A stretch of 64,000 nucleotides of DNA. Source: Bacteroidota bacterium (GTDB lineage Bacteria; Bacteroidota; Bacteroidia; JAHEXY01). Positions 1-64,000 of the stretch are shown piece after piece. The notes beneath the pieces were generated by a model. That model saw only the letters and a list, made by a program, of their open reading frames with translations. It searched no databases and was not told the origin of the DNA. Numbering within the stretch: position 1 is the first letter of the stretch; every line of letters starts with the position of its first letter. Location: the NCBI GenBank assembly GCA_023251875.1, contig JAHEXY010000003.1, positions 248,001 to 312,000 of the forward strand, in the 5' to 3' direction. A program made the translations under genes and the position numbers.

Positions 1-247
1 GATGCACAAAAGGAGCAATAAACTTTACTTTATTGGTTTGCAAATGCCCGATCAAATGCCAATGGATATCTTTTGGAAGGTACTCGTATTTTTCAATTAA
101 TTCTTGAACACGATTTTCTCCAAAATTCCTTTCACCGGTATTATACAAATTAAGAATTGCATGTATTGGTTTTGTTTTAGATACCGCAATCAGAGTTACG
201 TTTGGCAAAAGAAAGGTCTTTATATTTAAATAGTTATCAGTATTCAT
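1..247 (-). CDS. YggS/PLPBP-family pyridoxal phosphate homeostasis protein, N-terminal part (runs off the left edge)
   Basis: The minus strand opens with ATG at 247-245 and stays open to base 1, giving about 82 residues. The translation includes AVSKTKP, where the lysine is the PLP-binding residue of the family, then a GERNFGENRVQEL stretch and HWHLIGHLQTNK, both hallmarks of YggS/PROSC (PLPBP) proteins. These small cytosolic PLP carriers buffer the pool of free PLP and lack a known catalytic activity. About 150 C-terminal residues are outside the window. The gene diverges from the esterase gene that follows, with a 139 bp shared upstream gap. Confidence 0.9.
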   Translation of the reverse strand, partial: MNTDNYLNIKTFLLPNVTLIAVSKTKPIHAILNLYNTGERNFGENRVQELIEKYEYLPKDIHWHLIGHLQTNKVKFIAPFVH

Positions 248-348
248 TGTATTAAGTATTTTAATTTATGATCAACAAATATAACTATAGAAGAAACCCA
301 ATCGGATTTATACATAAAATTGTTATGCTATAATGATATAAAATGGCT

Positions 349-356
349 TACATTTG
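349..356 (+). promoter_or_regulatory. Candidate Bacteroidota -7 box upstream of the esterase gene
   Basis: TACATTTG matches the TANNTTTG -7 consensus used by the Bacteroidota primary sigma factor and lies about 30 bp before the start codon at 387. I do not see a TTTG -33 element at the usual spacing, so only half of the promoter is supported. Confidence 0.35.
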
Positions 357-386
357 CCTAATAATTCCATGCTCTTTAACTAATAT

Positions 387-1616
387 ATGGCATATTCAAT
401 ATCACGAATTGTACTTATAGTAAGTTTCTTGCTTTGCCTTTCCTTTTCTACACGAGCACAAATTCGCTTTATTGACAATATTTTCGATGATGTAGACAGT
501 ATTACTGATATTTGGTATCGCTTGGGGGTTTATCCTGAAGCAGATACAAGCCAAGATTTGTATTTTGATATTTATCAACCTAGAAACGACACCATGCAAA
601 AAAGGCCTTTAATTATTTGGCTACATGGTGGATTTGCTCAAGGATCAAGAAAAGAAGATAAAATTATTTATTTCTCTAAAAATTTAGCAAAAAAAGGATA
701 TTTAAATGCCTCTATTGATTACAGAGGGCATGTATTTGAAGGCACATCAAGCAATCCTAGATTTGGTGCTATTTATAGAGGCGTACAAGATACAAGGGCT
801 GCTATAAGTTATTTTAAAGAACACGCTGCAGATTATAATATTGATACTTCCAGAATAGTAGTGGGAGGAATGTCTTCCGGTTCATATGTGTCTATGCAAT
901 GTGCCTATTTAGATCAATGGGAAGTACCCGATACATTAATTGATACTACCGGAATTGGGCCTTTAGATCTTGGGGGAAGTAATTTTTCGGCCAATTATGA
1001 AGTTGCCATTAATTGTTGGGGAGCCTTATTGGATTCAAATTGGATACAGGCAGGAGATAAACCGGTTATGGCTGTTGTTGGTTTGCAAGACGCTTCTGTA
1101 CCACCAGAAAATGATTCTACCTCCTATGGTTCATTTCCAATATGTAGAACCGCTGCAAGGCTGGGTATTAAATCTCAATTGGATTATTATCCAGATGCGG
1201 GACACGGTTTAAAAGTAAAACCCTCTGATTATTTATCTGTTTCGGACGCCAATCAAAGGCAGTATAATTATTTAGATATATCGGCTGCTGATATTGCTCG
1301 CTTTTTAAGTGAAACATTATACCAACAAGATGACGAAATTGCTGATACTACTGTAAAAGTTTTTCCCAACCCTACAACTTCAAAATTTAATGTTAGAGTG
1401 TACGATGCCATATTAAATGATATTACAATTAATGTAAATGATGCAAAAGGCAATAAAATACTTTCTTATGAAGAAGGAATTGTTTATGATAATATTTACA
1501 AGAAAAGTATTGATTTGAGTAATTATCCGGCCGGAGTATATTATGTTAGTATTTATAAAACATCCGACTGGTTTAAGAAACAATACCTTTGCAAAGAAAT
1601 TAAATTACGAAAATAG
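387..1616 (+). CDS. Secreted alpha/beta-hydrolase (esterase-like) with T9SS type A sorting domain
   Basis: A signal peptide (residues 1-24, ending STRAQ) precedes an alpha/beta-hydrolase domain at about 45-312 and a type A C-terminal sorting domain at about 322-409 (FPNPTTSKFNVRV, then PAGVYYVSIY). The oxyanion-hole motif HGG is at 80-82, the nucleophile elbow G-M-S-S-G at 161-165 (Ser163), with likely acid Asp235 and base His273, so the triad looks complete. Proteins of this type are exported through the Sec and type IX systems to the cell surface or medium. The substrate is unknown. The MBOAT and SGNH-like genes that follow on the same strand, 18 bp downstream, suggest work on an acylated polysaccharide, but that is inference. 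Confidence 0.85.
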   Translation: MAYSISRIVLIVSFLLCLSFSTRAQIRFIDNIFDDVDSITDIWYRLGVYPEADTSQDLYFDIYQPRNDTMQKRPLIIWLHGGFAQGSRKEDKIIYFSKNLAKKGYLNASIDYRGHVFEGTSSNPRFGAIYRGVQDTRAAISYFKEHAADYNIDTSRIVVGGMSSGSYVSMQCAYLDQWEVPDTLIDTTGIGPLDLGGSNFSANYEVAINCWGALLDSNWIQAGDKPVMAVVGLQDASVPPENDSTSYGSFPICRTAARLGIKSQLDYYPDAGHGLKVKPSDYLSVSDANQRQYNYLDISAADIARFLSETLYQQDDEIADTTVKVFPNPTTSKFNVRVYDAILNDITINVNDAKGNKILSYEEGIVYDNIYKKSIDLSNYPAGVYYVSIYKTSDWFKKQYLCKEIKLRK

Positions 1617-1634
1617 AGATTAGCTCATACCAAG

Positions 1635-3062
1635 ATGACCTTTAACTCCATTGAATACCTGCTTTTTTTTCCCATCACATTTATACTGTATTGGTTTGTA
1701 TTTAATAAAACCATTAAGCTTCAAAATTTTTTAATTCTTGTTGCCAGTTATATTTTTTATGGCTGGTGGGATTGGCGTTTTTTAGGTTTAATTCTTTTAA
1801 CATCAACTGTTGATTTTTTCATGGGAATTAAAATTTCTCAGGAAACTGAAAAATCGAAAAAATTTCGTTGGCTTTGCATTAGTTGGGGATTAAACTTGCT
1901 CAATTTTTTCGTATTTAAATACCTTGGGTTCTTTGTTAATTCATTTGTTGATGGATTTAGTCTTTTAGGAATAAATTTAGTCAGACCCACTTTGCATATT
2001 ATTTTACCCATAGGCATTAGTTTTTACACCCTTCAATCATTAGCGTATACCATTGATGTTTATAGAGGACATTTAAAACCTGAAAAAAATTATATTACAT
2101 TTTTATCCTTTGTTTCCTTTTTTCCCTTGCTATTGGCCGGTCCTATAGAAAGGGCTCCAAGCTTAATGCCCCAATTTAATAAGCCCAGGATATTTGATTT
2201 TAATATTGCCAGAGACGCCATGCGGCAAATATTATGGGGCATGTTTAAAAAAGTAGTGATTGCCGATAATTTTGCTCCTTATGTAAATGATATTTTTGGC
2301 CATTATACCGAAATGAGTGGACTCACCTTATATTTTGGATGGGTATTATTTTCCATTCAACTTTATTGTGATTTTGCCGGCTACTCAGATATTGCAGTAG
2401 GAACAGGAAAGCTATTTGGCTTTAACCTCATGCGAAATTTTAAAAACCCTTTCTTTTCTCCCAACCCACAAGATTTTTGGAAACGATGGCATATTAGCCT
2501 TTCATCGTGGTTTAGAGATTATGTTTATATGTATATGTTTGGCTTAAAAAAAGCAGGAACTAAAGTTGCTATTGCTATGGTTATTACTTTTACCATTAGT
2601 GGTCTTTGGCATGGTGCCGATTGGAATTTTGCTCTTTGGGGATTTTTGAACGGATTATTCATTGCAATTTATCTTACTGCATTTAAAAAATACAGAAAAA
2701 TTACTTTTGGGGATAACCATTTAATTCCGCCTTTAAAAGAATTTATAATGATGGCCATTACCTATAATTTTACCGCATTTACTTTAGTGCTTTTCAGAGC
2801 TCCCGGAATAGATGCTGCACTGGGTTATTACCATCAATTTTTCACGCATACATTTGATCCTATTCAATGGGGTAAAATTATATTCGTGTTACCCATGACC
2901 ATTTTTGTTTTGTTCGAATGGGTAAACAGACATAAAGTACATCCATTAGAAGATTTAAAATACAATACATTTTGGCGTTGGATAATTTATTTTGGTATGA
3001 CAGTTTGTATAGTTATAGAAATGGGTAAACCAACACAAAGTTTTATTTACTTTCAATTTTAG
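1635..3062 (+). CDS. MBOAT-family membrane O-acyltransferase (AlgI-like)
   Basis: A 475-residue polytopic membrane protein with the hallmarks of the AlgI/DltB branch of MBOAT enzymes: LLAGPIERAP near 167-175, the block F-W-K-R-W-H-I-S-L-S-S-W-F-R-D-Y with His286, and SGLWHGADWNF with the catalytic His326. These enzymes pass an acyl group (usually acetyl) across the inner membrane to modify extracytoplasmic polysaccharide. The length matches AlgI-type proteins (about 460-520). It is followed after 2 bp by an SGNH-like gene, the usual partner that completes transfer to the sugar in the periplasm. The polymer cannot be named from the sequence. Confidence 0.92.
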   Translation: MTFNSIEYLLFFPITFILYWFVFNKTIKLQNFLILVASYIFYGWWDWRFLGLILLTSTVDFFMGIKISQETEKSKKFRWLCISWGLNLLNFFVFKYLGFFVNSFVDGFSLLGINLVRPTLHIILPIGISFYTLQSLAYTIDVYRGHLKPEKNYITFLSFVSFFPLLLAGPIERAPSLMPQFNKPRIFDFNIARDAMRQILWGMFKKVVIADNFAPYVNDIFGHYTEMSGLTLYFGWVLFSIQLYCDFAGYSDIAVGTGKLFGFNLMRNFKNPFFSPNPQDFWKRWHISLSSWFRDYVYMYMFGLKKAGTKVAIAMVITFTISGLWHGADWNFALWGFLNGLFIAIYLTAFKKYRKITFGDNHLIPPLKEFIMMAITYNFTAFTLVLFRAPGIDAALGYYHQFFTHTFDPIQWGKIIFVLPMTIFVLFEWVNRHKVHPLEDLKYNTFWRWIIYFGMTVCIVIEMGKPTQSFIYFQF

Positions 3063-3064
3063 AC

Positions 3065-4015
3065 ATGAAAGAGTTTTTAATCAAGATGAGATATTATATG
3101 CTACTAGTATTAATAGTAGCCTCAGTCTTGCTTGCCATTATTTATAAGCAACCCAATTGGGTTGATCATTATTATCTTAAATTAACGACTCCAAAAGCAA
3201 CATCACTTATTTTAGGAACTTCACGTGCGTCACAAGGCATCATTCCGCAAATTATCAATGAAAAAGCAGGAAAAACTTTTGATGGCTATATCGTCAATCA
3301 TGCTTTTACCATGGGCCTCACGCCTTATGGCCCCAGCTATGAAAGATTTATTAAACTAAAAATAATTGATGGCACTACCAATGGAATATTTATCCTCGAA
3401 GTGAGTCCTTCAGCATTTTGTGCTCCTGCGCCTATTCTTAACGACACATTAAAATTTACTGAACGCAATAGTTTTGTAGGGAAAATTACAAACAGTTCCA
3501 CCAATCCGAATATTCAATACCTAACAAAATTTTATAGTGAACGTCATTTTGCATTTGAACATTTTTATGATGTATTGAGAAATAACGATAGAGCCGTTTT
3601 AGACAACAATATTTATGGTTCCATGAATGTTATTGTAAAAGCGGATACCGCTAATCTTAATTTCAGATTAAAGCGAAGAATCAATTATTATTTAAAAGAA
3701 TATGACGGTATACAATTTTCTCAAGCCCGTTTTGATGCCTTTAAAAGAATGGTTCAATATTTGAAACAAAAAGGAGAAGTATACATTGTACGTTTACCTA
3801 TTGCAGAACCTATGGTTGAAGTAGAAAATAAAATTTTTCCTGATTTTGACACCATTATTGGCAATTATGCCAAAGAAAATAATATTCATTATTTTGATTA
3901 CATCAATGACTCAAAAAATTATATAACAACTGATGGCAGTCATCTTTATCACCCTTCTGCAGAATTAGTAACTACACAGCTTTGTGATTCACTATTGAAG
4001 TATAGGAAAGAATAG
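3065..4015 (+). CDS. Membrane-anchored SGNH/AlgX-like partner of the MBOAT acyltransferase
   Basis: 316 residues. An N-terminal membrane anchor (about 10-27) is followed by a periplasmic domain. G-T-S-R at 51-54 resembles the block I nucleophile motif of SGNH hydrolases, and T-D-G-S-H-L near the end gives the Asp290-x-x-His293 pair of block V. Together with its position 2 bp after the MBOAT gene, this fits the AlgJ/AlgX/PatB role of O-acetylating the polymer with the acyl group exported by the MBOAT protein. No family name is certain; the spacing between blocks is longer than in textbook SGNH enzymes. Confidence 0.7.
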   Translation: MKEFLIKMRYYMLLVLIVASVLLAIIYKQPNWVDHYYLKLTTPKATSLILGTSRASQGIIPQIINEKAGKTFDGYIVNHAFTMGLTPYGPSYERFIKLKIIDGTTNGIFILEVSPSAFCAPAPILNDTLKFTERNSFVGKITNSSTNPNIQYLTKFYSERHFAFEHFYDVLRNNDRAVLDNNIYGSMNVIVKADTANLNFRLKRRINYYLKEYDGIQFSQARFDAFKRMVQYLKQKGEVYIVRLPIAEPMVEVENKIFPDFDTIIGNYAKENNIHYFDYINDSKNYITTDGSHLYHPSAELVTTQLCDSLLKYRKE

Positions 4016-4333
4016 ATATGAACCGAGCCTACAGCTCTCGCATGATTCGTATTCCATCTTTCGGATAGACTAAAGTCCATCCTTACAATATATATCGAGC
4101 CTACGGCTCTTAGCAGAAAACACATAACCGTTCTTTACTAAAATGATAACATCAATATAGTTCTTGAATAACGGTATGTCTTATAATACTGAATTTTAGT
4201 CAGGTAAAAAAGAAAATATATAAAAGTTCCATAGGAACGATTAATTTTGTAACAACAGACTTTAGTCTGTTGAGAAAAGAAGAAAACTATAAATAAGTTC
4301 CGTAGGAACGAATCATATAAAACATAAAATACA
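4016..4333. repeat. REP-like hairpin block, left copy, upstream of the transposase
   Basis: No gene in this 318 bp gap. It holds a series of short palindromes: GAGCCTACAGCTC at about 4025, GACTAAAGTC at about 4068, GAGCCTACGGCTC at about 4097, GTTCCATAGGAAC at about 4226, GACTTTAGTC at about 4259, GTTCCGTAGGAAC at about 4297. The same series in the same order lies on the other side of the transposase gene. Stems of 5 bp with 3 nt loops (TAC or GTA) are typical of REP sequences mobilised by IS200-like (RAYT) transposases. Confidence 0.8.
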
Positions 4334-4795
4334 ATGGCAAACACCTATCATCAAGTTTATCTCCAAACAGTTTTTGCAGTAAAATATAGAGAAGCTGTAA
4401 TTGATAAAGATTGGCGATCAACATTACTTGGTGTTATCGGTAATTTAATAAATGAAACTGGTTGTAAAACAATTATTGTAAATGGAGTAGAAGATCATAT
4501 TCACTGTTTTATAGGATTGAAACCTGTAGTGTCCATTTCGGAATTAATGAAAACTGTAAAAGCAAAATCATCAAAATATGTCAATGACCATCAATTGACA
4601 AAGAAAAGATTTGAATGGCAGGAAGGATATGGCGTATTTTCATACAGTCATTCCCATATTGATAATGTTTATAAGTATATCGCCAATCAAGAAGCTCATC
4701 ATAAAAAGCAAACTTTTAGAAATGAGTATCTAGCGTTTTTAGATAAGTTTAAAATACCTTATGATGAAAGATATATTTTTGAGGATTTGATATAA
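4334..4795 (+). mobile_element. IS200/IS605-type Y1 transposase (REP-associated tyrosine transposase, RAYT-like)
   Basis: An intact 153-residue HUH single-strand transposase. The metal-binding motif H-I-H is at 55-57 (within EDHIHCFIG), and the helix YIANQEAHHKK carries the catalytic tyrosine, probably Tyr115. Length and the FRNEYLAFLDKF C-terminal helix are usual for TnpA of this branch. No tnpB/iscB companion is present. The gene sits between two copies of a REP block in the same orientation, the arrangement of a RAYT with its flanking REP elements. It is probably able to move single-stranded REP-bounded DNA; activity is inferred from the intact motifs only. Confidence 0.9.
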
Positions 4796-5034
4796 GAGAT
4801 ATAATCCGAGCCTCCGGCTCTCACGTGATACGTACACGCTCTTTTCGGATCGACTAAAGTCTATCCTTACAATATAAATCGAGCCTACGGCTCTTTATAA
4901 AGGACTAAAATATTACAATAAAATTTAAAGTTCCGTAGGAACGACCAATCTTGTAACAACGGACTTTAGTCTGTTGAGAAAAGAAATCTATAAAAGAGTT
5001 CCGTAGGAACGAATCATATAAAATAACAGAACAG
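4796..5034. repeat. REP-like hairpin block, right copy, downstream of the transposase
   Basis: Same order of palindromes as the left block: GAGCCTCCGGCTC at about 4808, GACTAAAGTC at about 4852, GAGCCTACGGCTC at about 4881, GTTCCGTAGGAAC at about 4930, GACTTTAGTC at about 4962, and GTTCCGTAGGAAC at about 5000. The segment reading from AACGA through TTTAGTCTGTTGAGAAAAGAA is almost identical on both sides. The block ends just before the start codon of the next gene, which may therefore be transcribed through it. Confidence 0.8.
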
Positions 5035-6501
5035 ATGAACTACAAAAAATATCTCTTTTTAATATTGGCAATTCTAATTGTATATGCCTGCTCTTATTCA
5101 AAAAATAAATCAAAAATAAATAATGAAGGAGGATCTCCTCAAGAAATAAAATGCTCACTAAGCTCCTACAAAAAAAATATCTCCTACCCTTTTATTGGTT
5201 TTAATACCAATACCATTAAAGGCCCAAAATGGACAGACAAACAATTACAAACCATATTACAAAAATTTAATTCTCAGTTTTTGCGCTATCCGGGAGGAAC
5301 TGTTTCTAGTTTATGGGATTGGAAAAAAGGAGGCTTTGTTGCCAACCTACCACCGGAGGCATTAAAAGACAAAGAATTTAGTAAACGAGATATTGTTACA
5401 GCCACACTCGAAGAATTTAAAACCGCCATTGATGCAACACAAGCCACACCAGTACTTGTTTTAAACATGGTTACTTCTGATCTAAATTACCAATTAGAAA
5501 TGTTACGCCATGCCAAACAAATTGGATTACAAGTAAAATATATCGAACTGGGAAATGAGTACTACAAAAGTCAGAATGTGTTTACTTCAAAATTCCCTTC
5601 ACCAACTGATTACGCCAAAGAAGCTGTAAAATGGGCAACAGAAATAAAAAAAGAATTTCATGATGCCGAATTTGCTGTTATTGCTACTCGTAAAGGGCAA
5701 GACAAAGATGAACGTTTAGCCAATTGGAATCAAGGTATTTTTGACGTCATCAAAAACGAAAAAATAATTACTGCCATTACCGTACATCCATACTCTGGCC
5801 CTGGTCGTGGTATTGAAAGTGCTATAACTATGAATGATATGTCAAACATATTAGGAGCATCCTTTAACGGAGAATTATTACTTGATGTTAATCAACCTGC
5901 CGATAAAAAAATATGGATTACTGAATACAATGCTTTTGATGTAAAAAAAGATGTAATGAATTCTCGTTGGGTACATGGTTTATATGCTGCCAATTTAACT
6001 TTAGGTTTCTTAAACAATCAAAATGTAGAAATGGTATTGTACCATTCATTAATTGGCAACCCTAGTTTTAGAGCCATTTTCACAGGTACTAATGATTTAA
6101 AAAATGCAGGAGGCAATGCTCCCACCCGACCATTTGATTTTTCAGCAGCAGGTTATGCCTACAGCATCATTTTAAATGCCATGAAAGATAAAGATGTTGC
6201 AACACGACTTGATTTTAACACTAACATTTCAGAATCCTCTTTTAATAAAACATATAATGCCATTGTAGGATGGAATTTTAAAGGCAAAACAAATTCAGAA
6301 AATATTTTGTTAAACCTTTCTGATAAAGAAGTAACAATTGATATTAAAGATTTAAATATAAATGAAGGAAGCCCATACCAAACTTTTACAGTTGCAAACC
6401 CAATCGCATTTTGGGCTAATTCAGATGCTATAATAAAAAAGGATATAAAAATTAGTAATAATAAAATTGTGCTGCCCGCTTATTCGATTGTAAAGTTTTA
6501 G
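5035..6501 (+). CDS. Lipoprotein glycoside hydrolase-like protein (GH51/clan GH-A-like TIM barrel)
   Basis: A lipoprotein signal ends at Cys19 (LIVYAC). The body looks like a (beta/alpha)8 glycosidase: LRYPGGTVSSLWDW near 83-96, E-L-G-N-E with Glu175 in the acid/base position (NE at the end of strand 4), and W-I-T-E-Y-N with Glu297 in the nucleophile position. The motifs resemble GH51-type arabinofuranosidases and related GH-A families, with a beta-sandwich-like tail from about 400. Likely displayed at the outer membrane. The substrate and exact GH family cannot be fixed. It starts only a few bases after the REP block, so its promoter may lie within or beyond the element. Confidence 0.72.
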   Translation: MNYKKYLFLILAILIVYACSYSKNKSKINNEGGSPQEIKCSLSSYKKNISYPFIGFNTNTIKGPKWTDKQLQTILQKFNSQFLRYPGGTVSSLWDWKKGGFVANLPPEALKDKEFSKRDIVTATLEEFKTAIDATQATPVLVLNMVTSDLNYQLEMLRHAKQIGLQVKYIELGNEYYKSQNVFTSKFPSPTDYAKEAVKWATEIKKEFHDAEFAVIATRKGQDKDERLANWNQGIFDVIKNEKIITAITVHPYSGPGRGIESAITMNDMSNILGASFNGELLLDVNQPADKKIWITEYNAFDVKKDVMNSRWVHGLYAANLTLGFLNNQNVEMVLYHSLIGNPSFRAIFTGTNDLKNAGGNAPTRPFDFSAAGYAYSIILNAMKDKDVATRLDFNTNISESSFNKTYNAIVGWNFKGKTNSENILLNLSDKEVTIDIKDLNINEGSPYQTFTVANPIAFWANSDAIIKKDIKISNNKIVLPAYSIVKF

Positions 6502-6543
6502 AATTATTTAAGCTTTGTCCTATATTTTTTATCCAATATAAAA

Positions 6544-7014
6544 ATGGCACACAAAGTAACAGTAAATAAACTTCATTCTTCAGACCATGAAAAAATTATT
6601 ATCATAGCAAATTGGTATTATAATGAATGGGGTACCCCTATTGATAAAACTATTCATCGTCTCAAAAACCAACCTAGTGATGATACCCTCTTTCAGTTAA
6701 TATTAACTACCAGCAATGAAATTATTGCTACGGGTGGACTTTGCAATAATGTAAATATATTTAATGTTTATCCCGATCTTAAAAAACATAAACCTTGGCT
6801 TGCATTATTATATGTTGAGAAAAAATATCGAAATAATGGATTAGGAGAAATACTAGTAAAGGAAATAGCACAAAATGCAAAGAAAAATAAAATCGAAAAA
6901 ATATATCTATATACCTTTACTGCTGAAACTTTATATAAAAGATGTGGTTGGAAAGAAATTCAAAGGGTTGATTATAAAAATTATGATACTATTATAATGG
7001 AAAAATATTTATAA
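6544..7014 (+). CDS. GNAT-family N-acetyltransferase
   Basis: 156 residues with a recognisable GNAT core: the acetyl-CoA pyrophosphate-binding motif R-N-N-G-L-G at 96-101 after the strand ALLYVEKKY, and a C-terminal YTFTAETLYKRCGWKE segment, as in many small-molecule GNATs. It lies 42 bp downstream of the glycosidase-like lipoprotein on the same strand and could be cotranscribed, but nothing in the sequence ties it to that pathway. The substrate is unknown. Confidence 0.85.
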   Translation: MAHKVTVNKLHSSDHEKIIIIANWYYNEWGTPIDKTIHRLKNQPSDDTLFQLILTTSNEIIATGGLCNNVNIFNVYPDLKKHKPWLALLYVEKKYRNNGLGEILVKEIAQNAKKNKIEKIYLYTFTAETLYKRCGWKEIQRVDYKNYDTIIMEKYL

Positions 7015-7065
7015 CAAAGTTAAGTTCTATTTGATATTCTAAACAAGCAACAAAAAGCATGACTA

Positions 7066-7767
7066 TCAAAACGCCAAATAAAAATCCTTCAACAAGTTTT
7101 TAAATTCATTTGTATAGCTTCTATCATCATTACAAATACAAATTTGTTCTTCTTTACATTCCGTTTCTGTTTTTGAAAACATAGCAATTATTCTAAACAA
7201 TTTACCAGGCATATTTTCAACATGTATTTTATACATACAAAATAGATTTTTATTTTTTGCTAAGATTTCAAATTCATTATATTCATTAGGAGGTAATAAA
7301 ATCCATGCCTGTCCGGTATTGTTTAAATGATTTGAAAATAAATCCAATACTTTATCAAAAGTTGATGCATCTCGCATGGCAATATTTCTTTCTTGCTTAG
7401 GAGATAAAAAACCGGTTTTATAAAATGGAGGATTGCATACAATGGCATCAAAAAATAACCCTTCTGATAAATCAGCATAATCTCCCGAAAGGGATGTTAA
7501 TCTATCTGAAAATGGAGACTGTATGAGATTTTGCTTGGATAGAAATGCCGCAGTAGAATCGATATCTATTGCCGTAATTTTAGTTTCAGTAAAACGTTGC
7601 GCAAGCATTAGGGATAATATTCCTGTTCCGGAACCTGCATCTAATATCGTATTAGGCTTTTCTTTTATTACCACAGCACCAAACAAACAAGCTTCAGTTG
7701 TAACCTTCATTCCTGCCCCTTCTTGCTGAATGGTAAATTGCTTAAACTGGAAATAATTGTTTTTCAT
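7066..7767 (-). CDS. trmN6: tRNA1(Val) (adenine(37)-N6)-methyltransferase, TrmN6/YfiC-like
   Basis: A class I SAM-dependent methyltransferase of 233 residues. Motif I is D-A-G-S-G-T-G (43-49), the acidic ribose ligand is in AIDID (66-70), and the N6-adenine methyltransferase signature N-P-P-F-Y is at 112-116. The N-terminal FKQFTIQQEGAGMKVTTEA is characteristic of the YfiC/TrmN6 group, which methylates A37 in tRNA1(Val). The start codon directly abuts a 158 bp inverted-repeat element that separates it from aroE upstream. Confidence 0.88.
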   Translation of the reverse strand: MKNNYFQFKQFTIQQEGAGMKVTTEACLFGAVVIKEKPNTILDAGSGTGILSLMLAQRFTETKITAIDIDSTAAFLSKQNLIQSPFSDRLTSLSGDYADLSEGLFFDAIVCNPPFYKTGFLSPKQERNIAMRDASTFDKVLDLFSNHLNNTGQAWILLPPNEYNEFEILAKNKNLFCMYKIHVENMPGKLFRIIAMFSKTETECKEEQICICNDDRSYTNEFKNLLKDFYLAF

Positions 7768-7925
7768 GACCTCTCCCCAACCAATGTCATTAAGTTATGA
7801 AATAGCCATGCACTGAACGTGCACAAACAATGATGAAGATAGCTTGGCATATACCATATAACTTTAAAAAAACAAATAATGTACATATAAAACTTAAATT
7901 AATGACATTGGGTTAGGGAGAGGTC
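7768..7925. repeat. 158 bp MITE-like element with 25 bp terminal inverted repeats, carrying an R2 repeat
   Basis: The left end GACCTCTCCCCAACCAATG (from 7768) and the right end, ending GGGTTAGGGAGAGGTC at 7925, are near-perfect inverted repeats of about 25 bp including AATGACATTGG. The interior 7797-7888 is a minus-strand copy of the R2 repeat also found at 13.7-13.9 kb and 32.5 kb. The left end touches the trmN6 start codon. The right end overlaps the last codons of aroE, supplying Thr-Ser-Pro and the TAA stop. Confidence 0.8.
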
Positions 7926-8668
7926 TTATTCCAAATTTTCCATGATGCCTCAGCCTGCAGAATAAGCATTTCTTCTCCATTTTTAATTACAGCCCCTTGC
8001 GCTTTACCCTTTTTTAAAAATAAACTTTGTTTCGGATTATAAATAAGATCGTATAAAAAATGCTTTGAGGTTATATATTCATAAGGAATCGATGGTGTTT
8101 CATTTATATTGGGATACATCCCTAAAGGACTAGTATTTACAATTAAGGTATGATCATTAATAATTTGTTTATTTACATTAGGGTAAGAAATTGAAAAAGG
8201 AGAATCATTTCTACTCACAATCAAGTATTCTATTCCCAATTGCCTCAAAACATAGCAAACAGCTTTTGCTCCTCCTCCAGAGCCTAATACTAAAGCCTTT
8301 TTATGATTTAACGAAAGTAGAGGTAACAAAGAATCTTTAAATCCTATCACATCTGTATTAAAGCCCAATAGTTTTAATTGATTGTCTTTTCTTTCTATTT
8401 TAACGGTATTTACAGCTCCAATTTCCATTGCTTCATCACTTAATTGAGATAAAAAGGGAATTACCGCCTCCTTATAAGGTATTGTAATATTAAGACCTTT
8501 TAGTTCAGAAGTAATTTTAATTAGCTCAAGAAACTTGCCTATGTTTTCTAATTCAAATAAATGATAGGAAACATGACCAATATTTTCTTTTTTAAATTTT
8601 TCGGAAAAATAGCGTTGGGAAAAAGAATGAGAAAGAGATTTTCCAATAAGACCATAGATATTATTCAT
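7913..8668 (-). CDS. aroE: Shikimate dehydrogenase (NADP+)
   Basis: Catalyses the NADPH-dependent reduction of 3-dehydroshikimate in the aromatic amino acid pathway. The 251 residues show the shikimate-binding S-L-S-H-S (11-15), the catalytic Lys66 in ITIPYKEA, Asn87 in AVNTV, Asp106 in FNTDVIGF, and the NADP loop G-S-G-G-G-A-K-A. Length is near the short end of the usual 250-290. The final residues Thr-Ser-Pro and the stop codon are encoded by the edge of an inserted inverted-repeat element, so the native C-terminus was replaced or trimmed. The start overlaps the upstream membrane-protein gene by 8 bp, suggesting translational coupling. Confidence 0.93.
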   Translation of the reverse strand: MNNIYGLIGKSLSHSFSQRYFSEKFKKENIGHVSYHLFELENIGKFLELIKITSELKGLNITIPYKEAVIPFLSQLSDEAMEIGAVNTVKIERKDNQLKLLGFNTDVIGFKDSLLPLLSLNHKKALVLGSGGGAKAVCYVLRQLGIEYLIVSRNDSPFSISYPNVNKQIINDHTLIVNTSPLGMYPNINETPSIPYEYITSKHFLYDLIYNPKQSLFLKKGKAQGAVIKNGEEMLILQAEASWKIWNKTSP

Positions 8669-9272
8669 TGGATAGAGTCGATTTTTTTAAGGCCATGCCC
8701 CACAATACATTTGCTAGCGACAAAAAGTAATGAAAAAGATCAATACTTAATAAGGGAGCCATTGCAATATTTAATTCCTTAAATGCTCCTGCTACCATAC
8801 TAAAAATACAAGCCATTATTCCCAATTGAGCTGCTTGTTTTTGATTCTTAAATTGTGAAATACATACTCCTAAAATACCAACAACAGATAAAGTTCCGGC
8901 TATTTTTGTATAAATCATATTTGAATAAGGAAATGTAGGATCAAAATAAAAAGAAAGAAAAGATAGTACAATGAGCAATACCAATAATTGAATAGTATAT
9001 TGAAACGGTTTAATAAAAAATGAATAAAAGAGAATGAATAAAAAAACCATCCCTACATGCGAAGCAAAGGCTGATAGACCCTCGTGTATATTTACAAGCT
9101 CCGGAAAATAGCTAAACCTAAGTATTCCAGCGCATGCGGCTACTATCATCAACAAAAAAGGAATGATTTTGATTAAAAAGTGTAAGTCATTATTTTTTTT
9201 AAAAATATTTACAAATGAAAAAAGTGCTGTAATAGCTACAAATGAATCAGATAGAACGGTTGTAAGTTGCAT
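8661..9272 (-). CDS. Polytopic membrane protein of unknown function
   Basis: 203 residues with about seven hydrophobic segments (roughly 10-24, 33-50, 70-88, 91-108, 124-140, 150-165, 180-196), few charges and no motif I recognise. It is encoded directly upstream of aroE on the same strand with an 8 bp overlap (ATGA-type junction), so the two are probably translated from one message. I see nothing that links it to the shikimate pathway beyond that. The open frame, coupling and membrane-protein composition support a real gene. Confidence 0.75.
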   Translation of the reverse strand: MQLTTVLSDSFVAITALFSFVNIFKKNNDLHFLIKIIPFLLMIVAACAGILRFSYFPELVNIHEGLSAFASHVGMVFLFILFYSFFIKPFQYTIQLLVLLIVLSFLSFYFDPTFPYSNMIYTKIAGTLSVVGILGVCISQFKNQKQAAQLGIMACIFSMVAGAFKELNIAMAPLLSIDLFHYFLSLANVLWGMALKKSTLSNE

Positions 9273-9418
9273 ATTTATGAGTTTAAACTCTTACTAAAGT
9301 ATTATTTTATTCCGATTTAGTTTTGAATTTGTTATAAAAATACTAAATTGCTTTTCCCTGTTTTTTAAAAACCCAAAAAATAGAAATGCAATACTAAAAC
9401 TATTTGAATCCTAAAATT

Positions 9419-11248
9419 ATGATGGCAGTACTTGACCCCACCATGGAAAACTTTTCTTCAAATTTTTCCAACTCTAATGAACAAATACAAGAACTTCAAC
9501 AATCTTTATTAAAACAAAAATATAAAGAATATTCTCGCGAAAAACTTCTTAAAGCATTTCATCAATTAAAAAAAGAAGAAGATTTAAAAATCATTAAACA
9601 GGAATACTACCTCATTCGTGATGAATTTATTTTAAAAACCAAAACAGAAGAGGAACAGCGTTTGGCTAATTTTCTTTTAGAAGGTGGAAGAAAAGAAGAT
9701 TATGTTGGAGTGTCAGACCCTATCACGGACGAATTTTATGAAATTACCAATCAAATAAAAGAAAGTATTCGCCTCTATAATTCTAACCTTGAACTTGAAA
9801 AACAAAACAACCTTGAAGAAAGAAAAAAACTAATTGAAGAATTAAAAAATCTATTAAATAGTGATGAACCCATTGCCAGTACGCTTAAATCATTTAAAAT
9901 TATTCAAGAGAAGTGGAAACTTACGGGACATATTCCTCAATCACAAACAAAAGAAATATGGAATAATTACCAACATCATGTAAGTAAATTTTATGAATTC
10001 TTAAATATCAATAATGAATTCCGCCAACTTGAATTAAAAAAGAACTACGATCATAAAGAATTACTGTGTTTAAAAGCAGAAGATTTATCAAAAGAAAAAT
10101 ATTCGGAAGCTATTTTTCATGAATTGCAAAAATTACATACCGAATGGAAAAAAATTGGCTTGGTAACAAAAGAAAAAACAGATGAAATATGGCAACGTTT
10201 TAAAGCTGCAAGCGATAAAATTCATGCAACTCGTCAAGAATATTTAAAAGATTATGAAGATAAGAGAAAACAATTTTTTCAAACCAAAACAGCTCTTTGT
10301 GAAAAAATAGAAAATTTAAATACAAAAGAAGCTCAAACTGCCAAAGATTGGGATGAAATTTCTAATGAAATTATTGCGACCCAAAAAGAATGGGAAACAT
10401 GTGATATTTTGCAATCAAAGGCTTTAGAAGATATCGAAATTAAAAAAAGATTTAAAATAGCCTTAGATGTTTTTTACGATAAAAAAAGAGCCTTTTATCA
10501 CGATTTAAGAAACTTACAAACTGATAATTTTCATAAAAAAAATGAATTGTGTAAAAAAACAGAAGAACTAGCCAATGGTACCATTACCGATTGGGAACAA
10601 ACTACACAAGCCATTAAGGATATTCAACAAGAATGGAAAGAAATAGGTGCAGTACCTGCACGTAAATCTGAAAAAATATGGCAACGTTTTAGAAAAGCCT
10701 GTGATGATTTTTTTAAGCTCAAATCAGAGCATTATGCAGCTATTAAAATTGAACAAGAAAATAATTATACAAAAAAGGAAGAGCTACTTACCGAAATAGA
10801 AAAATACCAACCCTCTTCTATTGATGAATGGAGAACCTATTTATCCGAAGTACAACAAAAATGGAATGCTGTTGGTTTTGTGCCTCTTGTAAATAAAGAT
10901 AAAATTGCACAACGTTTTACGCAATTAATTAATGTAAAGTACGACTCATTTAATATTGATGAAAAACAAAGGAAGCAATTGAAATTTGAAAATAAGATTA
11001 AAAACATTAGTTCATCTACCGACAAATTGGAATTGCTTACCAAAGAGAAAAAAGAAGTGGAGCAAACCATTAACGTACTTAAATCTGAATTACTGCAACT
11101 CGAAAACAACGTAGCCTTTTTTGGGAAATCTAAAAAAGCGGTAGAAATTTGTGCTCCTTTTTATGAAAAAATAGAAAAAGCTAAAGCTGAAATTGAAACA
11201 TTACAAGAAAAACTTAAAATGATTACTATTGCAATGCGCAATAAGTAA
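9419..11248 (+). CDS. DUF349-repeat protein (five repeats)
   Basis: A highly charged, helical cytosolic protein of about 609 residues. DUF349 units of the form E-W-K-x-x-G-x-V-P-x(6-8)-I-W-x-R-F-x(4)-D-x-F occur five times, around 167-200, 244-280, 322-360, 401-440 and 473-510, with a long terminal coiled coil (about 525-605). The function of the domain is not established. An upstream TTG at 9404 would add five residues; I prefer the ATG at 9419 (a second ATG follows directly). The gene stands alone between divergent and convergent neighbours. Confidence 0.88.
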   Translation: MMAVLDPTMENFSSNFSNSNEQIQELQQSLLKQKYKEYSREKLLKAFHQLKKEEDLKIIKQEYYLIRDEFILKTKTEEEQRLANFLLEGGRKEDYVGVSDPITDEFYEITNQIKESIRLYNSNLELEKQNNLEERKKLIEELKNLLNSDEPIASTLKSFKIIQEKWKLTGHIPQSQTKEIWNNYQHHVSKFYEFLNINNEFRQLELKKNYDHKELLCLKAEDLSKEKYSEAIFHELQKLHTEWKKIGLVTKEKTDEIWQRFKAASDKIHATRQEYLKDYEDKRKQFFQTKTALCEKIENLNTKEAQTAKDWDEISNEIIATQKEWETCDILQSKALEDIEIKKRFKIALDVFYDKKRAFYHDLRNLQTDNFHKKNELCKKTEELANGTITDWEQTTQAIKDIQQEWKEIGAVPARKSEKIWQRFRKACDDFFKLKSEHYAAIKIEQENNYTKKEELLTEIEKYQPSSIDEWRTYLSEVQQKWNAVGFVPLVNKDKIAQRFTQLINVKYDSFNIDEKQRKQLKFENKIKNISSSTDKLELLTKEKKEVEQTINVLKSELLQLENNVAFFGKSKKAVEICAPFYEKIEKAKAEIETLQEKLKMITIAMRNK

Positions 11249-11256
11249 TGCCATTT

Positions 11257-13731
11257 TTATTTCATTACAGAAAGTAGCTTGCAATTATTTTCACCATTTA
11301 TTTTTAAATTAACGATATACGTTCCATTTTGTAAATTGTTAGTGGAGATTTTAAATTCGTATTGGCCTATTGAAAGATTATCCTGAGTAATTTTTTCTAT
11401 TTTTCTTCCTAGTACATCCTCAACTTCTATAACTATATTAGCGGATAATTTTAATGATAGTTTTAATGTAGCTTCATTTGCCGTTGGGTTTGGATACAAA
11501 TTATATTCTAGCTTATTATTATCACTTCTTATTCCCACATAATTCGTATCTCCGCTATTCTCTTCCGGATGTAAGCTATAAAAACCGGTTGTAGTACCTA
11601 CAAGTATAGAACCTATAGCAATATCAGAATACACTTCAGCCGGCATTCCTTTATGAATTAAAATTGTAGTATCTAAAGCCGGGTTATATTTAAATATTTT
11701 GTTATAATTTGTAAGATATACATTACTATCAGGAGCATTAGGATCAATTTCTAATGCTAAAAATTCTTTATACCCGCTTACATTTTCATAAATGTATGTT
11801 AAACCTCCATTATATGATTTAACAAATGCTTGAGGAACAAGATTAACTTTTCCTGTAACATCAGATTGTCCTGAAACAATATAAATAGTATCTGTGCCCC
11901 TTGGGTCTGCAATAATATCTGTTATAGGAAGGCTTGTAATAGTAGAATCTATAATATCATGAGGGCCTGAATTTACTAAAGTCCAGTTTACCCCTAAATC
12001 GGTCGATTTCCATAATTTACCTGCATCATAATCTCCAGCTCCTGTACCAATGTATATAACGGTATCATTTAAGCTTTTTGCAACAGCAATGCAATTGCCA
12101 GACGAAAATCCACTTACATTTAAGTTAGTCCAATTGTTTCCTCCATCAGCAGATCTCCAAATATTTCCTGTTCCTGATGTTGCTTTTGAATAAGCTCCGG
12201 TTACGGCTAAAACAATGTTAGAGGTTATAAATTCTACATCTCCAAATCTTCCATCCGCTGAAGTAAAAGATGGCGTGATAGTTGAAAATCCACTTGGCCC
12301 TGATGTTGTTAAACTAAACCCTATTGCATTACCCCAATCTTTTATTCCGGCAATTACATGTAAAGAATCATTAGGGTCCATTGCAAGAACCCCATATTCG
12401 CCAGTACAATTTGTTACCGGAAATTGCCCATGAGTAGTATGCCATTTATCATAGGCCAATACATTTGTATCTGTATAGGCAGTAGTATAGGCAAGTCCTG
12501 AATTGGTAGCCAAATAAAAATAACCTTTATGAGGTGATCGTGCTATTTTATTAATTTGAATATTTGCAAAACCATCATTGGCATTTGCACTAAACGTTCC
12601 TGAAGTCCAATTTGTACTAAATACAATTTCAGAAAAATTCTGACATGCAACAATATTTTTTGAATTTGGTTGTTCAGCCATCGTGACTGAACTTAAAGCA
12701 GAACTGTTGGTTAGGCTAACAAAGCTTAGTCCCAAATCTGATGAAATACTCTTTCCTGCCATAGAGAGCATAATTCCTTTCGATTGCGGAAAGGCACTTA
12801 CCCAATAAGAACTATAATCAACTTCTAATCGAAATCCATTTGTTATAGAGATCCAGTTAACACCTCCGTTATATACACGATAAATAATGCTAGAATTATT
12901 AGTTGATCTTGCTTCCATAAATAATGTATCTCCTGTTATTCCTATAGGGTTAGAAAATAGTCGAGCTATAGATGTAACAAAAGGAAGTGTAATTTTTGTG
13001 AAATTTACTCCATCATATTTATAAACAACATGGGCTACTGTACCTGTTTGTTCATATGAAGTATATGATGTGTCAATAGCCAAATAAACAGGAAATCCTG
13101 TAGTTGAATTTGCAGGGGCTATACATACTATTTGAGAAGAATCAGGATAATTTAATTTACTCAATACATCAATAATAGTATATGTACTATTTTTTCCTTT
13201 CATTATTAAATAATGGCTAAAGGAGGCATATGCAAAATGATCTGTTAATGCAACATCAACAGGAATTACATCTCCATACCCAAGATTATTCATGGTATAA
13301 GAATCCATTAAAGTAAACCAATCATTTGCTTCTCCATTATTATAATTTAAGGTAACTGAATTTAACGTACCGTTTCCATAATTTTCTTTATTTAAAGCTA
13401 TTACCCAACCTATATTATTGGCTACAATTTTTTCAGTACCGCCACCCCAACCTTGTTCATCGCAATTATATTGGAGAGAATCATAGGGGTAAGCCATTTG
13501 CCAAGTATTGCCGGTATCATCAGAAAAAAATAATGAAGACGGACCAAGAACACCGGCAAATAATCTATTTGAAAAAGGTGAATACGTTAAATCAAATGCG
13601 GAACCTCCATAAATACCCAAATTCGTTCTATTATTAGCTGAAGTATCACAGTTTTGAGCATTGCCAATAGAATTGGTTAAAAATAATGGCAATAGAAAAA
13701 ACAAATACAATTTTTGGATGGTTGTATTCAT
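11257..13731 (-). CDS. Large secreted propeller-like protein with T9SS type A sorting domain
   Basis: 824 residues: a signal peptide (1-25, ending GNAQ), a long region with repeated S/T-x-D-x-G-x-x-W units (FSDDTGNTW, SADGGNNWT, STDLGVNWT) typical of BNR/sialidase-like or YCF48-like beta-propellers, and a C-terminal sorting domain from about 745 (YPNPTANEATLKL, NGTYIVNLKINGE). The sorting domain directs export through the type IX system and surface attachment or release. No catalytic residues for sialidase are evident, so a binding or adhesive role is as likely. The start codon abuts the first R2 repeat. Confidence 0.85.
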   Translation of the reverse strand: MNTTIQKLYLFFLLPLFLTNSIGNAQNCDTSANNRTNLGIYGGSAFDLTYSPFSNRLFAGVLGPSSLFFSDDTGNTWQMAYPYDSLQYNCDEQGWGGGTEKIVANNIGWVIALNKENYGNGTLNSVTLNYNNGEANDWFTLMDSYTMNNLGYGDVIPVDVALTDHFAYASFSHYLIMKGKNSTYTIIDVLSKLNYPDSSQIVCIAPANSTTGFPVYLAIDTSYTSYEQTGTVAHVVYKYDGVNFTKITLPFVTSIARLFSNPIGITGDTLFMEARSTNNSSIIYRVYNGGVNWISITNGFRLEVDYSSYWVSAFPQSKGIMLSMAGKSISSDLGLSFVSLTNSSALSSVTMAEQPNSKNIVACQNFSEIVFSTNWTSGTFSANANDGFANIQINKIARSPHKGYFYLATNSGLAYTTAYTDTNVLAYDKWHTTHGQFPVTNCTGEYGVLAMDPNDSLHVIAGIKDWGNAIGFSLTTSGPSGFSTITPSFTSADGRFGDVEFITSNIVLAVTGAYSKATSGTGNIWRSADGGNNWTNLNVSGFSSGNCIAVAKSLNDTVIYIGTGAGDYDAGKLWKSTDLGVNWTLVNSGPHDIIDSTITSLPITDIIADPRGTDTIYIVSGQSDVTGKVNLVPQAFVKSYNGGLTYIYENVSGYKEFLALEIDPNAPDSNVYLTNYNKIFKYNPALDTTILIHKGMPAEVYSDIAIGSILVGTTTGFYSLHPEENSGDTNYVGIRSDNNKLEYNLYPNPTANEATLKLSLKLSANIVIEVEDVLGRKIEKITQDNLSIGQYEFKISTNNLQNGTYIVNLKINGENNCKLLSVMK

Positions 13732-13912
13732 ATGTATATAATTTTATTTTTTAGCAGTCATATGGAATACGCCATGTTATATTCATTTGTGTTTGTGCAC
13801 GTTCGGTGCATGGCTATTTCATATGTATATAATTTGTTTTTTAATTGCCATATGGAATACGCCATGTTATATTTATTAACATTTGCGCACTACAAGTGCA
13901 TGGCTATTTCAT
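13730..13912 (+). repeat. Two tandem copies of the R2 repeat (about 91 bp each)
   Basis: Unit 1 at 13730-13820 and unit 2 at 13821-13912 share ATATGTATATAATTT, CATATGGAATACGCCATG and TGCATGGCTATTTCAT. The small hairpin near the right end differs between units but stays paired (TGCAC/GTGCA in unit 1, GCACT/AGTGC in unit 2). An open frame of 99 codons across it is an accident of the repeat. The remainder of the gap to 13980 has no recognisable feature. Confidence 0.85.
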
Positions 13913-13980
13913 GGTTTTATATATTTAAATCCATCCTTATACTTGATAATTTGAAAAAGGTTTCAAAAAGATTGAAAAAA

Positions 13981-15039
13981 TTAATACCAAGCAGTATTAT
14001 GGTAATAAAGTAGTTTATCTTCCCCTGTTTTTTCAATTGAATGAATATTTTTATAAAGTACCGGAGCTTTTAGCCCTTTTCCAAAAGTTTTATTACCAAT
14101 AATTACTCTGGCCTCGTCCCAAAGGTTATCTTCAACAAAAGATTCTATTGTTGCAGCCCCTCCTTCTATAATAACCGATTGTATATTTCTCTTATAAAGT
14201 TCATTCAAGATTTGTTGTACGATATAAGCTGAAAAATCTATCTCCACATACTCAATATTATTTTCTGACAATTTATTTTTTTCAGTAAATACAATTGTGG
14301 GTACCGATTGGTCAAATAAATGATAATGCCGTGGAATACGCAAGGTGCGATCAATTAAAATTCTTACAGGATTTTTTCCATCCCACAAGCGAACGGTAAG
14401 CATAGGATTATCATTCAATGCAGTTCGAGTTCCTACCAATATTGCGAGTTCTTCCGTTCTCCATTTATGAACCAATCTTTGAGAGGCTTGTGAACTAATC
14501 CAATTGGGGCGTAAGGGATCTGCATCGGTACGCAAACCATCAATAAAACCGTCAAGTGTTTGAGCCCATTTTAAAATAATATAAGGTCGTTTTTTTTCAT
14601 GAAAAGTAAAAAAACGTTTGTTTAAAGAACGAGCCTGTTTTTCTAAAATCCCAACCCTAACATTACATCCTGCTTGTTTTAATTTTTCAATTCCTTTGCC
14701 TGATACTTTAGAAAAAGTATCAATGCATCCAATCACAATTTCTGGAATTTGATGCTCAACAATTAAATCAACACAAGGAGGTGTTTTACCATAATGAGCA
14801 CAAGGTTCTAGATTAACATAAAGAACCGATTCTTTTAAAAGCTCTTTATTTTCAACCGAATTAATTGCATTTACTTCCGCATGAGCTTCACCATATTTAT
14901 AATGATAACCTTCTCCTATTATTGTATTATCAAAAACTATCACACAACCCACCATAGGATTGGGTGCTACGCAACCCATTCCCATCTGGGCAAGTTCAAT
15001 ACTGCGGCTCATGTAATATTCATGATTCATGGTGTTCAA
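13981..15039 (-). CDS. ribD: Bifunctional riboflavin biosynthesis deaminase/reductase
   Basis: Converts the product of GTP cyclohydrolase II to 5-amino-6-ribitylamino-uracil phosphate in two steps. The N-terminal deaminase domain (about 1-145) has the zinc site H-A-E at 53-55 with Cys80 and Cys89 in PCAHYGKTPPC. The C-terminal reductase domain (about 150-350) begins YIILKWAQTLDG and contains EGGAATIESF. Length (352) is normal. Two starts are possible, 15039 and the ATG three codons later. No FMN riboswitch fold is apparent in the 92 bp upstream, and no other rib gene is adjacent. Confidence 0.95.
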   Translation of the reverse strand: MNTMNHEYYMSRSIELAQMGMGCVAPNPMVGCVIVFDNTIIGEGYHYKYGEAHAEVNAINSVENKELLKESVLYVNLEPCAHYGKTPPCVDLIVEHQIPEIVIGCIDTFSKVSGKGIEKLKQAGCNVRVGILEKQARSLNKRFFTFHEKKRPYIILKWAQTLDGFIDGLRTDADPLRPNWISSQASQRLVHKWRTEELAILVGTRTALNDNPMLTVRLWDGKNPVRILIDRTLRIPRHYHLFDQSVPTIVFTEKNKLSENNIEYVEIDFSAYIVQQILNELYKRNIQSVIIEGGAATIESFVEDNLWDEARVIIGNKTFGKGLKAPVLYKNIHSIEKTGEDKLLYYHNTAWY

Positions 15040-15063
15040 TGCTCTGGCAAGGTATTTGTTTAA

Positions 15064-15071
15064 TATCTTTG
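15064..15071 (+). promoter_or_regulatory. Candidate -7 box between ribD and the TPR-like gene
   Basis: TATCTTTG matches TANNTTTG and lies 61 bp upstream of the start at 15132, oriented toward that gene. No clear -33 element at the usual distance. Confidence 0.35.
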
Positions 15072-15131
15072 TGAATTCTCCATTAGGTAGAATTTAAAAC
15101 TTTATTATCTGACAAAACTATTAATTTTTCT

Positions 15132-17486
15132 ATGAAGAATCTCTTACTCGGCTTTGTAATTTGTATATCATCTGCAATGGCCTTTGCGCAAGATCAGGTT
15201 TTATTTAACGAAACTACTAATCCTTCTTTTGAATGCAAATATAAAAATACATCAGAAGGCAACCAGGCTCAAATAAACACCATTATTCAATTGCTTTCTA
15301 AAGAAAGTAATTTACCATTAAGAAATACCCTATACTCACTTACATTTACACAACAACTTAAAGTTACCAGAAATGGAAAGCAATACGATGCCGAAATAAA
15401 AATCAAATCTATCGCATCTAATGGTAACAATAAATTTCAAGATTTTGATATTTCAGATGAACTCCAGCCTGATCATTTGCTTATAGACATAACCATTGTT
15501 GCAAATAACAATCTGGTAAAAAACACATACAAAGGCACCCTCTATAAACTTAATCCTAATCAACAAGAACTTAATTATACTTTTACCGATTCAACTCTTA
15601 TTAATAAAATAAAAATAGAAGTTAACAATGTACAGTTTATCTATACCCAACAAGATATCGGTCAACTTCAAAACAAAATAAACCTAGTAAAAGATTATTA
15701 TAGTACTGATGTTAATTTACAAACTACATATAAAAATTTGCAAAACATTGATCCGGTAAATTTAGACCTGATTGCTATCAACAACACTACATTATCAAAT
15801 GCTGAAGCTTTAATAGAAAAACTTAAAAAAGAAGATTATACTAGCAAATTAAACCTTCAAAAAAATGATCCTATAAAATACATTCAAAAGCTAAATGGCC
15901 TTATTGAATTGGCTGCAAAAATTCGTAAAGCAATAGATTTTACATTAAAAACTTTAGACCAGCTTTACTATACTAAAGGTGTTGATTTATTAAGCTATGG
16001 GAAATTTGAAATTGCAAAAGACTGTTTTATGAAATCAATATCATACAACCCCATGTTTGCTCCCTCACATTTTCAATTAGCAAAAATGGATTATGAAAAT
16101 GGAAATATGATTGATGCAGAAATAAGAGCAAAGGATATTCTTTACAAAATGAATCCGGATCCATTAACGAATGAAGCTGTACAAAAATTATTATACAACA
16201 TTTGCGATTTTTATTTTGTACAAGCTAAAAACCGAATAAAAGATCATCAATACGAAGCAGCTCTTGATCAGTTGTATAAGATGCAAAACTTATGCTCATC
16301 GGTTCCTAATATGATTTGCAACCAAGAAATGTATGCTGCAATTGGAGAAGCTAAACTTGGCATTTACCATACAATATTAGATAATGCTAAAATCTATTTA
16401 GCAAAAGGCGACTTAAAAAGTGCAGAACAAAAAGTTCATGAAGCCGCAGATTTTCAAAAAAACAATTCAAAATACATTACCAACAATGTTGATGGAGATG
16501 ATTTGTTGCGTCAAATATATTTCAACTATTATACCAACCATATTAATATGGGAAAACAATATATTAATAATACCAACTATGAAGCCGCACTTGACGAATT
16601 AGATGATGCAGAAAAAATTGAGAAAGATTTTGGCTTTAATAGAAATCAAGATTTATCGCCTCTCGAAAAATTAGCAGCAAAACCAATTATTACTAAATTA
16701 ATAATTGAAGGTAATGCAAACGTAAAGCAAAATCTGGTTTCAAGCGCTAAAAATAATATTAATAAAATTGAGAAAACACAGGCTAAATATGGCTTAAGCG
16801 ATAACAAAGAATTAAATGTAGGAATAGATGAACTTAAACAGAAACTGTATACACAAGAATGTATCAATGCGAATAACCATTATAATGAGCTAATAGAAAA
16901 TGCCAACAAAAAAGTTTTTAACAAACAATTTATAGATGCGCAAAATATTTTAAATGAAGCTAAAAATTATGCCTCAAGTAATGGGATATGTGTAATTTCG
17001 CCCACAATAGTTGATGAAAAATTAAATGAAATAGTAGCAGCTGCAACCTATCAAAGCATGCTACTTGAAACCAATAGCTTAATTACAAGTCATAAATACG
17101 ATTATGCCATACAAAAATACATTGATGCCAATAAGTATTATGAGCAATACAAAGTAAGTTCATTTGGTTTAGCATATACTACTACCTATCAATACATTTT
17201 AAACAATAACAATAACGAGTTAAAGATATTTGGAGCTAATTATTATCTCAACCAAAAAGATTATGCTAGCGCTTTGTCACTTCTTGCAGATGCTGCCAAT
17301 AAAAACTATAGCAGTTCAGTATTTAAGCAAGTTCAAATGCGCTTTGGAAGAGAAAAAGCAATTATAGATAAAGGCGATAAGCCGGCTGAAAATCCCAAGA
17401 ATTACGTTCTTAACTATACCAGCGGCAATAAAAAATTAAAATTTTTACAAAAAGCTTATATTAAGCAATGGAAAAAAATGAAGTAG
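15132..17486 (+). CDS. Exported TPR-like helical protein of unknown function
   Basis: 784 residues with a signal peptide (1-19, ending AMAFAQ). Residues about 25-170 look beta-rich. The remainder is helical with degenerate tetratricopeptide units, for example LLSYGKFEIAKDCFMKSI at about 285 and YEAALDELDDAEKI at about 480, and many YA/YEAA pairs. Probably a periplasmic scaffold. I do not recognise a named family. It is alone on its strand until the MazG-like gene. An R1 palindrome begins one base after its stop codon. Confidence 0.78.
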   Translation: MKNLLLGFVICISSAMAFAQDQVLFNETTNPSFECKYKNTSEGNQAQINTIIQLLSKESNLPLRNTLYSLTFTQQLKVTRNGKQYDAEIKIKSIASNGNNKFQDFDISDELQPDHLLIDITIVANNNLVKNTYKGTLYKLNPNQQELNYTFTDSTLINKIKIEVNNVQFIYTQQDIGQLQNKINLVKDYYSTDVNLQTTYKNLQNIDPVNLDLIAINNTTLSNAEALIEKLKKEDYTSKLNLQKNDPIKYIQKLNGLIELAAKIRKAIDFTLKTLDQLYYTKGVDLLSYGKFEIAKDCFMKSISYNPMFAPSHFQLAKMDYENGNMIDAEIRAKDILYKMNPDPLTNEAVQKLLYNICDFYFVQAKNRIKDHQYEAALDQLYKMQNLCSSVPNMICNQEMYAAIGEAKLGIYHTILDNAKIYLAKGDLKSAEQKVHEAADFQKNNSKYITNNVDGDDLLRQIYFNYYTNHINMGKQYINNTNYEAALDELDDAEKIEKDFGFNRNQDLSPLEKLAAKPIITKLIIEGNANVKQNLVSSAKNNINKIEKTQAKYGLSDNKELNVGIDELKQKLYTQECINANNHYNELIENANKKVFNKQFIDAQNILNEAKNYASSNGICVISPTIVDEKLNEIVAAATYQSMLLETNSLITSHKYDYAIQKYIDANKYYEQYKVSSFGLAYTTTYQYILNNNNNELKIFGANYYLNQKDYASALSLLADAANKNYSSSVFKQVQMRFGREKAIIDKGDKPAENPKNYVLNYTSGNKKLKFLQKAYIKQWKKMK

Positions 17487-17523
17487 GCCCTCACCCTAAC
17501 CCTCTCCCAAAGGGAGAGGAAGG
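17487..17523. repeat. R1 palindromic repeat directly after a stop codon
   Basis: The core CCTCTCCC (17501-17508), AAA, GGGAGAGG (17512-17519) is preceded by CCCTCACCCTAA. It starts one base after the TAG of the preceding gene. It could act as a weak hairpin terminator, but no U-tract follows directly. Confidence 0.8.
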
Positions 17524-17567
17524 TTTGGAATTATTTTTTTAAACCAATAATAAACCTAATTTTTCCT

Positions 17568-17894
17568 ATGACTATTAAAGAACTTCAAAAAACCATTGAT
17601 AAATGGATAAAAGAAAACGGAATTCGTTATTACAATGAATTAACCAATATGGCCATTTTAACCGAAGAAGTTGGAGAAGTAGCACGTATTATTTCAAGAA
17701 CATATGGAGAGCAATCCTTCAAAAAATCTGATGAAGGAAAAGATTTAGCAGATGAATTAGCAGATGTGTTTTTTGTACTTACATGCCTTGCCAATCAAAC
17801 AGGTATTGATTTAACAGAAGCTATCAGTAAAAATCTTGATAAAAAAACCAAACGCGATAGAAAAAGACACCTTTCAAATAAAAAACTAAAATAA
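17568..17894 (+). CDS. MazG-like nucleotide pyrophosphohydrolase
   Basis: A 108-residue all-alpha NTP pyrophosphatase of the MazG superfamily. The metal-binding motif E-E-x-x-E is at 33-37 (TEEVGEVAR) and E-x-x-D at 63-66 (DELADV), the Mg-binding pattern of the fold. Such small cytosolic enzymes hydrolyse non-canonical (d)NTPs to the monophosphate. The basic tail KKTKRDRKRHLSNKK is common in this subgroup. Substrate preference cannot be read from the sequence. Confidence 0.88.
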   Translation: MTIKELQKTIDKWIKENGIRYYNELTNMAILTEEVGEVARIISRTYGEQSFKKSDEGKDLADELADVFFVLTCLANQTGIDLTEAISKNLDKKTKRDRKRHLSNKKLK

Positions 17895-18172
17895 GTGATC
17901 GTTAAAAAATCTTTCAAACTTCTCTTGTTTACATTCTTTAATTCCCATCCAAATAACAAAGGCTCTCTCCAAACAATATTTATAAACAAGCAAACGTTGA
18001 AAAGTTGTTTTAATCCACTAAAACCCATCAAGCCTATTGCTTAAATTTATCTTAAGGCTAAAAGTAACCTCTTACGTATACGGGATAGCAGGTGTAAACT
18101 TGCAAAAACACGAATAAAGAGGCAGAACGTCTCAATAAATCGGGATGACATTTAAAAACAAATTATCTACAT
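17895..18172. other. 278 bp intergenic gap with a repeat-like segment
   Basis: No convincing gene: a 78-codon minus-strand frame overlaps the MazG-like gene out of frame and is rejected. From about 18068 to 18151 the sequence changes character (CTCTTACGTATACGGGAT, AGAGGCAGAACGTCTC, ATCGGGATGACA), with two CGGGAT ends spaced about 60 bp apart, resembling another interspersed repeat. I found no second full copy in the window. Confidence 0.4.
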
Positions 18173-21100
18173 ATGAAATATTTTGCTGTAATACTTGTTT
18201 GGCTACTGTCTTTACAGGCAATGGCCCAAAAACCAAATATATATTTTGATTCAGAAAAAGAGTATAAAAAAGGATTAGAACTTTTTCAAAAAGAAAAATA
18301 CGGCTCTGCTCAAAAGTATTTCGATAAAACTTCTATGCAAATAGGAGATCAAAATTCTGAAATAAAAATCAATGCTGAATTTTATTCCGGCTTATGCGGA
18401 CTAGAGCTATATAACCCCGATGCGGATTTATTACTTATTGAATTTATTCATAAATATCCCGAACATCCTAAAGCAAGGTTAGCCAACTATTTTTTAGGAA
18501 AATATTATTTTAGAAAAAGTAATTACGAGGAAGCTGCAAAATGGTTTGAGAATGTTGATCCAACAGATTTAGATGAAAAACAATCATCAGAATATTATTT
18601 TAAATATGGCTACACCAGTTTTATGCTCAAAAAAAATGAACAAGCAAGTAACCTTTTTGGTAAAATAAAAGATATCAGTAGCCTCTATTCTCCATTTGCA
18701 CAATATTATTATGGTCATATAGCCTATGTATCACAAAAATACGATGCAGCTCTTTTTAGTTTTTTACAATTATACAATCAACCCTCCTCATCATCAACGC
18801 TTTTTTCAAAACCTCAAGATTATAACAATTTCAAATCAACCGTTGCTTTGTATATTGCCCAAATTTATTACCTGCAACAAAAATACAATGAACTTATCGG
18901 TTTTGTTTCTCCCTTGCTTGATTCTATTAGTTCAAAAAGAAGGCCTGAAATTGCCCATTTAGTAGGAGATGCTTATTATAAAACAGGACGTTATGGCAAA
19001 TCAATTCCTTACCTAAAAGAGTTTGTGAAAGGAGCAAGCAGAGTTGAAAGAGCTGATGAATATGAATTAGCTTATGCTTATTATAAAAACGAACAATGCG
19101 AAGAAGCCATTCATTATTTTTCGGGTATAACCAATAAAGAAGATTCTCTCACACAATTGGCGTATTACCACATGGCAGATTGTTATTTAAAGAGTGGGAA
19201 CAAACAAAATGCCCGCAACGCATTTGAATCTGCCTCACATTATTCTTTTGATAAAGAATTAATGGAAGATGCCTTATTTAGCTACGCTAAACTATCGTAT
19301 GAATTGTCATTTAATCCCTATAATGAGGCCATTATTGCGTTACAAGATTATCTTGATAAATATCCTAATTCACCAAGACATGATGAAGCTAAAGAATATT
19401 TAGTAAGTATTTATCTTACCACAAAAAATTACAAAGAAGCATTAAAATCAATTGAAGATATTAAAACACTAAGCCCTGCATTAAAAAATGTATATCAAAA
19501 AATTGCCTTTAACCGTTCTGTTGAACTTTTTAATAATGCCCAGTACGATGAAGCATTGAAACATTTTGATAAAGCTCTTAAATATCCGCTCGACAAAGAA
19601 ATTAATATTGAAGTGCTTTATTGGATAGCAGAATGTTATTACAGAAAAATGCAATATGAACAGGCCATAGAAAAGTACCAAACATTTCTTGCTGCACAGG
19701 GAGCTACAAATATGTCACAATTTGTTATCACTAAATACAATATTGGATATGCTTATTTTAAATTAAAAGACTATAAAAATGCTATTAATTCATTTAGAAC
19801 ATTTGTTAAAGAGGCCAGTAATGAAGACGGAAAAAATATTAGTGATGCCCTAGTTCGTACTGCTGATAGTTATTTTATTCAAAAAGATTATGAAAATGCT
19901 TATGATTACTACAATCAAGTTGTAAGTAAAAATAATCTTGCAACCGATTACGCTCTATTTCAAAAAGGGTTTGTAGCAGGCTTGCTTAATAAAGCAGAAC
20001 AAAAAATTAGCATCATGCAAAATGTATTGAGCCAATTCCCAAAATCTGATTATAGAGACGATGCCACCTATGAAATTGCAAAAACTTACCTCATATCATC
20101 AAAGCCTGATGAAGCCTTTTCCTATTATAAACAATTAGTTGATAATTTTAAAAACAGCAGCTATTTAAGTACTGCCATGCTTCAAATGGGACTCATTCTT
20201 TATAACCAACAAAAAGATGAGCAAGCCATGGAAATATTTAAAAAAGTAATATCTCAATTTCCCGCAACGCAAGATGCAAAGCAAGCATTAGTAAGTATTA
20301 AAAATATATGTGTAGATAATGGAAAAACAAAAGAATACTTTGATATAGCTATAAATATTCCATTTGCTGATGTTTCAAAAGCTGTACAAGATTCAACAAC
20401 TTATGAAGCAGCAGAAAAACAATATATGAAAGGCGATTGCGCCCATTCAGGTACAAATTTTAACAGTTATATTGAAAAATTTCCTGATGGTGTATTTATT
20501 TTAAATGCCTCTTTTTACAAAGCTGAATGTGATTATAAATTACACGATTACGACCAAGCATTAAAAGGCTATGATTTTGTAACATCCAAACCTAAAAGCA
20601 TTTTTACGGAATCTGCCTTAGTAAGAAGCGGCAAAATTTACTACTCTAAAAATAATTGTGAAGAAGCCCTTATGCGTTATTTATTACTTGAAGAAATAGC
20701 CGAAATTTTAAAAAACAAAATAGATGCTCAAATTGGTGTTATGCGATGTAGTTTTAATTCATCTAATTACAGCATGGCCATGGAATATTCACAAAAAATA
20801 GTGCATGCAGAAAAAATAGAGCCCGAAATAATGGGAGAAGCTTATATGATTACTGCTAAATCCTATTTACAACAAAATAATTTGGATAGTGCTTATGCCG
20901 CATTTCAAAATACAATACGTATTTCTAAAAATGAATTAGGGGCAGAGGCACAATACAATATTGCCAACATTTTATTTCTTGAACATAAATACAAAGAATG
21001 TGAGAAAAAGATATTTCAATTAAGTAATGACATTTCTTCTTACGCCTATTGGCTTGCAAAAAGCTTTATTCTTTTATCCGATAATTACATTATGCAAAAT

Positions 21101-21289
21101 GATACTTTTCAAGCTAAGCATACACTTGAAAGCGTTATTGAAAATTACGAAAATACCACTGACGATATTTTACAAATTGCTAAAAGTAAGTTGGAAAAGA
21201 TTGGAACTTCAGATAAAAACGAAAACAAAAACAGTTCAACAGAACCAATGGAAATTGAATTAAATGGTGATAATAAAAAAAATAAATAA
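18173..21289 (+). CDS. Large TPR-repeat protein (periplasmic, YbgF/BamD-like organisation)
   Basis: 1038 residues with signal peptide MKYFAVILVWLLSLQAMAQ and tetratricopeptide units along nearly the whole length (for instance YYFRKSNYEEAAKWFENV, AYFKLKDYKNAINSFRTF, IAKTYLISSKPDEAFSYYKQ). The tail is Lys/Asn/Glu rich. Proteins of this size and pattern are common in Bacteroidota next to an outer-membrane barrel gene, as here, and probably form a periplasmic scaffold. The barrel gene follows after a 97 bp gap filled by an R1 repeat, so the pair is likely an operon. Confidence 0.85.
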   Translation: MKYFAVILVWLLSLQAMAQKPNIYFDSEKEYKKGLELFQKEKYGSAQKYFDKTSMQIGDQNSEIKINAEFYSGLCGLELYNPDADLLLIEFIHKYPEHPKARLANYFLGKYYFRKSNYEEAAKWFENVDPTDLDEKQSSEYYFKYGYTSFMLKKNEQASNLFGKIKDISSLYSPFAQYYYGHIAYVSQKYDAALFSFLQLYNQPSSSSTLFSKPQDYNNFKSTVALYIAQIYYLQQKYNELIGFVSPLLDSISSKRRPEIAHLVGDAYYKTGRYGKSIPYLKEFVKGASRVERADEYELAYAYYKNEQCEEAIHYFSGITNKEDSLTQLAYYHMADCYLKSGNKQNARNAFESASHYSFDKELMEDALFSYAKLSYELSFNPYNEAIIALQDYLDKYPNSPRHDEAKEYLVSIYLTTKNYKEALKSIEDIKTLSPALKNVYQKIAFNRSVELFNNAQYDEALKHFDKALKYPLDKEINIEVLYWIAECYYRKMQYEQAIEKYQTFLAAQGATNMSQFVITKYNIGYAYFKLKDYKNAINSFRTFVKEASNEDGKNISDALVRTADSYFIQKDYENAYDYYNQVVSKNNLATDYALFQKGFVAGLLNKAEQKISIMQNVLSQFPKSDYRDDATYEIAKTYLISSKPDEAFSYYKQLVDNFKNSSYLSTAMLQMGLILYNQQKDEQAMEIFKKVISQFPATQDAKQALVSIKNICVDNGKTKEYFDIAINIPFADVSKAVQDSTTYEAAEKQYMKGDCAHSGTNFNSYIEKFPDGVFILNASFYKAECDYKLHDYDQALKGYDFVTSKPKSIFTESALVRSGKIYYSKNNCEEALMRYLLLEEIAEILKNKIDAQIGVMRCSFNSSNYSMAMEYSQKIVHAEKIEPEIMGEAYMITAKSYLQQNNLDSAYAAFQNTIRISKNELGAEAQYNIANILFLEHKYKECEKKIFQLSNDISSYAYWLAKSFILLSDNYIMQNDTFQAKHTLESVIENYENTTDDILQIAKSKLEKIGTSDKNENKNSSTEPMEIELNGDNKKNK

Positions 21290-21295
21290 TATTAT

Positions 21296-21384
21296 GAGCA
21301 GTTCTAAAAATTACAATTTATGTCCCTCTCTTAGAGAGGGATTAAGGGAGAGGAAGCTAAAAAACATAATTTTTAGAACTGCTC
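21296..21384. repeat. R1 nested palindrome, long form with 18 bp perfect terminal inverted repeats
   Basis: The arms GAGCAGTTCTAAAAATTA (21296-21313) and TAATTTTTAGAACTGCTC (21367-21384) are perfect reverse complements. Inside is a second hairpin CCCTCTC-TTA-GAGAGGG (21324-21340) and a GGGAGAGG direct repeat of its arm. The element begins 6 bp after the stop of the TPR gene and ends 2 bp before a TTG that starts a clean signal peptide, so it fills the gap between the two genes. Confidence 0.9.
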
Positions 21385-21386
21385 TT

Positions 21387-23042
21387 TTGAAAAACATAAG
21401 CTTATTATCTATAATGCTGCTTTTAAATTATAGCACCTTACTTTATGCACAAAGTGATGAAGATAATGGTTCCCTCACAAAAGAAATTAATGTGGTGAAG
21501 CCTTACGAGCCCGTAATTAATGACGCCTTTAAAATTAGCTTAACACCTCAATTACATGATTCTATTCAGGCAACCAAAGAATTTGGATATATGTTAAAAC
21601 CTAAAATTGGTAATACTTCGTTTTCTCCCGAACCTATTGATGCCGTAAAATTAAAAGGAGAATTACTAAATAAATTATACAAATGCCATATAAGGTTAGG
21701 CATGGGAACATACAATACACCCTATGCAGAAGCTTGGATTCATAATTTAAGATCAACAAAATATTCTATTGGTGCTCATGCAAGGCATTTATCGTCATTT
21801 GGAACCATTGATAATGTTGGATACAGCGGTTATGGCGAAAACAATATTAACGTATATGGAAAAAAGTTTTATAAAGACGCTGTTTTAGCAGCCGATTTAA
21901 GTTATAATTATCATAAAATACATTTCTATGGCTTCTCTACCAATGACACTACAATTGACAAAACAGATATCAAACAAATATTTAATTATTTTGAAGGTAA
22001 AGCCCGCTATTACAGTACAACCAATGATGAAAAAAAATTATCCTACAATGCAGGACTTAAATTTCATTATCTATCTGATTCGTATCAAACTTCTGAAAAT
22101 AATTTTATAGCTGATGCTACATTTGGAAGAACTTTAGAATCATGGCGTATTGAAGGCAATGCACAACTCTATTACAATCATTTATCCTCAGCCATAGATA
22201 CAATGGGGGAATTTACATTAAGCTTAAATCCTCAGATCATTACTAAAAATGACAAACTATTCTTTGGCATAGGTATTTCACCTTGTTTGGATGCTGATTC
22301 TACCGCGCATCTTCATTTTTATCCCAATGTTAATGCCAGTTATAAGCTCGTAGGAGATTTTGTTTCTATTTATGCTTCATTAAAAGGCCAGTTAAAACAG
22401 AATAATTTCAAAACTACTTCTGATGAAAATCCATTTATTGTATCATCGCCTTTATTAATGCCTACAAACGAAAAATTAATGGGAACAATAGGGAGCAAAG
22501 GCCTTATAGGATTATATATTCCTTATGATGTGCATGTTTCTTATGGTACCATTGAAAACATGTTATTTTATATAAACGATACTAATGATATTGTACACAA
22601 TAGATTTAATATGATTTACGATACAGTTCAATTGTTACAGATTCATGTACAAGCAGCCTATCAAAAAATTGAGCAACTAAAAATAATAGCTAAAGGAGAT
22701 TATTTTCATTACACCTTAAAAAATGAATTGTATGCTTGGCATAAGCCTACTTTTACGATGACCTTATCTGCTGAATATTTATTACAAGATAAAATTATTG
22801 CAAAAGCAGATATTATTGGAATGAATAACTTTTATGCTAAAACTTTTGATGCTACAGGCAATGTAGTTCCTGTAAAATTAAAAGGCATTGTTGATATCAA
22901 TCTTGGGCTTGAATACCGATACACAGAAAGAATGTCGGCATTTTTTACCATTAATAATTTACTTTCTACGCGTTATCAACGTTGGTATAATTATCCGAAT
23001 CAAAGAATCTTATTATTGTTAGGAGCTTCTTTTTCGTTTTAA
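21387..23042 (+). CDS. Outer-membrane beta-barrel protein (TonB-dependent-receptor-like), partner of the TPR protein
   Basis: The mature part begins QSDEDNG and soon shows NVVKPYEPVINDAFKI, a motif I associate with barrel proteins encoded beside large TPR proteins in Bacteroidota. The rest alternates beta strands and ends in FSF, fitting outer-membrane insertion. I prefer the TTG at 21387, which gives the 21-residue signal peptide (M)KNISLLSIMLLLNYSTLLYA. The longer frame from ATG 21264 or 21294 would have to translate through the R1 repeat and overlap the TPR gene, placing some 40 odd residues before the signal. Function unknown; no plug domain is obvious. Confidence 0.78.
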   Translation: MKNISLLSIMLLLNYSTLLYAQSDEDNGSLTKEINVVKPYEPVINDAFKISLTPQLHDSIQATKEFGYMLKPKIGNTSFSPEPIDAVKLKGELLNKLYKCHIRLGMGTYNTPYAEAWIHNLRSTKYSIGAHARHLSSFGTIDNVGYSGYGENNINVYGKKFYKDAVLAADLSYNYHKIHFYGFSTNDTTIDKTDIKQIFNYFEGKARYYSTTNDEKKLSYNAGLKFHYLSDSYQTSENNFIADATFGRTLESWRIEGNAQLYYNHLSSAIDTMGEFTLSLNPQIITKNDKLFFGIGISPCLDADSTAHLHFYPNVNASYKLVGDFVSIYASLKGQLKQNNFKTTSDENPFIVSSPLLMPTNEKLMGTIGSKGLIGLYIPYDVHVSYGTIENMLFYINDTNDIVHNRFNMIYDTVQLLQIHVQAAYQKIEQLKIIAKGDYFHYTLKNELYAWHKPTFTMTLSAEYLLQDKIIAKADIIGMNNFYAKTFDATGNVVPVKLKGIVDINLGLEYRYTERMSAFFTINNLLSTRYQRWYNYPNQRILLLLGASFSF

Positions 23043-23058
23043 AGATAGGATACAAACA

Positions 23059-24759
23059 TTAATTTAAAGTTATCTTACCCAGCCAAAGATGTTTGGTTAC
23101 ATTAACACTTGAAAAGAGAAAAACAGGAAGGCAATGCATGTTGTCTTCATTTTTAAATTCACAGTCACTCTGAAATAAATCATCTCCCAAATTTATTCGT
23201 TCAAAATCATTATTGTTTTTATCACAAGATAAGATGGCCAAATATTCTTTACTAGATGAAAGACTAAGCATTGAAGAAGGTTTATTAGGCACACTTATTT
23301 CTTTTATTTCTTCGGTGCATTTGTGATTAATCGCAAGATTTTCATTAGCAATATTATCATTTATTAAATAATACTCTTTATCTTTTGTTGTATAATACGA
23401 GTAACATTTTTTTTCATAACTAGTCATGTCATAGCCACTCTTAGTTACTACCACATTCATGGGTATTTCTTTAAGAGATTCTATTTCATATTTATCTTTT
23501 GATAGTTTTATATTAAAAATATTTTTATTAGACACTTCATCTTCTACATTAGGGAGTGCACCCGCTGATGATAAATAATAAATTCTTGTAATCGATTGCA
23601 CATGCGTTAAAAGATTGATTCCCTCATCATCAATTATTACTTCATCTAAAAGCAAATTATTAATTTCTTCTTTTGAATTTTTATCCTTTAAAGGCAAATT
23701 GTATTTTGAGCTTAATTCATTCGACAAATCAATGTTAACATAGTCTTTAATTTTACCTTCGGTTGTACATTCTCCAAATAAGATACCCTCAACAGAAAAA
23801 GATAAATCTTTCTTTCTTAATCCACTTTCTGTATATACTTTTCTCATGTAGTTTTTCCTGTTGCAAATGCTGCTATAAGGACCTACAACAAGTAGGTTGT
23901 CATCTTTAAAGGCATATCTTAAATCCATAATATTGTTGAACTCTTTATCTTCATCAACAATATCATTTTCGGGATTATTTTCTCCTGCAACATAAGCTCT
24001 ATTGTTCCATATAAAATTATATTCATCCTTACTGTTTTTATTAGGTGAAAAGGTAAGTATGTTTACATTACCATCGTTATTAACAGCAATATCTCTTAAA
24101 ATAGAACCATTTTCATCTTTATTGGTATACGGAGATTTTATAACATCACTCAAACTATTTAAGCTCTGGTCAAATACTTTAAAATAAACCTGATCAATAA
24201 ATGTATTACCCATTTGCATATACCCCATCCCAACAATAGCATCCTTGGCATCATAACTTTCGCGATAATAGGTCATGTCTTTTTTTGAATAAAACAGAAT
24301 TTTACTTTTATCGGGAGATAATTTATAACCGTATGTCATAAAGGTTGATGTAGGCATTTCTCCTAATAATATAAGATCATTCCCCAATTCCATATTATTA
24401 ATATCAAATGACTCACAATAAAGGTTTATATAACGATTGCCATCTGATTTTTTAAAATATTTGAATCCTAAAAAATAAAACTTGTTATTAAGTTCAAATA
24501 TATCTAAAGGCCATACCTTTTTATTCTCCTTATTTTTTATTTTTATTTTAGCTGTTTCTAACAATTTAAAATCCTTATCGGTTTTAATGATTTTACTATT
24601 TCTAGATGTACTAAATACATAATCTCCATTTTTTGATTGTGATAGAAATTTTGTTTCCGACACATCTATTCTATCGCCTAAAACTAAAGAGATGCTATTT
24701 CCAGCAATAGAAACTCTAAAGATGTGAAGTACTAAAACAATTAAAAATATTTTTTTCAT
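23059..24759 (-). CDS. Exported propeller-like protein, paralogue 2 of a tandem pair
   Basis: 566 residues with a signal peptide (about 1-19) and a beta-rich body without a named domain. It matches its upstream neighbour in layout: DxxF/N-L-x-x-x-K strands near 60, INLYCESFDINNMEL against ISLYCHDINKSTLEV, YKLSPDKSKILFYS against YKLSPDSSTILVSY, and NNDGNVNIL against DNDGNVYVL. Last gene of a six-gene minus-strand envelope operon, 20 bp after its paralogue. Role unknown; secreted or periplasmic by its signal peptide. Confidence 0.72.
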   Translation of the reverse strand: MKKIFLIVLVLHIFRVSIAGNSISLVLGDRIDVSETKFLSQSKNGDYVFSTSRNSKIIKTDKDFKLLETAKIKIKNKENKKVWPLDIFELNNKFYFLGFKYFKKSDGNRYINLYCESFDINNMELGNDLILLGEMPTSTFMTYGYKLSPDKSKILFYSKKDMTYYRESYDAKDAIVGMGYMQMGNTFIDQVYFKVFDQSLNSLSDVIKSPYTNKDENGSILRDIAVNNDGNVNILTFSPNKNSKDEYNFIWNNRAYVAGENNPENDIVDEDKEFNNIMDLRYAFKDDNLLVVGPYSSICNRKNYMRKVYTESGLRKKDLSFSVEGILFGECTTEGKIKDYVNIDLSNELSSKYNLPLKDKNSKEEINNLLLDEVIIDDEGINLLTHVQSITRIYYLSSAGALPNVEDEVSNKNIFNIKLSKDKYEIESLKEIPMNVVVTKSGYDMTSYEKKCYSYYTTKDKEYYLINDNIANENLAINHKCTEEIKEISVPNKPSSMLSLSSSKEYLAILSCDKNNNDFERINLGDDLFQSDCEFKNEDNMHCLPVFLFSSVNVTKHLWLGKITLN

Positions 24760-24779
24760 TATTTATATAACTATAGATT

Positions 24780-26390
24780 TTAATTAACCGAAGCACCTGA
24801 AGTTTTTCCGGCACTAAATATGAACTTACCCAATCGAGATTTTTTACGCTTTAAGCTAATTACCAGCATTTCATTTTCACCTACATTTTTACTCACCTTA
24901 GGCCTAATTTTAACGTCTGTATCTTTATTTTCTATCAATACTCTTTTTGCCACTTTTCCATGTTCATCAACTTCTGCAACTGCAATTACAGATGCTCCTA
25001 AACCAAAATGTATAGCATTTTTATTGCCTTTCATTTCATCTTCCATGAGTTTGGTATAATCATTAAAAACAAAATACAATTTGTTATTTGTAGGAATTAA
25101 AGAATAAGATAAATAATAGCCTCCATCATCAGTTGAAACTTGTGTTTTAGGCACTTTACTTGCCCAATTAATTTTTCCTTCAGATGTTAAATTAATAACC
25201 ATAACGTCATTATAGTGGTAATGATAATGTGTATGAGGATATCCTTTACTATCATAATAAGTAGAAATAGTCACATAATATTGTTCAGCAGTTAGTGTAG
25301 TACTACCATCAGCATTGCTTAAAATATGGTCAAATTTATAATTGCTAAGTTCAACACCTTTTTCTGCTTTTTTTTCGCTCATAAAATTTTCTAGAAATTT
25401 TTTATCAAATTCCTGAACATTTCTGCTTTCGATTACTTGATCTTCATTATTTACGGTTGTATGAAAAATTCCTTTAATGCTATAATTTCCTTTTTCAGAA
25501 TAAAATCCGGTTGCGGTAACATTACCATCTTCTGCAATAGCAATACCCATATCGGTAATAAATTTATCATTCAAATTAAAAACATAATTGGCCACTTCAC
25601 CTTCTTGCCTATAGGTAAGCAAACGATATTCGTAATTGGGTTTACCCGATCTTCTCATTTTTCCTTTTTCTTGATACAATAAACCCAATACATACACATT
25701 TCCATCGTTATCCACTTTATAATCTTCTACAGAAAATAATTTATCCTCGTAAGGTAATTTCACTTCTTTTTTCCATAGTTCTTTAAAATCACTATCATAA
25801 ACAATAAAACCCAAGCCTTCTTTATCGTCTTTTTTATCATAGGGTAAATTATAAGAAACTAGAATAGTAGAGGAATCTGGTGATAATTTATAACTAAAAT
25901 CACGCTCATTATTTTTACCCTTGTATTTTACCTCAGCAATTTTTTTAGGATCAGCACTTACTTCTAAAGTACTTTTATTAATATCATGGCAATACAAACT
26001 AATTTTATCGGCTTTGTAGTTATCATAAGTAGAAAGCATGTATAATTTATCACCCAACTCAATAAAACTCCATAAATCTGTTTTTTCCTGTCCATTCTGA
26101 GGATCTACGTCTGCAGATTTTACCAAGTTTAAATTCTTATCAAAATAAGTCAGTGTTGGATCCGTAAATCGAAAACCCATTACACTCGAATATTTATCTT
26201 TGAGTATATAATACCCACCTTCATCTTGTCCAATAATTTGATCTAATGCCGAACGGTGAAACATTTTATCTTTTTCTTCATTACCCCATTTTACTTTAAC
26301 GTTTTTTATAGAGCTTATGGTACTTTGAGCTATTGCTAATTGAAAAGACAAAATTGAAACAAGAAAAGTAAATGTGTATCTGGTTTTCAT
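24780..26390 (-). CDS. Exported propeller-like protein, paralogue 1 of a tandem pair
   Basis: About 536 residues from ATG 26390, which begins the signal peptide MKTRYTFTFLVSILSFQ ending in AIAQ; the longer frame from 26426 adds 12 residues before it and is unlikely. The body carries blade-like units (DNDGNVYVLGLLY, IAEDGNVTATGFY, NADGSTTLTAEQYY) suggesting a beta-propeller. The C-terminal stretch VISLKRKKSRLGKFIF is basic. It is related to the next gene, so the pair arose by tandem duplication and then diverged strongly. No enzyme motif is seen. Confidence 0.74.
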   Translation of the reverse strand: MKTRYTFTFLVSILSFQLAIAQSTISSIKNVKVKWGNEEKDKMFHRSALDQIIGQDEGGYYILKDKYSSVMGFRFTDPTLTYFDKNLNLVKSADVDPQNGQEKTDLWSFIELGDKLYMLSTYDNYKADKISLYCHDINKSTLEVSADPKKIAEVKYKGKNNERDFSYKLSPDSSTILVSYNLPYDKKDDKEGLGFIVYDSDFKELWKKEVKLPYEDKLFSVEDYKVDNDGNVYVLGLLYQEKGKMRRSGKPNYEYRLLTYRQEGEVANYVFNLNDKFITDMGIAIAEDGNVTATGFYSEKGNYSIKGIFHTTVNNEDQVIESRNVQEFDKKFLENFMSEKKAEKGVELSNYKFDHILSNADGSTTLTAEQYYVTISTYYDSKGYPHTHYHYHYNDVMVINLTSEGKINWASKVPKTQVSTDDGGYYLSYSLIPTNNKLYFVFNDYTKLMEDEMKGNKNAIHFGLGASVIAVAEVDEHGKVAKRVLIENKDTDVKIRPKVSKNVGENEMLVISLKRKKSRLGKFIFSAGKTSGASVN

Positions 26391-26461
26391 ACGTATTAGA
26401 TTAATTATATTTAATTGATTCTTCAATAAAATTGATTGCTAATTTGTAACCACTATATTAT

Positions 26462-27319
26462 CTATTTAATAAGATATCCTATCCCAAAATCTAGTTGTAA
26501 TAAATTTTTATTTAATAAGTGATTTTTTGCAGTATATTCAAAATAATTTTGCTCAGTTAAATGATTTCCGTATTCATTATTAAATATATTAAGAAGTCCA
26601 CCTAACTCCCAACCTAATTTTACACCATATCGACAAGTCAAATTTTTATATAGGACACGTTGAGTTCCAAAACCGGCATTAAGCAAATAAACACTATTCC
26701 ACTTTTTTAGAGTATAAGGAATAGAGGAGGACGATACCGTACTGGAAGAATAATAACTATTATAATAATAATCGTAATAATCACTAATACTCATTTGATC
26801 ACTTACCGTTAATTTGTATGCAATTCTTTCAATGCCTATATCAAAGAAATTTCCGAGCGGAGCCAATCCTTTATTTTTATAATAAGCCCTATAATGTATA
26901 CCTAAATTGTAAGCAAACATTTTTGTTTCATCAACGGGTTCTGCATATACAGTTTCATCATTACTAAAACCAAACCAAGATGCAGTATTGGTATATGAAA
27001 AAACATCTTTGGTTTCAATTTTACTAAAAAAAACAGATGTATTTGCAATAACACTTGAATGACGACCCAAAACATATTCAAGACCTATACCGTTTTTAAT
27101 TGTAGGCCTTGGGGCCGTCCAAGTAGATTCAGATGAAGATGAATAAGAGTCGCCAAAATATTCTCCAATATGAGTATACTTAAATAAATTATGATAGAAA
27201 TTAAAATCATAGGTTACGTTTAATCTTTTTCCTCTATAGCCGGGCACCTGCGCACTCACATGAATAGTAAACAGCAGACATATTGCAATAATAAAAATAG
27301 TAGAATATTTTTTCAACAT
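26462..27319 (-). CDS. Outer-membrane beta-barrel-like protein, Tyr/Ser-rich
   Basis: 285 residues with signal peptide (1-23, ending VSAQ). The body alternates aromatic and polar residues (LNVTYDFNFYHNLF, AYNLGIHYRAYYK, LLQLDFGIGYLIK at the end), as expected of an outer-membrane barrel of about eight to ten strands. The loop around 180-205 is extremely Tyr/Ser rich (SDYYDYYYNSYYSSSTVSSS). It follows the M48 peptidase gene after 2 bp, so the two are cotranscribed. No family name can be given. Confidence 0.75.
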   Translation of the reverse strand: MLKKYSTIFIIAICLLFTIHVSAQVPGYRGKRLNVTYDFNFYHNLFKYTHIGEYFGDSYSSSSESTWTAPRPTIKNGIGLEYVLGRHSSVIANTSVFFSKIETKDVFSYTNTASWFGFSNDETVYAEPVDETKMFAYNLGIHYRAYYKNKGLAPLGNFFDIGIERIAYKLTVSDQMSISDYYDYYYNSYYSSSTVSSSSIPYTLKKWNSVYLLNAGFGTQRVLYKNLTCRYGVKLGWELGGLLNIFNNEYGNHLTEQNYFEYTAKNHLLNKNLLQLDFGIGYLIK

Positions 27320-27321
27320 AT

Positions 27322-29616
27322 TTATTTGTTTTTAGTTTTTCTTTTGGCTTTCATTTGAAACATATTATCATACACAAACGAATTCATTAAATCAGTACGG
27401 TCTTTAGCATAAAAATATTTACCATCTGATAGCTCAACTTTTCCATCCGAAATATCTACCAAATAAGTATAATAAGCAGTTTGGTAATGTGGTTTTAAAA
27501 TATAGTATAAGGTAAAAGGCAATAAGGGAAAATATATTGCAGAAAGACAAACATAATACATGTTCTCATAGTTAAAATTATTCGACTTTCTAGCAGTAAG
27601 AACTCCCGTCCATAAAAAATGATTGGTGCCATACCTATCAATTATTGGAGTCATTTGAGCACTATCAGAATACACAACATCCGATTCAAGGTCTTCATTA
27701 ATTTTTGCCTGTTCGTCTATCCATTCATTTAAACTTGAAAAATCGTTGTATTTTTCCTCATCATTATCCGCAAAAGTTTTAGGATTTAATACATCAATAT
27801 CAAGATTTGCAATTTTTGCATTATCTGCTAATAATTCTGAAAAACTTAATTGACTATTGGCCGTACTGATGTATTGAATTTGGTCGTCTTTACGTTGGTC
27901 TATTTTTACGTAATAAGGATCAACTACCACAACTTTATCAATGCCTAATGCCTTGCCTTTTTTCTTTTCAATATTTTCCTGTTTTCTTTTCTCCGATTCT
28001 TGATCATCTGTTAATTCTTTTTCTTTTTCACGTTTTTCAGCATCACTTTTTTCAATCATATCATCAAATGCTGATTTAAATGCATGATCAGCAAATAAAT
28101 CAACAAAGACGTATGAAATAAACTTATCTTCCTTTTCTACTTTTTCAGTTGTTTTTTTCTTTTTTATTTTATCGTATTTGCTTTCGCTTTTTTTGTTTTG
28201 CAAACTATCTAGATTAGCAGATAACTCTTGTTTTAACTCGTCTTTTGCTTTTCTATTATAGTCATCTTGGCTTACATCATGCTTTACGATAAGATCTCTT
28301 AATAAATCACTAGTAATATCACTTATGTATTTATCATTAGGATATTTTTGTTGCGTTTTCCATGCATAATGAAGTGCAACACTATTGAGTTCTACACTAC
28401 TCAATTTGCTTAAGAGATGATACAATTGCTGTGAGCTGCCCTCTATTTTTTCATAGCCTTCATGCACATCCGAAAATAATCCTTCATTTTTATATTTGGT
28501 AAGTAAATACAAACCTTTCATCACATTTTTTTCGAGATAAATATTATTAGGATATTTTTTCAATAACAAATAAGAATTATAAATAGACTTTGCATACTGT
28601 TGATCTTGCGTATACATTCGACTTAATTCAAAGCGGGCTATTTCACGGGCATTATTAAATTCTGTTTCAGAAACAATAAACTTTTGCTTGCCATCATTTT
28701 TTAATTCTTCTATTTTATTTTGAATATTGTTTCTTCTACGCTTAACATTAGGATGGCTCGATTCGGAATCATCAGCATCATCTTCACCTTTTATTTCTTT
28801 TTCTTGATCTAAAAAATACGAATCAGGAAATTTCATATACGGTGTTTCAAAAAATGTTTTATCAAAAGCAACATCGTCAAAAGGAAGATCGGCATATTGC
28901 AATACATCAAAAACACCGTTTAATGTAGTAATGTCATAATTTGTTTTAAGGTATTCGTCAAGCCCTTGTTCGTCTGCTTCAAATTCCAATTCCTTTGAAT
29001 AGCCACTCATACTTAAAATCTTATCTTCCTTTGTATGCCATCTGTATTGATCTTTTCCATTTTCAATTTTATCTTTTTCAACATAGGCTTCTATTCCGTG
29101 TTTATTTTTATGATGTATAGATTCATGCGCAAGGATGTATGCAAGCTGTGCTTCATTTTCAAGTTGTGCAATTAAGCCCATTGTGACAAAAATTACTCCC
29201 CTATTAGTTGTATAGGCATTCACAATTGGCGATTTTACAACATAAAATTTTAGATCAGCTCTTAATTCAGGATCACTTTTTAAAAGTTCATCAGCAACTT
29301 TATTTACATAATTACCAACCGGATCGTTATACAATACCCTGCCACTTAAAATAAGTTGTTCAACATAATAATTGCTTTTTAATATGTATTGTTCTTTGGC
29401 TTTTCGCTCACTTTTTTTATCAATATCATGTAATTCGCTTTTATCTTCATCAAATTTATCTTGATAAAGCATTCTAAACTCTTGAGGAATAGTACCGGAA
29501 GAAACTACAGGAGTATAATTATCAAAATTGGTTTGTGCAAAATTTAAGAGAGGAAAACCTAAAATAAAAATCGGCAGCAATATTTTTTTGTATATTAATA
29601 TCATTTTCACGTTCAT
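27322..29616 (-). CDS. M48-family metalloprotease with long charged C-terminal extension
   Basis: 764 residues: signal peptide (about 1-28, FPLLNFAQ), then an M48 zinc-protease domain with H-E-S-I-H at 164-168 and the downstream E-F-E-A-D (211-215) whose first Glu is the third zinc ligand. NAYTTNRGVIFVTMGLIA before the active site is typical of BepA/Oma1-like members, which handle outer-membrane proteins. From about 310 come helical (TPR-like) repeats, a coiled, very charged segment (about 450-560), and a C-terminal hydrophobic patch (YYVCLSAIYFPLLPFTLYY). The extension is much longer than in simple M48 enzymes. The operon context suggests quality control of surface proteins. Confidence 0.88.
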   Translation of the reverse strand: MNVKMILIYKKILLPIFILGFPLLNFAQTNFDNYTPVVSSGTIPQEFRMLYQDKFDEDKSELHDIDKKSERKAKEQYILKSNYYVEQLILSGRVLYNDPVGNYVNKVADELLKSDPELRADLKFYVVKSPIVNAYTTNRGVIFVTMGLIAQLENEAQLAYILAHESIHHKNKHGIEAYVEKDKIENGKDQYRWHTKEDKILSMSGYSKELEFEADEQGLDEYLKTNYDITTLNGVFDVLQYADLPFDDVAFDKTFFETPYMKFPDSYFLDQEKEIKGEDDADDSESSHPNVKRRRNNIQNKIEELKNDGKQKFIVSETEFNNAREIARFELSRMYTQDQQYAKSIYNSYLLLKKYPNNIYLEKNVMKGLYLLTKYKNEGLFSDVHEGYEKIEGSSQQLYHLLSKLSSVELNSVALHYAWKTQQKYPNDKYISDITSDLLRDLIVKHDVSQDDYNRKAKDELKQELSANLDSLQNKKSESKYDKIKKKKTTEKVEKEDKFISYVFVDLFADHAFKSAFDDMIEKSDAEKREKEKELTDDQESEKRKQENIEKKKGKALGIDKVVVVDPYYVKIDQRKDDQIQYISTANSQLSFSELLADNAKIANLDIDVLNPKTFADNDEEKYNDFSSLNEWIDEQAKINEDLESDVVYSDSAQMTPIIDRYGTNHFLWTGVLTARKSNNFNYENMYYVCLSAIYFPLLPFTLYYILKPHYQTAYYTYLVDISDGKVELSDGKYFYAKDRTDLMNSFVYDNMFQMKAKRKTKNK

Positions 29617-29620
29617 ATTT

Positions 29621-30478
29621 TTACATATCTAAATATATGGGGGAACTTATAGCATTGTTAATTCCATCTAATTCGCTATAAGCATTATAATTATTATAAT
29701 AATCTAGATTATCCATTTCTAGAACATAACTATTATAATAACTACTATAATAGCTAAACAGAATAAAATCTTCATTTTCAGAAAAGGCATATTGCGAAGA
29801 AGAATAATCAAGCTCAGTGTATTCATTATACAAATAGCTAATACTAGAATACATAACTTCGTCATAATAGGTATCATAATAATAGAGATACGCATTATCT
29901 TTAGACCACTTTACATTTTCAAAATCACCATAACCATACGTATATTTTGAAGTTTTATAGGTATCATTTAAAACATAGCCTAAATAAGAATAAGAACCGC
30001 TGTTGATTACAAAAGCTAAATCGTTATTCGATGAAATATCAATGCTTGCAAATGTACCCGTAATAATAGGACTTGTATAAGGAATGGGCAATGCATCTCC
30101 ATAAAAGGTTACTTTATTATTATAAATAAAATAAAGGGTACTACCACTTTTAGACCAACGTAAACATTTTGCACCTTTATAAACCGATAGTTTGGCTACA
30201 AAGCCTCCATCCATATCAATAATTTCAGGTATGCCATCTTCATCTAAATACGCTATTCTATCTTTATCATGACTAAGTGCAATTTCGGATTTTGTCTTAC
30301 CATCACTTGTTAATTGCAAGCGCTCAACTACATCTGAATACATTTTATACACTTCATTATTGGCTATATAAACAATTACATCTTTATTCGCATTATTATC
30401 AGTATCTGTGGAATCGTCTTTTTTACAACCCCACAAAACACCTAGCATTAAAAATATAATAATGTATTTTTTATTCAT
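29621..30478 (-). CDS. Lipoprotein with TolB-like propeller repeats
   Basis: 285 residues; the lipoprotein signal ends at Cys18 (MLGVLWGC) followed by KKDDSTDTDNN. The body has WD/TolB-like units (HDKDRIAYLDEDG, RWSKSGSTLYFIY, KWSKDNAYLYYYD, SENEDFILFSYY), consistent with a five- to six-bladed propeller, and is strikingly Tyr-rich toward the end. Located 4 bp before the M48 protease start in the same operon. Probably a periplasm- or surface-facing lipoprotein with a binding role. Confidence 0.75.
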   Translation of the reverse strand: MNKKYIIIFLMLGVLWGCKKDDSTDTDNNANKDVIVYIANNEVYKMYSDVVERLQLTSDGKTKSEIALSHDKDRIAYLDEDGIPEIIDMDGGFVAKLSVYKGAKCLRWSKSGSTLYFIYNNKVTFYGDALPIPYTSPIITGTFASIDISSNNDLAFVINSGSYSYLGYVLNDTYKTSKYTYGYGDFENVKWSKDNAYLYYYDTYYDEVMYSSISYLYNEYTELDYSSSQYAFSENEDFILFSYYSSYYNSYVLEMDNLDYYNNYNAYSELDGINNAISSPIYLDM

Positions 30479-30501
30479 TTTTTATAAAGTATTAAGGCTT
30501 A

Positions 30502-31314
30502 TTAAAACTTAATGGCTAAGCCACTTTGTAAAATTGATTTGCTTAAGCCAGCTTCTGCATATATTCCAATATTGGGAGTAAAATAATATCTTAAACCAAG
30601 GGTTACTTCAAATCCTAAAGGAATAGGAGAACTAATCGTTTCGCTGTAAACGTAATCAGGATCATTACTATAATAATTAAATGTGGCCTTATTATAACCA
30701 ATACCAAGTCCCATATAGGGATCAAGATGTTGAGAAGTTAAAAAGTGTACATTTAATCTTGCATTGATGTTAAGCGCTGAATACTTTAAACCTTCAGTAT
30801 ATGAATACGCAACTTCTTTATAATCATAAACAATATATCCGTAATCATCTACTGTTGCTATTTCTTCATAATCAGTATAATTATTTTCCCAACTCCAATT
30901 TGTACATACATAACCAATGCTTACTCCCATACTAATATTATCTGATAAGCCATATTCGGCTTTAAAATGAAAGGGACCATAACCTGTAACTTTATATCCA
31001 TCTTCATAAGAAAAGGACGAACTCCACATTACTTTAGTCAAATTAGGGAATCCACATCCTAATGTAAGTGTTGTAGTTCCTTGTGAATAGCAATTTCTAC
31101 CTCTTCTACCCCTGCCTTTTGAACTCCTTCTTTTTTTCTGAAGTTCTTCAGTATTTAATAAAGAGTAATTATTGAGTGTTTTTAAATTGTGTGAAAATGA
31201 GAAGCCTGAAGTAGAATTAAATTCTTGATTGATAAAATTAGAAGCTTTTGAATCACTAATTAAAAATTGTAATAAAAATGTGAAGATCGTTAATTTGATA
31301 AATTTACTTGTCAT
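30502..31314 (-). CDS. Outer-membrane beta-barrel protein (OmpA/porin-like fold), first gene of the envelope operon
   Basis: 270 residues with a signal peptide (about 1-24, ending SKAS). After a basic linker (KKRRSSKGRGRRGRN, about 61-75) the protein reads as an eight-stranded barrel (TTLTLGCGFPNL, FKAEYGLSDNISMGVSIGYV, LDPYMGLGIGYNKATF, FEVTLGLRYYFTPNIGIYAE) with terminal LAIKF. The Arg/Lys-rich linker between signal and barrel is unusual for an exported protein. First gene of the minus-strand operon, with a candidate -7 box about 100 bp upstream. Confidence 0.78.
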   Translation of the reverse strand: MTSKFIKLTIFTFLLQFLISDSKASNFINQEFNSTSGFSFSHNLKTLNNYSLLNTEELQKKRRSSKGRGRRGRNCYSQGTTTLTLGCGFPNLTKVMWSSSFSYEDGYKVTGYGPFHFKAEYGLSDNISMGVSIGYVCTNWSWENNYTDYEEIATVDDYGYIVYDYKEVAYSYTEGLKYSALNINARLNVHFLTSQHLDPYMGLGIGYNKATFNYYSNDPDYVYSETISSPIPLGFEVTLGLRYYFTPNIGIYAEAGLSKSILQSGLAIKF

Positions 31315-31604
31315 AGTTTTAGTATTTAATTATTTGTGTGTGTAATAAATTAGTTTGTAAATACGTAACCACCTTTATCTTTTTTGATGCTAAGGAATAT
31401 TTTGTTTAAACTTGCTGCAAACATAAAAGACTCTTGAAATCACCTTTAAACATAATTTGTTATTTAACTTGAGCCTAAGGAATCTTTTAAGTTTAAATCA
31501 AACAAGTACATTTTATAGGAAGAACTTAATTCTTAAACGAGGTTTTTTTATCAAAAAAACACATAAAACAATGACATACAATTAAATAAAAAACATAAAA
31601 CAGC
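31315..31604. other. 290 bp divergent intergenic region
   Basis: Separates the envelope operon (minus) from the LOG-family gene (plus) and must carry both promoters. The minus-strand candidate -7 box is listed separately. An 86-codon minus-strand frame at 31526-31786 lies mostly opposite the LOG gene and is not a credible gene. I see no repeat of the families described elsewhere. Confidence 0.5.
31418..31425 (-). promoter_or_regulatory. Candidate -7 box of the envelope operon
   Basis: On the minus strand the bases read TATGTTTG, a match to TANNTTTG, about 104 bp upstream of the first start codon of the operon (31314). The -33 region is only partly like TTTG. This would give a 5' leader of roughly 95-100 nt. 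Confidence 0.4.
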
Positions 31605-32357
31605 ATGAATAATAAGCTTTCTAAAGGTGAAAAAAACTTTTTACAAGGTCCGAGATCAAGGGTAAAAGAGCTTTTTTTTGTAATAAAGGTGATGATTGAG
31701 TTTATTAAAGGTTTTAGGGCATTGCATTTTGTTGGCCCTTGCATTACGGTTTTTGGCTCTGCTCGTTTTAAAGAAGACCATCCCATGTATAAAGGCGCCC
31801 GAGAAACGGGAAAACAACTAGCTGAATTAGGTTTTACAGTTATGACAGGGGGTGGGCCGGGAATTATGGAAGCTGCAAACCGAGGAGCAAAGGATATTAA
31901 AGGTAGGTCTGTAGGCTGTAATATTATTTTACCGATGGAACAACATCCTAATCCCTATTTAGATCATTTTGTAGATATCCGCTACTTTTTTGTTCGAAAA
32001 GTGTTATTATCTAAATATTCTTATGGGTTTATTGTATTTCCGGGAGGTATGGGAACCTTAGATGAATTTTTTGAGGCCCTCACACTTATTCAAACCGGTA
32101 TGGTAAATAAATTCCCGGTTGTTTTAGTGGGCACACAGTTTTATGAACACCTATATAAACATGTACAAACCATGGCAAAAGAAGGAACTATTGACGAAGA
32201 TGATATAGATTTATTTTTATTTACCGATTCAATTAATGATGCCATTAATCATGTGGAAAAATATGCAACCCAACGCTTTGGTTTAAAACTTACTAAGCCA
32301 ATGCATCCTTCTGTATTACTGGGAGAAAAAATAAAATCTTCAAATTTTAAAAAATAA
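31605..32357 (+). CDS. LOG/TIGR00730-family Rossmann-fold protein (cytokinin riboside phosphoribohydrolase-like)
   Basis: 250 residues with the two signature loops of the LOG family: G-G-G-P-G at 82-86 followed by IMEAANRGA, and P-G-G-M-G-T-L-D-E at 146-154. Characterised members remove the ribose phosphate from N6-substituted AMP or hydrolyse purine monophosphates. The N-terminal extension of about 45 residues before the Rossmann core (ITVFGSARF) is usual for the larger bacterial form. Cytosolic, monocistronic as far as visible. The in vivo substrate in Bacteroidota is not known. Confidence 0.88.
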   Translation: MNNKLSKGEKNFLQGPRSRVKELFFVIKVMIEFIKGFRALHFVGPCITVFGSARFKEDHPMYKGARETGKQLAELGFTVMTGGGPGIMEAANRGAKDIKGRSVGCNIILPMEQHPNPYLDHFVDIRYFFVRKVLLSKYSYGFIVFPGGMGTLDEFFEALTLIQTGMVNKFPVVLVGTQFYEHLYKHVQTMAKEGTIDEDDIDLFLFTDSINDAINHVEKYATQRFGLKLTKPMHPSVLLGEKIKSSNFKK

Positions 32358-32457
32358 GAATCTATCTTCTTAAAATCGTAACCAAAAGTTAATGTATACG
32401 TATTAATCCATAAAGACACACACACAAGAATTTGTATATTTAAGGCTTACAATTTTT

Positions 32458-32551
32458 ATATGTATATAATTTGTTTCTTAGTAGTCATATGGAATACGTC
32501 ATATTATATTCATTCGTGTTTGCGCACAGGTTCGGAGCATGACTATTTCAT
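32458..32551 (+). repeat. R2 repeat whose right end forms a start codon
   Basis: Matches the tandem copies at 13.7-13.9 kb: ATATGTATATAATTTG, TCATATGGAATACGTCAT, then GACTATTTCATG. The last bases provide the ATG (32550) of the downstream DUF5686 gene. Its small hairpin near the right end is degenerate here. A longer in-frame start at 32460 would translate the repeat and is rejected. Confidence 0.82.
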
Positions 32552-35024
32552 GGGTAAATTTACATTTCTTTCATATATATTATTTTTTTTCATTTTATTA
32601 GAGTTGGCGTGCTTTAGTACGGCCTATTCTCAAACAAAAGTATATGGAAAAATAATTGATGTCGAAACAAAAGAAACACTTCCATTTGTAAATGTTGTGT
32701 TTGATAAAAACGACATGGGAGTTGCTTCTGATATTGATGGCAATTATAGTATATCAACCTCTTCACATGTAGATTCAATAAGAGCCTTTTTTCTTGGTTA
32801 TGATGCTAAAGTAGTTTCGGTAAAACCCGGAACCATCCAAAAAATTGATTTTGTTTTAAGTCCTTCAAAAATAAGTCTTGCAACAGTAGTGATTTCTGCT
32901 TCAGCAGAAGATCCAGCTGTACTTTTATTCAAAAGAATTGTAGACAATAAATACCATAACAATAGAGAAAAATTTACTGCTTATGAATACGAAGCCTATA
33001 CTAAATTAGAATTTGATATTACCAACATTAATGACCGTATTCAAAAACAAAAAGCATTAAAATCAGTCAATTTTATTTTTGATCATATGGATACTACTGT
33101 AAATGGAGAAATCTATTTACCTACTTTTTTTTCAGAAACGCTATCCGATTTCTATTACAGAAAGAATATAAAAGCACAAAAAGAAGTTATTAAAGCAAGC
33201 AGAATTTCTGGTACTGAAAATAAAAGCATCTCTCAATTTACCGGAGAAATGTACCAGTACACCAATATTTACGATAATTATATCAGTATTTTTTATAAAC
33301 CTTTTGTAAGCCCCATTTCAGATAATGGTCTTCGCTTTTATAAATACACCATTACTGATACAGCTTTAATCAATAACAACTGGTGCTATAAATTAGAATT
33401 TGCGCCCAAGCGTAAACAGGAGCTTACTTTTAGTGGCAATTTATGGGTTGAACAAAATACTTATGCCGTTACAGAAATTAACATGGATGTTGCTGAAGAC
33501 GCAAACTTAAATTACATAAAAAGCTTCAACATTTACGAAGAATTTCAGCATATCGATACCAATTGGGTTTTAACCAAAGATCGTTTAACCATCGATTTTG
33601 CTTTAACCGACAATACAATAGGATGTATCGGGAGAAAAACAAGTACTTACAAAAACTTTATTCTTAATAAACCAAGAGATGATAAATTTTATATTAACAG
33701 TAATAACCTAATTGTTCAAGATAGTGCCAACCATAAATCAGAAGCTTATTGGGAAAATGCAAGGCATGAAAAACTGACTACAAGTGAAAATGCGGTATAT
33801 GCCATGATTGACACGCTTCAAAAAGTACCTGCAGTAAAAACATGGACAAAAATTGCAAGCCTTTTATCGAATGGTTATCAAGTGTTAGGCCCCATAGAAA
33901 TTGGACCTTATTATACTTTTTATAGCTTTAATGCCATAGAAGGCAATCGGTTTAGATTTGGCGGAAGAACAAGTAATAAATTTAGTACCCGACTTGCACT
34001 TAGTGCCTATGGCGCCTATGGATTATTAGATCAAAAAATGAAATATGGGGGAGGGATATTTTATTTTATCACTAAAAAACCAAGAACATCTGTACTACTC
34101 GATTATAAATTTGATGTTGAACAATTGGGTGAAAGCCCTAATGCATTTAGGCATGATGATATATTGAGTTCAATTGCAAGAAGAGCTCCCTTATCAAAAC
34201 TTACAAGCGTTGAACAATATAAAGCTGCATTTGAACGAGAATGGCTACCGGGTGTTTCGAGCCGCATTAGTTTTATTCATAGAAACATGTTTCCAATTGG
34301 CGAAATAAAATACAATTATGATAAGCCTGATGGCATTCTTTCATCATTGGATCATATTACTACTTCTGAATTTAATCTCTTTACCCGTATTGCTTATGGC
34401 GAAAGATTTATTGATGGAGAGTTTGAAAGAACCAGTTTGGGTACAAAAAACCCTATTTTTCAAATCTCTTATTCATTCGGGATAAAAAATTTATGGAATA
34501 GTGATTACCAATTTCATAAAGTTACCTTAGATATTAATCAATGGGTAAATGTGGGTTCCATTGGTTGGGTAAAATACATTATAACTGCCGGGAAAATATT
34601 TGGAACACTTCCCTTTCCATTACTCGAACTACATCATGGAAACGAAACATACGCATACGATCTTTTTTCATACAACCTTATGAATTATTATGAATTTGTA
34701 AGCGATGAATATGTGGGATTAAATTTAACCCACCATTTTGACGGTTTTTTCTTTAATAAAGTTCCTTTTTTTAGAAAATTAAAATGGAGAGAAATTGTAT
34801 CGGGTAATGCAGTTTGGGGCAAGGTTTCACAAGCTAACCAAGATGTCATGATATTTCCATCCACATTACACACTTTTGGCAATTTGCCTTATGCTGAAGC
34901 AGGAGTAGGCATTGAAAATATTTTTAAAATAATTCGTGTTGATGCTCTTTGGCGCTTAACCTATCTTGATCATCCGGATATTGCCAAATGGGGAATAAGA
35001 GTAATGCTTAATTTTACATTTTAA
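32550..35024 (+). CDS. Carboxypeptidase-regulatory-like domain plus DUF5686 outer-membrane protein
   Basis: About 824 residues from ATG 32550. The signal peptide is 1-28 (GKFTFLSYILFFF, ending STAYSQ). A CarboxypepD_reg-like beta-sandwich follows (about 30-115: KVYGKIIDVETKETLPFVNV, SDIDGNYSI), then the DUF5686 region with a C-terminal beta-barrel ending IRVMLNFTF. This layout is typical of a Bacteroidota outer-membrane family of unknown function related in plan to TonB receptors but without a plug. An upstream ATG at 32460 adds 30 residues that are merely translated R2 repeat. Confidence 0.88.
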   Translation: MGKFTFLSYILFFFILLELACFSTAYSQTKVYGKIIDVETKETLPFVNVVFDKNDMGVASDIDGNYSISTSSHVDSIRAFFLGYDAKVVSVKPGTIQKIDFVLSPSKISLATVVISASAEDPAVLLFKRIVDNKYHNNREKFTAYEYEAYTKLEFDITNINDRIQKQKALKSVNFIFDHMDTTVNGEIYLPTFFSETLSDFYYRKNIKAQKEVIKASRISGTENKSISQFTGEMYQYTNIYDNYISIFYKPFVSPISDNGLRFYKYTITDTALINNNWCYKLEFAPKRKQELTFSGNLWVEQNTYAVTEINMDVAEDANLNYIKSFNIYEEFQHIDTNWVLTKDRLTIDFALTDNTIGCIGRKTSTYKNFILNKPRDDKFYINSNNLIVQDSANHKSEAYWENARHEKLTTSENAVYAMIDTLQKVPAVKTWTKIASLLSNGYQVLGPIEIGPYYTFYSFNAIEGNRFRFGGRTSNKFSTRLALSAYGAYGLLDQKMKYGGGIFYFITKKPRTSVLLDYKFDVEQLGESPNAFRHDDILSSIARRAPLSKLTSVEQYKAAFEREWLPGVSSRISFIHRNMFPIGEIKYNYDKPDGILSSLDHITTSEFNLFTRIAYGERFIDGEFERTSLGTKNPIFQISYSFGIKNLWNSDYQFHKVTLDINQWVNVGSIGWVKYIITAGKIFGTLPFPLLELHHGNETYAYDLFSYNLMNYYEFVSDEYVGLNLTHHFDGFFFNKVPFFRKLKWREIVSGNAVWGKVSQANQDVMIFPSTLHTFGNLPYAEAGVGIENIFKIIRVDALWRLTYLDHPDIAKWGIRVMLNFTF

Positions 35025-35034
35025 AAATTTTACT

Positions 35035-35850
35035 TTGATAAAGTCTATCGTATTAATTGGTTCGGGAAATGTAGCAACGCATTTGGGTATTGCATTAAAA
35101 AAAGTAGGATGTAAGATCGATCAAGTATATAGCCCTAATAAAGAACATGCTGCTATTTTGGCTAAAAAATTAAAAACAAAATCTTGTAGCACTATTGAAT
35201 CAATTAATCAAGAGGCAGATTTATATATAATGGCTGTAAAAGATGATGCAATTACAGAATTGACTCAACATCTAAAATTACAGACCTCACCCCAGCCCTC
35301 CCGAAAAGTCGGGACAAGTACTCCAAAGGAGAGGGGAAAAATTATTGTACATACTTCAGGTAGTGCTTCTATGGAAGTATTAAAAAATGTTTCAAAAAAT
35401 ATTGGTGTTTTTTATCCACTACAAACATTTTCAAAAGACATTAAAGTAGAAATTAATCAAGTCCCATTCTGTATTGAAGCCAATAATAAAGCAACTGAGA
35501 AATTATTAATACAATTGGCAAAAACTATTTCATACAATGTAAATATTGTAAGTTCTGAACAACGTAAAACCATTCATGTTGCAGCAGTTTTTGCCTGTAA
35601 TTTCAGTAATCATTTATTTAGTATTTCCGAAAAAATATTGAACGATAATAAAATATCATTCGATATTTTAAAACCCCTTATTTACGAAACTATTTATAAA
35701 ATAGAAAAGCACTCCCCTACTCAAGTACAAACAGGGCCGGCCAAACGAAAAGACAAAAAAACCATTCAAGCTCATTTAGAGTTTTTGAAAACTTATCCTG
35801 AGTTTAGGAAAATTTATAGGGAATTGAGTGAGAGTATTGAAAAGGCTTAA
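35035..35850 (+). CDS. Rossmann-fold DUF2520 protein carrying an in-frame repeat insertion
   Basis: The start TTG at 35035 gives (M)IKSIVLIGSGNVATHLG, the dinucleotide-binding G-S-G-N-V-A-T of DUF2520 (F420/NADP-oxidoreductase-like) proteins. It ends with the family helical domain (HVAAVFACNFSNHLF, LIYETIYK, TGPAKRKD). Residues about 84-101 (TSPQPSRKVGTSTPKERG), between the helix ending LTQHLKLQ and the strand KIIVHTSGS, are encoded by an R1 repeat and are absent from the family as I know it. The insertion keeps the frame and falls in a loop, so the enzyme may still fold. It follows the DUF5686 gene by 10 bp. Confidence 0.85.
   Translation: MIKSIVLIGSGNVATHLGIALKKVGCKIDQVYSPNKEHAAILAKKLKTKSCSTIESINQEADLYIMAVKDDAITELTQHLKLQTSPQPSRKVGTSTPKERGKIIVHTSGSASMEVLKNVSKNIGVFYPLQTFSKDIKVEINQVPFCIEANNKATEKLLIQLAKTISYNVNIVSSEQRKTIHVAAVFACNFSNHLFSISEKILNDNKISFDILKPLIYETIYKIEKHSPTQVQTGPAKRKDKKTIQAHLEFLKTYPEFRKIYRELSESIEKA
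35281..35340. repeat. R1 repeat inserted inside a coding region
   Basis: Reads ACCTCACCCCAGCCCTCC, then a small TCCCGA-AAAG-TCGGGA palindrome, then CTCCAAAGGAGAGGGG. It has the CCTCACCCC and GGAGAGGGG ends of R1 copies elsewhere. It sits inside the DUF2520 gene, contributes about 18 codons and leaves the frame open. Confidence 0.85.
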
Positions 35851-36068
35851 TATACCTTTATTCATCCTGTTAATTTATTGCTAAACCTCTACGAGGTAAA
35901 AATACAAATGTTTCATTTTTTCTACAATAATGTATGCCCTACGGGCAAGCTATCAGAAATACGCCATAGTCGTTACAGTATTGATTGTAAAAAAAGCATT
36001 AAAAATAAATACATACCGCGTAGCGGTTAAAAATGAAACGTTAACATTTCAATTTTATAAAAATTCAA
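35851..36068. repeat. REP-like hairpin cluster between two genes
   Basis: No gene. Three 5 bp stem, 3 nt loop hairpins: ACCTC-TAC-GAGGT (35885-35897), TGCCC-TAC-GGGCA (35935-35947), ACCGC-GTA-GCGGT (36015-36027). An outer inverted repeat AATGTTTCATTTTT (35907-35920) with AAAAATGAAACGTT (36029-36042) encloses the last two. Same hairpin design as the blocks around the transposase, but different stems. Confidence 0.75.
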
Positions 36069-37934
36069 TTATATTCTATCCTCATCAAATTCCAATTCGG
36101 CATCTTTTTCCCAAATTTCCATTTCACATGGTTTACAATTGAACTTTAATTTATATTCATTCTCTCCATGTTTTAATACGAGAGGTTCTGTAAGTTTTTC
36201 ACCCATGGTTTCTCTTTGAAATTTAGGGCATTTTCCCAATTCGTATTTCACACAATATTTTGTTGTCATTACACGAGATTTTCCTGGATCCCATTGCAAT
36301 TCAAAAGCTTTTTCAATCTCTGTTACTCCATGTCTTTTATAAAACGCCCTAGCCATTGCATTAGAAACATTATAGGTAAAATCTAATTGAGATACAGGAT
36401 AAGGATGATCTGTATTTGTTTTTTGATATTCTTCTCGCTTGTATTCCCTTACCCTTATGTCAACCAATTGCTCTAATACAATTCTTCTTATTTCATTTAT
36501 TTTTGAAATGGGTAAAAACAGATTAGCTGAAAAATCTACTTCAATTTCATCAACTATAAATGGGGTATTGCCTGTTTTGGCGAGATTTTTCTTAATATTC
36601 GGAATACTAGATTCTCCTTTTTTACTCAATTCTTTTTCTGCTTTAAAAGATGCACTAGCTTCATGATTATCTTCGTCAATTGCACTTAATTGAAAACCTG
36701 TAGGTGTTTCGGTAAATTTAAGATTAACGCTAATTTTTCGAATAGCACTATCTTCTCTTTCCACTAATTTATTAAAAGCTGCATCGGCATTTCTAAAAAT
36801 CATTGTTCCCACTTTAATGGGTTTTAAAGTATTTGGAATTACTATATTATTGGTAATGGTATTTATTTGAGCACCATCAGCCTCTCCGTTATCATTAATA
36901 AAATAAAGCCCATCTCCATTATTAAGTAAATGCGCATTTTCAATTACGTATCCATTGTGCTTTAGCTCAATCAACTTCCCTATCACTTGCCCTTGAGATT
37001 TAGGGGTTTCCCAAGAACCAATTTTTTCTTTGCGGTGATTCACAAAATAATGGGTATATCCTCTATTAAAACTTCTATCCATTTCCGCTTCAAAATTATA
37101 AGCCGTTTTGCCGGAAGAAGCTTTTTCATATTTATCATTGTTTTCTAAAAAGGCATCTAATTTTTTTCTTAAGAACGAAACATTATTTTTTACGTATACA
37201 ACATCTTTTAATCGCCCCTCAATTTTAAAGGAGGTAATACCTGCCTCAATTAAATTAGGGAGCTGATCACTTAGGTCTAAATCTTTTATAGATAATAAAT
37301 GACTATTAGAAATTAATGTTTTTCCGGTTCCATCAATGAGATTATAAGGTAATCTGCAATTTTGAGCACAGGATCCTCTATTGGCACTTCGCTCACCTCC
37401 TGCAATACTCATGTAACAATTTCCGCTAAAGGAAACACAAAGTGCACCTGAAACAAAAAATTCTAATTCAACATCTGTGGCATTACTTATTTCCTTAATC
37501 TGGTCTAAGTTTAATTCCCTAGCAAGAACAACTCGTTTCATTCCTGCATCAGCAAGAAATTTTACATGTTTTGGATTTCTATTATTGGCTTGTGTACTGG
37601 CATGAATTACAATGGGAGGTAGATCCATTTCCATAATTGCCATATCCTGCACAATGAGAGCATCTACACCAACTTCATACAATTCGCAGATAAGATTTTT
37701 ACAAGTCTCTAATTCATTATCGTATAAAATGGTATTGATTACAACAAAAACCTTAGCCTTAAAAAGGTGGGCATATTTTACTAATTCTGCTATATCTTCA
37801 ACAGAGTTAGTGGCATTACTACGCGCGCCAAATTGGGGTGCTCCAATATACACAGCATCAGCTCCGGCATTAATGGCAGCCATCCCTTGATATAAATTCT
37901 TGGCAGGAGCAAGAATCTCAATTTTCTTTTTCAT
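36069..37934 (-). CDS. Peptidase U32 family protein (RlhA/TrhP-like RNA hydroxylation factor)
   Basis: About 621 residues. It begins KKKIEILAPAKN and carries the U32 signature FFVSGALCVSFSGNCYMS (near 174-191) followed by GGERSANRGSCAQNCR, then a C-terminal domain with Cys in KYCVKYELGKCPKF and CKPCEME. U32 members in E. coli (TrhP, RlhA) are needed for 5-hydroxylation of tRNA uridine or 23S rRNA cytidine and are likely Fe-S dependent. The length and Cys-rich tail resemble RlhA more than TrhP, but I cannot decide. ATG 37934 is preferred over 37943 (adds three residues). Monocistronic. Confidence 0.87.
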   Translation of the reverse strand: MKKKIEILAPAKNLYQGMAAINAGADAVYIGAPQFGARSNATNSVEDIAELVKYAHLFKAKVFVVINTILYDNELETCKNLICELYEVGVDALIVQDMAIMEMDLPPIVIHASTQANNRNPKHVKFLADAGMKRVVLARELNLDQIKEISNATDVELEFFVSGALCVSFSGNCYMSIAGGERSANRGSCAQNCRLPYNLIDGTGKTLISNSHLLSIKDLDLSDQLPNLIEAGITSFKIEGRLKDVVYVKNNVSFLRKKLDAFLENNDKYEKASSGKTAYNFEAEMDRSFNRGYTHYFVNHRKEKIGSWETPKSQGQVIGKLIELKHNGYVIENAHLLNNGDGLYFINDNGEADGAQINTITNNIVIPNTLKPIKVGTMIFRNADAAFNKLVEREDSAIRKISVNLKFTETPTGFQLSAIDEDNHEASASFKAEKELSKKGESSIPNIKKNLAKTGNTPFIVDEIEVDFSANLFLPISKINEIRRIVLEQLVDIRVREYKREEYQKTNTDHPYPVSQLDFTYNVSNAMARAFYKRHGVTEIEKAFELQWDPGKSRVMTTKYCVKYELGKCPKFQRETMGEKLTEPLVLKHGENEYKLKFNCKPCEMEIWEKDAELEFDEDRI

Positions 37935-38017
37935 ACTGGGCACAAAGGTCTATAAATATTTGTTTGATTACAAGTAAACACCAAAACGAAAAAAGTATGC
38001 AGTAAACATGGATTTAC

Positions 38018-38025
38018 TAGCTTTG
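38018..38025 (+). promoter_or_regulatory. Candidate -7 box of the MATE gene
   Basis: TAGCTTTG fits TANNTTTG, 46 bp before the start at 38072; the leader would contain the AGCTA simple repeat. No clear -33 element. Confidence 0.35.
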
Positions 38026-38032
38026 CACTACA

Positions 38033-38068
38033 TGAGCTAAAAGCTAAAAGCTATTAGCTATAAGCTAA
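38033..38068. repeat. Simple repeat of AGCTA(A/T) units directly before a start codon
   Basis: Reads TGAGCTAAAAGCTAAAAG then CTATTAGCTATAAGCTAA, built of AGCTAAA/AGCTATT units. It ends 3 bp before the ATG of the MATE gene. A related run (GGCTATAGCTATTGGCT) lies at 59768-59793 before another start codon. Confidence 0.75.
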
Positions 38069-38071
38069 ACA

Positions 38072-39403
38072 ATGCAAGTAAATCTCTCATATAAAAACAT
38101 TTTAAAAATTGCCTACCCCATTATACTGAGTAGTTTGGCTCAGAATATCATAAACCTTACAGATACCATTTATTTAGGTAGATTAAACGAAACTATTTTT
38201 GCTGCTGCTGCTATTGCCAGTATTTATTATGCCGTAATTATTCTGGTAGGTCTAGGTTTTGCCAATGGTGTAAAAATTCTTATTGGCCGTAGAAATGGTG
38301 AAAAACATTTTGCTGAGATTGGAGTTTTATTTGAACAAAGTATTTATTTTTTGATTTTCTTATCCGGCATATTGTTGATTTTTCTCCAAACCTGTACGCC
38401 ATTTATTCTGAGTTATATTATCCATTCTGATGGAGTGAGAAATGCCTGTACCGTTTATCTTCAATACCGTTCATGGGGCATTCCTTTTGTGATGATAGCA
38501 ATGGGCTTTCGTGGATTTTATATTGGTATAGCATCGGCAAAAGCTTTGGCTCAGAGCACAGCATTAATGGCTTTAGCAAATGCTTTATTTAACTACATCC
38601 TCATTTTTGGGCATTGCGGTATTGCCCCCATGGGAATGAAAGGCGCTGCCATAGGCTCTGCTATTGCTGAATGTATGGGCATGTTATATTTAATTTCATA
38701 CAGTTATTTTGAAAAAGAAAACAAAGTATTTGAATTGTTTAAATACCGCGGTATTAATTTCCCTTTGCTAAAAAAAATACTGAAACTTTCTTTACCTATT
38801 ATGTTACAGCATCTTTTATCGATAAGTTCATGGTTAACCTTTTTCTTATTAATAGAAAAAATGGGAGAACGTTCTTTAGCTGTTTCAAATATTATAAGAA
38901 GCATGTATATGTTACTAATGCTTCCGGGCTGGGGATACAATATGGCAGCAAGTACCATTATTAGTAATTTAATTGGAGAAGGACGGGAAGCAGCCGTTTT
39001 ACCTGCGCTTAAAAAAATATTTAAATTAAGTTTACTTACGGCTATCGTTTTATGCGTTATTTTAATGCTATGTCCTGCAATTTGGATTTCAGGTTTTACA
39101 AACAATCCAAGCTTAATAAATGATACTGTTCCGGTACTATACGTTATTGCCGGAGCCCTTGTTATATTTAGTATTTCTTGGGTAAGTTTTGGGGCTATTG
39201 AAGGAACAGGCAAAACAAAAATTGCTCTTTTAATAGATATTATTACTTTAATCTGTTACATGACAGCAACTTATTATATGGTTATGTTAAGAAAATCTAC
39301 CATTCAAGAAGTTTGGTTAGTTGAGTTTATTTACCTTGGCATTTTAGGTATTTTGTGTATTTCTTACTTACAAAGCAAAAGATGGCAAAACGTGGTGCTA
39401 TAA
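38072..39403 (+). CDS. MATE-family efflux transporter
   Basis: 443 residues, twelve hydrophobic segments in two homologous bundles. N-terminal YPIILSSLAQNIINLTDTIYLGRL and the second-half PIMLQHLLSISSWLTFF fit the multidrug and toxic compound extrusion family, as does EGTGKTKIALLIDI near the end. These inner-membrane antiporters export cationic compounds using Na+ or H+. Substrate and ion cannot be assigned. The stop codon is 4 bp before an R1 element, after which an adenosine-deaminase-like gene begins; the two may share a transcript. Confidence 0.92.
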   Translation: MQVNLSYKNILKIAYPIILSSLAQNIINLTDTIYLGRLNETIFAAAAIASIYYAVIILVGLGFANGVKILIGRRNGEKHFAEIGVLFEQSIYFLIFLSGILLIFLQTCTPFILSYIIHSDGVRNACTVYLQYRSWGIPFVMIAMGFRGFYIGIASAKALAQSTALMALANALFNYILIFGHCGIAPMGMKGAAIGSAIAECMGMLYLISYSYFEKENKVFELFKYRGINFPLLKKILKLSLPIMLQHLLSISSWLTFFLLIEKMGERSLAVSNIIRSMYMLLMLPGWGYNMAASTIISNLIGEGREAAVLPALKKIFKLSLLTAIVLCVILMLCPAIWISGFTNNPSLINDTVPVLYVIAGALVIFSISWVSFGAIEGTGKTKIALLIDIITLICYMTATYYMVMLRKSTIQEVWLVEFIYLGILGILCISYLQSKRWQNVVL

Positions 39404-39407
39404 AAAA

Positions 39408-39490
39408 CAGTTCTAAAAATTACCATGTGTCTCCCTCTCATAGAGAGGGATCAAGGGAGAGGAAACAAAAAAAAATAATTTTTAGAACTG
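39408..39490. repeat. R1 nested palindrome, long form with 15 bp perfect inverted arms
   Basis: The arms CAGTTCTAAAAATTA (39408-39422) and TAATTTTTAGAACTG (39476-39490) are perfect reverse complements. Inside, CCCTCTC-ATA-GAGAGGG and a further GGGAGAGG match the copy at 21.3 kb. It starts 4 bp after the MATE stop codon, and its last base is the first base of a GTG that could start the next gene. Confidence 0.9.
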
Positions 39491-40815
39491 TGCAAAATAT
39501 TAATGTTTTAAAACAAACAGAACTTCATGTGCACATGGGGGGCTGCCTCACATGGTATGATTTTTTAGAGTTATGTAAAGATGAGTACTCCAAAATCGAT
39601 TGGACACTGTACTTTGAATCGTACCAAAAAGCATACAAACGCAAGCCTAATTTACTAAAGCTCACAAAAGAAGCTCAGAGCGGAAAAGAAAAGGATGTAT
39701 CAGCATTTAAAAATCTATTTGTTTGTGGAACAAAAGATGCTGGGGATTTTCATAAATTTCAAGCTAAATTTAATCTTCTAATTTGCTTATTCAGGTATTA
39801 TACAAAATTAAACCGTTATGAAGAAGTAATTAGAAAAATTGTGAAAAGCCATAAACAAGAGGGCATTCAATATATCGAATACAGAATGTTGTATCCTATG
39901 GATGATGTTAATGAAGCCATAAGATTTCATCTGATGCATTTAAAAGTCTTTAGAGAAGAGTCTGATTCATCTTTTACTGCCAAATATATTCCGGGTGTTC
40001 CCAGAAACGAAGTAGTTAGAGGTACTGCACTAATACAAAAATTGATGATTGAAAATCCACAATATGCTGATGTTATTGTAGGTCTAGATTTTTGTCACGT
40101 TGAAGAAGGCTATCCACCTAAAACACTAAGACCCTTATTACAGAAATTTAAATACGACAAGGACTGTCCTATTTTTAAATCCTTACCTATTGTTTACCAT
40201 GTGGGCGAATCGTATTACGATAAATCTATTGAAAGTGCCATTCGTTGGTGTCATGAAGCTGCTGAGATGGGCTTTAAAAGATTAGGGCATTGTATTGCAC
40301 TGGGCTTAGATCCCCAAATAGCTCTTAATCGAAAAAAAAATGCTCACGTATTTGAAACGGTAGCTGAAAGATTAGATCAAATTGATTACGACTTGAAGAA
40401 CAGAGAATTGCTAGTAACATTTGGAATTGATATTAATAAAAAAATGTACTTGCAAGAAAAACAAAAATTAGAGACTTTCGCACGTAACAAATTGCTCAAA
40501 CGCACGTACAATAGCAAAAGACTTGTTGAATTAAGAAAAAGACAGCAATTTGTTTTGGATAGATTAGCAAAATTAGGAACTGTTATCGAATGCTGTCCTA
40601 CTTCAAATTTAAAAATTGGAGGAGTACCCAATGTAAAACATCATCCTATTCATAATCTTTTAAATTCAAAAGTTAAGTTAGTAATTTGTGCAGACGATCC
40701 CGGAATTTTTGATTGTTCTTTAAGTTCAGAAATTGATTGGATAATAAAGCATACCAAATACAAGAAAGAAGATTTAGTAAAAAGATTGGAGAATCCATTT
40801 AATTTTAAATTATAG
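39490..40815 (+). CDS. Adenosine deaminase-like metal-dependent hydrolase
   Basis: An amidohydrolase of the adenosine deaminase group. Metal ligands: H-V-H in KQTELHVHMGG near the start, His in IVYHVGES, catalytic Glu/His region GHCIAL, then CCPTSNLKIGG and a terminal Asp in ICADDPGIFD. At about 440 residues it is longer than classical ADA (about 340), with an insertion of charged helices after the GHCIAL block. The frame opens at 39355, but the first 45 residues overlap the MATE gene and translate the R1 repeat; GTG 39490 gives (M)QNINVLKQTELHVH, a normal start for the family. Substrate uncertain. Confidence 0.82.
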   Translation: MQNINVLKQTELHVHMGGCLTWYDFLELCKDEYSKIDWTLYFESYQKAYKRKPNLLKLTKEAQSGKEKDVSAFKNLFVCGTKDAGDFHKFQAKFNLLICLFRYYTKLNRYEEVIRKIVKSHKQEGIQYIEYRMLYPMDDVNEAIRFHLMHLKVFREESDSSFTAKYIPGVPRNEVVRGTALIQKLMIENPQYADVIVGLDFCHVEEGYPPKTLRPLLQKFKYDKDCPIFKSLPIVYHVGESYYDKSIESAIRWCHEAAEMGFKRLGHCIALGLDPQIALNRKKNAHVFETVAERLDQIDYDLKNRELLVTFGIDINKKMYLQEKQKLETFARNKLLKRTYNSKRLVELRKRQQFVLDRLAKLGTVIECCPTSNLKIGGVPNVKHHPIHNLLNSKVKLVICADDPGIFDCSLSSEIDWIIKHTKYKKEDLVKRLENPFNFKL

Positions 40816-40820
40816 ATAAA

Positions 40821-40963
40821 GTTCAATGTTCAAGGTTCAAGCTTCAAAGTTTAAGGTTCAAAGTTTAAGGTTCAAGGCTCCAAGTTTTGGGATTAATTCA
40901 ATACAATTTCTCAATTTTCTAATTTTTCAATTTTTAATTCTCAATTCTCAATTCTCAATTACG
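40821..40963. repeat. Simple repeats (TTCAAGGTTCAA and CTCAATT types) that form the 5' end of a gene
   Basis: Two runs: GTTCAAGGTTCAAGCTTCAA-like units from 40821 to about 40882, and CTCAATT/TTCAATT units from about 40909 to 40961 (TTCTCAATTCTCAATTCTCA). Both are translated as the first ~46 codons of the following gene and encode its whole signal peptide. Confidence 0.8.
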
Positions 40964-42130
40964 TTTGCTCAGGATTCTATTGATGGTCATGTAATGACAG
41001 AAACAGACAAAAGAGAGTTTTGCGAATCTGCTACCATTTGGAGAGGTTTTTTTCATGAATGGAATTATAACCATAGAACAAATAGATTAGGGGATTATAT
41101 AGTACAAGATAATTCAGCTTGTAATCATAGTGCTAATATTATTCATACCGGGGCTTCGGGTAGTGGAAAAGACAACCTTGAATTTACTTCCTTTTATACG
41201 CAAGTAAAAACTACAAGTGCTCATTTTCATATGAATACTGTTGAATTTGAATTAAAAGGAGATGAGGGAGAAATAGTAAATAGAAGCATAAAAATATCAA
41301 AAAAGGCTTATGAAGAACTTAAAGGTTATTCTAAGTACTATGTATTTCTGAATGGGTTTGATTTGTATTCGGATAGTACAGCCGGTTCCGACAAAATGTT
41401 TAAGCTTACCATTAATCCACAAAACTTACATGTTGATTCTGCTACTGGAGATTATACACTTGATGTAAATATTGCATTTGGGGCCGACTGCAATACAATG
41501 GAATGTAACTTTAAAGCAAAAAATCAATTTTACAGCTACCATTGTACTGTAGCTTATGTTATTATTGCAGGTAATAATGGTATTAACATTGCTGAAGATA
41601 GTGTTACTAATTTCTATTCATGGAATAAAGTACTTGAATTATTTAAAGAAGAAAAAGGAATTAAATCTGCTGTTGTTACTGCCAAAAATAACAACCACAC
41701 CCTATATCCAAATGCAATAATGGGAATTAAGAGTTTTGATTTTTTAGTACAACCAGGAACCAGGATAAAAGATGAAGCTACTCATATGCTTGCAATGGAT
41801 TTAGCTGTACATCCGGAAGGTTATGAACCTAAAAATAATTCGTATTACTATCATGCAAGTTTATTTTTTAAACCATGGACGCACAAAATGCGAATGCTAG
41901 CGAACAGATCGAGCGGAAGTGCTGACTTTAAAATGAATGTTTATATGCTTCAATTGGCTGATGAGGATGCCAGTATCAAACACCTTGAATATTCAGATCG
42001 TTATCATTGGAAAACAAGAATTCTTAAACAAACCCCATCTACCAATCCCAATTCCATGAGAACCTATAATGCTTCTTATGGTGATAATACAATTGGAAAA
42101 AGTAATGTTCCCCCTGCCGAAGTGAAATAA
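40826..42130 (+). CDS. Exported protein of unknown function with a repeat-encoded signal peptide
   Basis: 434 residues. N-terminus: basic MFKVQASKFKVQSLRFK, hydrophobic FLNFLIFQFLILNSQF, cleavage-like SITFAQ, then the mature chain DSIDGHVMTETDKREFCE. The mature part is rich in His and Cys near the start and mentions no motif I know; an N-terminal His/Asp rich region and a C-terminal beta-rich region are visible. No alternative start leaves a signal peptide, because both the charged and the hydrophobic parts come from the simple repeats. It follows the deaminase-like gene by 10 bp. Confidence 0.72.
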   Translation: MFKVQASKFKVQSLRFKAPSFGINSIQFLNFLIFQFLILNSQFSITFAQDSIDGHVMTETDKREFCESATIWRGFFHEWNYNHRTNRLGDYIVQDNSACNHSANIIHTGASGSGKDNLEFTSFYTQVKTTSAHFHMNTVEFELKGDEGEIVNRSIKISKKAYEELKGYSKYYVFLNGFDLYSDSTAGSDKMFKLTINPQNLHVDSATGDYTLDVNIAFGADCNTMECNFKAKNQFYSYHCTVAYVIIAGNNGINIAEDSVTNFYSWNKVLELFKEEKGIKSAVVTAKNNNHTLYPNAIMGIKSFDFLVQPGTRIKDEATHMLAMDLAVHPEGYEPKNNSYYYHASLFFKPWTHKMRMLANRSSGSADFKMNVYMLQLADEDASIKHLEYSDRYHWKTRILKQTPSTNPNSMRTYNASYGDNTIGKSNVPPAEVK

Positions 42131-42133
42131 TTT

Positions 42134-42348
42134 AGAGCCTGTTTAAATTTATAAAAATGTATTTACGATGTCACCCCTACAGGGTTTTTAGTTATGTTGA
42201 AATATTTTTTCTACAAATATTTTGCCACTAACGTGGCAATTTGGCTCCGTTAGGAGCCTAATCTTTGTAGAAAAGAGTGATCTCTCATGTATTAGAGCCC
42301 CAGAGGGGCGATATATAAAAATTAATAAATAAAATTTAAACAAGCTCT
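42134..42348. repeat. 215 bp TIR-bounded element with four REP-like hairpins
   Basis: The terminal arms AGAGCCTGTTTAAATTT (42134-42150) and AAATTTAAACAAGCTCT (42332-42348) are inverted repeats with one mismatch in 17. Inside lie ACCCCTACAGGGT, GCCAC-TAAC-GTGGC, GGCTCC-GTTA-GGAGCC and GCCCC-AGA-GGGGC. It begins 3 bp after the stop codon of the preceding gene. The rest of the gap to 42444 holds a TATCTTCG, one base off the -7 consensus, about 40 bp before the next start. Confidence 0.82.
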
Positions 42349-42444
42349 TAGTTGTATAGATTTATTTTGTATTGAATGCTTAGATAATAATTTCAGTATC
42401 TTCGTTTTTAAATACTTGAGTTAATTATCACAAGATAAAAATGA

Positions 42445-45243
42445 ATGGAAAAGTATCTTAAAATCAATAAAAATAATTTTTTTCTAAGCCTATTTTTATC
42501 TGTTACTATTTGGCTTTTATGGTTATCAAAACAAAATCTTGAACTAAGTTCCATAAAAAATGGAATATACAGTGTTGCAAGTTTTAATCTAGTGGATATT
42601 AATGCAAGAATTAGAATTTTTTATTTTTCCATCTTCTATTTTATTATTTCTTTTCTTTCCACATTAACAATAAGCAATTGGATTTCACAAACTCGATTAA
42701 ACGCTTATTATATAAAACTGATTAACCACCTTTCAATAATTGGTTTAATTGCATTGTCAACTAAGTTATATAATACCAATAGCAATTTTACAGTTAATTT
42801 AATTCTTACTATTATTTTTTCATTAGGAGGGCTTATTATCTTAATTACTATATTTCAAAATCGTAGTAATATATTTTTAAATAGATCAGAAATTATTTGG
42901 TTATCAATATTAGGGCTTAGTATTACTTCTTTATGTAATAAATTTTTCTTCCTATTCAATATTTCTGCTGATGGTTCCCAATACTTTCTATTAGGAAGTT
43001 TATTACTTCTATTCTACAGTCTTTATTTTTTCTATAAAAAAAATAGTTCTCAAAATGCAAAACTAGCCTATATTTTACAACCTCTTATTTTTTTACCTTT
43101 TATTCCATTTTTAAGTACCGAAATATATTTGATTTTCAACCAACGTGCAGTTGAATTATTTTCACCCAATAAATTATACTTACTTCTATTGATATGGGTA
43201 GGAATCATTATTTATTTAAAATACCTAAAAAGCAGAAAAAAAAATATTCCTTCACTTAAAACACAAAATCTTAGGTTTTATATTCCTCTATCTATACTGA
43301 GTATTGGATTTATAACTTTTTACAAACCTATTATTGAACAACCAACTGATATGTTTGAATTGGCTAATCAAGCCAATGGCATGATGCGGTTATTCAAATT
43401 TCATGAGGTTCCAATAATACAATCGTTTAGTTCTCATATGTTATCGGAACAACTATTTCCAATATTTTATATTTTACTTAATGGGTATAATGCAACATTA
43501 GACTTTATTGTTTATAATTTTTTTCATGAAATTATTTATTTATTTGTTTGTTATTATTTTTTAAGTAAACTATTTCCTAAAAGTTATCTGCCTTTATTAT
43601 TAATTGTTTTTTTTCCTTATTTAAAAATTTTAATTTCCATTCGTTATGTACTTGCCTTATTAAGTATCATTTTATTATGCAGAACAATACTAGCTTTTAC
43701 ATTTAAAAATTTAATGATTATTGGTTGTTGGACAATTTTTCTATTATTCTGGAGTATGGATTTAGGTATTGCTAATGCAATTTCAGTAGTAGGAATTTTA
43801 GTTGTAGACACTGTTACAAAATTTAAATGGAAAAAAATAAAAAATGGATTAAGTGTGGCCATTATAATTAGCATTTTTACTATTGGTGTAATGGCTATAA
43901 TTTCAAGTATTTTCAATATCGATTTAATTAATAATCTTAATCAAATTAAAGAATATGCAGGCGCAGCTCAAGCTCACGGCACCGTAAGAATAGCTCCCGC
44001 TATGGATAGATACTATTTTTATCATTATTATCTATTTCCGATGCTTTCCATCTTATTACTAATTTCTGTTAGTATTCAATACAATGAATGGGTGGAAATA
44101 AAACCCTTTGCCACTATAGCTATCATTTTTTTACTATTATTCAATATAATAAATGCCCAACGCGGTTTAGTTCGCCACAATTTTATCGAAGGCCAAGATC
44201 AATTTATTTCCTCTACTTTTTATTTAGGTTTTTTAATATATGTAATCAGTTTTTTTAAGAATATCAATTACAAACAAAATGCTTTTATACTATCCTCTCT
44301 TTTAATTATTCCAAATTTTAAATATCCAAATGCAGAAGAATATGTATCCTTATACGAACAATTGCAAACTGAGTTAACAAAATCCAAAGCGCTTGAACCA
44401 AGCAACAAAATTATAGCAAGAACTATTACCAATGCTAATTTTTCAAAAAACAATTATGAATCATTTTGTGCATTTATGAGTGAACACTATCCAAACCAGG
44501 CTAGTTTTATTGATTTTTCTAATTCTCCAATGCTCTACTTTTATTCGCAATGTAATGTACCTTCATTTTTCAATCAATACATGCAAAACACCGTTACTGA
44601 ATCATTACAAAATGAAAATATAGCATATCTAAAAAAGACTAATCTTCCTGTGCTTGTATTTTCTCATATTCCTGAACGATGGGGAGATCATACCGATGGA
44701 GTGCCCAATAGTCTTAGGTATTATCCCATAACAAAATATCTCTATAGTAATTACCATCCAATGGTTGTTATAAATAATTATAGCATTTGGATAAAAAACG
44801 AAGAGGAAATTACAAACAAGAATATTTTGCCTTCTGATTCAGCACTTATATTTCAGGCTCAAACATATGATTTAAAAAAACTGCCGTTATTATTGGCAAA
44901 GGATCAAGAATCATTTAACAAAACAGAAATAACAAAATGCCAATTTCAAAATGACACTTTATATTTTAACTTAGCCTCTTCACCAAACAAAAATGATATG
45001 TATATTTCTATGCAAATAGAAAATAACAACGAAAAAGAACTTGATGCCAATTTAAATATTTATGATACTAATTTATTAGGCAGTTTCACTTTAAAATTGC
45101 TTCCCGGAAATGGAGAATATATAATTCCTGCAAGCATACTATATAACTGGCATAAGTTTAATCCGAATAAACTATATTTATCATTCAATAAAAAACATAC
45201 TATAAAAACAGCCTCAATTATTCTTTTATCTCCTAAAATATAA
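42445..45243 (+). CDS. Large polytopic membrane protein, glycosyltransferase-neighbour (GT-C-like topology)
   Basis: 932 residues. About thirteen hydrophobic segments fill residues 10-620, followed by a soluble, probably periplasmic tail of about 300 residues. I recognise no signature; the plan (many membrane spans, then an extracytoplasmic domain) resembles GT-C type glycosyltransferases and O-antigen-related proteins. A GT9 glycosyltransferase gene follows after 9 bp, supporting a role in surface glycan assembly. An acidic D/E pair in an early periplasmic loop (QPTDMFELANQ, about 299-309) could be of interest. The catalytic role is inference only. Confidence 0.7.
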   Translation: MEKYLKINKNNFFLSLFLSVTIWLLWLSKQNLELSSIKNGIYSVASFNLVDINARIRIFYFSIFYFIISFLSTLTISNWISQTRLNAYYIKLINHLSIIGLIALSTKLYNTNSNFTVNLILTIIFSLGGLIILITIFQNRSNIFLNRSEIIWLSILGLSITSLCNKFFFLFNISADGSQYFLLGSLLLLFYSLYFFYKKNSSQNAKLAYILQPLIFLPFIPFLSTEIYLIFNQRAVELFSPNKLYLLLLIWVGIIIYLKYLKSRKKNIPSLKTQNLRFYIPLSILSIGFITFYKPIIEQPTDMFELANQANGMMRLFKFHEVPIIQSFSSHMLSEQLFPIFYILLNGYNATLDFIVYNFFHEIIYLFVCYYFLSKLFPKSYLPLLLIVFFPYLKILISIRYVLALLSIILLCRTILAFTFKNLMIIGCWTIFLLFWSMDLGIANAISVVGILVVDTVTKFKWKKIKNGLSVAIIISIFTIGVMAIISSIFNIDLINNLNQIKEYAGAAQAHGTVRIAPAMDRYYFYHYYLFPMLSILLLISVSIQYNEWVEIKPFATIAIIFLLLFNIINAQRGLVRHNFIEGQDQFISSTFYLGFLIYVISFFKNINYKQNAFILSSLLIIPNFKYPNAEEYVSLYEQLQTELTKSKALEPSNKIIARTITNANFSKNNYESFCAFMSEHYPNQASFIDFSNSPMLYFYSQCNVPSFFNQYMQNTVTESLQNENIAYLKKTNLPVLVFSHIPERWGDHTDGVPNSLRYYPITKYLYSNYHPMVVINNYSIWIKNEEEITNKNILPSDSALIFQAQTYDLKKLPLLLAKDQESFNKTEITKCQFQNDTLYFNLASSPNKNDMYISMQIENNNEKELDANLNIYDTNLLGSFTLKLLPGNGEYIIPASILYNWHKFNPNKLYLSFNKKHTIKTASIILLSPKI

Positions 45244-45252
45244 TTACACCCC

Positions 45253-46506
45253 ATGAAGATAAAAACATTAATATGGATTGATAAAACTATTGTTTATGCT
45301 TTACTATTTTTATTAAATTTTTTAGTTCGAATTATAGGTAAAATATTACGTATTGATCACCGACTTGACAAAGATTTCAAGACTATAGTCATATGTAAAT
45401 ACAAAGGAATGGGGAGTATTATTCAATCAACACCCTTGGCGCAAAGCCTACGCAGCAAATATAAAAATGCTACTATATATTATGTTTCTACAAAAGCAAA
45501 TGAGGCCTTATTAAAAGAAATTAAATGCATTGATATTATATACTTAATTGATGATAGCTCTTTGTTTAAATTATTGATAACAGTACCCAAGGTATTGGCA
45601 AATCTCATCAGCAAAAGAGTTGATGTATATATTGACCTTGAAATCTATTCCAATTTCAGTAGTTTAATTACAACATTGAGTTTAGCTAAAAATAGAATTG
45701 GTTTTTATTTGCGATCCAGTAATTATCGTTTAGGAATTTACACACACATGATGTATTATAATGTTAGGGTTCCCATTTCACAAACCTATCTTCAAATGGC
45801 AAGATTGTTAAACTGTGAAAAAATCAACTCGCAATTGTATCCTCTACACGGAAGCTTTAAAGAAATTGGCTTTTATTTAAATACTGATCAAAATAATCGT
45901 AATCAAGAATATATTGTCATTAATCCTAATGCTTCTGATTTAAGAATTGAGAGGAGATGGCCTGCAGAAAATTATGTTGCTCTTGTCAATTATATTTTAC
46001 AAAAATATACTAATTTATATGTTGTTTTAATTGGAGCTCCGTCAGAGAAATTATATGTTGACGGTATAGAAAAAAAAGTAAATCCAACACTTAAGCTATT
46101 AAATTTAGCCGGAAAAACTTCCATCAAAGAATTAATTGGCATTATTGAAAATGCAAAGCTTATCATTACAAATGATAGTGGGCCTATGCATATTGCTTTT
46201 GCAACTTCTACTCAAACGCTGGCATTATTTGGGCCTTGCGATCCTGCTCAATATGGTAATACTGAAAATTGTTATGTATTGTATAAAAAGGTTTATTGTA
46301 GTCCATGTGTACACGAATTTCAAATACCTCCTTGTAAGGGAAATAATCAATGCATGAAATTGATCGACAATAAAACTGTTCAAGAAGCAGTCGATCACTT
46401 ATTGAATTCAGCAATAATTAAAAATGAAGAATTAAATGATGAGAATGTGTATGTTGCCAATAATAAGTACGAAGCTGATATATTGGGATTAATAACTCGT
46501 TCCTAA
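45253..46506 (+). CDS. Glycosyltransferase family 9 (heptosyltransferase-like)
   Basis: 417 residues of GT-B fold. N-terminal ICKYKGMGSIIQSTPLAQSL is the acceptor-side loop of GT9 enzymes (GLGDxxxxTP type), and the C-terminal half has NPNASDLRIERRWPAENY and the donor-binding TNDSGPMHIAFATSTQTLALFG (about 297-320; key residues DSGPMHIA). GT9 members such as WaaC/WaaF add heptose to lipopolysaccharide core. A C-x-x-C (YCSPC) near 353 is typical of the family in Bacteroidota. Cotranscribed with the large membrane protein before it; probably acts at the inner face of the cytoplasmic membrane on a lipid-linked glycan. Confidence 0.88.
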   Translation: MKIKTLIWIDKTIVYALLFLLNFLVRIIGKILRIDHRLDKDFKTIVICKYKGMGSIIQSTPLAQSLRSKYKNATIYYVSTKANEALLKEIKCIDIIYLIDDSSLFKLLITVPKVLANLISKRVDVYIDLEIYSNFSSLITTLSLAKNRIGFYLRSSNYRLGIYTHMMYYNVRVPISQTYLQMARLLNCEKINSQLYPLHGSFKEIGFYLNTDQNNRNQEYIVINPNASDLRIERRWPAENYVALVNYILQKYTNLYVVLIGAPSEKLYVDGIEKKVNPTLKLLNLAGKTSIKELIGIIENAKLIITNDSGPMHIAFATSTQTLALFGPCDPAQYGNTENCYVLYKKVYCSPCVHEFQIPPCKGNNQCMKLIDNKTVQEAVDHLLNSAIIKNEELNDENVYVANNKYEADILGLITRS

Positions 46507-46520
46507 ATTATATTACCCTT

Positions 46521-47285
46521 TTATCCACGCTGCCTTATAGCTTCATACAAAATAACACCGGTTGCTACAGAAACATTAAGAGATGCAATTTTTCCGAATA
46601 AAGGTATTTTTACCAAATGATCAGCTGTTTTAATAATATCATTAGAAATTCCAGACTCTTCTGATCCCATAACAATGGCAGTTGGTATTGTGTAGTCAAC
46701 CTTTTGAATAAGATCAACAGCCTTTTCGGTACAAGCAATAACTTGCAATCCACTTTCTTTTAAAAACTGTAATGTTGTTTTTAAACTATCAACCCTGCAA
46801 ACAGGAATATGATTTAAAGCTCCTGCCGAAGTTTTTACCGCATCTGTATTAATTTGAGCACTTCCTTTTTTAGGTATTACAATAGCATGCACACCGGAAC
46901 ACTCTGCAGTACGAGCAATAGCTCCAAAATTTCGAACATCTGTAATTTCATCCAAAACAAGTACTAAAGGTGTTTCGCTTTTTTCAAACACAAAAGGAAT
47001 AACTTGCGAAAGATCGTGGTAAGTAATGGCCGAAACAAATGCCAATACACCTTGATGGCTAAGGCTTCTTAATCTGTTTTTCTGACAAATTAAATCGAGT
47101 TTCTCTGGAGGTACAAATTGAATGGGTATTCGGTTATGAGCCAATAATTTTTTCAGTTCACCCATTAAATCACCGGTGGCATTTTTTTGCATTAAAATTT
47201 TATCTACCTCTTTACCTGCTTTTATGGCTTCTATAATGGGGCGAATACCCAGTACAATATTACTTTCTCTTTTTTCAGGATGCAT
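46521..47285 (-). CDS. rlmB: 23S rRNA (guanosine(2251)-2'-O)-methyltransferase, TrmH/SpoU family
   Basis: 254 residues. An N-terminal substrate-binding domain (about 10-85, VLGIRPIIEAIKAGKEVDKI) precedes a SPOUT knot domain with motif 1 D-V-R-N-F-G-A-I-A-R-T, motif 2 VMGSEESGI and motif 3 IPLFGKIASLNVSVA, all intact. RlmB 2'-O-methylates G2251 in the peptidyl-transferase region of 23S rRNA; RlmB and generic TrmH-type paralogues are hard to separate, but the N-terminal domain favours RlmB. It lies downstream of the GWxTD gene across an R1 repeat. Confidence 0.9.
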   Translation of the reverse strand: MHPEKRESNIVLGIRPIIEAIKAGKEVDKILMQKNATGDLMGELKKLLAHNRIPIQFVPPEKLDLICQKNRLRSLSHQGVLAFVSAITYHDLSQVIPFVFEKSETPLVLVLDEITDVRNFGAIARTAECSGVHAIVIPKKGSAQINTDAVKTSAGALNHIPVCRVDSLKTTLQFLKESGLQVIACTEKAVDLIQKVDYTIPTAIVMGSEESGISNDIIKTADHLVKIPLFGKIASLNVSVATGVILYEAIRQRG

Positions 47286-47312
47286 TTCTTTTGGTGTTTA
47301 AAATTAATATTA

Positions 47313-47395
47313 AAGCTTTCTAAAAATTATATTTTTGGTTTCCTCTACCCTACCCTCTCAATGAGAGGGAGAAATTGAAGATTTTCAGAAAGCTT
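47313..47395. repeat. R1 nested palindrome, long form with 16 bp imperfect arms
   Basis: The arms AAGCTTTCTAAAAATT (47313-47328) and GATTTTCAGAAAGCTT (47380-47395) pair at 14 of 16 positions. Interior: CCCTCTC-AAT-GAGAGGG. It lies 4 bp beyond the stop codon of the GWxTD gene, between that gene and rlmB on the minus strand. The outer arms share CTAAAAATT with the copies at 21.3 and 39.4 kb. Confidence 0.85.
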
Positions 47396-47399
47396 ATTT

Positions 47400-48692
47400 T
47401 TAAAAAGGTGATGTACTTTTTGTGTAAACCCTACCTTGACGCCATGTGTCAACTGCTCTATACCACATGTTTTTATAGATTGGCGATCGGGCTAAACTAT
47501 AATCATTATCAGTAAAAGGGTTATCAATTTTTGTAAACGTATACGTTATTGACATGAGATTATTTTCTTCACCATAAATCCAACTTTCTGTATCTGAACT
47601 TTTATATACCAAATTAGGAGGACCTAACACAACATACAACATGCCCCGATCAGTTTTCCAACCCTCAATGTAAGACGAGTAATATTGATTGGCTTCAAGT
47701 ACTCTATTGTAAAAAATTTTAATTAAATCTTTTGCACGCTCAGGGCTATTGCCCGCTGTATTTAACCAAAATTGGTCAATAGCTGCTTTATTGTTTTTTG
47801 TTATTAAATTATCAAACTCTTCATTTGTAGTAATGTATCGTAATGGAGCAATTAAATCAAATGGCTTACTGACTTGAGGATAATTATTATGAAAACAATA
47901 TAAAGTAAGACCTTCTTTTCTAGCTGAATCAATTTGTAAATGATAAAACCCTTCACCTTTGGGTAATAATTTAAAATTTGAATCGGCTCTAATGGTGAAA
48001 ATACTATCAGGTCTGTAATCAAATTGCGTTTCATTTTCTATTGAAAAGGGAGGCAATGCAATAGGGAATTGCCGCTTATAATAACGTCCAAATAGTTTTT
48101 TAACAGTCGTATCTCTGTAATGAATTAGTAATGTATTATTAGGTTCTATATTTTCACCATAATGAATACTATTGGATGCATAATTTTTAATAAGAAAGTT
48201 CTGATGAGAATGTTTGGTAACTTTATCTAACTGTATATATTTTACAGCCGATTGTGCTCTGTTTAAATCATTAATTTCAAGCTGCAATAAGTATTCGTTT
48301 CCTTGAGATACCCGCATATCAACACTTCCACAAAGTTCACGTTCATCATTATTATTTTTTGAAAGGGCAACCATTTGGGTTGATGCACTATCGATAATTT
48401 CTTTAGATTCATAAGATCTAAAAAGTTTATAAGAAACCAAGATTTTAGAAAAATAATGAACCCCATCATCATGTTTCATATAAAGAAGGTCTCTTGAGCT
48501 TACAGAAAAGAATATTCTTGATAGTGTATCATCAACATGATAAATGCTATAATCAAAATGGATGGGATAACTTTCTTTATTATATAAAAAGGCTAGATTT
48601 TTATTACTAATGCGACCGGGAGTTGCGCAAGCAATAATAAATAGCATAAAAACAAAGCTTATGTACGTTTTCTTAACGGTAATACTATTCAT
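47400..48692 (-). CDS. GWxTD-domain lipoprotein
   Basis: 430 residues. The lipoprotein signal ends at Cys22 (MLFIIAC). The C-terminal GWxTD domain carries the namesake G-W-K-T-D (followed by RGMLYVVLGPPN) and ends in TWRQGRVYTKST. The middle is beta-rich. Members are found in Bacteroidota and relatives, exposed at the outer membrane; their function is not established. It starts 4 bp after the rmuC stop codon, so the two are one transcript. Confidence 0.87.
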   Translation of the reverse strand: MNSITVKKTYISFVFMLFIIACATPGRISNKNLAFLYNKESYPIHFDYSIYHVDDTLSRIFFSVSSRDLLYMKHDDGVHYFSKILVSYKLFRSYESKEIIDSASTQMVALSKNNNDERELCGSVDMRVSQGNEYLLQLEINDLNRAQSAVKYIQLDKVTKHSHQNFLIKNYASNSIHYGENIEPNNTLLIHYRDTTVKKLFGRYYKRQFPIALPPFSIENETQFDYRPDSIFTIRADSNFKLLPKGEGFYHLQIDSARKEGLTLYCFHNNYPQVSKPFDLIAPLRYITTNEEFDNLITKNNKAAIDQFWLNTAGNSPERAKDLIKIFYNRVLEANQYYSSYIEGWKTDRGMLYVVLGPPNLVYKSSDTESWIYGEENNLMSITYTFTKIDNPFTDNDYSLARSPIYKNMWYRAVDTWRQGRVYTKSTSPF

Positions 48693-48696
48693 TGTT

Positions 48697-50064
48697 TCAT
48701 TCTATATTATTTTCTACTTCTTCAATTATATGATCCGAAACAAATTCTGCCGGAACAATTTTACTTGTTTTAGCTCCTAATTTTTTCAATTTTTCAGTTT
48801 GGCCAATTAAATTATTATTGCCCTCTTTTAATTTTTTTACCGAATCGTCATAAGCTTTATTGGCTTGTTCAATGCCTTTTTTTATTTTCTGTAGATCTTC
48901 TAAAAACCCTACAAATTTATCGTATAAAGCCCCTCCTTGCCTTGCTATTTCCAATGCATTTTTAGTTTGTTTCTCTTGTTTCCAAATAGAAGCAACTGTC
49001 ATTAAGGTAGCCAATAAAGTACTGGGAGTTACCATTACAATTTTTCTACTCCATGCATAATTATAAATGCTATTGTCTGTTTGCAAAACAATACCCAATG
49101 CAGGTTCTAGAGGCATAAACATAAGAACAAAATCGGGTGTGCGAAGATTTGCTATATTTTGGTAATGTTTACTCTGTAAATTATTTATATGCGCTTTAAT
49201 TGAGCTTATAAGATCTTTAGCAAATTGCTCCTTTTCTTCTTTAATTTCAGTACTTATATATTGTGTATAGGCCAATAAAGATACTTTTGAATCGATAATT
49301 AAATGTTTCTCCTCAGGTAAACATATAATCATATCCGGTTGCAAGCGTTGTCCTTCGTCATTTACTAAGTTTAAATCTTTAGCTTGAACAATGTATTCTG
49401 TACCTTTTTGCAAACCCGAAGCCTCCATAATTTTTTCGAGTTGAAATTCCCCCCAATTACCTTGCATTTTTACATCACCCTTTAAGGCTTTTGTTAGATT
49501 CATGGCTTCCTGATTCATTTTTTGATTTAAATCTTTTAATTGATTTAATTGTTCCCGAAAACCGGAGTAGTTTGATATATTTTCTTTATGGGTATCTTCT
49601 ACTTTTTTCTCAAACAATTGGATTTTTTCTTTAAGTGGTGAAAGAATTTCATCCATGCTTTTACGATTACTAAGCGAAAAATCTTGAGAATTTTGTTTTA
49701 AAATTTTATTGGCTAAGTTTTCAAATTCTACATTTAGTTTTTCTTGTAATTTTTGTTGTTCTTCCTTTTGAATACTTAGTTTTTCATTTAAATTTTTAAA
49801 CTCAACTTCAGCCTTTGCTAATCGGTTATTAGCATGTTCTGCTTTAGCTTTTTCTGCTGTTAATTCTATAATAGATTTTTCATTTTCACTTTTAGAATGA
49901 GATAAATCATTTTCAAGTATGCTTATCTTTTTATCTAATTCACTTAATTTCTGTTGGTAAGAAATATCAACTGAAAACGCATTTACTTTTAATACCCCCT
50001 TATAATAGAAATAAACAGCAATTCCACCCAAAATAATTCCTAATAATAGAAGTAAAATTTCCAT
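48697..50064 (-). CDS. rmuC: DNA recombination protein RmuC homologue
   Basis: About 455 residues from ATG 50064: an N-terminal membrane anchor (MEILLLLLGIILGGIAVYF), a coiled coil (about 30-165), and the RmuC nuclease-like domain with GNWGEFQLEKIMEASGL, QRLQPDMIICLP and IIDSKVSL, the D...E/D-x-K pattern of a PD-(D/E)XK fold. RmuC limits rearrangements at inverted repeats in E. coli, which is notable in this repeat-rich genome. A longer frame to 50121 adds 19 residues before the anchor and is less likely. Confidence 0.9.
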   Translation of the reverse strand: MEILLLLLGIILGGIAVYFYYKGVLKVNAFSVDISYQQKLSELDKKISILENDLSHSKSENEKSIIELTAEKAKAEHANNRLAKAEVEFKNLNEKLSIQKEEQQKLQEKLNVEFENLANKILKQNSQDFSLSNRKSMDEILSPLKEKIQLFEKKVEDTHKENISNYSGFREQLNQLKDLNQKMNQEAMNLTKALKGDVKMQGNWGEFQLEKIMEASGLQKGTEYIVQAKDLNLVNDEGQRLQPDMIICLPEEKHLIIDSKVSLLAYTQYISTEIKEEKEQFAKDLISSIKAHINNLQSKHYQNIANLRTPDFVLMFMPLEPALGIVLQTDNSIYNYAWSRKIVMVTPSTLLATLMTVASIWKQEKQTKNALEIARQGGALYDKFVGFLEDLQKIKKGIEQANKAYDDSVKKLKEGNNNLIGQTEKLKKLGAKTSKIVPAEFVSDHIIEEVENNIE

Positions 50065-50186
50065 TTGTAATTTATTAAAATCGTTTGGATATAAATATAA
50101 CACAAAGCTTTTTAATATCAATTAAAAATAGAAATATGAAAAGAAATGGTGAAGAAAGTTTTAAACAATAAATTGGTATCAAAAAA

Positions 50187-50480
50187 CTACTTTACAGGCG
50201 GCACTATCACAAAAATTTCCTCATTGTCTTTTTTCATGAGGTATTTTTCTCTGGCAAATTTTTCTAAGGTTTTAGGATCATGCATAAGTTCATACATAGC
50301 CAACTCATCATCAGTAATTTGATTTAAGAAATATATTTTTTCATCCTCCATTTTATGAAGTTCTTGCGTAAGATGAAACTGGGAAGCAATGTCATTATGA
50401 TCAAAAAAAGACAGCCAAACGATAAAAGCAGTTAAACTAATTAAGTATTTATTTTTTATAATAGATAAAAACCTTTTCAT
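50187..50480 (-). CDS. DivIC/FtsB-like septum formation protein
   Basis: About 97 residues from ATG 50480: a short cytoplasmic basic part, one membrane span (KYLISLTAFIVWLSFF), then a periplasmic helix (about 35-60) and the FAREKYLMKKDNEEIFVI motif of DivIC/FtsB (septum initiator, Pfam DivIC). These bitopic proteins join FtsL/FtsQ in the divisome. Size is right for the family. The longer frame from 50555 adds 25 unlikely residues. A TAATTTTG -7-like box is on the minus strand at 50529-50536. Confidence 0.88.
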   Translation of the reverse strand: MKRFLSIIKNKYLISLTAFIVWLSFFDHNDIASQFHLTQELHKMEDEKIYFLNQITDDELAMYELMHDPKTLEKFAREKYLMKKDNEEIFVIVPPVK

Positions 50481-50528
50481 GAGGAATCTTTTTATTAGCT
50501 CGAAAAATAAGACTTTCTTATTATAAAA

Positions 50529-50536
50529 CAAAATTA
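50529..50536 (-). promoter_or_regulatory. Candidate -7 box of the DivIC/FtsB-like gene
   Basis: The minus strand reads TAATTTTG (TANNTTTG), about 50 bp upstream of the start codon at 50480. No convincing -33 element. Confidence 0.35.
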
Positions 50537-50627
50537 AAACATTCATCCCTTGCATAAATTATGAGATATAATGTAACCTTTTGGGCCTTTATGCGTTTAA
50601 CCATTAAACCCAAAAAAATCTACAACT

Positions 50628-50777
50628 ATGGAAAATAAGAAAAAATTAAAGCTAGCTGATTAAAAAATGGAGAGCTTTGCAATCAATTCAACTAATAAAG
50701 ATTTTAGTAAAGTAAAAGGCGGAGGCAGATCTCTTGCAATTTTACACACTATTTATAACTCGCAAAGAGAAAAATAA
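50628..50777 (+). pseudogene. RiPP precursor-like peptide (GG leader) interrupted by one in-frame TAA
   Basis: From ATG 50628 the frame reads MENKKKLKLAD, a TAA at 50661-50663, then KMESFAINSTNKDFSKVKGG, then GRSLAILHTIYNSQREK and a TAA at 50775-50777. The K-K-L-x-L-x-x-x-K-x-x-S-F leader and the G-G at 718-723 are the pattern of Bacteroidota RiPP/lanthipeptide precursors (pinensin-like and GG-leader families), in which Leu occupies the position of the stop (TTA would need one change). Alternatively translation starts at ATG 50667, giving a 36-residue peptide. A terminator follows. No modification or export genes are nearby, so this is either a relic or an orphan precursor. Confidence 0.55.
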
Positions 50778-50809
50778 AAAAAGAGTTTTTAAAATCATTA
50801 TAATTAATA

Positions 50810-50845
50810 AAGGGAATGTTCATTAAAGCATTCCCCTTATTTGTT
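50810..50845. terminator. Intrinsic terminator between the RiPP-like peptide and hemL
   Basis: AAGGGAATG (50810-50818) pairs with CATTCCCCTT (50829-50838), one bulged base, followed by TTTGTTTTT. It lies 33 bp after the peptide stop and just beyond the 3' end of the convergent hemL gene, so it may serve mainly the plus-strand peptide transcript. Confidence 0.7.
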
Positions 50846-50846
50846 T

Positions 50847-52172
50847 TTACAATGCTTTTTCCATTTTGCTTTCCGTAAATACCTCTGACAAGCAATTTGC
50901 AAAAATACTTGCCGCCTTTAATAAAGTAGCATCATCATGTGCTGCAGAAATAAAACCAACCTCATAGCCTGATGGGCCCAAATACACTCCTCGTTTCAAT
51001 AATTTATGATACATTTTATTGAATATTTTCATGCTATTGGCATCAATTTCATCAGCCCTTTTAATACTATTTAATTCTGTAAAGGCAAACCAAAAAATAG
51101 ATCCAATAGAGAAAAACTTTAAGTTCAAGGTTTCAAGTTCTACATTTTGAAGATTATCCTTGATAGCGGTAATAAATAGATTTGTTTTTCTTTCTAAGTC
51201 GGTATAAAATCCAGGTTTTAAACATTCTTTTAATTGAGCAATGCCAGCAGACATAGAAACAGGATTACCCGACAATGTGCCCGCCTGATAAACGGGCCCA
51301 TCAGGAGAAATAAACGACATAATTTCTCTACTACCGCCATAAGCACCAACAGGCATTCCTCCTCCAATAATTTTTCCATAAGTAACAATATCCGGTTGAA
51401 TATTGTAGTAAGCCGAGGCTCCTTCAAAACCAATTCTAAAACCACTAATTACTTCATCAAAAATTAAAAGAGCATTGTAATCAGTACACAATTCACGCAA
51501 TAAAGTTAAATAGCTTTCATCTTGCAATAATAATCCATTATTAGCGGGAATGGGTTCAATAATTACCGCTGCAATTTCATGGTGATGATGTTTAAAAACA
51601 TGTTCAATTGCTTCTCTGTGATTAAGAGATACAACAATAGTTTCGTTGGCAAATGTTTCCGGAACTCCTGCTGAAGAGCTTGTTCCAAAGGTAGCTAAAC
51701 CAGAACCTGCTTTTACCAATAAAGAATCTGAATGGCCATGATAACATCCATCAAATTTTATTATTTTATTTTTTTGGGTAAAACCTCTTGCTAATCGAAT
51801 TGCCGACATTACAGCCTCTGTTCCGGAACTTACAAATCTAATTTTCTCAACAAATCTATTATTGCTAATAATTAATTCTGCTAATTCGTTTTCTAATTGG
51901 GTAGGAGCACCAAACGACAATCCATTTTGAATGGTTTTGGTAATAGAATCTCTGATTACCGAATTATTATGTCCGAGAATTAATGGCCCCCAAGAGCAGC
52001 AAAAATCAATATATGCATTCCCATCAACGTCCCATAGGGTACAACCATCGCCTTTTTCTATAAAAATAGGGGTGCCTCCTACTGATCTAAATGCACGAAC
52101 CGGTGAATTTACACCTCCAGGGAAACAATGAAGAGATTTTTGATATAATTTTTCTGATGTGGCTATATTCAT
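50847..52172 (-). CDS. hemL: Glutamate-1-semialdehyde 2,1-aminomutase
   Basis: Converts glutamate-1-semialdehyde to 5-aminolevulinate, the second step of C5 tetrapyrrole synthesis, using PLP. 441 residues with the class III aminotransferase motifs: SSGTEAVMSAIRLARG (115-130), FDEVISGFR (238-246, Asp239 for the pyridine nitrogen) and the Schiff-base Lys267 in TYGKIIGGGMPVGA. The N-terminal FPGGVNSPVRAF is diagnostic of HemL rather than other class III enzymes. The length is typical. No other hem gene adjoins it. Confidence 0.95.
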   Translation of the reverse strand: MNIATSEKLYQKSLHCFPGGVNSPVRAFRSVGGTPIFIEKGDGCTLWDVDGNAYIDFCCSWGPLILGHNNSVIRDSITKTIQNGLSFGAPTQLENELAELIISNNRFVEKIRFVSSGTEAVMSAIRLARGFTQKNKIIKFDGCYHGHSDSLLVKAGSGLATFGTSSSAGVPETFANETIVVSLNHREAIEHVFKHHHHEIAAVIIEPIPANNGLLLQDESYLTLLRELCTDYNALLIFDEVISGFRIGFEGASAYYNIQPDIVTYGKIIGGGMPVGAYGGSREIMSFISPDGPVYQAGTLSGNPVSMSAGIAQLKECLKPGFYTDLERKTNLFITAIKDNLQNVELETLNLKFFSIGSIFWFAFTELNSIKRADEIDANSMKIFNKMYHKLLKRGVYLGPSGYEVGFISAAHDDATLLKAASIFANCLSEVFTESKMEKAL

Positions 52173-52375
52173 AATTTAAATTTTTATTATTTTTTGAATT
52201 GTAAACGCAAAGATAGAAAGGAAAAATTCGAAATTTTAGATGATTCCTTGATATTATTGAAATAATGTATTTAAAAAAATAGCTGAAAACAATTTTATTA
52301 TATGTTATAGCGTTGCAAGATTTAAATTAAATTGTAATTTGTGGAGCTATTTAATTTTTTTATACATAGAAATAT

Positions 52376-53242
52376 ATGAGGCAACTCAAAATAACCAAAC
52401 AAGTTACCAATAGAGAAACAGCTTCTCTTGACAAATACCTTCAGGAAATAGGCAAAGTAGAACTTATTACCCCTGAGCAAGAAGTTGAATTAGCCAAACG
52501 CATTAAACTTAATGACCAAGAGGCATTAGAACGTTTAACCAAGGCCAATCTTAGGTTTGTTGTTTCTGTTTCAAAACAATATCAAAACCAAGGTTTAACC
52601 CTATCTGACCTGATCAATGAAGGCAATCTTGGGCTCATTAAAGCTGCACAGCGTTTTGACGAAACAAGAGGTTTTAAATTTATTTCATATGCAGTTTGGT
52701 GGATTCGCCAATCTATATTACAAGCTTTGGCAGAACAAGCAAGAATTGTTCGTTTGCCTTTAAATAAAATTGGATCTATTAATAAAATAAATAAAGCTTT
52801 TTCTGATTTAGAACAAGAATTTGAACGTGAACCAACAGCCGATGAAATTGCTACAGCTCTTGAATTAACTGGTGATGAGGTAAACGAATCATTAACGAAT
52901 GCTATGCGCCATGTTTCTATGGATGCACCTTTATCACAAAATGATGAAGAAAATAGTATGTACGATGTATTAAAAAATGACGATAGTCCAACTCCTGATT
53001 TTACTTTATTAAGTGATTCTTTACGAAGAGAAATTGAACGTGCTTTGGGAACCCTTACACAAAGAGAAGCAGATGTGGTAAAATTATATTTTGGTTTAGA
53101 TAGAGAACATCCCATGACGCTTGAAGAAATAGGAGCTAAATTTGACCTTACTCGCGAGCGTGTACGACAAATAAAAGAAAAAGCCATTAGACGCTTAAAA
53201 CATACTTCCAGAAGTAAACTACTTAAAACTTATCTAGGCTAA
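52376..53242 (+). CDS. rpoD: RNA polymerase primary sigma factor (RpoD/SigA)
   Basis: 288 residues, the short Bacteroidota form without region 1.1. Region 1.2 reads [15 protein letters not shown], region 2 contains [17 protein letters not shown] and [10 protein letters not shown], and region 4.2 holds the helix-turn-helix [19 protein letters not shown]. This is the housekeeping sigma whose -7 consensus is TANNTTTG. The stop codon overlaps the start of rpe by one base (TAATG), so the two are translationally coupled. Confidence 0.95.
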
Positions 53243-53913
53243 TGAGCCCCATTATTGCACCATCGATACTTTCTGCTGACTTCTCCTATCTCAAAAAAGA
53301 TATTGAAATGATCAATAGCAGTGAAGCCGATTGGTTTCATGTTGATGTAATGGATGGTGTTTTTGTTCCCAATATTTCTTTTGGTTTTCCTGTTATGGAT
53401 GCAATTAAAAAATATGCAACCAAACCATTAGATGTACATTTAATGATTGTTGATCCGGATAAATACATCGAAAAATTTATCAAGCTAGGTGCACAAGTTT
53501 TAAGTGTGCATTATGAAGCATGTACACATCTACACAGAACTATTCATGCTATTAAAAGTATGGGGGCCCAAGGAGGAGTGGCTATTAATCCACATACTAA
53601 TATTGCATTATTAGATGATGTAATAGCAGATATAGATTTAGTTTGTTTAATGTCGGTTAATCCTGGCTTTGGAGGGCAAAAATTTATTCAAAATACCTAC
53701 TCTAAAACAGAACAACTTAAAAATTTAATTCTTCAAAAAAACTCTAATGCTAAAATTGAAATAGATGGAGGCGTTGATGTTTTGAATGCAAAACTATTAA
53801 TTGCATCGGGGGCTGATGTATTGGTTGCCGGAAATGCTGTATTTGGTGCTCCACAACCATTAGAAGTAATAAGCAAGTTAAAACACTGCAAAGGCTTATC
53901 TATAATAAAATAA
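53242..53913 (+). CDS. rpe: Ribulose-phosphate 3-epimerase
   Basis: Interconverts ribulose 5-phosphate and xylulose 5-phosphate in the pentose phosphate pathway. A 223-residue TIM barrel with the family signatures APSILSADFSYL (6-17), HVDVMDGVFVPN (34-45), the metal-binding His in DVHLMI, MSVNPGFGGQKF, and EIDGGV near 170-175. All active-site residues appear intact. Translationally coupled to rpoD by a 1 bp overlap. A strong bidirectional terminator follows about 70 bp downstream. Confidence 0.95.
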   Translation: MSPIIAPSILSADFSYLKKDIEMINSSEADWFHVDVMDGVFVPNISFGFPVMDAIKKYATKPLDVHLMIVDPDKYIEKFIKLGAQVLSVHYEACTHLHRTIHAIKSMGAQGGVAINPHTNIALLDDVIADIDLVCLMSVNPGFGGQKFIQNTYSKTEQLKNLILQKNSNAKIEIDGGVDVLNAKLLIASGADVLVAGNAVFGAPQPLEVISKLKHCKGLSIIK

Positions 53914-53984
53914 TCTGATTCTAGTGTTTTCATCAGTCATTTTATAGACTAGAACCAATAATCTTTATTAATAATATATAAAGC

Positions 53985-54030
53985 AAAAAACCTCCTACTA
54001 TGGCATTTTATTGCTAGCAGGAGGTTTTTT
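53985..54030. terminator. Strong bidirectional intrinsic terminator
   Basis: AAAAAACCTCCT (about 53985-53996) pairs with AGGAGGTTTTTT (about 54019-54030); A- and T-runs on both sides make it work in both directions. It ends the rpoD-rpe transcript on the plus strand and the tiny transcript on the minus strand. The rest of the 53914-54272 gap holds the 16-codon ORF described separately. Confidence 0.85.
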
Positions 54031-54052
54031 AATAATTTCTTTAGCCCAGCTG

Positions 54053-54103
54053 TTATAGATCTACAACATCATACATTGGCTTTGAGTACACTTTCATTTT
54101 CAT
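54053..54103 (-). CDS. Tiny 16-residue peptide gene (possible)
   Basis: On the minus strand ATG at 54103 opens a frame encoding MKMKVYSKPMYDVVDL with TAA at 54055-54053. A -7 box TATTTTTG lies at 54142-54135, about 25-30 nt upstream, and the strong terminator follows about 23 bp after the stop. The M-K-x-K-x-Y-x-K-P-x-x-x-V-V start resembles the short KP...VV peptides often seen in Bacteroidota, here with a very early stop. It may be a real small protein, a truncated relative, or a short regulatory RNA with an incidental frame. Located downstream of tyrS on the same strand. Confidence 0.4.
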   Translation of the reverse strand: MKMKVYSKPMYDVVDL

Positions 54104-54134
54104 AGTTGTTGTTTTTAAAATCCTAATCAAAGTA

Positions 54135-54142
54135 CAAAAATA
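54135..54142 (-). promoter_or_regulatory. Candidate -7 box for the tiny peptide transcript
   Basis: The minus strand reads TATTTTTG, a TANNTTTG match, placing the transcript start near 54128 and giving a transcript of about 140 nt that ends at the terminator. A -33 element is not evident. Confidence 0.4.
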
Positions 54143-54272
54143 GATTGTCTTAAATAATAGACATTTTTTTAATATTATCAGGTTGTTTTATCAAATAAAA
54201 AAACACTAACGACTATAAATCAGAAAATTACAAATATTCAACCACGCATCCTTTAATAAAATTAATTTTTTC

Positions 54273-55550
54273 TTATTCCGCTTTTACCAAAAAATAATTT
54301 TTTTTGCCTTTTTGAACAATCACATAACGGTTTTGTATAAGATCCGATGTAGTAATTTGTTTTTCAAGATCCGTTATTTTGGCCTTATTTAAACTTACAC
54401 CACCCGCTGTAAGCATTTTACGCGCTTCACTCTTAGAAGGAAACACTGCAGTTGAATCTGCCAAAAACTGAATGATATTTATTCCAGACTCTAATTGTGA
54501 TTTATCAATATTAAATTGGGGAACACCTTCAAATATTTCTAATAAACTTTGTTCTGTCATTTTCTGTAAAGCTTCAGTGGTGCTATTTCCAAATAAAATT
54601 TGCGAAGCTTCTACTGCTGCATTATAATCTTCAAGAGAATGTACTCTCACGGTTAAATCTTTTGCCAGCGTGTTTTGCAATAGCCTTTCATGTGGTGCTT
54701 GGTTGTGTTTTTCAATTAAGGCTTCTGTTTCTTCTTTTGTAAAAAAACAGAAAACTTTAACATAGTTTATTGCATCCGCATCGGCACTATTCAACCAAAA
54801 TTGATAAAACTTATAGGAAGATGTTTTATTTCTATCTAAAAAAATATTTCCGCTTTCTGTTTTGCCAAATTTAGTGCCATCAGCTTTTTTAATTAATGGA
54901 GTAGTTATAGCATATGCTTCTCCCCCATCTTTTCTACGTATTAATTCTGTTCCCGTAACAATATTTCCCCACTGATCAGAACCTCCCATTTGCATTTTTA
55001 CTCCGTAATGTTTCCATAAATAATAAAAATCATAACCCTGAATAAGTTGATAAGTAAATTCTGTAAACGACATACCGTTTTCTAATCTGTTTTGAACAGA
55101 ATCTTTAGCCAGCATATAATTTACAGTAATATGCTTGCCAATATCTCTAATAAAATCAAGCAATTTAAATTCTCGAAACCAATCGTAATTATTAACTATT
55201 TCCGCTGAATTTTTCCCACAATTAAAATCCAAAAATTTTTCCAGTTGCTTTTGCTGGCATTCTAAATTATGTTGCAAATCTTTTACTGAAAGCAAATTCC
55301 GCTCTGCCGATTTTCCGGAAGGATCACCAACCATTCCTGTAGCACCACCCACCAAAGCTATAGGTTTGTGTCCAGCTCTTTGAAAATGCAACAATGTCAT
55401 AATTTGAACCATATTTCCTATTCCCAAAGAATCTGAAGTAGGATCAAAACCAATATACCCCCTAACCATTCCTTTGTTTAATAATTCTTCTGTACCAGGC
55501 ATAACATCTTGTAGCATGCCTCTCCATTTCAATTCGTCTATAAATCCCAT
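54273..55550 (-). CDS. tyrS: Tyrosine--tRNA ligase
   Basis: A class I synthetase of 425 residues. Catalytic elements: [17 protein letters not shown] (31-47), where the HIGH motif is degenerate (G-I-G-N; the first His is Gly43 and the second Asn46), the Tyr/tRNA region [25 protein letters not shown] (split here as YDFYYLWK and MGGSDQWGN), and K-F-G-K-T as the KMSKS motif. A C-terminal S4 RNA-binding domain ([20 protein letters not shown]) is present. No T-box or other leader structure is visible upstream. A TATATTTG -7 box (minus, 55577-55570) lies about 20-27 bp before the start. Confidence 0.95.
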
Positions 55551-55634
55551 AATACTTTGTTTGATATCACAAATATACTTGAAAATGCTTATAAAATATA
55601 AAGGTCATCCTTCTTAATTCTTAATTTTCAAACC

Positions 55635-55642
55635 TATCTTTG
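55635..55642 (+). promoter_or_regulatory. -7 box four bases before the epimerase start (leaderless or nearly so)
   Basis: TATCTTTG matches TANNTTTG and ends 4 bp before the ATG at 55647. Transcription would begin at or within a few bases of the start codon, predicting a leaderless mRNA if the start is right. Confidence 0.45.
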
Positions 55643-55646
55643 TATT

Positions 55647-56660
55647 ATGATATTAATAACAGGCGCAACTGGGTTAGTAGGTTCTCATTTGGCTTTTAAA
55701 TTACTTTCTTCAGGCAAGAAAATAAGAGCCATTAAAAGGCATTCTGCTGATATTGGTATAACTAAAAAAATATTCAACTATTATTCTAAAGACGGAGAAA
55801 AATTATTTAATGAAATTGAGTGGGTTGAGGCTGATGTATTGGATGTATCATCATTGTACGATGCAATGGATGAAATAGAATACGTTTACCATTGCGCTGC
55901 AATGGTATCATTTAATTTGGCCGAAAAAGATGTATTAATGAAAATAAATGTTGAAGGCACGGCCAATGTTGTAAATACAGCATTAAAAAGAGGCGTAAAA
56001 AAATTGTGTCATGTAAGTTCTGTTGCTGCCCTTGGGAGATCTTATGCATCAAAGGCTTTAAATGAAAAAACAGAATGGAAAGACTCTAGTCAAAACTCTA
56101 ATTATGCCATTAGCAAATACAGAGCAGAAAGAGAAGTAATGAGAGGTGTTGCTGAAGGATTAAGTGCAGTAATTGTAAACCCTTCTGTTATTATAGGGCC
56201 AGGAGAATGGGGAAAAAGCAGTACTAATCTATTTAAAATCGTTTGGAAGGGTTTAAAATATTATAGCAAGGGGATAAATGGATACATAGATGTTAGAGAT
56301 GTTGTTTCAATAATGGTGCAACTTATGCAAAGTGATATATCTAACGAGCGTTTTATTTTATATGCCGATCATTTATCTTATCAAAAATTATTTAATACAA
56401 TAGCGCTGCATTTAAACATGCCTCAACCTAGTATACAAGCTACTCCCCTATTAGGAGAAATTGCTTGGAGAATGGAAAAGATGAAATCATTTTTTACAGG
56501 TCAACATCCCTTTATAACAAAAGAAACTGCGAGAACGGCCAATCAAAAAGTTTTTTATGAAAACGATAAAATAAAAAAAACCTTGAATTTTTCATTTATA
56601 CCCATTGAACAATCAATAAAAGATACCGCTCAAATTTTCTTAAAAGATAAACCCCAATAA
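55647..56660 (+). CDS. NAD-dependent epimerase/dehydratase (extended SDR)
   Basis: 337 residues. The Rossmann loop G-A-T-G-L-V-G is at 6-12 and the catalytic Y-x-x-x-K is Tyr153/Lys157 (NYAISKYRAE), with Ser in HVSSVAALG. The VNPSVIIGPG segment is common to extended SDRs acting on dihydroflavonol-like or sugar substrates. The Bacteroidota relatives are annotated only generally, so no substrate is proposed. It begins a four-gene plus-strand run and is followed by the phosphatase after 8 bp. Confidence 0.88.
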   Translation: MILITGATGLVGSHLAFKLLSSGKKIRAIKRHSADIGITKKIFNYYSKDGEKLFNEIEWVEADVLDVSSLYDAMDEIEYVYHCAAMVSFNLAEKDVLMKINVEGTANVVNTALKRGVKKLCHVSSVAALGRSYASKALNEKTEWKDSSQNSNYAISKYRAEREVMRGVAEGLSAVIVNPSVIIGPGEWGKSSTNLFKIVWKGLKYYSKGINGYIDVRDVVSIMVQLMQSDISNERFILYADHLSYQKLFNTIALHLNMPQPSIQATPLLGEIAWRMEKMKSFFTGQHPFITKETARTANQKVFYENDKIKKTLNFSFIPIEQSIKDTAQIFLKDKPQ

Positions 56661-56668
56661 TTTTACTG

Positions 56669-57679
56669 ATGAAAAATTATCTATCTATTACTTTAATTGC
56701 AATTCTTTTTTCCTTCACTTCAGTTTTTGCGCAAACTGTATTTAATGATACCCTTACTACTGTTGCGTTTGGCTCGTGTAATTTGGCAAAAAAACCGCAA
56801 CGATACTTTAAAAGTGTATTAAAAAACAAACCCGATTTATGGATTTGGTTAGGTGATATTGTATATGCCAATACAGAAGATGTAAACATAACGAGACAAA
56901 AATACAACGAAGTAAAAAGTCATAAACACTATCAAGATGTACTTAAATCATGTAAAGTAATTGGTGTGTATGACGATCATGATTTTGGAGAAAATAATAT
57001 TGGAATGGAGTATAAAGAAAAACATGAGAGCCAGCAAGCCGTGCTTGACTTTTTAGATGAACCGGCTACTAGTGAAAGACGCAAACAAGAAGGCGTTTAT
57101 TGGTCGTATACATTTGGTCTTGGCAAAACACAAATAAAAATTATTTTACTCGACTTACGTTATTTTAGAGAAATGCCAAGTGATACGAGTGATATGCTAG
57201 GCGAAGTACAATGGCAATGGTTGGAAAAAGAAATAGCAAATAGTACTGCAACCATTAACATTATAGGATCAAGCATTCAATTTATTTCAAATCCTCATTT
57301 TTTTGAAAGATGGGGAGCGTTTCCTAAATCGAAACAAAGGCTAATTACTTTATTGCAAAAATACCCCTCGAAAAATACTTTTTTTATAAGTGGAGATAGG
57401 CACATGGCAGAAATATCAAAACAAACCGATTTAAAGCTTAATTATACATTGTTTGATTTTACTTCAAGTGGCTTAACGCATTTTTTTCCGTACTTCTATA
57501 AAGACAAAAATCCAAACCGATTTGGAAAAGAATTTATATGGAAAAGAAATTTTGGAATATTAAGCTTTAACTGGAAAGATCAATCAATGGCTATGATCAT
57601 AAAAAAACACAACAACAAAACCTTACAAGAAACAAACCTTTCGCTCATTAATTTTAATGAGATACCAAAAGCGCAATAA
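56669..57679 (+). CDS. PhoD-like metallophosphatase, exported
   Basis: 336 residues with signal peptide (1-21, ending SVFAQ). The PhoD-family core is AFGSCN (33-38), WLGDIVYAN (60-68, Asp63), YDDHDFGENN (101-110) and SGDRHMAEI, the metal ligands of alkaline phosphatase D/PhoD phosphodiesterases, which use Ca2+ and Fe3+. Two features differ from classical PhoD: no Tat motif is seen, and the length is shorter than the about 500-residue Bacillus enzyme. Likely periplasmic or surface phosphoesterase. Eight base pairs after the epimerase gene. Confidence 0.88.
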   Translation: MKNYLSITLIAILFSFTSVFAQTVFNDTLTTVAFGSCNLAKKPQRYFKSVLKNKPDLWIWLGDIVYANTEDVNITRQKYNEVKSHKHYQDVLKSCKVIGVYDDHDFGENNIGMEYKEKHESQQAVLDFLDEPATSERRKQEGVYWSYTFGLGKTQIKIILLDLRYFREMPSDTSDMLGEVQWQWLEKEIANSTATINIIGSSIQFISNPHFFERWGAFPKSKQRLITLLQKYPSKNTFFISGDRHMAEISKQTDLKLNYTLFDFTSSGLTHFFPYFYKDKNPNRFGKEFIWKRNFGILSFNWKDQSMAMIIKKHNNKTLQETNLSLINFNEIPKAQ

Positions 57680-57681
57680 GT

Positions 57682-57918
57682 TTAAGAAAACTGTAATCTA
57701 TTATGCCCTTTAAAAACAAAAAACAGATCTGTTAACAATTCTTCTATTTCCGAATTGCTTAACTCTTCATCTTTAGATTTAGATAAAAGAAACAATGTTT
57801 TTTCAGTATTATTCTCTGTATTATTCATAGATACTTCGCAATCTATCGCTAAAGGCATTTCGTCAAATGCTAATTCAAAATTTGTCATAATAAAGGTTGG
57901 GGTTAAAAATTTATTCAT
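57682..57918 (-). CDS. Small hypothetical protein
   Basis: 78 codons on the minus strand, ending 3 bp past the stop of the PhoD-like gene. The sequence is soluble and acidic (SKSKDEELSNSEIEELLTDL), ending in VFKGHNRLQFS. A second start at residue 11 gives 68 residues. A plus-strand frame of 64 codons overlaps it; the minus frame is preferred for its amphipathic, protein-like composition. No known domain or partner. Confidence 0.5.
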   Translation of the reverse strand: MNKFLTPTFIMTNFELAFDEMPLAIDCEVSMNNTENNTEKTLFLLSKSKDEELSNSEIEELLTDLFFVFKGHNRLQFS

Positions 57919-58049
57919 TACTAATTTATTTACTTTTAGTTCATGCTAAAATACGTTAGTAGAATAAGGGTACGAAAAACAAAATATTGGCTTTATCAGA
58001 AAATTTAAAAAAATCACCAATTGTCTAAATTAATATTAGGCTTTAATAA

Positions 58050-58057
58050 TATCTTTG
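58050..58057 (+). promoter_or_regulatory. Candidate -7 box of ftcD
   Basis: TATCTTTG (TANNTTTG) lies 21 bp before the ATG at 58079, giving a leader of about 15 nt. The -33 position is not clearly TTTG. Confidence 0.45.
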
Positions 58058-58078
58058 TACCTTATTATACTATAAATT

Positions 58079-59767
58079 ATGCCACAAAAACTAATAGAAT
58101 GCGTACCTAATTTTAGTGAAGGGCGCGATATGAATATCATCAAACAAATTACCGATCAAATAGAAACTGTTGAGGGTGTACAATTGTTAGATGTTGACCC
58201 GGGTAAAGCAACCAACAGAACCGTTGTAACTTTTGTTGGAACACCCGATCAGGTTGTTGAAGCAGCATTTTTTGCAATTAAAAAAGCATCTGAACTAATT
58301 GATATGAGTAAACATAGTGGAGAACACCCCCGCATGGGCGCTACAGATGTATGCCCGCTTATACCTGTAAGCGGTATAAGCATGGAAGAAACAGCAGAAT
58401 ACTCAAAAAAACTAGCCAAACGGGTGGGTGAAGAACTAGGAATACCTACTTACTTATATGAATATGCAGCTTCTGCACCATACCGAAAAAACCTGGCAAG
58501 CATTAGAGCCGGAGAATACGAAGGCTTAGCAAAGAAAATCATTGATCCTAAATGGAAGCCTGATTATGGCCCTGCCACATTTAATGTAAAATCAGGAGCA
58601 ACAGTAATTGGGGCCAGAGATTTTTTAATTGCATACAATGTTAACCTTAATACTACATCTACAAGAAGAGCAAATTCAATAGCGTTTGATGTAAGAGAAA
58701 GAGGACGTGTAAAACGGGAAGGCAATACTGTAAATGGTAAAATAATAAAAGACGAAAAAGGTGAAGCTGTATATATTCCCGGAACATTAAAATATGTAAA
58801 AGCGATTGGATGGTTTATTGAAGAATATGGTATTGCACAAATTTCGATGAATTTAACCAATATTAATGCAACACCCATTCATATTGCATTTGAAGAAGTA
58901 TGTAAAAAAGCCAATGATAGAGGTATTAGGGTTACAGGATCAGAATTGGTTGGGTTAATTCCACTTAAATCAATGCTTGATGCCGGAAAATTTTTTCTTA
59001 AAAAACAAAAACGCTCAACAGGAGTTTCAGAAAAAGAAATTATTAAAATTGCTATTAAATCATTGGGCTTAGATGAATTGGGCCCATTTGATGCCGATAA
59101 AAAAATTATTGAATATGTGTTGAGAAAAAAAACAGGAAAGGAATTGGCAGAAATGTCGCTCATTCGTTTTGCTGATGAAACAGCAGCAGAATCCCCTGCA
59201 CCTGGCGGTGGATCCATTGCTGCTTATATGGGTTCATTGGGTGCTGCACTGGGTACAATGGTTGCTAATTTATCTTCACATAAAAGAGGCTGGGACGATA
59301 AATGGGAAGAATTTTCTGATTGGGCTGAAAAAGGACAAGTATTAAAGGATAAATTATTGCGTTTGGTTGATAAAGATACCAATGCCTTTAATCAAATTAT
59401 GAATGCCTACCAATTACCCAATTCAAGTGATGCGGATAAAACGGCCAGAAAAAAAGCAATTACCGATGCAACTAAATATGCTATTGAAATTCCTTATCAA
59501 GTAATGGAAGCGTCTTTTAATTCAATGAGCTTAATTAAAAAAATGGCAGAAATTGGTTTACCAAGCTCAGTTTCTGACGCAGGTGTTGGTGCATTATGTG
59601 CACGCAGCGCTGTATACGGAGCGTACTTGAATGTGAAAATAAATTTAAGGGATTTGGATGACGCTGCATTTAAAGAAAATATGACTACAAAAGCTGAGAA
59701 TCTATTAAAGAAAGCTTTGGAAGAAGAGAAAATAATTTTAGATATGGTTAGGAATAAAATTGGCTAA
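58079..59767 (+). CDS. ftcD: Formimidoyltransferase-cyclodeaminase (bifunctional)
   Basis: 562 residues, a fusion of both histidine-degradation one-carbon activities. The N-terminal formiminotransferase (about 1-300) starts KLIECVPNFSEGRD and has the catalytic His83 in SGEHPRMGATDVCPLIPV. The C-terminal cyclodeaminase (about 350-562) carries AAESPAPGGGSIAAYMGSLGAAL. It transfers the formimino group of formiminoglutamate to tetrahydrofolate and releases ammonia to give methenyl-THF. The length is that of the mammalian fusion (about 540). No hut genes adjoin it; its neighbours are unrelated. Confidence 0.93.
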   Translation: MPQKLIECVPNFSEGRDMNIIKQITDQIETVEGVQLLDVDPGKATNRTVVTFVGTPDQVVEAAFFAIKKASELIDMSKHSGEHPRMGATDVCPLIPVSGISMEETAEYSKKLAKRVGEELGIPTYLYEYAASAPYRKNLASIRAGEYEGLAKKIIDPKWKPDYGPATFNVKSGATVIGARDFLIAYNVNLNTTSTRRANSIAFDVRERGRVKREGNTVNGKIIKDEKGEAVYIPGTLKYVKAIGWFIEEYGIAQISMNLTNINATPIHIAFEEVCKKANDRGIRVTGSELVGLIPLKSMLDAGKFFLKKQKRSTGVSEKEIIKIAIKSLGLDELGPFDADKKIIEYVLRKKTGKELAEMSLIRFADETAAESPAPGGGSIAAYMGSLGAALGTMVANLSSHKRGWDDKWEEFSDWAEKGQVLKDKLLRLVDKDTNAFNQIMNAYQLPNSSDADKTARKKAITDATKYAIEIPYQVMEASFNSMSLIKKMAEIGLPSSVSDAGVGALCARSAVYGAYLNVKINLRDLDDAAFKENMTTKAENLLKKALEEEKIILDMVRNKIG

Positions 59768-59793
59768 TGGCTATAGCTATTGGCTCCCAGCTA
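59768..59793. repeat. Simple AGCTAT-type repeat between ftcD and the prenyltransferase gene
   Basis: TGGCTATAGCTATTGGCT and neighbouring bases, of the same kind as the run at 38033-38068. It starts at the ftcD stop codon and ends just before the TTG start of the next gene. Confidence 0.65.
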
Positions 59794-59805
59794 AATTGAA
59801 AACCC

Positions 59806-60756
59806 TTGAACTTTAAACTACCAAACTTTCTAACTCTAATCCGTTTTCCCAATCTATTAATGATTGCTTTAACGCAAGTATTGGTAGAATATTCTTTAAT
59901 TATCCCTGTATTAAAATACAGTGAACAAGAAATTAAATTTAGCCTACCCTATTTTGCATTATTGGTTTTATCAACAGTATTAATTGCCGCAGGAGGTTAT
60001 GTAATTAATGATTATGCAGATGTTGAAATTGATAAAATAAACAAGCCCGACAGATTAATAATTGGAAAATACATTTCTTTATCTAGAGCACTCAATATAT
60101 ACACTTCACTTACCTTATTAGGTATATCCCTTGCACTTTTTATTGCACTACATGTAGATCTTTACGTTTTGGTTTTTATTCAGGTAATTGTGGCAGGCTT
60201 GCTTTATTTTTATGCATTTAATTATAAACGTCAATTGCTAATTGGTAATATTGTAATTGCATTGCTTTCCGGATTAACAATTCTCCTCCCATTCATTTAT
60301 GAAGCCATAGCAGAAGTAAAAGCCCTTTCATGCAAATACGTTTATTTTGACATTGCATACATTTATGCCGGCTTTGCTTTTATAACTACATTCATTAGAG
60401 AAATAATAAAAGATGCTGAAGATATTGAAGGCGATCAAACAGCTCATTGCCAAACCCTGCCTATCGTTATTGGAATTAAATTCACCAAATTTATTTTAAC
60501 TTTTTTGCTCAGCTTAACATTAGCTGGTATTGCTTATTTTCAATACCGATTATTCTTACTCAACGAAGATATTTATTCACAAGTGTATGTTGTTTTATTT
60601 CTTCAATTACCCATTTTATTGTTGATTTATAAATTAGTAAAAGCAAAATATAAAAATGACTTTGCATTCTCCAGCTTACTCATTAAGCTTATTATGCTTA
60701 CGGGCATACTTTCTCTTCCTATTCTTTTTATTTTGATTTATCAATTATCTGCTTAA
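59806..60756 (+). CDS. UbiA-superfamily prenyltransferase (geranylgeranylglycerol-phosphate type)
   Basis: 316 residues with about nine membrane spans. The two Mg-diphosphate motifs are N-D-Y-A-D-V-E-I-D-K-I-N (68-79) and R-E-I-I-K-D-A-E-D-I-E-G-D (about 200-212), both complete. The N-terminal FLTLIRFPNLLMIALTQ is typical of Bacteroidota members annotated as geranylgeranylglycerol-phosphate geranylgeranyltransferase-like. The start is TTG 59806, whose first codons (LNFKLPNF) come from a simple-repeat region; the next ATG (codon 19) would cut off the conserved IRFPN segment. The prenyl acceptor is unknown. Confidence 0.85.
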   Translation: MNFKLPNFLTLIRFPNLLMIALTQVLVEYSLIIPVLKYSEQEIKFSLPYFALLVLSTVLIAAGGYVINDYADVEIDKINKPDRLIIGKYISLSRALNIYTSLTLLGISLALFIALHVDLYVLVFIQVIVAGLLYFYAFNYKRQLLIGNIVIALLSGLTILLPFIYEAIAEVKALSCKYVYFDIAYIYAGFAFITTFIREIIKDAEDIEGDQTAHCQTLPIVIGIKFTKFILTFLLSLTLAGIAYFQYRLFLLNEDIYSQVYVVLFLQLPILLLIYKLVKAKYKNDFAFSSLLIKLIMLTGILSLPILFILIYQLSA

Positions 60757-60855
60757 TAGCAAGACCATTAATTATCCTCCCCTAAAAAATATTTGTTTGG
60801 TTTATGGAATAATCCCTTTCCATACATCTCATCCAAAAACAAAAATAATATACAC

Positions 60856-62508
60856 ATGAAAAAACTATGCATATTTTTTCTATTGATAGCCAATGCTACA
60901 ATACTACTTTCTAAAGAAATTGAAAAACCAATCAAATCAACTATTAAAGCAGTAACTGTATTCTTAAATGGAGCACAAATAACAAATGAAGCTTCTGTTA
61001 GTTTAAATTCAGGTACAACAAATATCGTTTTCACAGATCTTACACAATACATTTCTAGTGATAATAATATTCAAGTAAAAGCTGAAAACGGAGAGGTTAC
61101 CATTCTCTCCGTAGTAAGAAAACTAAATTATCTTAACAACGATAAAAACCTACCGAAAGAAATTCAGGTTATGCAAGATTCTCTTGACGCAATGACAGAC
61201 AGAAAAACCTTGTTTAATAGTATGGTAAATATTTATGAGGAAGAAGAAGAAATGCTCAAAGCCAACGAAAGCATTGGGGGAAGCAATACCGGAGTTAGTG
61301 TTGTTGAGTTAGAGAAAGCAGCCAATCTTTTACGCAATAGACTAATGGAATTATTAAACAAAAAAATTGATTTGAATAAAAAAATTAAAAAAATTGACGA
61401 ACAATTTTCGAGCTTACAGCAACAAGTAAGCGAACTTAGCACTCAACAAAATAAGGTTTCAAGTGAGATTACAGTTTCTGTTGCTTCTAAATCTGCCATA
61501 AATACAAAACTAATTCTTAGTTACGTTGTTAATAATGCAGGATGGGAGCCCTACTATGATATTCGTGCTATTGATAGTAATAAACCCATTAAATTAGAAT
61601 ACAAAGCGCATGTTTGGCAAAATACCGGCTATGATTGGGATAATATAAAAATTGCTCTCTCAACCGGAAATCCATTTCAAACCGCAACTCAACCTAAATT
61701 AAATACCTGGTGGATCAATATTGTTATGCCTTATGATTATAAATCTTCATCTGCAAGTGGATATGGCTATACCAATCAAGCTCAATATAGAAGTCAGGCC
61801 CCAAGTATAACACTCGATAATGATGCTAGTTTAGCAGGAGGTTATTTAACAAAAGAAGAAAGTGAAACATCTGCAAGCTATACCACAGTTGTAGAAAATC
61901 AAACCAATACTTCTTTTGATATCAGTATTCCTTATTCTATTCCAACAGATAATAAAAAATATAGTGTAGCCATACAAGATTACAACGTACCGGCTACCTA
62001 TCAATATTTTTCTGTTCCTAAAATGGATAAAGACGCTTTTTTGCTTGCGCGAATTACCGGTTGGGAAGATTATAATTTAATGTCGGCCAATGCCAATATT
62101 TATTACGAAGGCATGTATATTGGCAATTCATACATTAATACACGCAACACATCTGATACGCTTGATATTTCATTGGGCCGCGATAAAAATGTATTGGTAA
62201 CCAGAGTTAAATTGAAAGATTTGTGTGAGAAAAAAATAATAGGATCAACAAAAAAAGAGACCTTTACTTTTGAAATTACGGTAAGAAATAACAAAAAACA
62301 AAATATAGAAATGATGCTAGAAGATCAAATTCCTATTTCTCAAAATGAAGATGTTGAAGTGGAACTACTTGAATCTACATCTGCTAATTATGATGAAGAA
62401 GAAGGGAAACTCTCTTGGCCTTTAAAGCTTACAGCAGGAGAAACAAAAAAAATACGACTTTCTTATTCTGTTAAATATCCTAAAGATAAGGTGATTGGCA
62501 ATTTATAA
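60856..62508 (+). CDS. DUF4139-domain exported protein (mucoidy inhibitor MuiA-like)
   Basis: About 550 residues from ATG 60856. The signal peptide (KKLCIFFLLIANATILLS) is followed by the N-terminal DUF4140 region (AVTVFLNGAQITNEA), a coiled coil (about 90-200, RNRLMELLNKKIDLNKKIKK) and the DUF4139 beta-rich domain (YVVNNAGWEPYYDIRA onward). DUF4139 proteins appear across phyla, sometimes as mucoidy inhibitors; the function is unclear. A longer frame from 60793 lacks a signal at its start and is rejected. An R1 palindrome starts right at its stop codon. Confidence 0.87.
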   Translation: MKKLCIFFLLIANATILLSKEIEKPIKSTIKAVTVFLNGAQITNEASVSLNSGTTNIVFTDLTQYISSDNNIQVKAENGEVTILSVVRKLNYLNNDKNLPKEIQVMQDSLDAMTDRKTLFNSMVNIYEEEEEMLKANESIGGSNTGVSVVELEKAANLLRNRLMELLNKKIDLNKKIKKIDEQFSSLQQQVSELSTQQNKVSSEITVSVASKSAINTKLILSYVVNNAGWEPYYDIRAIDSNKPIKLEYKAHVWQNTGYDWDNIKIALSTGNPFQTATQPKLNTWWINIVMPYDYKSSSASGYGYTNQAQYRSQAPSITLDNDASLAGGYLTKEESETSASYTTVVENQTNTSFDISIPYSIPTDNKKYSVAIQDYNVPATYQYFSVPKMDKDAFLLARITGWEDYNLMSANANIYYEGMYIGNSYINTRNTSDTLDISLGRDKNVLVTRVKLKDLCEKKIIGSTKKETFTFEITVRNNKKQNIEMMLEDQIPISQNEDVEVELLESTSANYDEEEGKLSWPLKLTAGETKKIRLSYSVKYPKDKVIGNL

Positions 62509-62545
62509 CCCCTCTCCAGCTCTCCCCAAAGGGGAGAGGGTTGGG
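62509..62545. repeat. R1 palindrome adjoining a stop codon
   Basis: CCCCTCTCCAG, then CTCTCCCC-AAA-GGGGAGAG (62520-62538) and GGTTGGG. It begins immediately after the TAA of the DUF4139 gene. The rest of the gap to 62719 holds the nuoG promoter region. Confidence 0.85.
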
Positions 62546-62695
62546 AAGTGCAAATTTGTATGTTTTGCAAGTATGTAAAAGCTTCTTACAAATTTATGCC
62601 GTAAAAATTCGTGTTAATTTGTGAAATTCGTGTCTAAAAAAAGAGTGGGTTCAAACTTTGAGCAAATCTTTAATCTATTCTTTTGAAAAAAATAC

Positions 62696-62703
62696 TATTT
62701 TTG
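62696..62703 (+). promoter_or_regulatory. Candidate -7 box of the nuoG-like gene
   Basis: TATTTTTG, a TANNTTTG match 17 bp before the ATG at 62720; leader of about 10 nt. A TTTTG lies too close upstream to be a normal -33 element. Confidence 0.4.
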
Positions 62704-62719
62704 AACAAAGCTAAAATAT

Positions 62720-63727
62720 ATGCCCAAAGTAACCATTGACGGAATAGAAATAGAAGTACCGGACGGTACCACCATATTAAATGCAGCACGTATGATTGGA
62801 GGCGAAATTGTTCCTCCCGCAATGTGTTACTATTCTAAACTTGAAGGTAGTGGAGGTAAGTGTAGAACTTGTATTGTAAAAGTTACGCAAGGCTCTGCAA
62901 AAGATCCACGGCCAATGCCCAAACCTGTTGCTTCTTGTAGAACAACCGTAATGGATGGTATGGTAGTACAAAACATTACATCTCCTGATTTGTTGGAAGC
63001 TCGTAAAGGTGTTGTTGAATTTTTATTGGTAAACCATCCTCTCGACTGTCCTATTTGTGATCAAGCAGGCGAATGTGATTTACAAAATCTAGCTTATAAA
63101 CATGGAGCTTCTAATACCCGATATGAATTTGAAAGAAGAACTTTTGAAAAAATTGATATTGGCGATAAGATAAAACTACACATGACTCGCTGCATTTTAT
63201 GCTACCGTTGTACTTATGTAGCCGATCAATTAACCAATACACGTGTACATGGCATTATGAACAGAGGTGATCATGCTGAAATAAGTACATACATTCAAAA
63301 GGCTGTGGATAATGATTATTCTGGAAATATGATTGATGTTTGTCCGGTTGGGGCATTAACAGATAAAACATTTCGTTTTAAAAGTCGCGTTTGGTTTACA
63401 AAACCTGTAGATGCGCATCGAGACTGTAAGAAATGTAGTGGAAAAGTAGCATTATGGTATAAAGGAGATCAAATTTTAAGAATTACTGCTCGTAAAGACA
63501 AATATGGAGAAGTAGAAAGTTTTATTTGCAACGAATGTAGATTTGAAAAAAAGAGAACTAGCGACTGGGTAATTGAAGGTCCTCGCCACATTGAAAATAC
63601 TTCTGTTATTTCACAAAATCATTATGAAACTTTAAATAATCTCAAGCTGCAAATTACGCAACAGCAAAAAAAATTGGAGAAAAAAAGCCCCATCCAACCT
63701 TCCCCAAAGGGGAAGACAACTATCTAG
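62720..63727 (+). CDS. nuoG: NADH-quinone oxidoreductase subunit G, short form
   Basis: 335 residues against about 900 in E. coli; the molybdopterin domain is absent, as in many Bacteroidota. Cluster ligands are complete: [2Fe-2S] Cys36, 48, 51, 73; [4Fe-4S] His106, Cys110, 113, 119; [4Fe-4S] Cys158, 161, 164 with Cys208; and a further Cys236, 239, 270, 273 set. It sits on the peripheral arm of complex I at the cytoplasmic side. No other nuo gene is next to it in the window. The last residues (PIQPSPKGKTTI) are encoded by an R1 repeat. Confidence 0.9.
   Translation: MPKVTIDGIEIEVPDGTTILNAARMIGGEIVPPAMCYYSKLEGSGGKCRTCIVKVTQGSAKDPRPMPKPVASCRTTVMDGMVVQNITSPDLLEARKGVVEFLLVNHPLDCPICDQAGECDLQNLAYKHGASNTRYEFERRTFEKIDIGDKIKLHMTRCILCYRCTYVADQLTNTRVHGIMNRGDHAEISTYIQKAVDNDYSGNMIDVCPVGALTDKTFRFKSRVWFTKPVDAHRDCKKCSGKVALWYKGDQILRITARKDKYGEVESFICNECRFEKKRTSDWVIEGPRHIENTSVISQNHYETLNNLKLQITQQQKKLEKKSPIQPSPKGKTTI
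63690..63716. repeat. R1 repeat read as the C-terminus of NuoG
   Basis: CCATCCAACCTTCCCC, then CTTCCCC-AAA-GGGGAAG (63699-63715). It lies inside the last codons of nuoG, whose stop follows at 63725-63727. Confidence 0.75.
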
Positions 63728-63773
63728 CCATCTTTAAAGTTTAAATATAAAATCTATAATTAAATCGGAATTT

Positions 63774-63806
63774 CCCTCTCCTTCGGAGAGGGATTATGGG
63801 AGAGGT
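63774..63806. repeat. R1 palindrome at a convergent gene end
   Basis: CCCTCTCC-TTC-GGAGAGGG (63774-63792), then TTATGGGAGAGG. The last part encodes the C-terminal Pro-Leu-Pro and the stop codon of the minus-strand symporter gene. Confidence 0.85.
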
Positions 63807-64000
63807 TTTAATTCATTTTCCCATTTAGAAACAACAGCTGTAGCAACAGCATTGCCAACTACATTAGTTGCAGAACGGCCCATATCTAATATTTGATCGA
63901 TTCCCAAAACAAGAAGTAAACCCTCTACAGGAATATGAAATGTAGCCAATGTTCCGGCTATTACAACTAAAGAAGCTCTGGGCACCCCAGCCATTCCTTT
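63794..64000 (-). CDS. Dicarboxylate/amino acid:cation symporter (DAACS), C-terminal part
   Basis: The minus strand is open from the right edge to a TAA at 63796-63794, giving 68 residues. They include MAGVPRASLVVIAGTL, LLLVLGIDQILDMGRSATNVVGNA and AVVSKWENEL, the last membrane segments of the glutamate/dicarboxylate symporter family (GltP/DctA), with the D-x-x-x-D/N cation and substrate residues of the terminal helix (DQILDMGRSATNV). The last residues Lys-Pro-Leu-Pro and the stop come from an R1 repeat. About 350 N-terminal residues are outside the window. Confidence 0.9.
   Translation of the reverse strand, partial: KGMAGVPRASLVVIAGTLATFHIPVEGLLLVLGIDQILDMGRSATNVVGNAVATAVVSKWENELKPLP

What the first reader, a model, noticed from the sequence alone, without database searches (positions are those of the whole stretch)
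50628..50777. Lanthipeptide/GG-leader-like precursor with a single in-frame TAA
The frame MENKKKLKLAD-stop-KMESFAINSTNKDFSKVKGG-GRSLAILHTIYNSQREK looks like a Bacteroidota RiPP leader (KKLxLxxxKxxSF, then GG) followed by a short core. The TAA stands where related leaders have Leu (TTA), one base away. It is followed by a clear terminator, so it is an independent transcription unit. Possibilities: recent pseudogene, restart at ATG 50667, base error, or stop readthrough. It is too short and broken to be called by ORF finders.
Basis: partly seen in the sequence, partly recalled or inferred. Interest (0 to 1): 0.65.

Follow-up and report, generated by a model that had tools for sequence, protein, structure and literature searches.

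The report
Broken lanthipeptide precursor gene remnant
This is most likely the dead remnant of one of several scattered genes for lanthipeptides (ring-bearing, often antimicrobial small peptides) in a Bacteroidota genome that still carries six intact relatives and the enzymes to process them, so it is an ordinary case of gene decay and not a sign of unusual decoding.

Summary
Window 50628-50777 (+) reads MENKKKLKLAD*KMESFAINSTNKDFSKVKGG-GRSLAILHTIYNSQREK, with one in-frame TAA at 50661. The leader is not a chance match. The same genome holds six intact precursors that pass the NCBIfam pinensin-leader model (NF038180) and align without gaps. A profile of those six scores the window copy at 15.6 bits, above all of 20,000 shuffles (best 12.4). 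Split LanB parts, two LanC and one GG-peptidase (C39) ABC exporter lie on other contigs.

The window copy itself looks dead. The stop falls where all six intact leaders have Leu or Ile. Both leader columns that are invariantly Thr are lost. Intact leaders diverge mainly at third codon positions; the window copy shows little such bias. Its 17-residue core has no Cys, against 3-6 Cys in the six intact paralogues. It misses the family cut-off. A second copy, on C23, is broken by a frame change. A sequencing error, a restart at ATG 50667 or readthrough cannot be excluded but explain less. The "independent unit" claim is weak: the hairpin begins 11 nt past the stop of hemL and folds on either strand. 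Verdict: a decayed, otherwise ordinary member of a known kind.

The parts
50628..50660 (+). 5' part of the leader-like frame, MENKKKLKLAD; its ATG has A at -3, -6, -12 and -13, the favourable Bacteroidota initiation context
   Evidence: context rule from PMC6847099
50661..50663 (+). in-frame TAA stop, in the column that is Leu/Ile in the six intact paralogue leaders
50664..50723 (+). rest of the leader-like frame, KMESFAINSTNKDFSKVKGG, with a possible restart at ATG 50667
50724..50777 (+). core-like tail GRSLAILHTIYNSQREK and stop; no cysteine; no significant similarity to paralogue cores
50812..50835 (.). terminator-like hairpin between the remnant (+) and hemL (-); could serve either strand, most simply hemL
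50847..52172 (-). flanking gene, class-III aminotransferase, hemL-like (glutamate-1-semialdehyde aminomutase)
50187..50555 (-). flanking gene, DivIC/FtsB-like septum formation initiator

Best explanation
It is a degenerate pseudogene (remnant) of a pinensin-type class I lanthipeptide precursor, one of at least eight scattered copies in this genome. An intact copy would work as follows (inferred from the known family): the split LanB dehydrates Ser/Thr in the core after reading the leader, LanC adds Cys to form lanthionine rings, and the C39 ABC exporter cuts after GG and exports the product. This copy ends translation after 11 codons, has lost conserved leader positions and has no Cys to make rings, so it makes no product. 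Shown: the homology, the stop, the lost residues, the missing Cys, the presence of the enzyme genes. Inferred: that it is not translated usefully, and that the stop and the other changes reflect relaxed selection.
For: Six intact paralogues in the same genome pass the NF038180 cut-off (40.2-51.1 bits vs 24) and align gap-free with the window leader; 0 of 20,000 shuffles score as high. LanB N-part on C8, Lant_dehydr_C on C10 and C14, LanC on C8 and C10, one C39-ABC exporter with HlyD partner on C14. The window copy has a stop in a fixed Leu/Ile column, Thr replaced at the two columns where all six have Thr, and only 18 of 28 columns with a residue seen in intact leaders (intact: 19-24). Codon-position bias is weak: mean identity to intact leaders 17.0/17.0/14.2 of 27 at positions 1/2/3 (position 2 minus 3 = 2.8), against 7.0-9.6 for each intact leader. 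Core of 17 residues with 0 Cys; intact paralogue cores have 35-65 residues and 3-6 Cys. Another copy at C23 is broken by a frame change. No equivalent appears in 394 other phylum genomes sampled or next to hemL in 80 other Bacteroidota loci.
Against: The start context of ATG 50628 is still good, the KKLKL and KVKGG ends are kept, and a Cys-free member exists elsewhere (L126, in genome G029), so lack of Cys alone is not proof of death. Only 27 codons underlie the codon-position comparison, the paralogues are not independent, and no significance test was made for it. There is no close relative in which to see an orthologue.
Confidence: 0.82

Rival explanations
1. The TAA is a base-calling or assembly error and the gene is an intact, atypical precursor with a short Cys-free core.
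For: A single stop in an otherwise open frame; a Cys-free family member exists in another genome (L126).
Against: The other conserved positions lost, weak codon-position bias and very short Cys-free core would remain unexplained. The assembly looks good (23 contigs, 100% complete, 0.17% contamination). Reads are not available.
Confidence: 0.08
2. Translation restarts at ATG 50667 and a 36-residue peptide, MESFAINSTNKDFSKVKGG-GRSLAILHTIYNSQREK, is made, cut after GG and exported unmodified, for instance as a signal.
For: ATG lies only 3 nt after the stop codon, with A at -3 and -13; the GG end is kept and a C39 exporter is encoded.
Against: The KKLxL half of the leader is lost; no homologue of the restart form was found by family scan, and none of the whole frame outside this genome in the 394 other phylum genomes sampled.
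Confidence: 0.05
3. Programmed readthrough of the TAA produces a little full-length precursor.
For: The frame downstream of the stop still aligns with the leader.
Against: TAA is the commonest terminator (30 of 40 open frames of 220+ codons). No recoding signal was identified, but none was specifically searched for. None of the family matches listed in the class survey, at E up to 0.001, has an internal stop. The stretch after the stop is itself eroded.
Confidence: 0.02
4. Chance resemblance: an AT-rich intergenic frame that happens to look like a leader.
For: No curated model hits it; in long six-frame scanning it has E 0.23 in 0.84 Mb.
Against: Gap-free 28-column match from KKL to KGG placed just after an ATG with a favourable start context; 0 of 20,000 shuffles score as high; the best other matches in the genome search are exactly the pinensin precursors.
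Confidence: 0.03

Closest known systems
Pinensin-family lanthipeptide precursors (NCBIfam NF038180 leader_pinensin)
   Same: KKLxLxxLKVxSFxT...KGG leader layout, same spacing, LanB/LanC and C39 exporter in the genome
   Different: Stop inside the leader, lost Thr and hydrophobic positions, score below the model's cut-off, short Cys-free core, no biosynthesis gene nearby
Bacteroidetes class I LanA with LxLxKx5L-type leaders, many ending in GG and cut by C39 proteases (PMC7268733)
   Same: GG end, an L-x-L then K pattern, and the phylum
   Different: Those described are intact and found in clusters with their enzymes; this one is broken and remote, and its L-to-K spacing is that of the pinensin leaders (LxLxxxK)
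TIGR04149 GG-leader rSAM-modified RiPPs of Bacteroidota
   Same: K-rich start and GG end; one intact paralogue matches weakly (15.8 bits, below the cut-off of 25)
   Different: Neither the window copy nor the paralogues scanned pass its cut-off; radical SAM partners were not searched for

Membership tests
Pinensin-family lanthipeptide precursor (NF038180) | Leader scores above the curated cut-off (24 bits) | tested here: not met
   No hit for the window copy; six intact paralogues pass
Pinensin-family lanthipeptide precursor (NF038180) | Homology of the leader to members of the family | tested here: met
   15.6 bits with a profile of six members, 0 of 20,000 shuffles as high
Pinensin-family lanthipeptide precursor (NF038180) | Uninterrupted reading frame from leader to core | tested here: not met
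   TAA at 50661
Class I lanthipeptide | Core with Ser/Thr and Cys for (methyl)lanthionine rings | tested here: not met
   Core GRSLAILHTIYNSQREK has Ser/Thr but no Cys
Class I lanthipeptide | LanB dehydratase and LanC cyclase in the genome | tested here: met
   Split LanB on C8, C10, C14; LanC on C8 and C10; none on the window's contig C22
Class I lanthipeptide | Lanthionine in a mature product | not testable with these tools
   Needs mass spectrometry
GG-leader peptide exported by a C39 ABC transporter | GG at the leader end and a C39 peptidase-ABC exporter in the genome | tested here: met
   VKGG at the leader end; one C39-ABC on C14

The most novel reading that the evidence does not exclude
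The locus still makes a short Cys-free peptide, by restart at ATG 50667, that uses the GG site and the C39 exporter without ring formation, that is, a lanthipeptide precursor turned into an unmodified exported (perhaps signalling) peptide.
Probability: 0.04. Interest if true: 0.55.

Novelty: new member of a known kind. Interest (0 to 1): 0.18.

Why it matters
On its own it matters little: it is a decayed copy. It did lead to a dispersed pinensin-like system in this genome: six intact precursors, five of them without LanB, LanC or C39 genes nearby, alongside one broken by a frame change and this one. If the scattered precursors are served in trans by the few LanB/LanC genes, that would resemble the many-precursor prochlorosin arrangement of class II (from general knowledge), and turnover of copies would be expected.

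Tried and rejected
Chance resemblance was tested by shuffles. A frameshifted Cys-rich tail downstream: reading the sequence by eye shows no Cys-rich continuation before the hairpin. Origin of the core from a paralogue core: the best match, L087, is not significant (141 of 2000 shuffles as good). A longer DNA-level duplicate of 50480-50846 elsewhere in the genome: only short, mostly AT-rich matches; the one that overlaps the start (C9:18496) lies in or next to unrelated open frames with no leader. An orthologue in relatives: none in 98 relatives or 394 other genomes of the phylum, and none next to hemL in 80 loci; the relatives offered share only the class with this one. A Bacteroidota TTTG-N-TAnnTTTG promoter in the flanks: no exact match in 13 kb.

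Full report
OBSERVATION. It lies between a DivIC-like gene (50187-50555, -) and a hemL-like aminotransferase gene (50847-52172, -). The ATG at 50628 has A at -3, -6, -12 and -13, the favourable positions reported for Flavobacterium johnsoniae (PMC6847099); the ATG at 50667 has only two of the four.

IS IT A LEADER? Searching the window's own genome (G000, 4.8 Mb, 23 contigs) with the frame finds itself and then small open frames on C8, C10, C18 and C22 (in which the stop was read as a residue for the search; with X at the stop the C8 and C10 matches stay at E 0.0039 and 0.0067). Those open frames hit NCBIfam NF038180, pinensin family lanthipeptide, well above its cut-off. A genome search with that model finds six intact members (40.2-51.1 bits) and one partial, broken one on C23. 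The six leaders align without gaps from KKL to KGG. A profile of them scores the window copy at 15.6 bits over its full length; the best of 20,000 shuffles of the window peptide reached 12.4. NF038180 itself does not find the window copy, so the copy is homologous but diverged.

THE MACHINERY. The genome encodes a LanB N-part on C8, Lant_dehydr_C proteins on C10 and C14, LanC on C8 and C10 and one C39-peptidase ABC exporter followed by an HlyD-type protein on C14. The precursor on C10 lies beside a Lant_dehydr_C protein, a luciferase-like oxidoreductase and LanC. The other five intact precursors and the window copy have no LanB, LanC or C39 gene close by; the one on C8 is 160 kb or more from that contig's LanB and LanC. 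Split LanB proteins are known for pinensin, and GG-ending class I leaders with C39 proteases are known for Bacteroidetes (PMC7268733).

IS IT ALIVE? Four lines say no. (1) The stop is in a column that is Leu or Ile in all six intact leaders. (2) Thr is replaced at the two columns where all six have Thr, and the hydrophobic residues at columns 14 and 17 are changed to Ala and Ser; 18 of 28 columns carry a residue seen in intact leaders, against 19-24 for intact leaders tested against one another. (3) Intact leaders differ from each other mostly at third codon positions (position 2 minus position 3 identity 7.0-9.6 of 27 codons); the window copy shows only 2.8, as expected if protein-level selection had lapsed (27 codons, no formal test). 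(4) The core has 17 residues and no Cys, against 35-65 residues and 3-6 Cys in the six intact paralogues. Caveat to (4): of the family matches in other genomes, L126 has a Cys-free core, and L112 and L113 end at GG with no core at all, so missing Cys is rare but not unique. The C23 copy is broken too: its leader-like frame stops after a few more codons while a second frame carries on. Decay of copies is therefore seen twice in this genome.

TRANSCRIPTION. A hairpin at 50812-50835 has a T-rich tail on +. It lies 11 nt beyond the stop of hemL and folds as well on the - strand. It may be a shared terminator or simply that of hemL; it does not show that the remnant is an independent unit. The sigma-70-type scan finds no promoter on +, and a TTTG/TAnnTTTG pattern has no exact match in 13 kb around it; neither excludes a promoter.

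RIVALS. A base error cannot be excluded without reads but would leave lines 2-4 unexplained. A restart at 50667 would give a peptide lacking the KKLxL half of the leader. Readthrough has no support: TAA is the usual stop (30 of 40 long frames), and none of the family matches listed in the class survey has an internal stop.

RELATIVES. The genome is isolated; the relatives offered share only its class. The pinensin leader was found in 6 of 395 class genomes, this one included; one of them (G029) has 12 copies spread over eight contigs. No orthologue of the window copy was found in 394 other genomes of the phylum, nor a leader next to hemL in 80 Bacteroidota loci.

VERDICT. A decayed copy of a known kind of gene.

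Noticed in passing
G000 C5, C8, C10, C18, C22 (two) with LanB/LanC/C39 on C8, C10, C14 (L086-L091, L099-L101): Dispersed pinensin-like system: six intact precursors on five contigs, only the C10 one beside biosynthesis genes; LanB parts, LanC and exporter scattered. Possibly one enzyme set acting in trans on many precursors.
   Followed up: partly
L092 / L104, G000 C23 about 75.0-75.2 kb, - strand: A second broken pinensin-type precursor: the leader matches for 21 positions, then the frame is lost while another frame carries an NNGG... tail ending in Cys.
   Followed up: partly
L112 and L113 (genomes G011 and G156, same genus): Short proteins in which a pinensin-like leader motif stands at the C-terminus and the frame ends right at ...TAGG-stop, so there is a leader and no core. 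Unexplained.
   Followed up: no
L109, L114, L116, L119-L127, genome G029: Twelve pinensin-type precursors spread over eight contigs of one genome, including a Cys-free one (L126) downstream of a Cys-containing one (L124).
   Followed up: no
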